In this document: positions 1 through 64,000 of the stretch, piece after piece
How the letters are laid out: every line of letters starts with the position of its first letter
How positions within the stretch are numbered: position 1 is the first letter of the stretch
NCBI GenBank assembly: GCA_011524525.1
Contig: WTKE01000025.1
Location: forward strand, 1-64,000
DNA: 64,000 nt
Direction of reading: 5' to 3'
Origin: Bacillus sp. (in: firmicutes)
Lineage (GTDB): Bacteria; Bacillota; Bacilli; Bacillales; Cytobacillaceae
Notes under the pieces: generated by a model
What the model was told of the DNA's origin: nothing
Database searches by the model: none
What the model saw: the letters and a program-made list of their open reading frames with translations, nothing else
Position numbers and translations under genes: made by a program

Positions 1-51
1 AAAAGGAGATTTTTTTGCTCCCATACGTTTTAAACGAATTTTAACTGCCAT
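1..51 (-). CDS. rpsP: 30S ribosomal protein S16, N-terminal fragment (runs off the window)
   Basis: Reverse complement reads ATG-MAVKIRLKRMGAKKSPF with an upstream GGAGGTG RBS; located next to ffh as in Bacillus. Confidence 0.9.
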   Translation of the reverse strand, partial: MAVKIRLKRMGAKKSPF

Positions 52-160
52 TTTAAATAAGCACCTCCGAATAGTTTCACACAAGATAGTATAATATCAA
101 TTGTTTTTTAGTTTGTAAAGTCTTTTTTCTTGTCACTATTATTTTCCTTTAATTTCGGCG

Positions 161-1513
161 TCAAAAAGGGTTAAACGGAAGCTTAAATCCGCCCTTTTTC
201 TTAGCCTTACCTTGCATACCCGACATCTGCTTCATCATCTTCTTCATGTCTTCAAATTGCTTTAATAGACGGTTTACTTCAGGTACTGAAGTTCCACTAC
301 CCTTTGCAATCCGCTTTCTGCGTCCAGCATTAATGATTTCTGGATGAATTTTTTCTTCCTTTGTCATAGACTGGATGATCGCTTCAACATGAGAAATTTG
401 CTTTTCATCAATTTGCAGATTATTGAGGCCTTTAATTTTGTTCGCACCAGGCATCATCTTTAAGAGTTCATCAAGAGGCCCCATATTACGAACTTGTCCA
501 AGCTGATCTAAAAAGTCATCAAATGTAAACGAAGCTGTACGCATTTTTTGTTCCAGCTCTTTTGCCTTCTCTTCATCAACATTTGCTTGAGCTTTTTCGA
601 TTAACGTTAAGACGTCGCCCATTCCGAGGATTCGTGAAGCCATTCGTTCTGGATGGAAAGGCTCAATCGCATCCATTTTTTCCCCTAAACCGATAAATTT
701 AATCGGAGTATTCGTTACGGAACGGATAGAGAGGGCGGCACCTCCTCGAGTGTCTCCGTCGAGCTTCGTTAAGACGACCCCTGTAAGCCCAAGCTGTTCA
801 TTAAAGCTTGAAGCTACGTTTACAGCGTCTTGACCAGTCATCGCATCGACAACAAGAAAGATTTCATCAGGGTTTGTGAGTTCTTTAATCTCTTTTAATT
901 CTCCCATAAGGGCTTCATCGACATGCAAACGACCAGCTGTGTCAATTAGAACGTAGTCATGATGGTCCTCTTTCGCCTTTTGAATCGCTTGTTTCGCTAT
1001 TTCTACCGGGCTTACTTGATCTCCAAGTGAAAATACTGGCATACTGAGCTGTTTTCCAAGCGTTTCTAGCTGCTTAATGGCAGCAGGACGATAAATATCA
1101 GCCGCAACTAATAACGGGTTGCGGTTATATTTTTTTCGGATCAGGTTGGCAAGCTTCCCCGTGGTTGTTGTTTTCCCTGCCCCTTGCAATCCCACCATCA
1201 TAATGACGGTTGGCGGACGATTAGAGACAGCAATTTTGCTTTGCTCTCCGCCCATCAAGTTTGTCAGTTCTTCTTTAACCACTTTAATGACCTGTTGTCC
1301 AGGTGTTAAGCTTTGCATGACTTCCTGACCAACAGCACGCTCGCTTACTTTTTTGACGAACTCTTTTACAACCTTAAAGTTAACGTCCGCTTCTAAAAGT
1401 GCTAAGCGCACCTCGCGCATCATTTCTTTAACATCGGCCTCATTGACTTTCCCTTTGCCGCGAATTTTTTGGATCGTATTTTGCAGTCGGTCGGCTAATC
1501 CTTCAAATGCCAT
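161..1513 (-). CDS. ffh: Signal recognition particle protein Ffh (SRP54)
   Basis: GLQGAGKTTTTGKLA, DTAGRLHVDE, TKLDGDTRGGAA GTPase motifs; Met-rich C-terminal M domain. Confidence 0.98.
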   Translation of the reverse strand: MAFEGLADRLQNTIQKIRGKGKVNEADVKEMMREVRLALLEADVNFKVVKEFVKKVSERAVGQEVMQSLTPGQQVIKVVKEELTNLMGGEQSKIAVSNRPPTVIMMVGLQGAGKTTTTGKLANLIRKKYNRNPLLVAADIYRPAAIKQLETLGKQLSMPVFSLGDQVSPVEIAKQAIQKAKEDHHDYVLIDTAGRLHVDEALMGELKEIKELTNPDEIFLVVDAMTGQDAVNVASSFNEQLGLTGVVLTKLDGDTRGGAALSIRSVTNTPIKFIGLGEKMDAIEPFHPERMASRILGMGDVLTLIEKAQANVDEEKAKELEQKMRTASFTFDDFLDQLGQVRNMGPLDELLKMMPGANKIKGLNNLQIDEKQISHVEAIIQSMTKEEKIHPEIINAGRRKRIAKGSGTSVPEVNRLLKQFEDMKKMMKQMSGMQGKAKKKGGFKLPFNPF

Positions 1514-1526
1514 CTTATGCCGCCTC

Positions 1527-1844
1527 CTAATCTAATTTCTCAAGCTGCGCTACTAGCTCTAGCTGTGTGTCATCTGATAAAGAATTCTTTAGCTTTACTA
1601 GCAGCTTATTGCGCTCCTGAAATTTATGGAATAATAATAGCTTTTCCTCGTATTCCTCAAGCATCGCTTCTGTTCGTTTAATATTATCATAGACCGCTTG
1701 ACGACTGACATGGTACTCTTCAGCAATTTCGCCTAGCGAATAGTCGTCCAAATAATACAGGGACATATAGCTTTGCTGCTTAGGAGTAAGTAATGACTGA
1801 TAAAAGTCATACAAATAATTCATCCTATTTGTTTTATCCAGCAT
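1527..1844 (-). CDS. ylxM: YlxM-family putative helix-turn-helix protein of the SRP locus
   Basis: 105 aa, [37 protein letters not shown]; between ffh and ftsY. Confidence 0.95.
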
Positions 1845-1886
1845 CGCTCATCCCCCTTTGTTAAGTGAAAAGCCTTTACATACTGT

Positions 1887-1915
1887 AGTTTACACAGAGA
1901 GACGTTTAATGTCAA
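1887..1915 (-). promoter_or_regulatory. Putative SigA promoter for ylxM-ffh
   Basis: - strand TTGACA -17 nt- TAAACT, downstream of the ftsY terminator. Confidence 0.6.
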
Positions 1916-1936
1916 GGTAGACCACGTGTTTCAAAG

Positions 1937-1965
1937 GAAAAAGCCCGGGATTTTTAACCCGGGCT
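1937..1965 (-). terminator. Intrinsic terminator downstream of ftsY
   Basis: AGCCCGGG-TTAAAAAT-CCCGGGCT hairpin followed by a T run on the - strand. Confidence 0.85.
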
Positions 1966-1973
1966 ACACTCGT

Positions 1974-2966
1974 TTACTGTTCTACTTCTTGATCAACTAA
2001 ATCTGCAAATAATCCATACACGTATTGTTCGGCATCGAACTGTTGAAGGTCATCCATTTTTTCACCGAGACCTACAAACTTCACTGGAATTTTCAGCTCA
2101 TTACGAATGGCTAATACAATTCCACCCTTCGCGGTTCCATCAAGCTTTGTTAACACAATTCCGCTAACATTTGTCGCTTCCTTGAATGTTTTTGCTTGAA
2201 CCATTGCGTTTTGACCAGTCGTAGCATCAAGGACAAGAAGTACTTCATGAGGGGCACCTGGAATTTCACGTTCAATAACACGCTTTACCTTTTCTAGCTC
2301 CTTCATCAGGTTTACTTTATTTTGAAGTCTCCCAGCTGTGTCACACAATAGAATATCAGCGTTTCTTGACTTGGCTGCTTGAACGGCATCGTACATTACC
2401 GCAGCTGGATCGGAGCCAGCACTTTGCTTAATCACTTCCACTCCGACTCTTTCTCCCCATACCTCAAGCTGTTCAATTGCCCCAGCACGGAAGGTATCTC
2501 CGGCTGCTAACAACACTTTCTTGCCTTCACTTTTATATTTATGTGCCAGCTTTCCGATTGTCGTTGTTTTTCCTACACCATTAACTCCAACGAACAAAAT
2601 AACCGTTAATCCATCCTGAATATTAATCGTATTAACTTCTTCTTCCTCATCACCTTTATAGATGTCTACAAGCTTCTCAGAGATGACAGCCTGAACGGCT
2701 GCTGGGTCTTGAATGTTTTTACGCTTGACTTCCATTTTTAGTTCATCAATGAGTTCCATGACCGTATCGAAGCCCACATCAGCCCCAATTAAGATCTCCT
2801 CAAGCTCCTCGAAAAAGTCTTCGTCAACTTTCCGATAACGTGCGACAAGATCATTAACTTTGCCTGAAAAATTGTCTCTCGTTTTAGTTAAGCCATCCTT
2901 AAACTTTTCGGTTACTGCATCCGTTTGCTTTGTGATTTTTTCTTTTAACTTTTTAAAAAAACTCAA
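1974..2966 (-). CDS. ftsY: SRP receptor FtsY
   Basis: GVNGVGKTTTIGKLA, DTAGRLQNKVNLM, TKLDGTAKGG; FtsY NG domain. Confidence 0.98.
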   Translation of the reverse strand: MSFFKKLKEKITKQTDAVTEKFKDGLTKTRDNFSGKVNDLVARYRKVDEDFFEELEEILIGADVGFDTVMELIDELKMEVKRKNIQDPAAVQAVISEKLVDIYKGDEEEEVNTINIQDGLTVILFVGVNGVGKTTTIGKLAHKYKSEGKKVLLAAGDTFRAGAIEQLEVWGERVGVEVIKQSAGSDPAAVMYDAVQAAKSRNADILLCDTAGRLQNKVNLMKELEKVKRVIEREIPGAPHEVLLVLDATTGQNAMVQAKTFKEATNVSGIVLTKLDGTAKGGIVLAIRNELKIPVKFVGLGEKMDDLQQFDAEQYVYGLFADLVDQEVEQ

Positions 2967-2980
2967 AACTCACACGTCCT

Positions 2981-5900
2981 TTACGTTTCAATCAATTCTT
3001 TTGTTTCTTCCAATCTAACAGAAACAAGCTTTGAAACCCCCGACTCCTGCATCGTTACCCCGTAAAGCACATCCGCTTCTTCCATAGTGCCTTTTCGGTG
3101 GGTAATAACAATAAACTGCGTTTCGGCACTGTAACGTTTTAAATATTGGCTAAAACGATACACATTGGCCTCGTCTAAGGCAGCTTCTACCTCATCGAGA
3201 ATACAAAATGGTACAGGTCTAACTTTTAAAATGGAGAACAAGAGAGCAATTGCTGTAAGCGATCGCTCTCCACCGGATAAGAGCCCTAAATTCTGCAACT
3301 TTTTCCCTGGTGGTTGGGCAACAATTTCTACCCCTGTATTTAATAAATCTTCTGGGTTCGTTAACTTTAAGTCTGCTCTTCCTCCGCCAAACAATGCTTG
3401 GAAAACAAATTCAAAATGCGAACGAATTCCATAGAAGGTTTGCTCAAAGCGCTTCTTCATTTCTTCGTCCATCTCATCGATGACCTGGAACAATGTATCT
3501 TTTGCTTCCTGCAAATCATTTTTCTGTTCGAGCAAGAATTCGTAGCGTTCAGAGACACGCTCATATTCTTCAATTGCCCCGATGTTTACGACTCCGAGCT
3601 CTTCAATTGCCAGACGAATGAGCTTTACTTTTTTCCGAGCTTCCTCAACCGGTAGAACTAGAGGATACTCTTCTTTTGCCGCTTCAAATGATAGCAGATA
3701 CTCTTCTCGGAGGTGAGAAAGTCTGTTTTCTAACTCCACATCGAGACGCCCTAGCTTTACTTCTTCATCCTTAAGCGCAAGCGTTAAGCCCTTATGCTGT
3801 CTTAAAAGCTCTTTTAATTCAAGCTCAGAATCCTCTAAGGTACTGTGAAGTTTCAATCGTTCTTCTCGGCGTGAAGAAATCATAGAAAGGGTTTCATTTT
3901 TATCTTGTTGCTTTTTGGAAGCCTCTTGTTCCAAGAGCTGTTCTCCTGAACTACTAGAGTTCATCTCCGATGATAACAAGGATAGATCCTCTTCATACGT
4001 TTCATGTCGTTTCGTATGCTCTAAAAGAGAGGCTCTTGTCGCTTCAAGCTTTTCGAACAACCCATTATGCTGCTCCATTAGTGCAGCGAGCTTCACCTTC
4101 AGTTCCCCAATTTCATTGGACACTGATTCTTTAGAACTATTTTGGAAAGATTTCTTTTCTGATAGTACTTGAATTTGCTTATCAAGTTCAGCTAATTCAT
4201 TCGCATACGTTGATAGCAATTCCGTTAACTCAACTTTACGTGAAGACAATTGCGTCTGGTCTTGTAAAAATTGAGACATGTCGAGATCATAGATTTTTAG
4301 CTTTTCATTGATATTTTTTTCTTCAATCTCAATTTCTCTAAGGTCACCCTTTTTCGATTGCTCAAGCAGGCGAAGATCTTCCCCTTGTTTTCGAATATCC
4401 TCAAGCTTTTGCTCCTGAGTTGTGATAGAAATTTTAAGCTCCTTCACCAGGGCTTCTAGCTCATGTGTTTGAGCTTCCATTCCCACTAGTTTACCTTTTA
4501 ACTCTTCAAGCTCACCTTTACGGCTCAGTAGTGAAGATGTATTTGCCTTTACTGCACCACCAGTCATCGAACCACCTGGGTTTACGATATCCCCATCTGT
4601 CGTAACAAATCGACATCGATATTGTAAAAGCTTAGCGAGTTCGTTTGCACCCTTTAAATCCTTCGTGATGACCACCGTGCCTAAAAGATTGGAAAAGATT
4701 TCTTCATATTTTTGTTCAAACTCAATTAAATCCTTCGCTACTCCTACGTAAGATGGATGCCCTTTTAGTACCTGAAGCTGAGCACTTGATAGACTCTTTC
4801 CTCTTATGACACTAAGAGGCAGGAATGTTGCTCGTCCAAAAGAGTTTTGCTTTAAATAGAGTATCGCTTTTCTTCCATTTTCCTCATTCGTAACGACTAC
4901 ATGCTGCATCGCAGCGCCTAAAGCAGTCTCAATCGCTATTTCATACGATTTCGGAACCTGGATTAACTCGGCGACAGCCCCCTCAATCCCAGAAAGTTTG
5001 CCATCTCTTGCCTTTAATACTTCTTTTACTCCTTGGAAAAAACCAGAATAGTCATCTTCCATCTCTTCTAGCATATCTTTTCTAGACTTTGCCTTTTGTA
5101 AAAATTGATACGCTTGATAAAGCTGAGTTTCTTGCTTTTGATACTTATTCTTTATGTTCTCTAGCTTTTTCTGCTCTTCTCTATATACATGCACTTGTTC
5201 TTCAAGATTTTTTTGAACACCTTCAATACTAGCTTCAATTTCCTGCTTACGGCTGGAGATAACACGTCTTTCTTGAAGATACTTTTCATTATCAGCTTCT
5301 AATCTCGTGTTTTTCACACCTTGCTGTCCAAGCTGCTTTTCTGTGTGTTGAAGTTCATTCTTACTTGATGCTTGTCTATTCAAAATTTCAATATAATCAC
5401 TTTTTAATGACTCGATTCGCTCTTCAATATTCTCACTAAACGATGCGAAAACTTCCTGCTTTTCTTTTAACAGCTTTTTAAGAGAGAGTACCTCATCATT
5501 CATACGCTGATAGCTTTCCTCTTGCTCCACTTGAAGCGAGGTTAATTCTTGGATTTTAAGAGAAACTTCTTCTATGCTTTTTCTAAGTTGCTCTTTGTTT
5601 TGCGAAGCATTTTTCTTTCTCTCTTTTAGAACCTCTTTTCTGCCTTCAACCTTTTCAAGCTCTTCACTAACTCGAAGTAGAACGTCCTGCAAATCCGTAA
5701 TCGATTCATCGAGGGCCGCCATATGATCTCTCATTTCTACAATCCTAGCTTCCTTCAATTGAAGAACGGTAGATAGCTTCATTTCGTCCTCTTTATGCTG
5801 TTCAAGCTGACTAGTTAGCTTTTCCCACTTATGATGAAGATCCTCAATTTCATGAACCGTTACCGCTACTTCAATCTTTTCGAGCTCTTCTTTTTTCTGC

Positions 5901-6547
5901 AGAAAATCCTTTGCCATTGATGCCTGAATTTTAAGTGGCTCTACTTGCGTTTCTAATTCATGCAAGATATCACTCACACGATTTAAATTATCCTGAGTTT
6001 CTGTTAGCTTTGACTCAGCTTTCTTTTTACGATTTTTATATTTTAGAACACCAGCAGCCTCTTCAAAAATCGTTCTTCTTTCTTCGGCCTTGCTGTTTAA
6101 TATTTCTTCTACTTTCCCTTGGCTAATGATTGAAAAGGCTTCTCTCCCTAATCCAGAGTCCATAAACAAATCAACGATATCTTTTAGCCTGCATGTTTGC
6201 TTATTGATTTGAAACTCACTATCTCCTGAGCGATACACACGTCTAGTTACGCTTACCTCATTGTATTCAATCGGTAAGGCTTGATCTTCATTATCCAACG
6301 TTAACGTTACTTCAGCAAAATTCAATGCTTTTCGCGAATCACTACCAGCAAATATAATATCCTCCATCTTTGAGCCACGGAGCGATTTTGCTGACTGCTC
6401 TCCTAACACCCAACGAATTGCATCGGTAATATTACTTTTTCCGCTTCCATTTGGACCAACCACTGCTGTGACACCCGGGACAAAATCGACCCCAATTCTC
6501 TCAGCAAACGACTTGAATCCGACTACATCCAAACGTTTGAGATACAC
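2981..6547 (-). CDS. smc: Chromosome segregation ATPase SMC
   Basis: 1188 aa; Walker A GPNGSGKSNITDAIRWVLGEQ, hinge SMTGGA, signature LLSGGERSLTAIALLF, Walker B. Confidence 0.99.
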   Translation of the reverse strand: MYLKRLDVVGFKSFAERIGVDFVPGVTAVVGPNGSGKSNITDAIRWVLGEQSAKSLRGSKMEDIIFAGSDSRKALNFAEVTLTLDNEDQALPIEYNEVSVTRRVYRSGDSEFQINKQTCRLKDIVDLFMDSGLGREAFSIISQGKVEEILNSKAEERRTIFEEAAGVLKYKNRKKKAESKLTETQDNLNRVSDILHELETQVEPLKIQASMAKDFLQKKEELEKIEVAVTVHEIEDLHHKWEKLTSQLEQHKEDEMKLSTVLQLKEARIVEMRDHMAALDESITDLQDVLLRVSEELEKVEGRKEVLKERKKNASQNKEQLRKSIEEVSLKIQELTSLQVEQEESYQRMNDEVLSLKKLLKEKQEVFASFSENIEERIESLKSDYIEILNRQASSKNELQHTEKQLGQQGVKNTRLEADNEKYLQERRVISSRKQEIEASIEGVQKNLEEQVHVYREEQKKLENIKNKYQKQETQLYQAYQFLQKAKSRKDMLEEMEDDYSGFFQGVKEVLKARDGKLSGIEGAVAELIQVPKSYEIAIETALGAAMQHVVVTNEENGRKAILYLKQNSFGRATFLPLSVIRGKSLSSAQLQVLKGHPSYVGVAKDLIEFEQKYEEIFSNLLGTVVITKDLKGANELAKLLQYRCRFVTTDGDIVNPGGSMTGGAVKANTSSLLSRKGELEELKGKLVGMEAQTHELEALVKELKISITTQEQKLEDIRKQGEDLRLLEQSKKGDLREIEIEEKNINEKLKIYDLDMSQFLQDQTQLSSRKVELTELLSTYANELAELDKQIQVLSEKKSFQNSSKESVSNEIGELKVKLAALMEQHNGLFEKLEATRASLLEHTKRHETYEEDLSLLSSEMNSSSSGEQLLEQEASKKQQDKNETLSMISSRREERLKLHSTLEDSELELKELLRQHKGLTLALKDEEVKLGRLDVELENRLSHLREEYLLSFEAAKEEYPLVLPVEEARKKVKLIRLAIEELGVVNIGAIEEYERVSERYEFLLEQKNDLQEAKDTLFQVIDEMDEEMKKRFEQTFYGIRSHFEFVFQALFGGGRADLKLTNPEDLLNTGVEIVAQPPGKKLQNLGLLSGGERSLTAIALLFSILKVRPVPFCILDEVEAALDEANVYRFSQYLKRYSAETQFIVITHRKGTMEEADVLYGVTMQESGVSKLVSVRLEETKELIET

Positions 6548-6566
6548 AGCTTTTCCCCCTTTATCT

Positions 6567-7346
6567 CTACTCCTGTTGTTTTTCTTCTAGCTGTTCTTTC
6601 GCTCCATTAAGGTGAGATTTGATCTTTTCTAAAGCCATTTGTGCAGCATGCTGCTCAGCCTCTTTCTTTGATCTCCCCGTACCTTGTCCAAGCTCTTCGT
6701 TGTTTAAACACACCTTTGAGACAAACTCCCTATTATGGGCCGGTCCTCGCTCTAGTAAAATTTTGTATTCGATTGTACCAATTCCATCTCTTTGTACAAG
6801 CTCTTGCAGCTGACTTTTAAAATCCATCACATGAGAAAAAGCACCTTCGTTAATTTTAGGAAATACTACTCTTTCTAAAAATCCAATCACTGTTTCAATT
6901 CCTTTGTCCAAAAAGAGTGCACCAATAAATGCCTCAAACACATCCGCTAACAGGGCAGGACGCTCACGGCCTCCTGTCATTTCTTCCCCTTTTCCAAGAA
7001 GCACTAGTTTCCCAAAAGTAAGTTCATTTGCAAACCTTACTAGAGAGGGCTCACAAACAACGGCTGCACGCAGCTTTGTCAACTCTCCTTCACTCATCAT
7101 CGGGTATTTCTTGTAAAGGAATTGTGAAACAGTTAATTCTAAAACAGCGTCTCCTAAAAATTCAAGCCTTTCATTATCTTCATAGGGCTTTCTACGATGC
7201 TCATTCACATATGATGAATGGGTAAATGCTTGTTTTAATAGCTTCTCATCTGTAAAGGTAATTCCTTGTTCTGCTTGAAATTCTTTAAATAATTTATCGT
7301 AAGAGCGAAAGCTACGTTTCTCTCTTTCTTTTCCGTACTTGCTCAT
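6567..7346 (-). CDS. rnc: Ribonuclease III
   Basis: [14 protein letters not shown] RNase III motif plus C-terminal dsRBD. Confidence 0.98.
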
Positions 7347-7445
7347 TTTGCCTCCACCTTGCTAATAGTTTACATACCATATCAAGTTTACGTAAAAGTT
7401 CTTAAAAACGCAAAGGAAGATTGAAGGTTTTTTAATATTTATTAA

Positions 7446-7593
7446 GAAAAGCGGAAGTGCCCGTTTAGCAACGTATGGACTGGAGAGCTTCGACTGAGAT
7501 AAAGGAAACACGGAGAGCGTAAGCGATTCGATGTTGACTTATCGCAGGGAGAAGATCGAAGTACACTAGTTGCTGGGCGCTGGAGCTGGACAA
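7446..7593. repeat. ~148 bp structured intergenic repeat-like element
   Basis: Non-coding; nested complementary arms (agcgg..gcccg..agcaac / gttgctgggcgctggagct; cttcga / tcgaag; gataa / ttatc); resembles repeats I recall from Bacillaceae genomes. Confidence 0.6.
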
Positions 7594-7634
7594 TTTTCGA
7601 AGTGCAATTTTTATACTTTCTAAACATCATGAAG

Positions 7635-7662
7635 AAAGCCCCGCATTGCTGCGGAGCTTTTT
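7635..7662 (-). terminator. Intrinsic terminator downstream of acpP
   Basis: aaaGCTCCGCAGCAATGCGGGGCtttc hairpin on the - strand. Confidence 0.8.
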
Positions 7663-7677
7663 CATAACATCTAACGA

Positions 7678-7911
7678 TTATTGAGTACTTTTTATGTAAT
7701 TCACAGCGTCACCCACTGTAGAAATCTTTTCAGCATCATCGTCAGAGATTTCCATATCAAACTCGTCTTCTAATTCCATAACTAGTTCAACTACGTCAAG
7801 GGAATCAGCACCAAGATCATCCTTGAAAGAAGCTTCAAGAGTCACTTGATTTTCTTCTACTCCAAGTCTGTCAACGATAATCTTCGTTACGCGCTCTAAT
7901 ACATCTGCCAT
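7678..7911 (-). CDS. acpP: Acyl carrier protein
   Basis: [17 protein letters not shown]...[19 protein letters not shown]; start moved to the ATG after GGGGAGGTG. Confidence 0.98.
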
Positions 7912-7978
7912 GCGTTTCACCTCCCCTCAAGGGACATTATAGTGTATTTTCGACAATTAATAAATGTTGAATTTTCGG

Positions 7979-8722
7979 TTACATGACCATTCCACCGTTA
8001 ACATGGATAGTTTGTCCGGTTATATAACGGCTGTCATCAGATGCTAAAAACGTAACTGCATTGGCAATATCCTTCGGTTCACCAAACTTAGCAAGTGGAA
8101 TCATCTTTAACATTCCCTCTTTAATCTCATCGGTAAGCTTATCTGTCATATCGGTCGTAATAAAACCAGGTGCAACAGCATTAACCGTGATCCCACGAGG
8201 AGCAAGTTCCTTTGCCGTCGTTTTCGTTAAACCGATTACCCCAGCCTTTGCTGCCACATAGTTGGCTTGACCAGCATTCCCGCTTTCCCCGACAACGGAA
8301 GAAATATTAATAATTCTGCCACTCTTCTGCTTCATCATTTGACGAGTTACAGCCTTTGTACAAAGGAACACACCTTTTAGGTTTGTATTAATAACATCGT
8401 CCCATTCGTCTTCCTTCATACGCATAATCAGGTTATCTCTTGTGATTCCCGCATTATTGACAAGAATATCTAGGCTTCCCCAACGGTCTATCGTTTGTTT
8501 CACCATCTCTGCAACCGACTCTCCATTAGCAACATCGCATTGAATGGCAAACGCTTCTCTTCCAAGACTTTGAATTTCTTGAACCACTTCATTTGCACGA
8601 GCTTCACTTCCAGCGTAATTTACTGCAACATTTGCGCCCGCTTTTGCTAGTTCAATAGCAATATCTCTTCCGATTCCACGTGATGCACCTGTAACAAGTG
8701 CTACTTTTCCTAAAAGCTTCAT
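7979..8722 (-). CDS. fabG: 3-oxoacyl-[ACP] reductase FabG
   Basis: SDR fold: [19 protein letters not shown]. Confidence 0.96.
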
Positions 8723-9666
8723 ACCGTTCTCTCCTTTAATGCATTAATCGTTGCCAGTAGCGTTTCTTCATCAGAAATGGAATAGGTTTGAACAGAACGT
8801 TCCACTTTTTTCACTAACCCAGACAACACTTTCCCAGGTCCGATTTCAACAAATGTATCTACGCCAAGTTCAATCAAATGTTGAACACTGTCTTCCCATA
8901 ACACTGGAGAGTATAGCTGTTCAAGCAATCTTTCTTTAATTTCCTCAGCAGCTGTCATTTCTTGTGCATTCACATTTGCAATGACAGGAACAGTCGCTTC
9001 ACTGATTGATATTCCATCTAACACTTCACGCAAACGACCTGAAGCCGGCTTCATAAGTTGCGAATGAAAAGGCCCACTAACTTCAAGTGGAAGAACTCGT
9101 TTTGCTCCTGCTTCCTTTGCAAGCTGGGAAGCAAGTTCCACTCCTTTTCTAGAGCCTGAAATGACTATTTGTCCAGGACAATTCATATTTGCAAGACCTA
9201 CTACGTCTCCTTCAGCCGCTGCTTTTTCTACCGCTTCTGCCAACGTATCACGGTCTAGCCCTAATACAGCCGCCATCGTGCCTTCCCGGTTAGGTACAGC
9301 TTCTTCCATAAACTCACCACGTTTACGTACCGCGTACACCCCATCCTCAAAACCAATCGCTCCAGCAGCTACCAATGCTGTATATTCACCTAAGCTGTGT
9401 CCAGCCAAATAGTCTGCTTTTATCTCAGCTTTCTTGAATTGCTCAAACAGCGCAATCGAAGTGGTTAAGAGTGCAGGTTGAGTGTTCGTAGTTTTCGTTA
9501 ACTCCTCTTGCGGGCCTTCAAAAATAAGATTGGATAGAGAAAACCCTAATTTTTTGTCCGCTTGTTCAAAAACAGATTGAACTTCCACATTTGTCTCTGC
9601 AAAAGCTTTTCCCATTCCAACTGTTTGTGATCCTTGTCCAGGAAAGATAATTGCTAATTTACCCAT
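8719..9666 (-). CDS. fabD: Malonyl-CoA:ACP transacylase
   Basis: [17 protein letters not shown] active-site motif. Confidence 0.98.
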
Positions 9667-9668
9667 AG

Positions 9669-10670
9669 TTACTCCTCTCTAGCTTCTGTGTATTTTGATA
9701 TCGCGTCTTTAATCGTAGGCGCGACCTTCTTTTCGACCATGTCCCTCGTTTGTCTAATTGCATTGTATACGGAGTTTGCATCTGATGATCCATGAGCTTT
9801 AATAACCGGTGCCTTTAGTCCGAACAATCCCGCACCACCATACTCCGAATAATCCATCTTTGCCTTTAATTGCATTAGGTCTGGCTTCAGAACAGCTGCT
9901 GCTAGCTTCGTCTTCAAAGAGCTGTAAAGCGTTGTTTTAAGCATTTTAAATACGGATAAAGCCGTTCCTTCAATCGTCTTTAATACCATATTGCCAGTAA
10001 ATCCATCGGTGACCACTACATCTGCCACACCATCAAGCAAATCCCTTGCTTCCACGTTTCCAATAAAGTTAACAGGCGCTTCTTTTATAAGATCAAAAGC
10101 TAGTTTGGATAACTCATTTCCCTTTTTCTCTTCTGTTCCAATATTCAAAAGGCCTACTCTTGGATTCTTTACCCCTCTTACTTTTTCAGCATAGATGGAA
10201 CCCATGATGGCATTTTGCAATAAATGTTCAGGCTTTGCGTCAACATTAGCACCAACATCAAGCAGAAGAAACCCTTCTCCACCAATCGTTGGTAGGGTTG
10301 GTGCCAAGGCTGGTCGTTCAATTCCTTCAATACGTCCTACTATGAACAAACCAGTCGCCATTAAAGCCCCTGTATTACCTGCAGAAATACACCCATCTGC
10401 TTCTCCGTCCGAAACAAGCTTTGCAGCTAGGACCATGGATGAATTTCTCTTCCGTCTCACTGCTTTTACAGGTTCATCAGTGCCTAAAATAACCTCTTCC
10501 GTATGTAAAATCGATATTCTATCGTGAGGTGTGAGATGCTCCTTAATTTTTGCTTCATCACCTACTAAACATATATGTAAATCATCAAATGCTTGAACGG
10601 CCTTTATGGCTCCTAAAACGATCTCTTTTGGAGCATGGTCGCCTCCCATTGCATCAAGGGCCAATTTCAT
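9669..10670 (-). CDS. plsX: Phosphate acyltransferase PlsX
   Basis: [26 protein letters not shown]. Confidence 0.98.
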
Positions 10671-10688
10671 TGTTATTCATTCCTTATG

Positions 10689-11252
10689 TCATTTTTTATA
10701 GCGATACATTTCAAATTCACCGGTAAATACTAGTTCATTATTCACAAAACTATTGACTTCTACAAGAGTTCTACCTTTTTCTTCATCAATTCGTAACACT
10801 TTTGCTTTTGCAATAACTCGTTCATTTTCCTTAACAGATCTCGTAAATTGAATATTTGCCTTTGCCGTTAAAGCCAGTTCATCGTTGATTACGGCAACCG
10901 CTAATGAATTAGCCTGAGCAAAAACGTGGTGACCCCTTGCGATTTGGTTTCTCTTAAACACATGCTCATGCTTGACATCAAAAATAGAAATAGCCGTTTG
11001 GTCAAGCTCAATATCAATAATTTCACCAATCACTTCATCGATTGGTAATGAACGTACTTCATCGTCGAACCGCTTTTCAGCGACATTTTTTATTCTTTCC
11101 CTTAGTTCAGGAATCGATAACTCTAACCGGTCCAACCGGATGGTTTGTACACTAACCGTGAATTGGTCAGCAAGCTCCTCATCGGTAATAAACGGGTTTT
11201 CTTTTATTGTTTCTATTAAAAGTCGTTGCCGCTCTTTTTTACTTTTTCTCAT
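10689..11252 (-). CDS. fapR: Fatty-acid biosynthesis repressor FapR
   Basis: N-terminal HTH ([22 protein letters not shown]) plus hot-dog domain; next to plsX. Confidence 0.97.
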
Positions 11253-11266
11253 ATGTAAAACACCGT

Positions 11267-11292
11267 CCGAAGTATTAAGACTAGGTACTAAT
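11267..11292. promoter_or_regulatory. FapR operator upstream of fapR
   Basis: - strand ATTAGTACCTAGTCTTAATACTTCG matches the FapR box pattern (TTAGTACCTNNTCTTAATACT). Confidence 0.8.
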
Positions 11293-11308
11293 AGTAGTAT
11301 ATAAAACT

Positions 11309-11350
11309 AAAAAGCAGATTGCAACAAACTTTTTTTGCAATCTACTTTTT
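11309..11350. terminator. Hairpin between fapR and recG, probable terminator
   Basis: aaaaaGCAGATTGCAA...TTGCAATCTACttttt inverted repeat with A/T flanks on both sides. Confidence 0.75.
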
Positions 11351-11363
11351 AATATCCGTTTTA

Positions 11364-13427
11364 TCAATCTAGCTTTTCATTTTCCAATACACCAGAGTCT
11401 GCAAGCTTTAAACGCAGCCCAGCGAATTCATCTTCTTTCCAAAACTCCTCTGATTCTATCAAGACCATGGCGTCGTTTCGAGCAGTTTCTAACGCTCTGT
11501 AATCATGGACCATATCAGCTACCTTAAACTCAGGAAGGCCACTTTGCTTTCGACCAAAAAAATCTCCAGGCCCTCGAAGCTCCAAGTCCTTTTCACTGAC
11601 AACGAAGCCGTCATTTGTTTCGGTCATAATTTTCATCCGTTCTTTCCCAACCTCTGTTTTCGGGTCAGCCAATAGAACACAATACGATTGTTCGCTCCCC
11701 CTCCCCACTCGACCTCGTAGCTGGTGAAGCTGTGCCAATCCAAATCTTTCGGCATCATAGATGACCATCATCGTCGCATTAGGAACATTTACTCCCACTT
11801 CTACAACAGTAGTTGATACAAGTACTTGATATTGGTTTGAACTAAATGCTTTCATTACTTCATCTTTCTCATCAGAACTAAGTCTCCCATGCATCAAACC
11901 AACTTGATATCGATGGTGGAAGTATGTTTGTAAGGCCACATGAACATCAATCGCATTTTGTACATCAAGCTTGTCCGACTCTTCAATGAGTGGACAAATC
12001 ACATATGCTTGTCGTCCTTTTGCAAGCTCTTTTTCCATGAAGGAAAGGACACGATCAAGCATGTCTGCTTTTGCCCAATACGTTTCAATCGCTTTACGAC
12101 CTGCAGGCATTTCATCAATGATGGACACATCCATTTCTCCAAACACAGTAATCGCTAGTGTACGAGGAATGGGAGTAGCTGTCATAAAGAGCACATCCGG
12201 GTTCTCTCCTTTTTCACGTAAAACCCTTCTTTGCTCCACACCAAAACGATGCTGTTCATCCGTAATGACAAGGCCAAGTTTGGCAAATACGACTTCATCC
12301 TGAATTAATGCGTGTGTCCCGATTAAAATATGAATTTCACCTTTTTTTAATCGTTCTAACACTTCACGGCGTCTCTTTCCCTTTACTGAGCTCGTTAAGA
12401 GTTCAACTGATAATCCAACAGGCTCTAATAACGCCTTTAATGATTCCGCATGCTGTTCAGCTAATATTTCTGTGGGCACCATTAAAGCCCCTTGATATCC
12501 CGCTGTATGACTAGAAAAAAGAGCAATAGCCGCGACGACTGTTTTCCCTGAACCTACATCCCCTTGCAGCAAACGATTCATACGGTATGGAGATTTTAGA
12601 TCCTTCAACACCTCGTTTACCACTCGCTTCTGCGCATTAGTAAGCGGGAATGGTAGATGATCAATAAAATCCTTTACCTTAACTAAGTCATAGTTTTGAG
12701 AAAGTCCCTTAGAATTCTCCCTTTCAAACTTTCGTAATGCTTGCATTTTTAACTGAAAATGCAAAAATTCTTCATACACAAATCTTCGACGAGCTTTTTT
12801 TACCTCTTCTTCATTTAGCGGATTGTGCATGGAAAGCAACGATTCCTTCCGATTTCCAAGCTTATATTTGCTAATCATTTTTTCAGGAAGGCTTTCTTTA
12901 ATATCCTTTCCATACTGAGAGAATGCTAGATTAATAAATCTCCTTAGACCTTTAACCGTCACATCACCTTTCACACTATAAACTGGAACAAACTTTTTTT
13001 CTGATTCATTTGATCCAATTTTCGCTTGTGAGGCAGTGATCATTTGGCGATGCTGATCCCATTTTCCTGTTACGGTAACCATTTCATTTACTTGAAACTT
13101 ATTTTTCAAATAGGCCTGATTAAAAAATACCACTTGAATTAAATATCTCTCAACTAGCAATCGGATGGTTAGTCTTGACCGCTTTTTTCCATAATACATA
13201 AGAGAAGGCTCACTATGAACCTTCCCTTCTACGGTAATCCTCTCGTCATGTTTCACTTCTGTTAAGTCACGAAGGCGATAATCTTCATAACGATATGGAA
13301 AATATTCAAGTAAATCTTCAATAGTCATTATTCTCATTTCAGCTAGACTTAGTGCTGTCTCAGCACCAATTCCTTTTACAGCTGTTACGGATTGCTTTAA
13401 ATTACTGTTGTTGTTCTCCATGAACAT
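11364..13427 (-). CDS. recG: ATP-dependent DNA helicase RecG
   Basis: GDVGSGKTVVA, DEQHRFGVEQR, MTATPIPRTLA, QLRGRVGRG. Confidence 0.98.
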   Translation of the reverse strand: MFMENNNSNLKQSVTAVKGIGAETALSLAEMRIMTIEDLLEYFPYRYEDYRLRDLTEVKHDERITVEGKVHSEPSLMYYGKKRSRLTIRLLVERYLIQVVFFNQAYLKNKFQVNEMVTVTGKWDQHRQMITASQAKIGSNESEKKFVPVYSVKGDVTVKGLRRFINLAFSQYGKDIKESLPEKMISKYKLGNRKESLLSMHNPLNEEEVKKARRRFVYEEFLHFQLKMQALRKFERENSKGLSQNYDLVKVKDFIDHLPFPLTNAQKRVVNEVLKDLKSPYRMNRLLQGDVGSGKTVVAAIALFSSHTAGYQGALMVPTEILAEQHAESLKALLEPVGLSVELLTSSVKGKRRREVLERLKKGEIHILIGTHALIQDEVVFAKLGLVITDEQHRFGVEQRRVLREKGENPDVLFMTATPIPRTLAITVFGEMDVSIIDEMPAGRKAIETYWAKADMLDRVLSFMEKELAKGRQAYVICPLIEESDKLDVQNAIDVHVALQTYFHHRYQVGLMHGRLSSDEKDEVMKAFSSNQYQVLVSTTVVEVGVNVPNATMMVIYDAERFGLAQLHQLRGRVGRGSEQSYCVLLADPKTEVGKERMKIMTETNDGFVVSEKDLELRGPGDFFGRKQSGLPEFKVADMVHDYRALETARNDAMVLIESEEFWKEDEFAGLRLKLADSGVLENEKLD

Positions 13428-14298
13428 GCGGTATTCCGAATATTTTCGCTTCTAGTCTGCGACCTGTCGGAGTTGCCGCCAACCCTCCCTGCGCTGTTTC
13501 TTTAAGAGCGGTAGGCATTGTTTGACCGATTTTATACATCGCATCAATTACTTCATCACATGGTATTCGACTTGTGATTCCTGCTAATGCCATATCCGCT
13601 GCCACCATTGCGTTTGCAGCTCCCATTGCATTACGTTTTACACAAGGGACTTCTACTAAACCAGCAACGGGGTCACACACTAATCCTAACATATTTTTTA
13701 AGGTGATCGCCATAGCTTCTGCACATTGAGCTGGAGTTCCACCAGCCATTTCTACAATAGCCGCTGCAGCCATTCCAGCTGCAGATCCAACCTCTGCTTG
13801 ACAACCTCCAGCAGCCCCAGAGATCGACGCATTATTAGCAACAACAAATCCAAATGCTCCGGATGTAAATAAGAAGGCTACCATCTGTTCTCTCGTAGGA
13901 TGTAGTTTATCTCTTACGGCAAATAAGGTTCCTGGTACCACACCAGCTGATCCTGCTGTAGGGGTCGCACAAATTGTCCCCATTGCCGCATTCACTTCAT
14001 TTGTAGCAACTGCCTTCGAGACCGCATCGAGGATCGTGTCACCACATAAAGACTTTCCAGACTGAATATATTTTTGAAGCAGCACGGCATCTCCACCCGT
14101 GAGACCCGAATGGGACCTTACCCCATTAAGGCCCCGCTCAACAGCTTGCTCCATTACGGTCAAGTTCACATTCATTTGCTCTAGAATTTGGTCTCGTGTC
14201 CGACCAGTAACTTCCATTTCTTGTTCAATCATGATATCTGATATTTTTTTATTTTGTGTACTAGCTAGCTCTACTAGCTCTGCGACATTGCGAAACAT
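13402..14298 (-). CDS. sdaAA: L-serine dehydratase, alpha subunit
   Basis: CATPTAGSAGVVPG, GCQAEVGSAAGMA, CDPVAGLVEVPC; start MFRNVAEL. Confidence 0.96.
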   Translation of the reverse strand: MFRNVAELVELASTQNKKISDIMIEQEMEVTGRTRDQILEQMNVNLTVMEQAVERGLNGVRSHSGLTGGDAVLLQKYIQSGKSLCGDTILDAVSKAVATNEVNAAMGTICATPTAGSAGVVPGTLFAVRDKLHPTREQMVAFLFTSGAFGFVVANNASISGAAGGCQAEVGSAAGMAAAAIVEMAGGTPAQCAEAMAITLKNMLGLVCDPVAGLVEVPCVKRNAMGAANAMVAADMALAGITSRIPCDEVIDAMYKIGQTMPTALKETAQGGLAATPTGRRLEAKIFGIPHVHGEQQQ

Positions 14299-14360
14299 GA
14301 TGTACACTCTCCCTGCATTCTAGTAATCTATCCTGAAAGCGCTACCATAAAATTTCTCTT

Positions 14361-15026
14361 CTATTCTACAATTTTGGCAACCTTTACCACATGGTCAAGC
14401 GCTTCTAATTCTTTAATAACTAAATCGTCAATATTCTGGTCCACTTCAATCGTCATTAACGCAAGCATTCCTTTTTCTTTCCTTGAAACTTCCATATGTC
14501 CGATATTTAGCTCGTGTGAAGCTAATATATTTGAAACACTAGCAATCGCACCAAAACGATCATTATGAACGACTAAAATCGCTGGATGATGACCTGATAA
14601 CCTTAGCTCAAAGCCGTTCAACTCCGTAATTTCGATTTTGCCACCGCCAATCGAGATCCCTACTAACTCTAGCTCTCCTTGATCGTCACCAATGAATACT
14701 TTGGCTGTATTCGGGTGTTCTGGTATCGCATCTTCTTCAATAAATGTGATTTCCATTCCGTTCATTTGAGCAATAGAAATCGATTTAATAATTCGTTCAT
14801 CGAATGTATCAAAGTCTAATAATCCACCGATTATGGCTACATCGGTTCCATGTCCTTTATATGTTTGGGCAAAAGAGCCATAAAGAGAAATTTTCGCCCA
14901 CTTTGGTTCACGACCAAAAAGGCTTCTTGCCACTCTTCCAATTCTTGCCGCCCCTGCTGTATGTGAGCTAGAAGGACCAATCATTACAGGCCCTATAATA
15001 TCAAAAACACTTTTATACTTCATCAC
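14361..15026 (-). CDS. sdaAB: L-serine dehydratase, beta subunit (ACT domain)
   Basis: GPVMIGPSSSHTAGAARIG; C-terminal ACT domain. Confidence 0.96.
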   Translation of the reverse strand: MMKYKSVFDIIGPVMIGPSSSHTAGAARIGRVARSLFGREPKWAKISLYGSFAQTYKGHGTDVAIIGGLLDFDTFDERIIKSISIAQMNGMEITFIEEDAIPEHPNTAKVFIGDDQGELELVGISIGGGKIEITELNGFELRLSGHHPAILVVHNDRFGAIASVSNILASHELNIGHMEVSRKEKGMLALMTIEVDQNIDDLVIKELEALDHVVKVAKIVE

Positions 15027-15156
15027 TTTTCCCCCTTGTGGAGAATACTATTTACACTTAATGGTTTCCCAAATTGTATTATACATTATTGTATGATAAA
15101 AACATTGAAGTTTCTTCTATTTCCACTATCTACAAAGTGGATTTTTTCAAATGAAA

Positions 15157-15183
15157 GGAAGCACAGCTTTTAGCCATGCTTCC
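15157..15183 (-). terminator. Probable terminator downstream of fakA
   Basis: GGAAGCATGGCTAAAAGCTGTGCTTCC hairpin followed by TTTCATTT on the - strand. Confidence 0.6.
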
Positions 15184-15190
15184 ATCAATA

Positions 15191-16867
15191 TTATTCAACT
15201 GAGAAAATGAATGCATATAACGGTTGTTTTCCATCGTGAATCTCGATTTCAACATCACCGTAATTTGCTTCTACAAACTCGACAATCGCGTTTACATCCG
15301 CGTCCGTTGCATCTTCACCTTTTAAAATCGTCAAAATCTCTGAGTCTTCATCAAGGAGATGATCTAGCAATTTCGTTGCAGAAACGACTTTATCTTTATC
15401 CTTAACAACGATTTTCCCTTCGGCAATTCCCATGAAATCATCTTTTTCAATCTCAAGGCCATCGATACTTGTATCACGAACGGCATAAGTAATTTGACCT
15501 GTTTTAACATTTTGCAGCGCTTCCGTCATGCCCTCTTTATTGCCTTCTAGGTCTGCACCTGGGTTAAAGGCGAGAAGAGCAGACATTCCTTGTGGTACCG
15601 TTTTTGAAGGGATAACAATCGCATCTTCTTCAGTTACTTCAGCAGCTTGTTCAGCTGCCATGATGATGTTCTTGTTATTCGGCAATATAATCACTTTCTT
15701 TGCATTCACTTCTTTAATTGCCTTAACGATATCCTCCGTACTTGGATTCATCGTTTGTCCACCTTCAATAACTGCATGTGCACCAATACTCTTAAACAAT
15801 TCTGCAATCCCTGAGCCCATTGAAACGGTTACAATACCGTACTCTTGCTTTTCCTTCGGCTTTGCAGATGCACTTGCTTTTTCATTTGAATCGGATAACA
15901 AATTCGTATGTTGCTCACGCATATTTTCAATTTTAAGGTTCACTAAGCTTCCATAGGTTTGTGCATACGTTAGCACATTTCCCGGATACTCTGCGTGAAT
16001 ATGTACTTTGACAAGCTGATCATCAGATATAACCAAGAGAGAATCGCCGTGCTGACTTAAATCTTGACGGAAGGTTTGCTCGCTAAATGGTTTAGATTGG
16101 AGTTTCTCGTCGTCCAACTTGACCATAAATTCTGTACAATAACCAAACTCAATGTCTTCTGTGTTCATATGGCTTTGTACACTCTTGTGATGTTCTGCAT
16201 TGACTAGGTCATCCATTGAAGATGCTAGTGTAGGACCTTCAGGTAATTTTTCTCCCTTCAGTACCGCTAGGAAGCCTTCATACACAAACACAAGTCCTTG
16301 ACCGCCACTATCAACTACTCCCACTTCCTTTAAAACCGGTAGAAGATCAGGTGTACGCTTTAAGGATGCCTTTGCTTCTGCAAGTACTGCCTCCATGATT
16401 GTAACAATATCATCTGATTTTTTCGCTGATTCAACTGCTTGCTTTGCAGAGTCTTTTGCAACCGTTAAGATTGTTCCTTCCACAGGCTTCATGACTGCTT
16501 TGTAAGCTGTTATCACTCCTGCATCAAGAGCAGCGGCAAATTCAAATGCATTGATGCTAGCTTTTGTTTCGATTGCTTTAGAAAAGCCTCGGAAAAGCTG
16601 GGATAAAATAACACCAGAGTTTCCTCTTGCACCCATCAACAATCCCTTGGAAAGCGCAATACCGACCTTCCCAAGATGGTCTTGAACATTATTTCTAACT
16701 TCCTTTGCTCCAGAAGTCATCGATAAGTTCATATTTGTTCCAGTATCACCATCTGGAACGGGAAACACATTCAGTGCATCCACATATTTTGCATTAGAGG
16801 ACAAGTGATTCGCTCCTTGTAACACCATTTCAGCGAAACGTTTTCCATCTAAAGATTTAATTGACAC
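15191..16867 (-). CDS. fakA: Fatty acid kinase ATP-binding subunit FakA / YloV (DAK2 family)
   Basis: NVFPVPDGDTGTNMNLS, GARGNSGVILSQ; start reassigned to GTG (VSIKSLDGKRFAEMV) after GAGGAGG. Confidence 0.93.
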   Translation of the reverse strand: MSIKSLDGKRFAEMVLQGANHLSSNAKYVDALNVFPVPDGDTGTNMNLSMTSGAKEVRNNVQDHLGKVGIALSKGLLMGARGNSGVILSQLFRGFSKAIETKASINAFEFAAALDAGVITAYKAVMKPVEGTILTVAKDSAKQAVESAKKSDDIVTIMEAVLAEAKASLKRTPDLLPVLKEVGVVDSGGQGLVFVYEGFLAVLKGEKLPEGPTLASSMDDLVNAEHHKSVQSHMNTEDIEFGYCTEFMVKLDDEKLQSKPFSEQTFRQDLSQHGDSLLVISDDQLVKVHIHAEYPGNVLTYAQTYGSLVNLKIENMREQHTNLLSDSNEKASASAKPKEKQEYGIVTVSMGSGIAELFKSIGAHAVIEGGQTMNPSTEDIVKAIKEVNAKKVIILPNNKNIIMAAEQAAEVTEEDAIVIPSKTVPQGMSALLAFNPGADLEGNKEGMTEALQNVKTGQITYAVRDTSIDGLEIEKDDFMGIAEGKIVVKDKDKVVSATKLLDHLLDEDSEILTILKGEDATDADVNAIVEFVEANYGDVEIEIHDGKQPLYAFIFSVE

Positions 16868-16949
16868 AAGTCTTTCCTCCTCACTAATGTTCGTCACTAC
16901 GAACGCACTGCTCGAGGAAACCTAAACTTCCTCGGGCAACGCATTTTAC

Positions 16950-17312
16950 TTACGGGTTCGTGACGCGAACACCTTGAACGTAAATATTAACTGAGTCTAC
17001 GGCAAGGCCAACTGTTTTGTCTAAGGTATATTTCACTTTTGATTGTACATTATGTGCAATCTCAGAAATTTTTGTACCATAGCTAACAATTATATACATA
17101 TCAATATGTACTTCATCATTTTCCTGACGAACAATGACACCTCTAGTAAAGTTCTCTCTTCTTAATATTTCCGTAAGGCCATCTTTTAGTTGATGTTTTG
17201 AAGCCATTCCTACTATACCGTAGCAATCAACAGCTGCTCCTCCAGCGATTGTTGCAATTACTTCATTTGAGATATCAATTTGTCCGAAATTAGTTTTCAG
17301 TTCGATGGACAT
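16950..17312 (-). CDS. yloU: Asp23/YloU-family protein
   Basis: MSIELKTNFGQIDISNEVIATIAGGAAVDCYGIVGM; start after AAAGGGGG RBS. Confidence 0.93.
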   Translation of the reverse strand: MSIELKTNFGQIDISNEVIATIAGGAAVDCYGIVGMASKHQLKDGLTEILRRENFTRGVIVRQENDEVHIDMYIIVSYGTKISEIAHNVQSKVKYTLDKTVGLAVDSVNIYVQGVRVTNP

Positions 17313-17629
17313 AAATGCTTCCCCCTTTGGAATTTGCTCCTTAACTACAGTCATTTTACTATAAGGACTTCAAATTTAAAAGTCATATTCCCCGCACTTA
17401 TAATAGAGCCTTAAGATTTTACCTATGTCAAGGAAATTTTCTTGAAACCTTTTGTTAGAACTGTTGCATTCCGAATGGTTGTATGATAAATTATTAAAGT
17501 ATCTTTTAATGCTTGAAAAACGGAGAATCCGCTATTTTCACATTAAATAAAACTTGAAAGCAATTTTACATTGCATTTTAAAGATGAACAAATAATGCTT
17601 CACCTTTGATAGTAAGGAGGGAAATGTAT

Positions 17630-17818
17630 ATGCCACGTAAATGTGTTGTAACTGGTAAAGGAACTCGTTCAGGTAACGCACGTTCTCATGCTATGAACGC
17701 TAACAAGCGTACTTGGGGTGCTAACCTTCAAAAGGTACGTATTCTTGTAGATGGAAAGCCAAAGCGTGTTTGGGTTTCTGCAAGAGCACTTAAATCAGGT
17801 AAAGTTGAACGCGTATAA
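17630..17818 (+). CDS. rpmB: 50S ribosomal protein L28
   Basis: [49 protein letters not shown]; + strand as in Bacillus. Confidence 0.98.
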
Positions 17819-17825
17819 TGTGTAA

Positions 17826-17853
17826 AGAGTATCCACTTGGATGCTCTTTTTCA
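17826..17853 (+). terminator. Intrinsic terminator of rpmB
   Basis: AGAGTATCCACTTGGATGCTCTTTTTC. Confidence 0.8.
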
Positions 17854-17912
17854 TTTTCCTTTTAAAACTAGCCTTCCCATTAACCCTTGGAAATAGACTT
17901 TTAAATATTCAC

Positions 17913-17950
17913 AAAAAAATACACCGATGCGAATCTCTTACATCGGTGTA
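17913..17950 (-). terminator. Intrinsic terminator downstream of spoVM
   Basis: TACACCGATG...CATCGGTGTATTTTTTT hairpin and T run on the - strand. Confidence 0.85.
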
Positions 17951-18004
17951 CATTGGTTTTTAAGGTTGTCTTTCTTGAAACCGTGTTACAAATACCACTT
18001 TGGT

Positions 18005-18085
18005 TTAGCCCTTTTTAAACGTACCCAGCATCGCGCGGACAATGCCGCCTAAAAATTTCGGCAATTTAATCGTGTAAAATCTCAT
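18005..18085 (-). CDS. spoVM: Stage V sporulation protein SpoVM (26 aa amphipathic peptide)
   Basis: Translates to MRFYTIKLPKFLGGIVRAMLGTFKKG*; RBS GGTGAGGAGGG; between rpmB and thiN; not in the supplied ORF track. Confidence 0.97.
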   Translation of the reverse strand: MRFYTIKLPKFLGGIVRAMLGTFKKG

Positions 18086-18178
18086 AATGTCCCTCCTCAC
18101 CATCTCACGCATGAACAAGTTTCAGAATTCTCATTATCATATTCAAAATATAAAGATAAGTACTCAATATAAGGAAGT

Positions 18179-18817
18179 TTAATCGCGACTCCTTATCACC
18201 ATTAATATGCCTTCCGAAAAAGATATAGTACCAATATCAGAAATTAGTTCATTGCTAATACATAGAGTGGAATGAATCGGAATATGGCGAAGCGTTAACG
18301 GATACTTAAAACCAATAAGGGTTAACCCCTCAACTTCTCCATGAAAAGGAATAAAAGAAATATAGGTGTATTCATCATCTTTTTCTATTGTATGTGTGCC
18401 TGCTTGTATTAATGAAATGATATTTTGACGATCAATGATTTCAATCGAGACTGATTTTTGTGTATTCATTGGTTTAAAAAGCAGTTGTATATTTGCAAAA
18501 AAATGATCCAGCCTTCCACCCGTAGCACCAAAGATTCGAATTTTTTCTGGGGCCTGTTTCATTGCCCATGAAATCGCGATTTCCATATCCGTTTCATCTT
18601 TTTCTGGTGGAAATGTAAGTAACTCCTCAACATGTTTCTTTATAAACACCAGCTCTTCTTCCACCACGGAATCAAAATCACCAAAGGCTTTATCAACAGT
18701 AATCCCTTCATTTATTAGGGTTAGAACTCCACGATCCACACCTACCCACTCTCCACTATATGAGTGAAGTGAAGGGATATAATCTTTTGGGCCACCTGCT
18801 AAAATATTGATCTCCAT
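18179..18817 (-). CDS. thiN: Thiamine pyrophosphokinase
   Basis: GVDRGVLTL, FGDFDSV, FPPEKDETDMEIAI, GATGGRLDHFFANI. Confidence 0.95.
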   Translation of the reverse strand: MEINILAGGPKDYIPSLHSYSGEWVGVDRGVLTLINEGITVDKAFGDFDSVVEEELVFIKKHVEELLTFPPEKDETDMEIAISWAMKQAPEKIRIFGATGGRLDHFFANIQLLFKPMNTQKSVSIEIIDRQNIISLIQAGTHTIEKDDEYTYISFIPFHGEVEGLTLIGFKYPLTLRHIPIHSTLCISNELISDIGTISFSEGILMVIRSRD

Positions 18818-18843
18818 ATTGGATCCTCCTTGTAATCAAGGAA

Positions 18844-18868
18844 AGGCTAGCTTCTAAAAAAGCTAGCC
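18844..18868 (-). terminator. Hairpin between rpe and thiN, possible weak terminator
   Basis: GGCTAGCTTTTTTAGAAGCTAGCC. Confidence 0.5.
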
Positions 18869-18875
18869 ACCATTC

Positions 18876-19520
18876 TTATCCTCTAATTTTTTCTATCGCT
18901 TTTTTTCTATCTCTTTCGTTGTATATAGCCGATCCAGCCACGAGAACATTCGCACCAGCTTCTACACACTTCCTTGCCGTTTCCTCGTTCACTCCACCAT
19001 CTACTTCAATTTCAACGGATAACCCTTTTTTATCTACCAGTTCTTTTACCTGTCTAATTTTCGGTAGCACTTGCTCAATAAATTTTTGCCCTCCAAAACC
19101 AGGATTAACCGTCATTAAAAGAACCATATCAATATCATCAATCACATGCTCAATGGTTTGAACAGGTGTTGCAGGATTTAGAACAACCCCCGCTTTGACT
19201 CCAAATGATTTAATATAGTGGATGGTCCGATGTAGATGCTTACAAGCTTCTACATGAACAGTAAGATAATCGGCTCCTGCATTAGCAAATACCTCAATAT
19301 ACTGATCCGGATTTTCGATCATTAAATGCACATCAAGCGGAAGTTTCGTGATTGGACGAATCGCTTCTACAATCAGGGGACCAATCGTAATATTGGGTAC
19401 AAAATGACCATCCATGACATCCACATGGATATAGTCTGCTCCCCCTCGTTCTACATCTTTAATTTCTTCTCCCAGTTTTGAAAAATCAGCTGATAGTATG
19501 GAAGGCGCAATTTTCACCAT
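18876..19520 (-). CDS. rpe: Ribulose-phosphate 3-epimerase
   Basis: PSILSADFSKLGEE, HVDVMDGHFVPNITIGP, VNPGFGGQKF. Confidence 0.98.
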   Translation of the reverse strand: MVKIAPSILSADFSKLGEEIKDVERGGADYIHVDVMDGHFVPNITIGPLIVEAIRPITKLPLDVHLMIENPDQYIEVFANAGADYLTVHVEACKHLHRTIHYIKSFGVKAGVVLNPATPVQTIEHVIDDIDMVLLMTVNPGFGGQKFIEQVLPKIRQVKELVDKKGLSVEIEVDGGVNEETARKCVEAGANVLVAGSAIYNERDRKKAIEKIRG

Positions 19521-19522
19521 AA

Positions 19523-20407
19523 TTAATACCTCGGCTTTCTCTCTTTAATTTCTTGTACAAAAAGCTCATAATGCTCATATCGATACTCAGGAAGCTTCCC
19601 AGTATTCACCGCTTCCTTTACCGCACATTTTGGTTCCTTTAAGTGAATACATCCGCGAAATTTACAGTCTTCACTTAACTTTTCAATATCAGGGAAGCAA
19701 TAGTTTAAGTCCTCTACCTCTATATCCGTGAATTCCAGCGAACTGAAACCAGGAGTATCTGCGACTAACCCTTCCCCAATCTTAATTAGTTCCACATGTC
19801 TTGTTGTATGTTTTCCTCGGCCTAAATGGGAGGATATATCGTTTGTTTTTAATTCTAGGTCTGGTCGTATCGCATTTAAAAGCGATGACTTTCCTACACC
19901 TGACTGCCCAGCGAATACGGATATAACTCCTTTTAAATGTGGAAGCAACTGCTCTAACCCGTCCTCTGTTTCTGATGAGGTTAAAATTACTTCATAACCA
20001 GCATTCATATATTGATCACGATAGATTTCAATCTTTTTTCTATCATCATCACTTGTTAAATCCATTTTCGTTACACAAATAATTGGCTTGATCCGATTAA
20101 ATTCAACTAGAACAAGAAACCGATCGAGCAAGGAGGTACTAAAATCAGGCTCAACAGCCGAAAAAACCAATATCGCCTGATCAACATTAGAAATCGGTGG
20201 TCTTACTAATTCGTTTTTCCGATCCTTTACCTCTAAAATATAGCCCTCAGATTCATTTTCAGCCTGAAAAACAACTTCATCACCTACAAGAGGGGTTACT
20301 TTATTTAAGCGAAATACCCCTCTACCTCTACACTGAATCACTTGATTATCATCTGAGAGAACATAATAGAAACCACTTAACGCTTTAATAATTTTGCCTT
20401 CTGGCAT
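19523..20407 (-). CDS. rsgA: Ribosome small subunit-dependent GTPase RsgA
   Basis: Circularly permuted GTPase: GQSGVGKSSLLNAI, DTPGFSSLE; C-terminal Cys-rich Zn motif. Confidence 0.98.
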   Translation of the reverse strand: MPEGKIIKALSGFYYVLSDDNQVIQCRGRGVFRLNKVTPLVGDEVVFQAENESEGYILEVKDRKNELVRPPISNVDQAILVFSAVEPDFSTSLLDRFLVLVEFNRIKPIICVTKMDLTSDDDRKKIEIYRDQYMNAGYEVILTSSETEDGLEQLLPHLKGVISVFAGQSGVGKSSLLNAIRPDLELKTNDISSHLGRGKHTTRHVELIKIGEGLVADTPGFSSLEFTDIEVEDLNYCFPDIEKLSEDCKFRGCIHLKEPKCAVKEAVNTGKLPEYRYEHYELFVQEIKERKPRY

Positions 20408-20455
20408 ACATACACTCCTTTAACAGAATGTGAACGATTAGTTCCTAAACCTATT

Positions 20456-22424
20456 TTAATTTGTTGGGTATGGTACCGATTGTTCATCGATAACATCACC
20501 GTCCCTTTGGACTCTGTATGCGCCCTGTTCATTAGGAGCAATAATTAACTGTATAGTCCGAGTCTCAGTTTGTGTAATTTCAAAGGTTTGCACCGGTTCT
20601 GATATATTGTGATCCATATCCTCTATATAAATTTGGACAACTTGCGGAGTCCCTTCCACTAAAGGTTCATAAGGAATGGTAATTTCCTTTTGTACGGTTT
20701 TAGGAATCGCTTCTTTTCCTTTAGAAAGTACTACGGTCACTGTAGACCCTTTTTGTACATCTGTACCTGCAGAAGGCTTTTGCGAGATCACTAATCCTTC
20801 CGCCACCGTATCGCTATATTGGCCTTCACTTGCGATCTGTACATTTAACCCAGAGGAATGTGCGTACTCTTGGATTCCTTTTTCATTATAACCTGAAAGA
20901 TCCTTTAGTTTTATTAGCTGTGGCCCCTTACTAACGGTAAATTCCAGTTCCGTTTCCGCCGGAATAATTTCTTCACCGCTAGATGGATTCTGCGAGATGA
21001 TTTGTCCTACTGGGGCAGAATCATCGTTAACTTCCTTTTTGGTGATGTCTTTAAAGCCCCTTGCTTCTAACAAATCAATTACATCATCATATTGACGTCC
21101 GGTATAGTCAAGCACTGTCCATTTTTCTTTACCAATACTTAAATAAAGATCCACTTCCTGCCCTTCTTTTACTGTTTTCCCTTCTTTAGGGTTTGTTTTT
21201 ATGATGAGTCCTTCTTCTACTTCTTCATCAGTAACTTCAATTGTGTCACCAATTTTCAATCCTTGCTCCTGAAGGATTTCCATTGCTTCATCTAACTCTG
21301 TTCCAGAAACATCAGGAACAAGCACGTCTTTGGGCCCTAATAATTTAGGTAGAACCGTTACAGTTAAAATGGAAAGGATAAGCAATAAGAGAAAGATAGA
21401 TACGAGCACAATAGGCCATTTTCTCTTCTTTTTCTTCTTCTTTTTATCTCCGTCTTTGTCAGTTGTCTCTTGAAGAACAGGATGCTCTTTACTATGTACG
21501 AGTGTCTCATCAGATGTCAGGTACTGATCAGCGGTAATAACCGGAATGGCTTTTGTTGCATCATCATCTATCGGAAGAGCAAATTTTGGCTCGTCGATTC
21601 GATCAGGATCAAGTGCTGTTACTAAATCCATCTCCATATCTTCAACACTATCATATCGATGAAAAGGATCTTTTGCCGTTGCTTTTAAAACGATATTTTC
21701 CACACTTTGTGGGATTTTTGGATTCCATCTTCTTAACGAAGGTGTTTCTGATTGTAGGTGTTTTAATGCAATAGAGACGGCTGATTCACCTGAAAATGGA
21801 AGCCTTCCTGTTAATAGTTCAAACATGACAATTCCAAGAGAATAGATATCCGATTTTCGGTTAGCCATTCCACCTCTTGCTTGTTCTGGAGATAAGTAAT
21901 GGACAGACCCAAGCACTGAGTTTGTTTGTGTTATACTTGTCGCACTCATAGCCATAGCAATACCAAAATCCGTAATTTTCACATTTCCCTCACGATCAAT
22001 TAAAATATTATGTGGTTTAATATCTCTATGAATAATGTGATTTTGATGAGCATGTGAAATAGCGGAGGTTAACTGTTTCATAATATCAATGGCATCCGCT
22101 ACATGTAATGATAGCTGCTGCTGTATGTATTGTTTGAGAGTTTGCCCCTCCACATACTCCATAACAATATAATAGATAGAATCTTCTTCTCCAACATCGT
22201 ATATACTAACAATATTCGGATGAGCCAAGCTCGTTGCGGATTGTGCTTCTCGGTGAAAGCGACGAATAAATTCCTCGTCATTCGAAAAATCAAGCCTCAG
22301 TACCTTAACAGCCACGTCTCGATCTAAAATCATATCATGTGCAAGATAAACATTGGCCATTCCGCCGCCGCCAATCATCTCAAGCACTTTGTAGCGGCCG
22401 CTTAAACGCTTACCGATTAGCATG
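20456..22424 (-). CDS. prkC: Ser/Thr protein kinase PrkC (Hanks-type, three PASTA domains)
   Basis: MLIGKRLSGRYKVLEMIGGGGMANVYLA, HRDIKPHNIL, TM segment WPIVLVSIFLLLLILSI, three PASTA repeats. Confidence 0.97.
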
Positions 22425-23178
22425 TATTCCCACCCCAATCATCGCCAACGTCAAATTGTAAAATGACCAAGGTAATATTATCCTCACCACCATGCTCATT
22501 TGCAAGGTTGATAAGAGTGGATGCCTTTTCCTCTAAATTTTCAGCATTTTTTAAAACACTAACCATTTCATCAGACGAAACTTTATTAGATAAACCATCA
22601 GAGCATAAAAGGAGAACATCTCCTTCTTCAAACATGATGGTACGAATATCCATTTTTATATCTTGCTCCGTTCCAAGAGCACGTAAAATAACATTTTTAC
22701 GCGGATGATGTTCTGCATCCTCTCTTGAAATTTGTCCCGTTCTAACAAGTTCATTTACGAGAGTATGATCTTCTGTTAACTGCTGAAAACCTGAATCATT
22801 TAAAATATAGCAGCGACTATCACCAATATTCAGAACAGTTGAAAATAATGGCGTAACAATGGCAGCAACGACTGTTGTTCCCATCCCTTCACACTCGGCA
22901 TGTTGCTGTGAATGCTGGAATACTACTTGATTGATATGAGGAATACTGTTTCTTAACCAGTCCTCTGCATGAGAGGCCGTTTCAATTCCACTTGAATCTT
23001 TCCACATCTCTTCTAAATGCTTGATCGCCATGGAACTGGCGACATCTCCTGCTCGATGTCCACCCATTCCATCTGCAACCACACATAGATGCTGCCCGTC
23101 ACGGTTGATAAAGATTCCTCCACTGTCCTCATTATGCTGGCGAATCCGACCTCGGTCCGTTCTAAATACTGCTTTCAC
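22417..23178 (-). CDS. prpC: PP2C-type Ser/Thr phosphatase PrpC
   Basis: DRGRIRQHNEDS, VADGMGGHRAGD, GEDNITLV. Confidence 0.97.
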   Translation of the reverse strand: MKAVFRTDRGRIRQHNEDSGGIFINRDGQHLCVVADGMGGHRAGDVASSMAIKHLEEMWKDSSGIETASHAEDWLRNSIPHINQVVFQHSQQHAECEGMGTTVVAAIVTPLFSTVLNIGDSRCYILNDSGFQQLTEDHTLVNELVRTGQISREDAEHHPRKNVILRALGTEQDIKMDIRTIMFEEGDVLLLCSDGLSNKVSSDEMVSVLKNAENLEEKASTLINLANEHGGEDNITLVILQFDVGDDWGGNTC

Positions 23179-23184
23179 CTATTG

Positions 23185-24270
23185 TCACCTCGTCTCTTCT
23201 TTTCGTTCCTTTGCACGAAGTTGTCCACATGCTGCATCAATATCATGACCGTGCTCTCTTCTAATCGTTACGTTTACTCCATGATTTTTTAACGTTTTTT
23301 CAAATGCAAAAATTTGATCTTTAGGTGTTCGGACATAATCTCTTTCTGGTACATAGTTTACCGGAATTAGGTTTACGTGACATTTAACACCCTTAATGAG
23401 CTTCGCTAGTTCTTCGGCATGTTCAACTTGGTCATTTACTCCCCCAAATAGCCCATACTCAAAACTCACTCGTCTTCCAGTCTTCTCGATATAATAACGT
23501 ACTGCATCCATTAAATCAGGGAGCTTATACGCACGGTTAATGGGCATTAACCGGCTACGAATTTCCGTATTTGGTGCATGAAGTGAAATCGCAAAGTTGA
23601 TTTGCATATTCTCATCAGCAAACTGATAAATCTTTGGAATAATTCCACTTGTCGAAACCGTAATATGTCGAGCTCCTATGTTCAATCCTTTATCATGATT
23701 GATAATTTTTAAAAATGAGAGCATATCATTGTAATTGTCAAAAGGCTCTCCGATTCCCATTATAACAACGGAGCTTACTCTTTCATCTGTTTCATCTAAA
23801 GCTTGCTGTACCTTCACTACTTGAGCGACGATTTCCCCTGCTTCTAGATTTCGTTTTAGTCCACCTAAAGTTGATGCACAGAAAGTACATCCAATTCGGC
23901 AGCCGACCTGTGTCGTTACACACACCGAATTCCCATATTCATGCCTCATCAGCACTGTTTCAATGGAGTAACCATCATGTAGTTCAAATAGGAACTTAAT
24001 CGTCCCATCTGATGATTGCTGTTGAATAAGCGTATTGAGTGTGGTTAGAGAATAATGCTCTTCTAACGTTTCACGTAAAGTTTTTGAGAGATTAGACATA
24101 TCCTCAAAACTTGTTACTCTTTTTTTGTATAACCAATCAAAGATTTGCTCAGCACGAAATGCCTTTTCATTATGTTCTACTAACCATGCTTTTAAATCGT
24201 GTAATTCTATAGAGTAAATGGATGGCTTTTGCACGGATGTTTGTTCTTTTTCAATAGTTGTCTGTTCCAT
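23185..24270 (-). CDS. rlmN: 23S rRNA (A2503-C2) methyltransferase RlmN
   Basis: Radical SAM motif [19 protein letters not shown]. Confidence 0.97.
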
Positions 24271-24274
24271 TTCT

Positions 24275-25621
24275 TTACACCTTCTTCCTTAAACTTGCAA
24301 TATAAAATCCATCTGAACCAAAATCTTGAGGGAAAATCTGAAGCTGAAAGTCCTTCATCAGTGGCTGAATGGCCATAGGCATCCTCTCCATAACTGAAAG
24401 GTCTCCTTCAAAGTCTGTATGCTTTTGTAAAAACGCTGCCACTACCTCTTCATTTTCAGAGCGGTCGATTGTACATGTGCTGTAGACCAACGTTCCACCC
24501 GGCTTTAACAGTGGAGTAACAGAATCTAATAACTGTAACTGAATACTCTGAAGACGATTTAAATCTTCTTCTTTTTTTGTGTATTTCATATCTGGCTTTC
24601 TTCTCATTACACCCAAACCAGAGCAAGGGGCATCAAGTAAAATTCGATCGAACACGCTACCCTCAAACTCTTCTTGCACTTTACGACTATCCATAGCTTT
24701 AGTCTCTATATTTTTCAATCCAAGTCGTTCAGCATTTTCATTAATCAACTTTACTTTATACTCATGAAGATCTAATGAGATAACTTGTCCTGTTTCATCT
24801 AGCTTTTCAGCGATATGAGTCGACTTTCCACCAGGAGCTGCGCACGCATCTAAAATCGTTTCATTTTGTTCGATCCCTAATGCATATGCTACAAGCATGG
24901 AGCTTTCATCCTGAATCGTAATCAAACCTTCTTTGAAACTTTCTGAATGAGCAAGATTTCCTTTTAAACATTTTATTGCTTCAGGAACAACTACACTTTC
25001 CTCAACTTGAAAACCTTCATCTGAAAGCCTTTTAATACAAGCTTCTCTGGTGATTTTATTTGTATTAATGCGCGCTGTTTGCATTGGTGCAGTTAAATTG
25101 ATTTCACACATCTCTTTTGCTTTATTATACCCAAATTGCTCGGTCCATCTTCTTACAAGCCAAGTAGGATGACTCGTTTCTATGGACAATCGCTCGACTT
25201 CATCCTTAATCTCATTTATATCTCTTATGCCTTCACGTTGCAAAGAGCGGAGAACACCATTAACCATCCCAGATATCCCTTTATGACCCCTCTTTTTAGC
25301 AATTTCCACTGCCTCATGAATAGCAGCACGGTCAGGTATTTTATCTAAATAAAGCATTTGATATAAGGTCATTCTTAGTAGCTGTTTTACCCAGTTTTCA
25401 AGTTTTTTAGGATTTTTTACAAATGGCTCTAAGTAATAATCAAGAGTCATTTTTCTTTGTAACGTTCCGTATGTTAATTCTGTTAACAATCCAATATCCT
25501 TCGTTGCAATTCGATTCTTTTTAATCACATGGTTTAAAAGTAGATTGCTATATGATTGATTTTTTTCGATTTGCTCCAGAATGTTTACAACACTTTCTCG
25601 AACATTTGATTTATCTGTCAT
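24275..25621 (-). CDS. rsmB: 16S rRNA (C967-C5) methyltransferase RsmB
   Basis: NusB-like N-terminus; [30 protein letters not shown]. Confidence 0.97.
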
Positions 25622-26568
25622 TCGTTAACTCCTATACGATCTCCAACCTTTAAAAACGAACCTGCCCCACGTAAAAATTGATCGGCTGTCATTTTCTTTT
25701 TACCAGAAGGCTGGAGCTCAAGCACTTTGATCGCTGTATCATTGCCAGTTGCAACAACAAAACCATCTTCTTCAATCACAATAATTTCTCCTGGATCTGC
25801 CTTTTTCCCTGCCTTTACTTTCGTCGCCCACCATAGTTTCAGCACTGAATCTGAAAGGTGGGTGTAAGCAACTGGCCATGGGTTCATGCCCCTGATATGG
25901 TTGTAAATCTCTTCACCTGTTTTAGACCAAATAATTCTTTCTTCCTCGCGCTTTATATTATACGCAAATGTTGCTTCTTTCTCATTTTGGGGAATTGGTT
26001 CTAGCTCCCCTTTAATCAGCCTTGGCAATGTGTCTAACAATAATTTAGAACCAGCCTCACTAAGCTTATCATGCAAAGAACCAACCGTATCTGTTTCTGT
26101 AATTTCTACTTCTACTTGCGTTAATATATCACCTGCATCAAGCTTTTCTGCCATATACATGATCGTAATTCCGGTTTTCTCTTTTCCTTGAATAATGGAG
26201 TAATGTATGGGAGCCCCTCCACGCAATTCTGGTAACAGCGAGGCATGAACATTAATGCATCCGAGCGGTGGCGCATCTAAGAGTTCCTTCGGTAATATTT
26301 GACCAAACGCTGCCGTTACGACTAAGTCAGGCTTTAAGCTTAAAACTTGATCCAAGTCCTCTCTTACGCGGATTTTTTCCGGTTGAAGAACCCGAATACC
26401 ATGTTTTTCCGCTTCTACTTTCACCGGAGGTGGAGTGAGTACTCTTTTTCTTCCAACTGGGCGATCCGGTTGTGTCACTACACCGATCACTTCATAACCA
26501 GCTTCTATTACGCTTCTTAATACGGGAACAGAAAAATCAGGAGTACCCATAAATACTATTTTTGTCAT
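25618..26568 (-). CDS. fmt: Methionyl-tRNA formyltransferase
   Basis: [33 protein letters not shown]. Confidence 0.98.
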
Positions 26569-27051
26569 TCGCTTTCGACTCCCTCTAACTCTTCTTCAGT
26601 TAAATACCTTGTGACTTTGGATGTAAATAGAATGCCATGCAGATGATCGATTTCATGAAGAATCGCACGTGCTAAAAAATCTTCTGCTTCGATCACAAAC
26701 GCTTTTCCTTTTCGGTCTCTAGCTTTCACCTTTACAAAGTACGGTCTTGATACCTCTCCGTAAACTCCCGGGAAACTAAGACAACCTTCCGGACCTGTTT
26801 GTTCGCCGGACACTTCTAATATTTCAGGGTTAATGAGTTCAATCGTCCCCGACTCATCGTCTATATCAACGATGGCAATTTGTCTTGCTAAGCCAATTTG
26901 AGGAGCTGCAAGACCTACCCCATCGAATTCAATCATCGTATCGTACATATCATTTAGTAGCTTTTCTAGTTTTTTATCAAATACCGTTACCCTCTCACAT
27001 TCTTGCTCAAGTACCTCTGCAGGATGAGTAACTAGCTTCTTTACCGTCAAA
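26565..27051 (-). CDS. def: Peptide deformylase (start placed at TTG)
   Basis: [41 protein letters not shown] gives (M)[11 protein letters not shown]. Confidence 0.93.
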
Positions 27052-27116
27052 ATACTTCCTCCGATTTTTTCATATTTATCACTATTCTCTACGAAAACAA
27101 CCCGCTTCATAACCAA

Positions 27117-29519
27117 CTACATGAGAATATAAGGATTCACGTCTGTAGAAATGGTTAAACCGGTTGTTGCAGATTCATGCTGATATTGATCAAGTACCGT
27201 TTTAATGGCACGACCTAACTGTGGCTCACGTTTGTATTTTATCAAACATTGGTATCTATATCTATTTTTGATTCGAGGGATTGGTGAGGCAACAGGTCCA
27301 AGAACAATTGCTTCAGGAGAAAGACTTTTCCGGATGTATCCAGTAATCTTTTCTGTCACCGACACCACCTTCATCAAATTCTCATGACTTACCGTAATCA
27401 GAGATATATAGAAGAAAGGTGGATAATGGTGAAGCTTTCTTATTTGCATTTCCCTTTCATAATACAAATCATAGTCCTGTTGGGCTGCAAACTGAATACT
27501 ATAATGCTCCGGCGTATAGGTTTGTACAATTACTTCCCCTGTTAGTTCATGTCTTCCGGCTCTTCCACTTACCTGTGTAAGCAGCTGAAAGGTTTTCTCA
27601 GATGAACGGAAATCAGGGATATGCAGCATCGTATCAGCTGAAAGAACTCCTACGAGTGTAATCTTAGGAAAATCCAATCCTTTTGCAATCATTTGCGTTC
27701 CTAACAGAATATCTGCTTTTCCTTCACCAAAATCAGTTAGCAGCTTTTCATGCGCTCCTTTTTTGGAAGTCGTATCTACATCCATTCGGATAACTCTTGC
27801 CTCTGGCAGCACTTTGCCAAGCTCTTCTTCAATTTTCTGAGTGCCCGTCCCAAAATAACGAATATGCTCAGATTGGCATTCTGGGCATTGTGTTGGAACA
27901 TGCGACTCATAGCCGCAATAATGACACTTCATTCTCTCACTAAATCGATGATAAGTTAACGAAATATCACAATCCGGACAATTCACAACATACCCACAAT
28001 CTCTACACATCACAAAGGAGGAATGTCCTCGTTTGTTTAAAAACAATACGGTTTGCTCCTGCTTTTCGAGTCTATCTTTCAATTTTTCCATTAACACCCT
28101 TGAAAACATGGAGCGATTTCCTTCGCGAAGCTCTTCTCTCATATCCACGACTTCAACATGAGGCATTGGACCACTATTCATCCGGCTTGGCAAATTTAAA
28201 AGTTCATACACGCCTTTTTTTGCGCGAGCAAATGATTCCAGTGCCGGTGTTGCACTTCCTAGTACAACCGGGCAACCATATTTTTTGGCACGTTGAATCG
28301 CAACGTCTCTTGCATGGTATCTAGGATTTTCTTCCTGCTTATAACTGGTTTCATGCTCTTCATCAATAATTATTATTCCGAGGTTTTCAAAGGGAGCAAA
28401 AATGGCAGACCTTGCGCCCACAACGACTTTTACTTCTTTTCTTTGGATCTTTCGCCACTCATCATATTTTTCCCCAGTAGAAAGTCCGCTGTGCATAACA
28501 GCCACTTCATCTCCGAATCTTCCTTTAAAACGTTTTACCATTTGTGGAGTTAAGGCAATTTCTGGGACGAGAACGATCGCTTCCTTCCCTTTCTCTAACA
28601 CTCGTTGAATCGATTGTAAATATACTTCCGTTTTCCCACTACCTGTTACCCCATAAAGTAAAAACACTTGATGTAGATCTTCTTCAATAGTTTGTAAAAC
28701 AGGGGTAATAGCTACCGTCTGCTCGGGGGTTAACGGTAAAGCCTGGGTCCTTTCAAATACACGATTTTCGTAAGGATCACGGTACACTTCTACTTCTTCT
28801 TCTCTTAATATCCCTTTATTAACGAGACCCTTTATAGCAGATGAAGAGGTGTTTAGTAGGTTCATTAAATGTTGTAAAGGTACGGGATCTGGGTTCGCTA
28901 GGAAAAACTCTATAATTTCCCTTTGCTTCGTTGCCTGAATGGATAATAGCTTGAGTGAATCAGAAAGTACCTCTTCATTTACATGTGGCAAAACATACTT
29001 GCGCTTTTTCTTACTCACCCGTTCCTTTACTTCATATATGAATTCCACATGGCTACTAGCGATTTCTTTTTGTAATACCTTCCATGCATCCTTTTCAATC
29101 GAATCAAAAGGTATAATATGACTTTTCTCAAATACTTTTTGTAGGTCTTGTGGCAACAGCTTCAAATCGGTCGTCACACGGATTTTTTTTTCGTATTTCG
29201 CTTTTAGTGCCGCCGGTAGCATTACCTGATAAGCAGAAATCCGATAACAAAGAGTTTCTTCGGACAACCAATCCCCAAGCTGTAAAAGTTCTTCATTTAA
29301 TACCGGTACAATATCCATAGGAGCAATAATATCTCTAAGCTTTTCAAACTCAGAGCTAGGTTGAATGGAAATGACAAACCCTTGAATTTTCCGAGGCCCA
29401 AACGGAACAACCACCCTCATCCCTGGGGTGATAACCCCTTCTAAATGCTCAGGAATACGATAATCAAACGGTCTGTCGGTTTGCTTAGCTGGAACATCCA
29501 CAATTACACTCGCAATCAT
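27117..29519 (-). CDS. priA: Primosomal protein N' (PriA helicase)
   Basis: GVTGSGKTEVYLQ, DEEHETSYKQ, Cys-rich Zn motifs CRDCGYVVNCPDCD. Confidence 0.98.
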   Translation of the reverse strand: MIASVIVDVPAKQTDRPFDYRIPEHLEGVITPGMRVVVPFGPRKIQGFVISIQPSSEFEKLRDIIAPMDIVPVLNEELLQLGDWLSEETLCYRISAYQVMLPAALKAKYEKKIRVTTDLKLLPQDLQKVFEKSHIIPFDSIEKDAWKVLQKEIASSHVEFIYEVKERVSKKKRKYVLPHVNEEVLSDSLKLLSIQATKQREIIEFFLANPDPVPLQHLMNLLNTSSSAIKGLVNKGILREEEVEVYRDPYENRVFERTQALPLTPEQTVAITPVLQTIEEDLHQVFLLYGVTGSGKTEVYLQSIQRVLEKGKEAIVLVPEIALTPQMVKRFKGRFGDEVAVMHSGLSTGEKYDEWRKIQRKEVKVVVGARSAIFAPFENLGIIIIDEEHETSYKQEENPRYHARDVAIQRAKKYGCPVVLGSATPALESFARAKKGVYELLNLPSRMNSGPMPHVEVVDMREELREGNRSMFSRVLMEKLKDRLEKQEQTVLFLNKRGHSSFVMCRDCGYVVNCPDCDISLTYHRFSERMKCHYCGYESHVPTQCPECQSEHIRYFGTGTQKIEEELGKVLPEARVIRMDVDTTSKKGAHEKLLTDFGEGKADILLGTQMIAKGLDFPKITLVGVLSADTMLHIPDFRSSEKTFQLLTQVSGRAGRHELTGEVIVQTYTPEHYSIQFAAQQDYDLYYEREMQIRKLHHYPPFFYISLITVSHENLMKVVSVTEKITGYIRKSLSPEAIVLGPVASPIPRIKNRYRYQCLIKYKREPQLGRAIKTVLDQYQHESATTGLTISTDVNPYILM

Positions 29520-30724
29520 TCAGCTTCCTCTTTTGGTAGGAGCTTTGAAGCCTCTAAAAGAAGAGTTTTTGCCGCATCTTGCTTGGTCATTAATGGTAAC
29601 GAAATAGAATGTCCATCCCGCTTGTAAATCGTTATTTTATTTGTATCCGTCCCAAATCCAGATCCTTCTTCTGCAACATTGTTTGCCACGATGATATCAG
29701 CATTTTTCTTCTCTAGCTTTCTCATCGCATACTCTTCTACATGATCAGTTTCCGCAGCAAATCCAACCAATACTTGGTGCTTTTTGATTTTTCCAAGTTC
29801 AAATAAAATGTCCTTCGTTCTTTCTAATGTAATGCTTTCATTGCCTTCCTGCTTTTTAATTTTGCGATCAGCAACTGTCTTTGGTTTATAATCAGCAACC
29901 GCAGCCGTTTTTACAACTAAATCGCTAGATTCATATTGGGCGAGTGTTGCATCAAGCATGTCCTGCGCACTTTGCACATGGATAACCTTAACTCCCAGTG
30001 GTGGCTCAATGGAAACAGGTCCTGTTATGAGAGTAACCTCCGCTCCAAGATTCTTAGCTTGCTCGGCAATGGCATACCCCATTTTTCCGGACGAAAAATT
30101 TGTAATATATCGCACAGGATCTATTTTTTCTCTTGTTGGCCCAGCTGTTACAAGTACCTTTCTACTCTTTAAAGGAGTATTCATAGGTTGGAAAAATTCA
30201 GCAATTTTCTCTACAATCGTCTCAGGCTCCTCCATTCTGCCTTTCCCAACATAGCCACATGCTAAATAACCCTCTCCAGGCTCGATAAATCCATATCCGT
30301 AGCTTCGCAATGTTTCTAAATTCTTTCTCACGGCAGGATGGTCATACATATGAACGTTCATTGCAGGCGCAATCCATACCGGTGATGTTGTAGCCAGCAA
30401 GGTCGTAGTGATCATATTATCAGCAATTCCATTCGCTAGCTTTCCAATGACATTGGCTGTTGCAGGAGCAACAACGATTAAATCTGCCCAATCAGCTAAA
30501 TCAATATGGGCAATTACCTTTGAATTCTTTTCATCAAACGTATCTATATGTACATCGTTTCTTGAAAGCGCCTGAAAGGTTAAGGGTGTCACAAATTTTG
30601 AAGCCGATTCACTTAGTATGACCTTTACTTCAAGCCCTGCTTGGGTGAGTTTGCTTGTTAAAGCTGCTGCTTTAAAAACCGCAATTCCCCCACTAACACA
30701 AAGTAAAATTTTCTTCCCTGTCAC
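29516..30724 (-). CDS. coaBC: Bifunctional CoaBC (PPCDC/PPCS)
   Basis: CVSGGIAVFKA, PAMNVHMYDHPA, TAGPTREKIDPVRYITNFSSGKMG. Confidence 0.97.
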   Translation of the reverse strand: MTGKKILLCVSGGIAVFKAAALTSKLTQAGLEVKVILSESASKFVTPLTFQALSRNDVHIDTFDEKNSKVIAHIDLADWADLIVVAPATANVIGKLANGIADNMITTTLLATTSPVWIAPAMNVHMYDHPAVRKNLETLRSYGYGFIEPGEGYLACGYVGKGRMEEPETIVEKIAEFFQPMNTPLKSRKVLVTAGPTREKIDPVRYITNFSSGKMGYAIAEQAKNLGAEVTLITGPVSIEPPLGVKVIHVQSAQDMLDATLAQYESSDLVVKTAAVADYKPKTVADRKIKKQEGNESITLERTKDILFELGKIKKHQVLVGFAAETDHVEEYAMRKLEKKNADIIVANNVAEEGSGFGTDTNKITIYKRDGHSISLPLMTKQDAAKTLLLEASKLLPKEEAE

Positions 30725-30797
30725 AGAAAATACCTCCGTTCGATAAACCTCTTTCTTTCATTATGCAAGAACCTAACTTCATTTGCATCTTTAAAAC

Positions 30798-30824
30798 AAA
30801 AAACAACCTAAAATTTAGGTTGTT
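30798..30824 (-). terminator. Intrinsic terminator downstream of rpoZ
   Basis: AACAACCTAAATTTTAGGTTGTTTTTTG on the - strand. Confidence 0.85.
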
Positions 30825-30832
30825 CCCCGTTA

Positions 30833-31045
30833 TTATTCAGCTGATTCGTCTTTTACGATACGGTAAGTAAGCTTATCGGCATGAATTTCTTCTAATGCTT
30901 TTCCAACCTGCTTATGAGAAACATACTTATCTAAGTGCAGACTTTCACCTTGTTGTAGCTTTCGTGCTCTTTTTGCAGCAACCGAAACTAGTGAATACTT
31001 TGAGTCAATTTTTGTCATTAATGAATCAATTGATGGATATAACAT
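30833..31045 (-). CDS. rpoZ: RNA polymerase omega subunit
   Basis: [30 protein letters not shown]. Confidence 0.97.
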
Positions 31046-31048
31046 GGA

Positions 31049-31937
<889 letters not shown>

Positions 31938-31996
31938 GATTGTCCTCCAATCATAAGAATTATTTTTACCTTCCTTAAGCTTTTCTAAACCAAGAG

Positions 31997-32872
31997 CTAT
32001 TCAATATTTTGAATCTGCTCCTTAATCTTTTCGATCAAGCTTTTTAACTCCACCACTTCGGCAGCTATTTTTGCATCATTTGCCTTTGATCCGATTGTAT
32101 TTGTTTCCCTATTCATCTCTTGGACAAGGAAATCAAGTTTTCTTCCAACAGGCTCCTGATCATTTAGGAATGTATTAAATTGCACAACATGACTATCGAG
32201 TCTTGTGAGCTCTTCATTGATATCTGCTTTATCTGCAAAAATAGCAATTTCAGTCACGATTCTCGATTCATCGAGCTGTAGGTCAACATATTCTTGAATT
32301 CTCTTTTTTAACCGATTCGCGTATTGCTCAACTACAGTCGGCGCATATTTTCTAAGTGCTTGGACCGTCGATTGTATCTTTTCAATATGTGAGCGAATAT
32401 CATGCTGCAATGCCTTCCCTTCCGCTTCACGCATTATTACACAATTTTGAGCAGCATCAAGTAAAGCATCTAACACAAGTTCTTCCATATACTCTGTGCC
32501 AGATTCTTGCTCTTCAATACTAAATATCTCGTCACGGTTAAGTATATCCTTTAATGAAACACCTTCATTAATTTGAAAACGTTTCTGAATTTCCTTTATG
32601 TACTGAAGGTAGTCCTCTAAGAGACTCCAATCTACTAAGAGTTTTCGATTTGTCAGCTCTTCACCTTCAATGGTAATGAAGACCTCAATTCTTCCTCTTT
32701 TTATGTATTCATTTAACGTCTTTTTTAGCTTATCCTCGAAATTAGAAAGACTTCTAGGTATTCGGAAGTGATATTCGGCAAATCGGTGATTCACCGTTTT
32801 TACCTCAACAGTTACCTTGATATGTTCATTGCTGCGGATGCTCCTACCAAAGCCTGTCATGCTTTTTACCAA
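31997..32872 (-). CDS. yloC: YicC/YloC-family protein (probable endoribonuclease); TTG start likely
   Basis: [28 protein letters not shown], EEVxRLDSHV region. Confidence 0.9.
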
Positions 32873-32902
32873 ACAAAACACCCCATAACTATTTGTGTAT
32901 AG

Positions 32903-32935
32903 AAAAAGGTAATAGAGCTTTCTCTATCACCTTTT
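32903..32935 (-). terminator. Intrinsic terminator downstream of yloB
   Basis: AAAAGGTGATAGAGAAAGCTCTATTACCTTTTTC on the - strand. Confidence 0.85.
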
Positions 32936-32950
32936 GGATTATAACATACT

Positions 32951-35629
32951 TTATTTATTTTTACTTGCCAAAAATGAACCTGCTAGTAAAAAAGTTGGGA
33001 TGGACGCAAAACCAATGACTAATAACCAATCACGAAGAGCCAGTGGAACCGTATGGAAGATTGGTTGTAATGGCGGATAGTACATTACTACTAGCATTAA
33101 AGCTAATGAAGAAATAACCGCCCATACAAGATACATGTTTCCGAATGGATTTCTTGAGAAAACAGATTTTTCACTACGGCAATCAAATACATGAATTAAT
33201 TGAGCTAAGACAAGTGTAGCAAAAGCAACTGTTTGAGCATGGATTAAATCATTTGGATTTTCATTATACGAAATGATGAACGCAAGCAAGGTTGAAATTC
33301 CGATTAAAAAGCCACGTGAGATGACCTTCCAACCTAACCCTCTTGCAAAAACTCCTTCTTTAGGACTTCGCGGAGCTCGCTTCATCACATTTTCCTCTGG
33401 CTGATCAAGACCTAAGGCCATCGCTGGCAAACCATCCGTTACTAGGTTGACCCAAAGAATTTGAATCGGCACGAGAGGCAGTGGAAGTGCAAGCAACATA
33501 GCAAACAGCATCACTAATATTTCACCAACATTGGAAGCAAGCAGATAACGAATGAATTTACGAATGTTCTCGTAAATATTCCTTCCTTCTTTTATCGCAG
33601 CTTTAATTGTTGCGAAGTTATCATCAAGAAGAACTAGTGCAGACGCTTCTTTCGCTACATCTGTACCGGTAATTCCCATGGCAACACCAATATCTGCTGC
33701 CTTAATAGCCGGCGCATCATTGACTCCATCACCAGTCATCGCAACGATATGCCCTCTACTTTGTAATGCTTTCACAATCTTTAACTTGTGTTCTGGGGAA
33801 ACGCGTGCGAAAACTGAAACGTCATCTACAACTTCTTCAAGTTCTTCTACTGACATGTCATTTAGGGCATTACCATCTAGCACCTTACTTTTTGGAGTTA
33901 AAATACCAAGCTGTTTGGCAATCGCCTTCGCTGTAATAATATGATCTCCTGTGATCATGACGGTCTTAATGCCAGCTTCCTTACATTCTTTTACTGCATG
34001 CTTCACTTCTGGTCGAGGTGGATCAATCATCCCTTGTAACCCGATAAAAGTGAGATCCTTCTCTGCTTCTCTTTCATCAAGGATGAGCGTCCCAGGTGAT
34101 ACCTCTCGGTAAGCAATCGCTATCGTACGTAAAGCTTGAGATGCTAAACCTTCAATAGCATCCTTAACTTTTTCCTCCATGTCACGAGACATAAACTGTC
34201 GACGATTTTCCCATAGGATTGATTCACTTTTTGAAATTAAGACGTCAGGGGCACCCTTTGTAACTATAAATTGTCTTCCGTTTGTATCCTTCACAACAAC
34301 ACTCATCATTTTTCGGGCGGAGTCAAACGGAAATTCTTTTACTAACTCATATTGCTTGTGAAGTTGCTCTCTTGTAAACCCTGCTTTTAGTGCTGATACA
34401 AGAAGCGCACCTTCTGTAGGGTCACCGTCAATAACATACTCACTGCCTTTTTGCGTGATTTCTGAATGGTTACAGAGCATACCAAACATCAGCATTTGCT
34501 GAAGTGCTTTTTCTTCTTTTATGGAAACCTTATGATCTCCCCGGTAAAATTCACCTCTTGGCTCATAACCAACTCCACCAACTTGGGAAACCTCTCCCCC
34601 GCTCCATAAATGGGTAACTGTCATTTTATTTTGTGTCATCGTTCCTGTTTTATCAGAGCAAATAACAGAAGCACAACCCAATGTTTCAACAGCAGGAAGC
34701 TTACGAACGATGGCTTTTTGCTTAATCATTCGTTGAACTCCAAGGGATAAAGCTACTGTTACAATTGCAGGTAGGCCCTCAGGAATGGCAGCTACTGCTA
34801 GAGATACCCCAGCTAAAAACATGGTATATAAATCGTGCCCGCCAAATACCCCTGCAATCACAACTAATACAGTTAATAGAAGTGCTGCTGTGATTAGAAT
34901 TTTTCCTAATTGCTCTAATCTTCTTTGAAGAGGTGTTTCCATTGTCTCCGCATTTTGCAGAAGATCAGCAATTTGACCCATCGCTGTTTTCATTCCGGTT
35001 CCAACGACAACTCCAATACCGCTTCCTCTTGTGACCATCGTCCCCATAAAGGCCATGTTTTGCATATCACCAAGACCAAGATTTTCTTCTTGCATTTTGT
35101 TATCTGTTTTTTGTACAGGTAACGATTCTCCTGTTAATGCTGATTCCTCAATTTCTAAACTATTGGTTTCTATTAATCTCACATCTGCCCCAATTCGGTC
35201 GCCACTTGTAAATCGTAAAATGTCTCCTGGTACGACGTCTCTTGAAACCATTTTGATCCAGTTCCCGTCTCTTAAGACATATACTTGTGGAGCTGATAAC
35301 TCCTTGAGTGCCTGAAGGGAACGTTCCGCTTTACGCTCTTGGAAAAAACCTAAAAATCCGTTGATAATGACAATCGCGATGATAGCAATCGCATCTATAT
35401 ACTCACCTAACAGTCCCGAAATTAACGTCGCTGCTAATAAAACAAGAACCATGAAGTCTTTGAATTGACTAAAGAATAAGATTAAAGCGGACTGCTTTTC
35501 TCCTTCTTCTAGCTCGTTGAATCCATGTTGTTCTATACGATTTACTGCATCAGCCTCAGATAAACCGACCATGTAATCAGTATTTAAGGCTTTTTCTACT
35601 TCCTTTTTTTCCATTCCATGGAATTTCAT
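32951..35629 (-). CDS. yloB: P-type Ca2+-transporting ATPase (YloB-like)
   Basis: TGESLPV, CSDKTGTMTQNKMTV, MTGDGVNDAPAIK; IIA-type cation ATPase. Confidence 0.93.
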   Translation of the reverse strand: MKFHGMEKKEVEKALNTDYMVGLSEADAVNRIEQHGFNELEEGEKQSALILFFSQFKDFMVLVLLAATLISGLLGEYIDAIAIIAIVIINGFLGFFQERKAERSLQALKELSAPQVYVLRDGNWIKMVSRDVVPGDILRFTSGDRIGADVRLIETNSLEIEESALTGESLPVQKTDNKMQEENLGLGDMQNMAFMGTMVTRGSGIGVVVGTGMKTAMGQIADLLQNAETMETPLQRRLEQLGKILITAALLLTVLVVIAGVFGGHDLYTMFLAGVSLAVAAIPEGLPAIVTVALSLGVQRMIKQKAIVRKLPAVETLGCASVICSDKTGTMTQNKMTVTHLWSGGEVSQVGGVGYEPRGEFYRGDHKVSIKEEKALQQMLMFGMLCNHSEITQKGSEYVIDGDPTEGALLVSALKAGFTREQLHKQYELVKEFPFDSARKMMSVVVKDTNGRQFIVTKGAPDVLISKSESILWENRRQFMSRDMEEKVKDAIEGLASQALRTIAIAYREVSPGTLILDEREAEKDLTFIGLQGMIDPPRPEVKHAVKECKEAGIKTVMITGDHIITAKAIAKQLGILTPKSKVLDGNALNDMSVEELEEVVDDVSVFARVSPEHKLKIVKALQSRGHIVAMTGDGVNDAPAIKAADIGVAMGITGTDVAKEASALVLLDDNFATIKAAIKEGRNIYENIRKFIRYLLASNVGEILVMLFAMLLALPLPLVPIQILWVNLVTDGLPAMALGLDQPEENVMKRAPRSPKEGVFARGLGWKVISRGFLIGISTLLAFIISYNENPNDLIHAQTVAFATLVLAQLIHVFDCRSEKSVFSRNPFGNMYLVWAVISSLALMLVVMYYPPLQPIFHTVPLALRDWLLVIGFASIPTFLLAGSFLASKNK

Positions 35630-35784
35630 CCGGCAATCCCTTCCTCCTTTTGATTTCAACAGAGTTGTCCCAACTCACTCTAAACTAAGCTTATTCAGCC
35701 TCGTCCTAAAAAATGATATAATTATTATAAAAGTGGAAGCGACCGCTTTTTTGAAATGCACTATATAGAAAAGGATGTTCTCTT

Positions 35785-37494
35785 ATGTCATTTGACGGAC
35801 TGTTTACGCGTGCTATCGCTAAGGAGCTTTCGGAGGCTTTACGCGGTGGGCGTATTAATAAAATTCATCAACCATTTAAAAATGAAATCGTGCTTGTTAT
35901 TCGTGCGGGTGGAAAGAACCATAAGCTATTACTTTCTGTTCATCCCAGTTACGCTCGGGCACAAATAACCAAAGAATCTTATGAAAATCCAAATGAGCCT
36001 CCAATGTTCTGTATGTTATTAAGAAAGCATTTAGAAGGATACATATTAGAGGATATTCATCAAGTAGGACTTGAGAGAATGATTGTTTTGGATGTAAAGG
36101 GAAGAAACGAACTCGGAGATCTGTCGAGCAAACAACTCGTAATTGAAATTATGGGCCGCCATAGCAATATTATCTTAATTGATAAAACACGAAACATGAT
36201 TTTAGACAGCATTAAGCACGTTTCTTATGCTCTTAACAGCCATCGTGCGATTCTACCAGGTCAGGAGTACAAACTTCCTCCTGCTCAAAACAAATATAAT
36301 CCTCTCGAGGCAAAAGAGGAAGATGTGTTAAAGAAGGTAGACTTTAATGCAGGAAAAATGGATAAGCAGCTGGTTGAGCAATTTGCTGGGTTATCTCCTT
36401 TATTGGCAAGAGAAATCGTCCATGAAGCAGGTATTGTTAACCGGAATACCTTGCCCAAAGCTTTTATTCATCGCATGGAAAAAATTCAGACCCATCAATA
36501 TGTGCCATCGATTATGAATGCCCAGGGAAAAGAAATGTTCTACCTTTTTCCAATGAAACATATCTCAGGTGAAATTCAGTCGTTTTCCAATATTAGCGAA
36601 ATGCTCGACCGTTTTTATTTTGGGAAAGCCGAAAGAGACCGTGTGAAGCAGCAAGGAAATGACCTGGAACGATTGATTATTAATGAACGAGATAAAAACA
36701 AGAAGAAAATCGATAAGCTTCAAAAAACGTTGGTAGATGCACAAAATGCAGAGGAATATCAATTATTTGGGGAATTATTAACGGCCAATCTCTATGCAAT
36801 TGAAAAAGGAATGACATCCGTCGAGGTTATCAATTATTATGATGAAAATGCTGGAATGGTTACCATTACACTCGATCCTCAGAAGTCACCTTCAGACAAT
36901 GCGCAGCGATACTTTACAAAGTATCAAAAAGCAAAAACAGCACGTAAGATTGTTCAAGAACAAATTGAAAAAGCGAATGAAGAAGTGCTATATTTTGAGA
37001 CATTAATTCAACAAATGGAGACTGCCTCTATCAAAGATATTGAGGAAATTCGCCAAGAGTTAATTGAAGAAGGATATATCCGTGATCGACAAAAAAATAA
37101 ATCCAAAAAACAAGTACTAGCAAAGCCAGTGCTCGATCAATATGTATCCTCTGACGGAACAGACATCCTCGTGGGGAAAAACAATAAGCAAAACGATTAT
37201 TTAACAAATAAAGTAGCTAGTCGTGACGATATATGGCTTCATACTAAGGATATTCCTGGATCACATGTTGTTATTCGAAGCAAAAATCCTAGTGATAGCA
37301 CCATTCTAGAAGCAGCCAATATCGCTTCCTATTTTAGTAAAGCACGAAGCTCGAGCTCCGTTCCCGTTGACTTCACACAAGTAAGACATGTAAAGAAACC
37401 AAATGGAGCAAAACCAGGCTTTGTCATATATGACAACCAAAAAACAGTATATGTCACACCTGACGAAAACCTTATTATCAAGTTAAAAAAATAA
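35785..37494 (+). CDS. rqcH: Ribosome quality control protein RqcH (NEMF/Rqc2/FbpA family, YloA)
   Basis: [27 protein letters not shown] organisation; [18 protein letters not shown]. Confidence 0.95.
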
Positions 37495-37565
37495 AAAAAG
37501 GGTGTCAGACACCCCAAATGGACAGATTTGCTTTTTTGTCCGTCTGGGGTGGACACTCTTTTTCT
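37490..37565. terminator. Large bidirectional terminator between convergent rqcH and pyrE
   Basis: aaaaaGGGTGTCAGACACCCCAAATGGACAGA..TTTGTCCGTCTGGGGTGGACACTCttttt long inverted repeat. Confidence 0.8.
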
Positions 37566-37575
37566 ACTTTTTATA

Positions 37576-38191
37576 TTATGCTTTTACTACCGGTTTCCAA
37601 GCTGTAGGGTCTTGGCTCCAGCTACGAAGACTAGCCACTGCATCCTCTTCGATGTTTCCAGCCGCTAATGCCACATCTACTAATGTTGAGAAATCTGTAA
37701 GTGAATATGTCTTAATGTTTGCTTCCTCTAAAAGCTTCTTCCCTTTTTCCAGTTCATACGTGAAGATAGAAACAACTCCTAATACTTCACAATCCGCTTC
37801 TCTTAATGCATCAACTGCAGTAATTACGCTTCCGCCTGTTGAGATTAAGTCCTCCACTACCACTACTTTTTGTCCTGCAGCGACACGGCCTTCAATTTGA
37901 TTTCCCTTTCCGTGACCCTTAGCCGATGAACGAACATAACTCATTGGTAAATCAAGTAGCTCACTCACCCATGCAGCATGAGGAATTCCAGCAGTTGCTG
38001 TTCCAGCTACCATTTCTGCGTCAGGGAAGTTCTTAAGTATTAGTTCCTTTAATCCAGCTGCAATCTCTCTTCTTGCCTCAGGAAAAGATAAAGTTAGTCG
38101 ATTATCACAATAAATAGGCGATTTAATTCCTGATGTCCAAGTAAAAGGCTGGTTCGGTTGTAACGATACTGCTCCGATTTCTAAAAGTGTC

Positions 38192-38211
<20 letters not shown>
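37576..38211 (-). CDS. pyrE: Orotate phosphoribosyltransferase
   Basis: PRT motif [14 protein letters not shown]; pyr operon context. Confidence 0.98.
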
Positions 38212-40608
<2,397 letters not shown>

Positions 40609-40612
<4 letters not shown>

Positions 40613-43600
40613 AATAGTACTGCCTCCCTGCTGTTTGCGGGACTTTTCTCCATCGCCTCAGCTGAAAAATTCATTGATTCAATTACGCGTAAAATAGCCT
40701 CTGCTGTATCTAATGAAGTTAAGCAAGGAACACCGTTTTCAACTGATTCTCTACGAATTCTAAAACCATCACGTTCTGGCTGCTTTCCTTTTGTTAATGT
40801 ATTAATGACAAATTGCGCTTGCCCGTTTCGAATTACATCAACGATATCAGGGTGGCCTCCACCAATCTTCTCAACAACCTTCACTGGAATTCCTTGTTCT
40901 TGGAAGAACTTCGCTGTCCCTTCCGTTGCCATTACCCGGAACCCGATTGAGAAGAAACGCTTCGCAATTCCTAAAGCTTCTTGCTTATCTTTGTCAGCAA
41001 TTGTCATAAGAACTGATCCAAATCCTTGAATTTTCATTCCAGAAGCAACTAATCCTTTGTAAAGAGCTTTTTCAAGCGTTTGATCTTTCCCCATAACCTC
41101 ACCAGTCGACTTCATCTCTGGTCCTAATGTAATATCAACTCGTCTTAGCTTAGCAAAAGAGAACACCGGTACTTTAACGAATACACCTTGCTTTTCTTCT
41201 ACCAGCCCTGTCTCATAGCCTTGCTCCTTCAACGATAAGCCAAGAATCGCTTTCGTTGCCAGATTAGCCATTGGTACGTTTGTGATTTTGCTTAAGAATG
41301 GCACCGTACGACTTGAACGAGGATTTACTTCCAACACATACACTTCTTCTTTTGAAACCACGTATTGAATGTTGAAAAGTCCAATGATTCCTAAACCTTT
41401 AGCCAAACGAATGGTGTAATCAACAAGTTTATCTTTTACTGCTTGTGATATGCTTTGTGGTGGGTACACAGCGATTGAGTCACCCGAGTGAACTCCAGCT
41501 CTTTCAATATGTTCCATAATTCCAGGAATAATTACTGTTTCGCCATCACAGATGGCATCTACTTCTATTTCTTTTCCTGTTAGGTAACGGTCAATTAATA
41601 TCGGATGCTCAGGATTAATCTTTACTGCTTCCTTCATGTATTGCAATAACTCAGCTTCTTGATAAACGATTTGCATCGCTCTACCACCAAGTACATATGA
41701 TGGACGAACCAATACCGGATAACCGATTGAGTTTGCAATCACAGCTGCTTCAGCCGCTGTTCTTGCAGTTTTTCCTAACGGCTGAGGAATTCCTAGCTCT
41801 TGTAATGCTGCTTCAAAACGATCACGGTTTTCTGCACGATCAAGATCATCCAAGCTCGTTCCAAGGATCTTTACTCCTCTTTCTACTAACTTAGAGGCTA
41901 GGTTAATCGCTGTTTGTCCTCCGAACTGGACAACCACTCCAGCTGGCTTTTCTAAGTCAATTACGTGCATAACATCTTCTATCGTTAGTGGTTCAAAATA
42001 AAGCTTATCTGAGATACTAAAATCGGTTGAAACTGTTTCCGGGTTATTATTAATGATGATTGCTTCATATCCTGCCTCTTGAATCGCCCATACGGCATGA
42101 ACCGTTGAGTAGTCAAATTCAATCCCTTGACCAATTCGGATTGGACCAGAACCAAGCACAATTACACTTTCACGTTCACTTACAATCGATTCATTCTCGT
42201 CTTCATACGTTCCGTAATAATAAGGTGTTTCAGACTCGAACTCAGCTGCACATGTATCTACCATTTTATAAACTGGAACAATGCCCTTTTCTACTCGCCA
42301 ATCGTAAACAGCACGCTCATTTGTTGCCCATAGCTTAGCAAGGGTACTGTCAGCAAATCCCATTTCCTTTGCTTCTTTCGTGATTTCCTCGTCAAAAGGA
42401 AGAGCTTGCAACTTTGCCTCAAACTCGACAATCTTAGAAAATTTTGCAAGGAAGAATAGATCAATTTTGCTCCATGCATGAATGGTTTGAATCGTAACGC
42501 CACGTCTTAACGCTTCCCCAATATAGAACAGTCGCTCATCTCCAGCTTTACGAATTCGTTTCTCAAGTAACTCATCAGAGATGTCATCAGCATCGTTTAG
42601 AGAAAAGTGGAACACATTCGCTTCTAGGGATCGAATCGCTTTTAATAGAGATTCCTCAAATGTACGGCCAATTGCCATTACCTCACCGGTCGCCTTCATT
42701 TGTGTCCCTAGTGTACGGTTAGCACTTTCAAACTTATCAAACGGCCATCTTGGGATTTTAGAAACAATATAATCTAGTGCAGGCTCAAAGCTTGCATATG
42801 TTTTTCCTGTAACAGGGTTCATCATTTCATCAAGAGTTAATCCAACCGCAATTTTTGCCGCTAGCTTAGCAATCGGATATCCTGTTGCTTTAGATGCTAG
42901 CGCAGAAGATCTACTTACACGTGGATTTACTTCAATGATGTAATAATCATAACTGTCAGGATCTAAAGCTAGCTGTACATTACAGCCACCCTCAATTCCT
43001 AGGGCACGAATGATTTTTAATGATGTGTTTCTGAGCATTTGATACTCACGATCACTTAGCGTTTGACTCGGTGCAACAACGATTGAATCACCTGTATGAA
43101 CACCGACTGGATCGATATTTTCCATATTACATACAACGATTGCATTGTCATTAGCGTCTCGCATCACTTCATATTCAATCTCTTTAAATCCGGCAATACT
43201 TTTCTCTAATAAACATTGAGTAACGGGGCTATTCTTTAATCCGCTTGTAACGATTTCAACTAATTCCTCTTCGTTATTACATATACCGCCACCCGTTCCA
43301 CCGAGTGTAAATGCTGGACGAACGATGACTGGATAACCGATTTGTGCTACGAAGTCATATGCTTCTTTGAGATTATGAATAATTTCACTTTCAGGTACTG
43401 GCTCGCCTAAGTCATTCATTAATGTACGGAATAAATCTCGATCTTCCGCTTGCTCAATAGCAGAAAGCTTAGTGCCTAATATTTCTACATTACATTCTTC
43501 AAGAACTCCAGAGTTGGCTAGCTCTACTGCTAGGTTTAAACCTGTTTGTCCACCAAGTGTTGGTACAAGTGCATCTGGACGTTCTTTTCGGATAATTGTG

Positions 43601-43824
43601 CTAACGAACTCCAGAGTTAGCGGTTCAATATACACAGCATCTGCCATCGTTGTATCTGTCATGATTGTTGCTGGGTTTGAGTTTACTAGGATGACACGGT
43701 ACCCTTCTTCTTTTAATGCGATACATGCTTGAGCACCTGCATAATCAAATTCTGCTGCTTGACCAATGACAATGGGACCTGATCCGATAACTAGTATGCT
43801 TTTTATATCTGTACGCTTTGGCAT
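40609..43824 (-). CDS. pyrAB: Carbamoyl-phosphate synthase large subunit (pyrimidine-specific)
   Basis: [33 protein letters not shown]; duplicated ATP-grasp halves. Confidence 0.98.
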
Positions 43825-44902
43825 TCGATTGCACCTTCCTCTTTTTCTGTCTCAATCAACTGTAAGAACTGTTCGAATAAATAATTTGCATCCTCTGGTC
43901 CTGGTGAAGCTTCTGGATGATACTGGACTGTAAATGCTTTTGCTTCTTTATGCTTTAATCCTTCAACCGTTCCGTCATTTAAGGCAATATGTGTAACCTC
44001 TAACGAAGTTCCTTTTAGGGATTCTTCTTCAACTGTATAGCCGTGGTTTTGTGAAGTAAGAGCAACTTTTCCTGTTGCTAAATCCTTCACCGGATGGTTC
44101 GAACCTCTGTGACCAAATTTCAACTTAACCGTGTTCGCTCCACATGCTAAGGCAAACAACTGATGACCTAAACAAATTCCAAATAGTGGAACATGTCCGA
44201 TAATTTGTTGAATCATTTCAATTGCTTCTGGTACATCCTTAGGGTCCCCAGGTCCATTCGATAGCATCACTCCGTCTGGCTTCAAACTTTTAATTTCTTC
44301 AGCTGTTGTGTTATAAGGAACAACGATTACGTCACAATCACGCTTATTTAATTCGCGTAAAATCCCATGCTTCATTCCAAAGTCAACAAGAACGATTCTT
44401 CTTCCTCTACCAGGGCTTGCATAAGCAGATTTTGTAGAAACCTGTTTTACTTGATCGTTTCTAAATGGTGCTTTTAACCCTTCAAGTACTTCCTCGACAC
44501 TTGCATCAATCGAACAGATGGCACCCTTTAGTGCCCCGTATTGTCGAATGATTCTTGTAAGCTTTCTTGTATCGACACCTGAAATTCCAGGAATATTCTT
44601 TTCTTTTAATAATTCATCTAATGTTTTTTCGTTTCTCCAGTTCGATGCAAACTCTGCCGCTTCCTTCACAACCATTCCATGAACAGACGGAGAAATTGAT
44701 TCAAAATCATCACGATTAATTCCATAATTTCCAACAAGCGGATACGTAAAAGTAACGATTTGTCCACAGTAAGATGGATCAGAGAGAATTTCCTGATAAC
44801 CAGTCATTCCCGTGTTAAACACGACTTCCCCCATTTTTTCTGTGTCACTTCCAAAAGCTTTCCCGATAAAAACTGTACCGTTTTCTAGAATTAATTGCCT
44901 TT

Positions 44903-44906
<4 letters not shown>
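43803..44906 (-). CDS. pyrAA: Carbamoyl-phosphate synthase small subunit
   Basis: [20 protein letters not shown]; class I glutaminase [12 protein letters not shown]. Confidence 0.98.
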
Positions 44907-47235
<2,329 letters not shown>

Positions 47236-47243
47236 AGGTGTAA

Positions 47244-48545
47244 CTATGCTACTTCATTTTCCTTTTCACTTTCAAACATATCTTCTGCCATTTCTGGTCT
47301 ACCAGGGAGGATTAGGTTAATCACAATCCCCAAAATTGCTGCTAAAGCCATTCCATGGATTTCAAAGCCTTCTGATACTTTAATGACTGCTCCACCAATA
47401 CCTACCACTAAAATTACTGATGAGATCACTAGGTTTCGCTTGTCACCAAAGTCAATTTTGCTATCAACTAACATACGTAATCCCGATGATGCGATAATTC
47501 CGAATAGGAGGATGGATACTCCACCCATTACTGGAGTAGGGATTGAGCTTATTAACGCTGTTACTTTCCCGATGAATCCAAATACTGTAGCAACGACTGC
47601 TGCTCCAAGAAGGACATACACGCTGTACACTCTTGTAATGGCTAGAACTCCAATGTTTTCACCATATGTTGTCTTCGGTGGACCACCGATTAGTGCAGAG
47701 ATCATTGTTGCTGTTCCATCTCCTAAAATCGAACGGTGTAAACCAGGGTTTTTAATATAATCACGACCAACCACTTTTCCTAATACAAGCTGGTGACCAA
47801 TATGTTCTGATAATGTTACGATGGCTACTGGAGCCATTAACAATACTAAATCAAGGGTTACTTTTACTTCATAATCAACGAATGGTACAAAGAAGTTTGG
47901 CATTTCAAACCATTTTGCTGCTGCTACTGGAGCAAAATCAACGATTCCTACTATTAATGAGTACACATATCCGATAATGATACCTGCGAGAATTGGAATC
48001 ATGCTTAATGTTCCTTTTCCGTAGATGGAGAAAATGATGGTTGCTACTAATGTTACAAGTGCAGCTGAGAAATGTAGTAGGCTGTACTCTCCAGCTGGGT
48101 TATTCATTGCCATACTAACTGCGGTTCCTGCTAAAGCCAACCCGATTACAATAATGATTGGTCCTACTACGATTGGTGGAAGGAGATTCATAATCCATCG
48201 GTAGCCAGCTTTTTTAATGATTAGTGCAACAATTCCGTACACTAAACCAGCAATAAAGCTTCCAATCATGGCTCCTGCTGGACCACCTGTTGCTTTTGCC
48301 GCAATAATTGGTGTAATGAAAGCGAATGATGATCCTAAATAGGCTGGTACTTGCCATTTCGTTATCATAAGGAACGCGATCGTTCCTAAACCACTGGAGA
48401 TAAGTGCAATCGCTGGATCAAGTCCAACTAAGAATGGTACTAATATGGTAGCTCCAAACATAGCGAATAAGTGCTGTAGGCTAAGTGTGAGCCAATGGAT
48501 TGGTTTCGGTGTTTCGTGGACATCTAGGATTGGTTTGTTATTCAT
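47244..48545 (-). CDS. pyrP: Uracil permease
   Basis: NCS2 transporter, 12 TM-like segments; PKPIHWLTLSLQHLFAMFGATILVP; in pyr operon. Confidence 0.97.
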   Translation of the reverse strand: MNNKPILDVHETPKPIHWLTLSLQHLFAMFGATILVPFLVGLDPAIALISSGLGTIAFLMITKWQVPAYLGSSFAFITPIIAAKATGGPAGAMIGSFIAGLVYGIVALIIKKAGYRWIMNLLPPIVVGPIIIVIGLALAGTAVSMAMNNPAGEYSLLHFSAALVTLVATIIFSIYGKGTLSMIPILAGIIIGYVYSLIVGIVDFAPVAAAKWFEMPNFFVPFVDYEVKVTLDLVLLMAPVAIVTLSEHIGHQLVLGKVVGRDYIKNPGLHRSILGDGTATMISALIGGPPKTTYGENIGVLAITRVYSVYVLLGAAVVATVFGFIGKVTALISSIPTPVMGGVSILLFGIIASSGLRMLVDSKIDFGDKRNLVISSVILVVGIGGAVIKVSEGFEIHGMALAAILGIVINLILPGRPEMAEDMFESEKENEVA

Positions 48546-48569
48546 GTATGTGTCTCTCCTCTGGTTAGT

Positions 48570-48682
48570 TAAAATAAAAACCCTCTTTTGCACAAGAGGG
48601 TCTAGTTGCAGGTCAAGGGTATATTCCACCCCTTAATTCTACATTTCCCCTTGAAAGCCTCTCTGTGCTTTTTTAAAAGGTT
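48570..48682 (-). promoter_or_regulatory. PyrR-regulated attenuator, pyrR-pyrP intergenic
   Basis: GCACAGAGAGGCTTTCAAGGGG binding loop, then CCCTCTTGTGCAAAAGAGGGTTTTTATTTT terminator. Confidence 0.9.
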
Positions 48683-48686
48683 ATAT

Positions 48687-49375
<689 letters not shown>

Positions 49376-49407
49376 TATAGAAATCATAAAACAGATGTAG
49401 AACTTTG

Positions 49408-50319
49408 TCAACGATTATTTCTTAAAGACTCGAGAAGCTCTATAAAGTACTCTGGTAATGGTGCTTCAAATTCTAAGTATTCATTGGTTCGAGGATGATT
49501 AAATCCTAACACACCCGCATGCAGAGCTTGTCCACCAATATCTAGCGTTTTTCTTGGTCCATATTTTGGGTCTCCTGCTAACGGATAACCTATATACTTC
49601 ATATGAACTCTGATCTGATGGGTACGTCCTGTCTCTAACTGACATTCGACAAGGGTAAAATCTTTAAAGCGCTCTATTACCTGAAAATGAGTAACGGCAT
49701 GCTTTCCGTTATCCACTACAGTCATACTTTGACGATCTTTAGGGTCCCTTGCTAGCGGGGCATCAATTGTCCCATAATCATGCGGAATAACTCCATGGAC
49801 AATGGCACGGTATTTACGGGTTACTGTCTTTGCAACGAGTTGATTTACAAGGCTTTCGTGAGCCATATCATTTTTTGCAACCATCAATAACCCGGAGGTG
49901 TCCTTATCGATTCGATGGACGATACCTGGTCGAAGCACTCCATTAATACCCGACAGATCTTTACAATGAGCCATTAAACCATTTACAAGTGTCCCTGTAG
50001 TGTGACCAGGTGCTGGGTGCACCACCATTCCCTTAGGCTTGTTTACAACTAATACATCACTATCCTCATAGAAAACCTCGAGGTCCATAGACTCTGGAAC
50101 CACATCAAGCTCCTCTGGATCAGGAATGCTTATTTCTATCATATCTCCAACCGAACATTTATAACTACTTTTTACTTTTTGACCGTTAACAACAACGTTC
50201 CCCTCTTGCATCCATAGCTGCACTTGAGACCTCGACCATTCATTGTTAACACTCGAAAGAACCTTATCTAGTCTTTCGCCTTTATGCTCTTCATTAATTG
50301 TTTGTATTACTTTTTCCAT
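49408..50319 (-). CDS. ylyB: RluD-family 23S rRNA pseudouridine synthase (YlyB)
   Basis: S4 domain plus [32 protein letters not shown]. Confidence 0.95.
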
Positions 50320-50782
50320 TTGCTATCTCCTTAGATTGTCGCTCTTCTTGCCACATTTGTATCATTAATAAACCTACTCCAATAACTAAGGCTGAATCAG
50401 CAATATTAAAGATAGGGAAATTATAATTAAAAATATACGTATGAATAAAATCGACTACTTCTTTATGTACTACTCGGTCGTAGAAATTACCAATCGCTCC
50501 TCCTAGCATTAACCCGAGAGCCACTCCAAGAAGTCTTCTACCTTTCGCTGCTTTTTGAATATAAAGAACAATCCCGATAATTACAATCACAGTTATTAAA
50601 TAAAAAAACCACATTTGTCCTTGCAAAATACCCCAAGCAGCCCCTCTATTACGGTGGGAGGTAATATAAAACCAGTTTTCTATAACGGTTATGCTTTCTC
50701 CAAGCTCCATTCTTTTCACAACTAACCATTTGGTCCATTGATCAAGAATAATGACAATTAATGCGATTATGTAATAAAACAC
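50294..50782 (-). CDS. lspA: Lipoprotein signal peptidase (GTG start likely)
   Basis: [48 protein letters not shown] 8 nt upstream of GTG. Confidence 0.96.
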
Positions 50783-50864
50783 AAAGGAAACCTCCAAACC
50801 TTCTCTTAATATTCCCTTTGCATTTTAGCACATTCTCTATAAAAACGACAGTAAACGCTTCGGA

Positions 50865-51158
50865 TTAAAAAAGTGGTTTACATAAATATTGATCCAGCTT
50901 CCCACAGTCCTCCACCGTTTTTAAGGTGGGCACCATTTGAAGGAGTTCATAAGGCAACAATTCACCTGATATTTCGCATCTGCCATACGTACCATTCTCC
51001 AATTTTTGAATGGCACTATTGATGTCTCTTAATTCTTCCTCAATAAGCGGTTTTACTAAGGGAGATCCTTTCGAATTTGATAATTGCATCATTAATTCAG
51101 TACGCGATTTCCGGAGTTCCAAATAGAGCTTTTGTTCAAATGCTTCCATTTTGTTCAT
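50865..51158 (-). CDS. ylyA: DksA/TraR-like protein YlyA with degenerate zinc finger
   Basis: 97 aa coiled-coil LYLELRKSRTELMMQL, YGRCEISGELLPYELLQMVP; lspA-ileS neighbourhood. Confidence 0.85.
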   Translation of the reverse strand: MNKMEAFEQKLYLELRKSRTELMMQLSNSKGSPLVKPLIEEELRDINSAIQKLENGTYGRCEISGELLPYELLQMVPTLKTVEDCGKLDQYLCKPLF

Positions 51159-51290
51159 ACCTCCGTTTTCAGATGTTTTCCGTTAGTATATCGCGATGGA
51201 CATGATTCGACACGAACAACATTTAACAACGAAAACAATCATTAACGAAAGTGGAATAATTACTCATACATATTCCCTAAACACATGAAA

Positions 51291-51314
51291 AACTCTCCGG
51301 AAATCCAGAGAGTT
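51291..51314 (-). terminator. Intrinsic terminator downstream of ileS
   Basis: AACTCTCTGGATTTCCGGAGAGTT hairpin on the - strand. Confidence 0.75.
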
Positions 51315-51324
51315 CTTCCATTTT

Positions 51325-54096
51325 TTATACAAGATGGCTGTAGTTTTCTTTCACTACTTCTGCACAGCGTGGACAAAGGGTTGGGTGCTCCTCGACTTTG
51401 CCAACTTCAGTTGTTACGGTCCAACAGCGTTCACAAGTTTCACCTTCAGCTTTAGATACGACAATAGCAGCTGTTTCAAGCTTCACAGCTTCCGCAGGCG
51501 CAGAATCCATATCTCCAGCTAACTCAAAACCAGACACAATAAATAGTTGTTGAAGGTTTTCTTTAACTGATTGTAAAAGTTCCTTTGTTTCTCCTGTAGC
51601 ATACAAGCTAATTTTTGCTGTTAATGACTTACCGATTACCTTTGCATTACGTGCTTCTTCTAAAGCCTTAAGGACATCATCACGAACCTTCATAAATTTG
51701 GTCCATTTTTCTTCAAGCTGCTTTGCATCAGGAAGGTCAACATACGAAGGCATATCGGTTAATTGAACACTATCTTCCTCCACATTAGGAATATATGCCC
51801 ATACTTCATCAGCTGTATGAGAAAGAATCGGAGCTGATAATTTGGTTAACTCTAATAAGCTTTCATATAAAACCGTTTGGATGGCACGGCGCTCGTAGTG
51901 ATTCTTTGCCTCAATATATAGAACGTCCTTTGCAAAGTCAAGGTAGAATGCACTGAGGTCTAGCGTACAGAAGTTATTGATCGCATGGTAAATGCTAGCA
52001 AATTCGTATTCTTCATAAGACTTTGTCACAGATTTAATTAGCTTGTTTAGCTTCACCAACATGAATTGATCTACTTCACGAAGCTTATCAAATTCTACTT
52101 TGTCTGTAGCAGGATTAAAGTCTGCTAAGTTACCTAATAAGAATCGGAATGTGTTACGGATCTTACGATATACTTCAGCAACTTGCTTTAAGATAGCGTC
52201 AGATACACGAACATCTGATTGATAATCTACTGATGCTACCCATAGACGTAAAATATCTGCACCTAGCTGATCCATTACCTTAGCAGGGACAACAACATTA
52301 CCAATTGATTTACTCATCTTTCTACCTTCACCATCAAGGGCGAAACCATGGCTGAGAACTCCCTTATAAGGAGCTTTACCTGTTACAGCTACCCCTGTAG
52401 ATAATGAAGAGTTAAACCATCCACGGTATTGGTCAGATCCTTCAAGATAAAGATCAGCCGGTCTTTGTAGATCATTTCTCTCTTCTAAAACGGCTTGATG
52501 AGAAGAACCAGAATCAAACCAAACGTCCATAATATCCGTTTCTTTTGTGAATTTCCCATTTGGACTTGATGGATGAGTAAAACCTTCCGGTAAAAGCTCT
52601 TTAGCATCTTTTTCAAACCAGACATTTGAACCATGTTCACGGAATAACCCGGATACATGTTCAATGGTTTCATCCGTGATAATTGGTTCTCCGTCTTCCC
52701 CATAGAACACAGGAATTGGAACACCCCATACACGTTGACGAGAAATACACCAATCCCCACGGTCACGTACCATATTAAATAAACGAGTTTCTCCCCAAGC
52801 TGGAACCCACTTCGTTTCCTTAACAGCTTCCAACAAGTCTTCACGGAAATCTTTAATAGATGCGAACCACTGAGCTGTTGCTCGGAAAATAACAGGCTTT
52901 TTCGTTCTCCAGTCATGCGGATATGAATGAGTAATGAATGTTAATTTTAATAAAGCGCCCACTTCTTGTAGCTTTTCCGTAATCGGCTTATTCGCTGTAT
53001 CATAGAAAAGTCCTTCGAAGCCAACTGCTTCCTTCGTCATAACCCCTTTATCATCAACTGGACAAAGAACATCTAAACCATATTTTTGACCTACATGAAA
53101 ATCGTCTTCCCCATGCCCTGGTGCCGTATGAACACAGCCCGTACCTGCATCTGTTGTAACATGTTCGCCAAGCATAACTAATGAAGTACGATCATATAAA
53201 GGATGCTTCGCTAAAATATGTTCTAGCTCTTGACCTTTCACCGTCTTTACTACCGTTACTTCTTCCCAACCAATTTCTTTTGTGACTGCTTCTAAAAGCT
53301 CTTCAGCCACAAGGTATTTTTTATTATTCACTTCCGCAACAACATAATTTAATGTTGGATGAACGGAAATTCCAAGGTTTGCTGGAATGGTCCATGGTGT
53401 TGTTGTCCAGATAACGATTTCCGTATCAGCATCAAGCACACCCTTACCATCTTGAACAGGGAAGCCAACATAAATTGAAGCTGACTTTTTATCCTGGTAC
53501 TCAATTTCCGCTTCTGCTAAAGCAGATTCACTAGAAGGTGACCAATATACCGGCTTTAATCCTTTGTAGATATAGCCTTTCTTAGCCATTTCACCAAAGA
53601 CCTTGATTTGCTGTGCTTCATATGCTGGATCAAGAGTGATATAAGGATTTTCCCAATCTCCACGAACACCTAAACGTTTAAATTGAGTACGTTGAGAATC
53701 AATTTGACCTAAAGCATACTCTTCACAAAGCTTACGAAACTCTGCAACTGTAAGTTCTTTGCGTTTTACACCCTTATTTGTTAATGCTTGCTCAATTGGC
53801 AGCCCGTGTGTATCCCAACCTGGAACATATGGAGCATTGTATCCACTCATTGACTTATAACGCACAATAAAGTCCTTAAGGATTTTATTTAATGCGTGCC
53901 CCATGTGAATATCTCCGTTTGCGTACGGTGGCCCATCGTGAAGAACAAACATCGGACGATTCTTCGTACGATCTTGAACTCTAGAATAAATATCCATTTG
54001 GTTCCATTTTTCTTGAATATCCGGCTCACGCTTTGGCAAATTCCCACGCATCGGGAATTCAGTTTGTGGCATCAATAACGTATCTTTATAATCCAT
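51325..54096 (-). CDS. ileS: Isoleucyl-tRNA synthetase
   Basis: [33 protein letters not shown]-terminal CERC/CPRC zinc motif. Confidence 0.99.
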
Positions 54097-54164
54097 TTTT
54101 AAACTTCCTCCTAAATCTTGCTCTTCTAGCTTCAGTGTTACCAGTAATTAGTAAAAATAAATAC

Positions 54165-54440
54165 AAAAAAGCCCTCTCATCCCAAAAAGGGACGAGAAGG
54201 CTTATATTCCCGCGGTACCACCCTAGTAGATAGGCTAAAAACCCATCCGCTCAAAAATTCGTAACGTGAATTTAAACGCCAAAGCTTACTATACCTTGTG
54301 GTCGTTCAGCTTGGTACTCAAGGGTGATATTCAAACTTATCGCTTTTGTTAACCTTCCACCAACTGTTAACTCGCTAGAAAAAGCATTGATAAATTCTAC
54401 TATCCCTGTCATCGCAACTTGAAATTTTTACTTGTTAAAA
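54165..54440 (-). promoter_or_regulatory. T-box riboswitch (Ile) in the ileS leader
   Basis: AGGGTGGTACCGCG T-box (54211-54224), AGTA-containing stem I, putative specifier ATC (54326-54328), terminator GCCTTCTCGTCCCTTTTTGGGATGAGAGGGCTTTTTT. Confidence 0.95.
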
Positions 54441-54467
54441 AATTATATTCGAAGAAACCGCTTTTCG

Positions 54468-54989
54468 TCAAGCCAATGAATCTTCTTCTTTTAAATTTGC
54501 AGATTTTAATTCTGCTGAATCAAGCTCGTACTGTAATAGATGATCCCAATCATCATTATTAAGCATATCGAGCTGTGCTTCAATAAGCATTTTAAAGCGA
54601 GTTCTAAACACTTTAGATTGCTTTTTCAGATCCTCAATCTCTAGAGCTATTTTACGAGCCTTAGAGAGGGACTCATTTACAATGCGATCCGCATTTTTCT
54701 CCGCTTCTCTAATAATTAGCTTAGCTTCTTTTTGTGCATTACGCTTTAGTTCTTCCGCTGCTTCTTGAGCTACTACAATGGATTTATTTAAGGTTTCTTC
54801 AATATTCGAAAAATGAGTTAAACGCTCATTCATATCCTTTAATCGTTCATCAAGTTCTTTCTTTTCTCGAATAATCAACTCGTAGTCCTTGATTACTTGG
54901 TCAAGGAACTCATTTACTTCATCTTCATCGTAACCACGGAATCCTTTAGTAAATTCCTTGTTATGTATGTCTAACGGTGTTAATGGCAT
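54468..54989 (-). CDS. divIVA: Cell division/septum placement protein DivIVA
   Basis: MPLTPLDIHNKEFTKGFRGYDEDEVNEFLDQVIKDYE. Confidence 0.98.
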   Translation of the reverse strand: MPLTPLDIHNKEFTKGFRGYDEDEVNEFLDQVIKDYELIIREKKELDERLKDMNERLTHFSNIEETLNKSIVVAQEAAEELKRNAQKEAKLIIREAEKNADRIVNESLSKARKIALEIEDLKKQSKVFRTRFKMLIEAQLDMLNNDDWDHLLQYELDSAELKSANLKEEDSLA

Positions 54990-55081
54990 TATAAGCCACC
55001 TCCAATTGCTTAATAGTATATACTATTCATTGTAACAGATATTCGACAAGTACTTTTAAATTCCTGCAAATTTTTTATAAA

Positions 55082-55861
55082 TTATTGATGTTTTTCTACA
55101 ACAATTCGCCATTTATCTTTCTTTGTTTTCCCATCGATGGAAGATAGTTTCGCTCTTCCGTATCCTCTTACCGATAAGACATCGTCTTCCTTACATTCAA
55201 AAGAGGGATTTTCAATGGTCATCCAATTCACTTTCACTACTCCACCTGCAATTAATGTTTGAGATTTCTGACGAGAAATATTATGAGCAGCAGCTATCAT
55301 AGCGTCTAATCTCAGGGAAGAAACGGTTGTTGAGTACTCATTCCATTGTTCCTTCATTTGAATGGCTTCTTCGAGACGACGAGCTTTTAAACTTACTTTC
55401 GAACGTCCTACCGACTCAAATTGCATGGATATGTAATCGCTAACTTCATTGGCGAGAAAGAGTTGAATCGTTTCCCCTTCTATAAGGATGTCTCCAAATT
55501 TCCCACGTTTTAGTCCAAGTGACATCATGCTACCTAAAATTTGTCGATGCTCAATTGATACAAATTTATTCGCGTAAACTAGCTCATATAAGGAAATTTG
55601 GAAATCCTCTTTCTCTACAGAATAATAATCTGGATAAATGAAGGCTCTCTTTCTTTCCACCGACTCTGCTCCACCGAAAAATTGAACCTTTACCTCCAAA
55701 TTCGCTCCAATTATCATCTCGACAATTTTCTGCTCTCTCGGGTCAAGAAAGTCCGTAAGCTTTGGGGCATAGTTACTCTCCACCTGTTCCTTCCAACTCA
55801 TTACTTGATCGACAAAACTATGCTCTTCACGTCGGAAGTGCTGATGCAAATCCATATTCAT
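55082..55861 (-). CDS. ylmH: YlmH, S4-domain RNA-binding protein
   Basis: C-terminal S4 domain RLDAMIAAAHNISRQKSQTLIAGGVVKVNW. Confidence 0.94.
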   Translation of the reverse strand: MNMDLHQHFRREEHSFVDQVMSWKEQVESNYAPKLTDFLDPREQKIVEMIIGANLEVKVQFFGGAESVERKRAFIYPDYYSVEKEDFQISLYELVYANKFVSIEHRQILGSMMSLGLKRGKFGDILIEGETIQLFLANEVSDYISMQFESVGRSKVSLKARRLEEAIQMKEQWNEYSTTVSSLRLDAMIAAAHNISRQKSQTLIAGGVVKVNWMTIENPSFECKEDDVLSVRGYGRAKLSSIDGKTKKDKWRIVVEKHQ

Positions 55862-55899
55862 TCAATCTCCAATCCAATTTAAAGATATGAAAGTACAAA

Positions 55900-55921
55900 A
55901 AAGGGGCATGGATGCCCCTTT
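55900..55921 (-). terminator. Hairpin terminator between ylmG and ylmH
   Basis: AAGGGGCATCCATGCCCCTTTTTTG on the - strand. Confidence 0.8.
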
Positions 55922-55924
55922 TAG

Positions 55925-56188
55925 CTAAAACCAACCAAATAGCGTATACAAGCCTGTTGATGCCAATTTTAATACAAAAATCCCAACAATCGGGGAAATA
56001 TCAATCATTCCACCGATTGGAGGAATAATTCTTCGAAACGGCTCTAAATACGGTTCACAAATTCTTGCTAAAAATTGTCCAATACCGGTTTCTCTTGCAT
56101 TTGGAAACCATGACATAAGAATATAAATAATCAAAGCCCATGAGTAGATATCAATCACTCGAATTAATATTGATAAAAGTAAATCCAT
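55925..56188 (-). CDS. ylmG: YggT-family membrane protein YlmG
   Basis: [43 protein letters not shown]. Confidence 0.95.
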
Positions 56189-56195
56189 TTACCTA

Positions 56196-56645
56196 TTACC
56201 ACCTCGTATCTTCGTATTCTGTTTCTTGCATCAGTTGCGAGATATTGCCTGAAACCTCAACATTATCAGGAGTACATAAGAAAATTTCTGCACCAATCTT
56301 TTGAATATCTCCACCGATGGCATATACAGTTCCACTTAAAAAATCAACTATGCGTTTTGCCTGGTCCCGTTCAATTCTGTGTAAATTCACAACAACTGCC
56401 CGACGATTTTTTAATTGATCTGCAATTTCTTGCGCTTCTGCATACACTCTTGGTTCAATTAAAACAACCTTTGAAGATTTTTGTACACTCTGTAAGCTTA
56501 CTACGTTCTGTTTTGGAGACACACTTTGTTGCTGTTGTTGTGGTTGTTTTTGCGGCTTTGCAGCTGGAGCCTCGTACTCTTCTTCTTCATATTCATATTC
56601 ATCATCTAGGAAAAAAAATGTTTTAAATTTTGATTTAAGACTCAT
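56196..56645 (-). CDS. sepF: Cell division protein SepF
   Basis: [43 protein letters not shown]-rich linker. Confidence 0.97.
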
Positions 56646-56662
56646 TCATTACACCTCCCACA

Positions 56663-57337
56663 CTATTCGCCCACTAAAGCGGTGCCGATTCGGATCATCG
56701 TAGCCCCTTCTTCAATGGCAATTTCAAAATCATTAGACATACCCATCGAAAGCTCCTTACATGGAGCATAAGGTAAATCAATATGTTGAATTTCAAGCTG
56801 AAGTTTTTTTAACGTTTGAAAGCATTGTCTAATGATCGTAGCGTCCTCAGTAAAGGGAGCCATCGTCATTAGTCCTTCTACTCTAATTTTAGGGAATTTT
56901 TCTAGTTCCTTTATAAATGGTACCACCATTTCAGGCGTTAATCCATGCTTTGATTCTTCGCCTGACGCATTCACCTGTACGAAGCAAGAAATCGTTCTAT
57001 CTCCGCCTCTTGCATTTATCTCCTTTGCCAAGGACTCACGATCTAAAGAGTGAATATAATCCACTTTATCTATGATATTTTTTACCTTCCTTGTTTGAAG
57101 AGTTCCGATAAAATGCCAGGTAGGCTTGTCCCCTATAGTGTTCCACTTTTCAAGAAGGCCTTCGTCACGGTTTTCACCAAGATGTGTTACCCCACATTCT
57201 ATTGCCTCTAACGCTCTTTCTGTCGTTACATATTTTGTTACAGCAATGATTTTTACTTCCTCTGGATCTCTATTGCTCCTTTTACATGCCACATTTACCT
57301 TTTCCTGGAGCATACGTAGATTTTCACTAACTTTCAT
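56663..57337 (-). CDS. ylmE: YggS/PROSC-family PLP-binding protein YlmE
   Basis: AVTKYVTTERA, HFIGTLQTRKVKNI, LSMGMSNDFEIAIEEGATMIRIGTALVG. Confidence 0.95.
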   Translation of the reverse strand: MKVSENLRMLQEKVNVACKRSNRDPEEVKIIAVTKYVTTERALEAIECGVTHLGENRDEGLLEKWNTIGDKPTWHFIGTLQTRKVKNIIDKVDYIHSLDRESLAKEINARGGDRTISCFVQVNASGEESKHGLTPEMVVPFIKELEKFPKIRVEGLMTMAPFTEDATIIRQCFQTLKKLQLEIQHIDLPYAPCKELSMGMSNDFEIAIEEGATMIRIGTALVGE

Positions 57338-58164
57338 TCTCTCGATTGCTCCTCCTTCCAACCAATAAAACTCATCATCCGACCCGTTTTCCCCTTGTCT
57401 CTTCGGTGGGAGAAAAAATAATTAGAATCACAACTCGTACATAAATCAGTTACTTGAATATTTGACTCATTTATTCCTGCTTTGAGGAGAATCAGTTTAT
57501 TTAACTCTTTTAAATTTAAGTGGTATTGGTTATCTTTGATTCGATTATATGGTTTTTTTTCGACATCTTCCACTAAATTTTCCACAAATGAAATGACTTT
57601 ATCATCTACAATATAACATTTTTCGCAAATCGAGGGGCCAATTACTGCGAAAATTTCCGAAACTGGAATATTTTCGTCCTCAAATACAGTTATCACACTT
57701 TTCGCGATCCCTCCAACTGTTCCTTTCCACCCTGCATGAGCAATTGCAATTGCTTCGTATTTTGGAGCAATAAAATAGAGCGGAACACAGTCAGCAAAGC
57801 ACAATGTTAAAAGCAGGTTTTTATCATAAGTAAAGAAAGCATCGGTATCCCTGAAAGCATTGGCATATGAATTTGAACCAAACCCACGGTCATGTACGTA
57901 GACTTTTTTCACATGTACATCATGCGTCTGCTCGGCACCCACCCAATGATTTAACGGGATACCAGTACTTTTTGACAAGATTTCTCGATTTAAGCAAACA
58001 TCCTTTTCCTGATCACCAACGTGAAATCCTGTATTTAATGTTGAGAAGGAGTTCTTACTTTGTCCTCCGTTTTTTGTGGTAAAACCCGCAACAAGTCCAT
58101 CGAAACGATCGGTCCAATCTTTTATGATGAAATGAGACGTCTCTTTTAGAATAAATGGTTCCAT
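57334..58164 (-). CDS. ylmD: YlmD, YfiH/multicopper polyphenol oxidase-type purine nucleoside phosphorylase family
   Basis: ADCVPLYF, AHAGWKGTVGGIA, GPSICEKCYIV. Confidence 0.92.
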   Translation of the reverse strand: MEPFILKETSHFIIKDWTDRFDGLVAGFTTKNGGQSKNSFSTLNTGFHVGDQEKDVCLNREILSKSTGIPLNHWVGAEQTHDVHVKKVYVHDRGFGSNSYANAFRDTDAFFTYDKNLLLTLCFADCVPLYFIAPKYEAIAIAHAGWKGTVGGIAKSVITVFEDENIPVSEIFAVIGPSICEKCYIVDDKVISFVENLVEDVEKKPYNRIKDNQYHLNLKELNKLILLKAGINESNIQVTDLCTSCDSNYFFSHRRDKGKTGRMMSFIGWKEEQSRE

Positions 58165-58239
58165 TATAAAAACCTCAATTGTTTGTTGATTTTTCTATAG
58201 TTTACCATAATTCGCAGGATACTCCCAGTGAATTCAGGC

Positions 58240-58512
58240 TTACTTGGCTTCTGCTTCATCATATTGCCCTTCACTAAATCCTCTATAACGAACTAAAATG
58301 ACATCCTCGCCGATTTTAAGGATATTTCTCCAAGAAATAATAATCTCTTCTTCTTTTCCAAAGAAGCCTAACACCCGTCCATTACCACTCACGATAATAG
58401 CCTCAATTTTTCCATTCGATAGGTTTATTTCTATATCACTAATATTCCCTAACTTTTTTCCATCTGCAACATTGACCACATCTTTAATTTGAAATTCTGA
58501 AATTTTCACCAT
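58240..58512 (-). CDS. ylmC: YlmC/YmxH-family PRC-barrel sporulation protein
   Basis: MVKISEFQIKDVVNVADGKKLGNISDIEINLSNGKIEAIIV; position in ylm cluster. Confidence 0.88.
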   Translation of the reverse strand: MVKISEFQIKDVVNVADGKKLGNISDIEINLSNGKIEAIIVSGNGRVLGFFGKEEEIIISWRNILKIGEDVILVRYRGFSEGQYDEAEAK

Positions 58513-58586
58513 TTCATTTCACTCCCGACTATTCGATAGTTAAATATATGAAGATGGGAGGAGGATTCATGATTGTTTTATACAAA

Positions 58587-58614
58587 AAAAACTACCGAGA
58601 CGAGTCGGTAGTTT
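58587..58614 (-). terminator. Intrinsic terminator of sigG (overlaps stop codon)
   Basis: AAACTACCGACTCGTCTCGGTAGTTTTTTT on the - strand. Confidence 0.85.
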
Positions 58615-59392
58615 ATGTTTGTATGTTTTTATTCATTTGTTTAATAGCAGCTTTTTCTAATCTGGATACTTGTGCTTGGGAGATTCCAATTTCTTCGGCT
58701 ACTTCCATTTGAGTTTTACCTTGGAAGAATCGTTTTCTTAGAATGAGCTTTTCTCTTTCGTTTAGACGTCTCATTCCTTCTTTTAAGGCAATTTCCTCAA
58801 TCCATTGAACATCCTTGTTACGTTCATCACTCAATTGATCCATCACATAGATTGGATCTCCTCCATCGTTATAGATTGGCTCAAATAACGAAACAGGATC
58901 TTGAATCGCATCTAAAGCAAATACAATTTCTTCATGAGAAACATCTAGTACTTTTGCTATTTCTTCAGCAGTTGGCTCCTTTGACGTCTCACTCATTAGT
59001 TTTTCTCGGACTTGTAAGGCTTTGTACGCAATATCTCTTAAAGAACGAGATACACGAATTGGGTTGTTATCTCTTAAGTATCGTCGGATTTCTCCGATTA
59101 TCATCGGAACAGCATAAGTAGAGAATTTTACGTTTTGACCTAGGTCAAAATTATCAATTGATTTCATCAACCCGATACACCCAACTTGAAACAGGTCATC
59201 AACAAACTCACCACGATTGTTAAATCGCTGAATGACACTTAACACAAGTCGTAAGTTCCCATTCACGAGCTTTTCTCGGGCTGTTATATCCCCGGCTTGC
59301 ATTTCTTTGAAGAGTAAACGCATTTCTTCATTTTTTAAAACTGGTAACTTAGATGTATCAACACCGCAAATTTCAACTTTATTACGAGTCAA
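58613..59392 (-). CDS. sigG: RNA polymerase sporulation sigma factor SigG (TTG start)
   Basis: (M)TRNKVEICGVDTSKLPVLKNEEMRLLFKEMQAGD; sigma-70 regions 2-4; RBS AGGAGGG. Confidence 0.97.
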   Translation of the reverse strand: MTRNKVEICGVDTSKLPVLKNEEMRLLFKEMQAGDITAREKLVNGNLRLVLSVIQRFNNRGEFVDDLFQVGCIGLMKSIDNFDLGQNVKFSTYAVPMIIGEIRRYLRDNNPIRVSRSLRDIAYKALQVREKLMSETSKEPTAEEIAKVLDVSHEEIVFALDAIQDPVSLFEPIYNDGGDPIYVMDQLSDERNKDVQWIEEIALKEGMRRLNEREKLILRKRFFQGKTQMEVAEEIGISQAQVSRLEKAAIKQMNKNIQT

Positions 59393-59429
59393 TTCTTTTC
59401 CCTCCTCACAGGAGCTGCTGTACAAAAAA

Positions 59430-59458
59430 CAGTATCTCCCCGAGAAGGAAAAATATGC
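59430..59458 (-). promoter_or_regulatory. Putative SigF/SigG (forespore) promoter of sigG
   Basis: - strand GCATA -14 nt- GGAGATACTG (fits GYWTA / GGNNANANTR). Confidence 0.65.
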
Positions 59459-59566
59459 ACATCCAAAATGGACATGCATACTTAGAATTCCTATAAATGG
59501 TTGTAGGACAAGGTATTACACATATAATTTTATCTTAAAAATTTTTTCTTTCAATAAAGAATCAGT

Positions 59567-60286
59567 CTAAACCATTTTATTAAACTCTTTCTTCAGTCTT
59601 TTAATAATTCTTTTTTCAAGCCTAGAAATATAAGATTGTGATATACCAAGCATGTCAGCGACATCTTTCTGGGTTTTTTCTTCCCCTGTACCTAATCCGA
59701 ATCTGAGCTCCATGATTTGTTTTTCACGGTCATTCAGCTGATGCAATGCTTTTAATAAAAGCTTTTTATCGACATTGGCTTCCAAATCTTTTGTAATAAT
59801 GTCTTCTTCTGTTCCTAACACATCGGACAATAACAGTTCGTTACCGTCCCAATCAATATTCAGGGGCTCATCAAAGGAAACTTCAGAACGAATTTTATTA
59901 TTTCTTCGTAAGTACATGAGTATTTCATTCTCGATACATCTTGATGCGTATGTAGCAAGCTTTATTTTCTTTTCGGGATTAAATGTGTTAACTGCCTTAA
60001 TTAACCCAATCGTCCCGATACTAATTAAATCCTCAATATTTATTCCTGTATTTTCAAACTTTCTAGCTATATATACGACAAGTCGTAGATTTCTCTCAAT
60101 GAGGATGGATCTCGCTGCTTTATCCCCGCTTGGAAGCTTTTGAAGCAACACTTCTTCTTCTTCTTTTGATAACGGAGGAGGCAACGCTTCACTTCCACCT
60201 ATATAGAAGACCTCATCTGTCTTGAGTCCTAGCTTGATTAATAATTTATACCAGTAATAAGAAAGTCGAAGTTTTATACTTTTCAT
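59567..60286 (-). CDS. sigE: RNA polymerase sporulation sigma factor SigE (pro-SigE)
   Basis: [39 protein letters not shown] pro-region; sigma-70 regions. Confidence 0.98.
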
Positions 60287-60330
60287 GAGTTGTCCTCCTT
60301 CTAATTTTTGTTTTTCTGAGTATAGTATTA

Positions 60331-61269
60331 TTAGCTTACCTTTACATCTGATTTCACCTTTGCGACACCTGTTACCATCTTTGGATGAACAATACATTGA
60401 AACGTATTGTCAGAGGAAAGCTGCTGGGTTGTAAAGGAAACTAATCCTTTGTCCACTTGAATAATTTTTTCTTCCATCTCAATTTGAAGTTGGTCAGGCT
60501 TAATAGCAATAATAAGCTGATGCTCTTGTCCCATTACTTTATACGGGATAATTCGGAGCTTATTTTCCCATTCAGATGGAAGAGTGGAATTTCCATAGAT
60601 GATCTCATCCTTCTCACTTGAAAGTATCCTAATGGACTCAGGAATACTATCTAGTTGGTTATAGACAGAGACAAACATAACAGGCATTTTCGTAAGTGGA
60701 TCGTAAAGTTGATTACCACTATCAACAAGACCTCTACATGTGAATTGGCTTTCTCCAATCTGGATGCGAATAGAAACCATTTGATCAAATTGTATTTTCG
60801 TCATTTCAAATTGTTCAATATTTGATCTGGAGAAATGCCATGCAATCGGAAAGCCAATGAGAACAAAGAGCCAGCTAATCGGATCACCAAATCCCTTTAC
60901 ACTTCCTATAAGCACGGAAGAGGTCAATTGATTATCAAACTGAATGAAATAATGAACCCCTATAAGTGCTCCCCCTACCAAAAAGGTAACGAAATAGAAG
61001 GTCATCGTCGTACGTATAAAGGTACGTAATCTTTTGTATCCAAAGGTAACGAGAACCATCACTAAAGAAAATGCTAATTTCACAATAGGATGACCAGAAT
61101 AATTCTGAAAAGGAGTAAAAGCCAATATAATAATGAAGGATCCGATAAGTCCTCCACAAAACAGTCTCCAAATCTTATACTCTCTTTTTACTATTATGGC
61201 AGTTAAATAAAGAAGTAACGTATCGAAAAGGAGATTTAGCAGCCAAATCACATCTAAATATAGTGTCAA
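60331..61269 (-). CDS. spoIIGA: Sigma-E processing peptidase SpoIIGA
   Basis: N-terminal TM segments [25 protein letters not shown]-terminal aspartyl-protease-like [10 protein letters not shown]; precedes sigE. Confidence 0.97.
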
Positions 61270-61324
61270 AGATTTTCCTCCTTGCTCTTTTCTCCTTTTT
61301 CAATCTATTATTCTGTTATGGAAA

Positions 61325-61413
61325 AGTATAACGTACATAGATGTTGGAAGTGTGTCACTTTATGTACACAAAAAAGAAGAGATTTTCACAAATCCCTTCG
61401 TTTTTTGTCAAAA
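61325..61413 (-). promoter_or_regulatory. Putative spoIIG operon promoter (SigA with 22-nt spacer) and distal Spo0A-box-like site
   Basis: GTGACA -22 nt- TATACT on the - strand; TTTTGACAAAA at 61403-61413. Confidence 0.6.
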
Positions 61414-61461
61414 TTTCACATGTCAGGTTGGAAAAACAACTTTTCCTCTTAAACCAAAATA

Positions 61462-61493
61462 AAAAACAGAATTCTATACGAATTCTGTTTTTT
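61462..61493. terminator. Terminator downstream of ftsZ
   Basis: AAAACAGAATTCGTATAGAATTCTGTTTTTTATTTT. Confidence 0.8.
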
Positions 61494-61511
61494 ATTTTGA
61501 TAGGGGTTTAC

Positions 61512-62657
61512 CTATCTTCTTCTATTTCGATTACGTAAGAACGTAGGTATATCTAACGTGTCATCACTGCTGTGTGAAGTAGTTGGACGTACAGGTTCAT
61601 TGTAATCCTCTTCACGAATGATTTCTCTTTGTGGCTTTGTAGGTGCAGCTGATTGTTTTTGTTGCCCAAATGATGGACGATTTGTTGGTTTTGGTTGAGA
61701 AATGTCTTCGTTGAATCCAGTCGCTATGACTGTTACAACAATCTCATCCTTTAAGTTATCATTGATTACTGATCCAAAGATCATGTTAACTTCTTGGTCT
61801 GATGCTGAAGCGACGATGTCTGCTGCTTCTTGTACTTCATATAAACTTAAATTTGACCCACCGGTAATGTTCATCAACACACCTTGAGCTCCATCGATGG
61901 ACTTTTCTAGCAGCGGAGATGAAATGGCTTTTTTCGCTGCTTCTGTTGCACGGTTTTCACCTGCAGCTACACCAATTCCCATAAGAGCTGATCCTTTGTT
62001 AGACATAATTGTCTTTACGTCAGCAAAGTCTAAGTTGATAAGTCCTGGTGTGGCAATAAGGTCAGAAATACCTTGAACCCCTTGACGAAGAACGTTGTCA
62101 GCTTCACGGAAAGCTTCAAGCATTGGAGTACTTTTATCCACAATTTCAAGAAGACGATCGTTTGGAATCACAATAAGTGTATCAACCGCTTCCTTCATAG
62201 ACGAAATTCCGCCTTGAGCTTGAGTCGAACGCTTTCTACCTTCAAACGTAAACGGTCTTGTTACAACACCTACTGTTAATGCTCCTAACTCCCGGGCGAT
62301 TTGAGCAATGACTGGCGCAGCTCCTGTTCCAGTTCCGCCACCCATACCAGCTGTTACGAAAACCATATCCGCACCAGCTAACACTTCTTCAATTTGTTCT
62401 CTACTTTCTTCAGCTGCTTTTTTTCCAACCTCAGGGTTTGCTCCCGCTCCAAGTCCGCGAGTAAGCTTTCCCCCAATTTGCATTCTAGTTTCTGCCTTCG
62501 ATAAATTCAATGCCTGAGCATCTGTATTTACAGCAATAAACTCGACACCCTGGACGCCATGCTCAATCATACGATTAACAGCATTATTTCCGCCTCCACC
62601 AACGCCGATTACTTTTATAGTTGCCAATGAATCTAAATTTGTATCAAATTCCAACAT
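61512..62657 (-). CDS. ftsZ: Cell division protein FtsZ
   Basis: [44 protein letters not shown]-terminal [14 protein letters not shown]. Confidence 0.99.
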
Positions 62658-62708
62658 GACGTATCCTCCTAATTCGTCGATATTCCCGGTAGCGGTCAAT
62701 TGAAAACA

Positions 62709-63992
62709 CTATTCAAAAAAGTAACCAAGGAATTTTTTCACTCGTGATGTCATTTTTTCTTCCGGCTGCTTGTCCGGTTTAGCTTTTGGTTGTGGCTGCT
62801 TTTGAACTCTTTTTTCCTTTGTTTCAGAGGCAGCCGTACTGTTACCAATAGACCGACCTTGTATTTTAGCATTTTTATAAGCGAATTTTATTAAACCGAC
62901 AGCAGTCGTGTATTGCGGCTCACGCACTCCAATATAATCAGGAATGGCAATCCGTACTCGGTTTTGGAAAACCACTTGAGCTAATTCAAGAATTCCTTGG
63001 GTGTTTGCAACTCCACCTGACAACACATAACCACCAGGTAAATCACGAATCCCCAAACGTCTAATTTCATTTTGAATAAGGTCGAAAATCTCTTCCATTC
63101 TTGCTTCAATAATATCAGAAACTTCAAGCTGATTAAATTGTTGATGCTGATCACTTCCGATAATTGGTACGCTAAACACTTCTTCCTCGGAAGCATGGTC
63201 ATAAAATGCATGTCCATGTTTTGTTTTTATTTTCTCAGCATCTTCAGTAGATGTGCGAAGACCAATTGAGATATCTTTTGTTATATGATCTCCACCAACT
63301 GGAAGTACACTTGTTGCTCGTAAAAAGCCTTGTTCAAAGACACTAATGGTTGTTGACCCTCCACCTATATCAACGAGTGCCACCCCTAAGTTTTTTTCAT
63401 CCTTTGAGAGTGCAAAGGCACCAGAAGCAAGTGGTTGTAAAGTAATATCAAGGATTTCTAATCCAGAACGTTCTACGCATCGAAGAGTATTATGTAAAAT
63501 CGTCTTAGAACCTGTAATTATCGTTCCTTCCATTTCTAGCCTTACACCTATCATTCCCCGTGGATCATTAATTTCATCTAATCCATCAACAATAAATTGC
63601 TTCGGAATGACATCAATAATCTCACGCTCAGGTGGAATAGAAATCACCTGTGCTGCATCAATTACTCGAGCTACATCATCGTTGGTAATTTCACGGTTTT
63701 CACTAGAAACGGCTACTACACCATGACATGGCTGTAACATCACATGATTTCCAGTTACGCCAACAATTACCTTATTAATTTCCATGCCTATCATTCTCTC
63801 AGCTTGTTCTATTGCCTTTCTAATAGAATGAACGGTTTCATCTATATCAACAATGGATCCTTTTCTGAGTCCTTCGGATTTAACATTGCCAACACCAATA
63901 ATATTCAAAGAGTCATTGACCATTTCCCCAATGATCACTTTTACACTGGATGTACCGATGTCAAGACTTACATATATTTCATTGCTGTTCAT
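62709..63992 (-). CDS. ftsA: Cell division protein FtsA
   Basis: MNSNEIYVSLDIGTSSVKVIIGE; DIGGGSTTISVF; C-terminal amphipathic SRVKKFLGYFFE. Confidence 0.98.
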   Translation of the reverse strand: MNSNEIYVSLDIGTSSVKVIIGEMVNDSLNIIGVGNVKSEGLRKGSIVDIDETVHSIRKAIEQAERMIGMEINKVIVGVTGNHVMLQPCHGVVAVSSENREITNDDVARVIDAAQVISIPPEREIIDVIPKQFIVDGLDEINDPRGMIGVRLEMEGTIITGSKTILHNTLRCVERSGLEILDITLQPLASGAFALSKDEKNLGVALVDIGGGSTTISVFEQGFLRATSVLPVGGDHITKDISIGLRTSTEDAEKIKTKHGHAFYDHASEEEVFSVPIIGSDQHQQFNQLEVSDIIEARMEEIFDLIQNEIRRLGIRDLPGGYVLSGGVANTQGILELAQVVFQNRVRIAIPDYIGVREPQYTTAVGLIKFAYKNAKIQGRSIGNSTAASETKEKRVQKQPQPKAKPDKQPEEKMTSRVKKFLGYFFE

Positions 63993-64000
63993 TCTTTGGC

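Follow-up and report, generated by a model that had tools for sequence, protein, structure and literature searches.

The acpP–rnc spacer

In the window, i.e. the whole 64,000-nucleotide stretch of Bacillus sp. DNA that was analysed, the spacer between rnc and the terminator of acpP is occupied by a single structured element (table 1). The initial annotation had described a repeat-like element of about 148 bp (7446–7593) built from nested complementary arms. The spacer is indeed a real element, with the sequence and the nested arms as annotated; of the extent, the start at G7446 stands, but the unit is larger and runs with a 3′ tail to about 7620, with TAA on both sides. The annotation had also dismissed a 62-aa minus-strand ORF across the element, which is most likely spurious because copies vary in length from 141 to 154 nt and their substitutions follow base pairs. 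Other copies located beside a convergent gene show the same arrangement as the one in the window, with their 3′ end facing a terminator.

Table 1. Features of the acpP–rnc spacer and its surroundings (window coordinates).
Feature	Position	Strand	Basis
rnc	6567–7346	−	
62-aa ORF spanning the element, probably spurious	7442–7630	−	length variation and base-pair-preserving changes
TAA at left flank, possible target duplication	7443–7445	+	by inspection; TAA or TA is duplicated at four other sites
Family-1 core (147 nt), which folds as a single long, imperfect hairpin	7446–7592	+	8 own-genome copies, 75-copy alignment, covariation
Terminal clamp, 5′ arm: AGC, GNA (here GGA), AGYGCC	7450–7461	+	common to second family
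Apical domain GATAAAGGAAACACGRAGAGCGNAAGCGATTCGATGTTGACTTATC, near-invariant, with GNAA tetraloop (7519–7522) and two tandem G-A internal loops	7498–7543	+	
Terminal clamp, 3′ arm: GGCGCT, GNA (here GGA), GCT	7576–7587	+	GNA/GNA internal loop with 5′ arm
3′ tail, type a ATTTTCGAAGTGCAATTTTTATACTTTC	7593–7620	+	conserved as type a in 79 copies; missing at unfilled sister-species sites
TAA at tail-end flank, possible target duplication	7621–7623	+	by inspection
acpP intrinsic terminator, facing the 3′ end of the element	about 7634–7663	−	sequence inspection
acpP	7678–7920	−	

Copies, families and distribution

The genome to which the window belongs carries eight full copies of this element (family 1), which share 89–95% identity and lie on both contig strands, and matches were obtained in 34 of the 61 genomes searched, its own included. 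The homologues that the annotation had mentioned from other Bacillaceae do exist: the core was matched in Neobacillus, Pontibacillus, Robertmurraya, Cytobacillus, Mesobacillus and others, and a pattern scan recovered 77 stretches in named genera, e.g. Neobacillus, Pontibacillus, Cytobacillus, Mesobacillus and Sutcliffiella. Of 300 genomes of the order, 88 gave covariance-model matches below 1e-20 (counted from the table); given how permissive this model is, hits with E values higher than about 1e-20 were set aside as probable chance matches. Phages and plasmids were rejected as carriers, with no match to the element in either set searched. Membership in an Rfam family was likewise rejected, since nothing matched at gathering score and the only hit, to BSnc120, was a chance hit far below threshold and beside the core. 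The element is not in Rfam, and no account of it was found in the literature searched; the family is real, widespread in the order of Bacillus and apparently unnamed.

A second family of about 116 nt has the same clamp and ends as family 1 but a different core (GCATAAG...CTTATG). It is present in about 19 copies in the same genome and shows covariation of its own (18 of 33 pairs, 17 copies). Still shorter forms of 39–61 nt retain little beyond the ends. Behind ribH in one genome (G004, locus L160), there is a remnant of about 38 nt with hardly anything besides the two arms of the clamp, and the genome of the window has a full copy at this site. Arrays are common, in which the families are mixed or repeated head to tail with spacers of 3–5 nt. 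One locus of the window's genome (L009 1100–1760; C52:147.1–148.2 kb) is a mosaic cluster of several such elements, among them hairpin cores of other kinds that carry TCATAAAC/TTATGACG arms.

A covarying hairpin on the plus strand

Folded as RNA, the plus strand of the window copy reaches a predicted −55.0 kcal/mol (z −5.7; none of 200 shuffles as stable) and the minus strand −37.3 kcal/mol (z −4.0). The RNAalifold structure derived from 75 distinct copies comprises 38 pairs, with pairing in 97.0% of alignment cells, compared with 89.6% in shuffled alignments and at most 45% in slid controls. The compensatory changes that the annotation had proposed to look for are plentiful, with double changes in 24 of the 38 pairs, which was matched in 0 of 500 shuffles. 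Its suggestion of a structured RNA is thus backed by covariation, and is supported together with mobility. Among non-Watson–Crick cells at paired positions, G-U (81) exceeds A-C (24; top strand), which points to the plus strand as the one that is folded; since the structure was itself derived on this strand, this excess is supportive rather than independent.

Within the clamp, AGC pairs flank a GNA/GNA internal loop, whose middle base varies between an invariable outer G and A. The base preceding the core is mostly opposed to the core's last base as G-A (56 copies), and elsewhere the two covary (C-G 9, T-A 4, A-T 2). The family-1 apical domain bears the GNAA loop and tandem G-A mismatches; at some loci (L070, L021, L022 and L036) this apical form is replaced by a UUCG loop, a U-run loop or fully Watson–Crick stems.

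Position behind stop codons and rRNA genes

Position relative to genes was counted for 187 distinct copies, with only the first copy of each array included. Ninety of these lie in sense behind a gene, 67 of them at most 8 nt from its stop codon (median 4). After removal of a few negative distances, which probably reflect mis-called ORF ends, and of copies lacking a right neighbour, the proportion within 8 nt is 63 of 84, i.e. about three quarters. The stops ahead of the elements are TAA (47), TAG (15) and TGA (2). For 79 convergent genes, by contrast, the distance between their stop and the 3′ end of the element has a median of 81 nt and is never 8 nt or less. In element-free intergenic regions only 8–23% of TAAA-type sites are at stop codons. 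The adjacency therefore exceeds what the target sequence by itself would produce; selection against other sites may account for it. Targeting of terminators as such was rejected, since hairpins on the right side are found chiefly at sites with the end of a convergent gene, and same-direction gene pairs have copies without such hairpins that are nevertheless stop-adjacent.

Protein-coding genes are not the only ones concerned. In one genome (G249; loci L308, L309 and L310), family-1 copies lie in sense in several rRNA operons, where they follow 16S after about 8 nt and 23S immediately; two copies there that are 3,244 bp apart were considered as a composite transposon, which was rejected because these are rRNA operons with copies behind both 16S and 23S. 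Left flanks at loci L026, L240, L272 and L192, such as GAGGACTTAACTAAAATG, resemble the 3′ end of 23S rRNA by eye, suggesting that independent insertions behind 23S may have occurred in other genera as well.

An obvious question is whether these are functional 3′-UTR elements, i.e. hairpins that alter ribosome release or mRNA 3′ stability or processing when placed behind a stop codon, and that are retained by selection. The one-sided adjacency to stop codons described above would fit such a role, and E. coli REPs are reported to downregulate translation when less than 16 nt separate them from a stop codon (PMC12306157). Four pairs of orthologous copies carry nine substitutions, and all four that fall at paired positions preserve pairing (chance about 0.4–2%); at three of the four pairs the elements are about 1.5% divergent, against 4–7% in their flanks, which is suggestive, though only suggestive, of constraint on the element after insertion. 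Yet the element is missing at most orthologous loci, the genes adjoining its copies are unrelated, and many copies, including the one in the window, are antisense or lie past terminators. Overall we regard a 3′-UTR function as a possible but doubtful explanation of the family. For the window copy, whose folded strand is antisense to both acpP and rnc, a role as 3′-UTR stabilizer of these genes, in line with the mRNA-stability element that the annotation had offered as a third possibility, is unlikely. This copy lies past the acpP terminator, where it is probably a passenger, and it probably does not regulate acpP or rnc specifically.

Tail, insertion sites and target duplications

Most single copies extend beyond the right arm by a 3′ tail of 25–55 nt. 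Among 129 single copies, 79 have a tail of type a and 19 of type b; the tails terminate in TTTATAMTTTCYTA, some 18 (type a) or 37 (type b) nt past the core. Type-b tails (L046, L059, L109 and L113; Pontibacillus, Neobacillus) often contain DnaA-box-like TTATCCACA or TTATACACA, followed by TTTTATAATTTCCTA.

Comparison of filled with unfilled orthologous sites in sister species delimits the insert, which includes the tail. At L273 an unfilled CAGTAAAAAAGCTG corresponds to a filled CAGTAA[element]TAAAAAAGCTG, with TAA duplicated; TAA is also duplicated at L234 and TA at L184 and L182, where the first G of the element converts a TAA stop into TAG. Seven sites of the window's genome also occur without the element in two to four sister species. 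At the acpP–rnc site of one genome (G001) the element is absent while the tail remains, and some unfilled sites, this one included, may be deletions that left the tail behind. Orientation of the insertion relative to A-runs is fixed. Empty sites together with copy number support the mobility of the element, which has inserted at many sites.

To this extent the non-autonomous, MITE-like element envisaged by the annotation holds up: the repeat is short, non-coding and dispersed in multiple copies, as bacterial MITEs are. It does not hold for the ends, as the core arms are inverted but the asymmetric tail lies outside the right arm, and the sequence next to the right junction is no mirror image of the left end. 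Short TA/TAA duplications were seen at a minority of sites. Target-site duplication, put forward in the annotation as a check, is clear at four sites but weak and statistically unconvincing in pooled copies, and its length is probably 2–3 nt, perhaps up to 5.

A TA duplication is typical of IS630 and a TNA duplication of IS5/IS1031, and the duplications at the four sites could thus betray a MITE moved by a DDE transposase of one of these kinds. The ends argue against such an element: they are asymmetric, with a palindromic core that is separated from the right junction by the 25–55 nt tail, and the clamp's middle triplet consistently lacks complementarity. Moreover, no long autonomous copy with these ends far apart was found in the genomes G000 and G002, although a parent may exist elsewhere. 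Movement by a DDE transposase is therefore an unlikely account.

Replication and candidate mobilizing enzymes

In the complete genome G002, with the origin taken at coordinate 0, 31 of 33 independent sites of both families are oriented against the replication fork, and copies bearing the right-end motif in its exact form are absent from the terminus-proximal third of the chromosome (1.62–3.27 Mb), compared with 10.8 expected. Hand counts gave the same orientation in G072 (10 of 11) and G115 (10 of 12; partly supplemented from the covariance-model table), but a weak or contrary one in G173 (12 of 17), G034 (7 of 11), G266 (9 of 15), G029 (3 of 8) and G204 (1 of 5). GC-skew proxies yield 43:12 for copies with a full tail motif, a ratio confounded by gene direction. 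An orientation bias, for which the annotation had proposed to look, therefore exists against replication in some genomes, but as a universal rule it was rejected, being weak or absent in several others.

Such orientation, together with a strand-specific imperfect hairpin and the supply of stop codons at the element end, is reminiscent of REPs mobilized by a RAYT, i.e. a Y1 HUH transposase, and GTAG REP ends may likewise supply TAG stop codons (PMC3733652). Y1_Tnp was matched in 76 of 88 element-rich genomes and in 146 of 212 others. This still leaves 12 element-rich genomes with no Y1_Tnp match, and the RAYT in the genome of the window has a distinct repeat of its own at its flanks. Furthermore, short target duplications are present and the GTAG/CGTC tag is lacking: the hairpin foot is not conserved, with left flanks reading TAAG, TAG, AAC, ACG etc. 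On account of the incomplete co-occurrence and the different repeat, mobilization by a RAYT was rejected, and we consider it quite improbable. The RAYT-like Y1 transposase gene in question (L147 1501–1836; C23:16899–17234) is located near GGTGTCTGTCACC palindromes, which constitute a different REP system.

Group IIC introns target terminators, and the targets at terminator T-tracts and the RNA-type fold with its G-U bias could recall an RNA mobilized by reverse transcription in a group II intron-like or retron-like manner, but with RVT_1 missing from 8 of 20 element-rich genomes a reverse transcriptase requirement was rejected and, with no intron or other Rfam match either, this route is highly improbable. 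Judged by presence and absence across genomes, neither a RAYT (Y1) nor a reverse transcriptase appears to be required, although a past dependence may hold. No mobilizing enzyme was found.

Discussion

Overall, we favour the view, with a probability of roughly two in three, that the window contains one copy of a non-autonomous mobile element of the REP/MITE-like kind, with a core of about 147 nt plus a tail, that is moved in trans. Its folded strand is best read as the conserved payload of the element. We infer that an enzyme acting in trans would recognize the folded clamp as a single strand, i.e. as single-stranded DNA at replication forks or as RNA, and would insert the element into TA–A-run sites. 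Such sites would outlast selection best directly behind stop codons and beside terminators, and copies in sense to the preceding gene would then be carried along as a large 3′-UTR hairpin. The initial annotation had included neither the tail nor the sister family that shares the ends, and it had noted neither the adjacency to stop codons nor the orientation that in some genomes runs against replication.

Among known repeats, REP/BIME elements (GTAG/CGTC-tagged and moved by RAYTs) are similar in being short, gene-less palindromes in many copies, with strand-specific imperfect hairpins, arrays and a location near stop codons. The element described here differs from these in its size (about 147 nt plus tail, versus 20–40 nt for a REP), its lack of the tag, its RNA-like fold, which is long, covaries and includes a GNAA loop and tandem G-A mismatches, its head-to-tail arrays and its presence in some hosts without a Y1 transposase. 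The bcr1–bcr18 repeats of the Bacillus cereus group (Okstad 2004 and Kristoffersen 2011, cited in PMC3446304) are, as summarized there, intergenic structured repeats of the same order that often lie in UTRs; bcr1, of about 150 bp and MITE-like, is described in that summary as specific to the B. cereus group. MRSC-65-2, a mobile or repeat candidate from structured-RNA surveys (PMC11109978), resembles our element in that one long stem covaries strongly, each genome has dozens of copies and orientation is inconsistent, but its conserved motif is UYCCGG, and the portion of the survey devoted to it mentions no clamp common to families with different cores. Bhal-1 and Bhal-2 of B. halodurans (Petrillo 2008, PMC2267715) are stem-loop repeat families of 74–76 bp from a related genus, and are possibly fragments of the second family.

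A bolder and rather unlikely generalization is that both families belong to a superfamily of mobile elements recognized as single strands, in which a fixed clamp (AGC-GNA-AGYGCC with GGCGCU-GNA-GCU) holds exchangeable cores, and insertion or retention is tied to functional gene 3′ ends, namely to stop codons and, in certain genomes, to the precise 3′ terminus of 23S rRNA. If this were true, the mobilizing enzyme would have to respond to translation termination, to transcription ends or to replication forks.

For annotators, these elements are a warning against spurious ORFs and against claims of gene-specific riboregulators at such copies. They are common in a large order with industrial and environmental species. 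Demonstrable insertion, an RNA-type covarying fold and placement behind stop codons are rarely found together, and this family could thus offer one system for two old questions, i.e. how gene-less palindromic repeats move and whether a hairpin at the stop codon affects translation or mRNA decay in Gram-positive bacteria.
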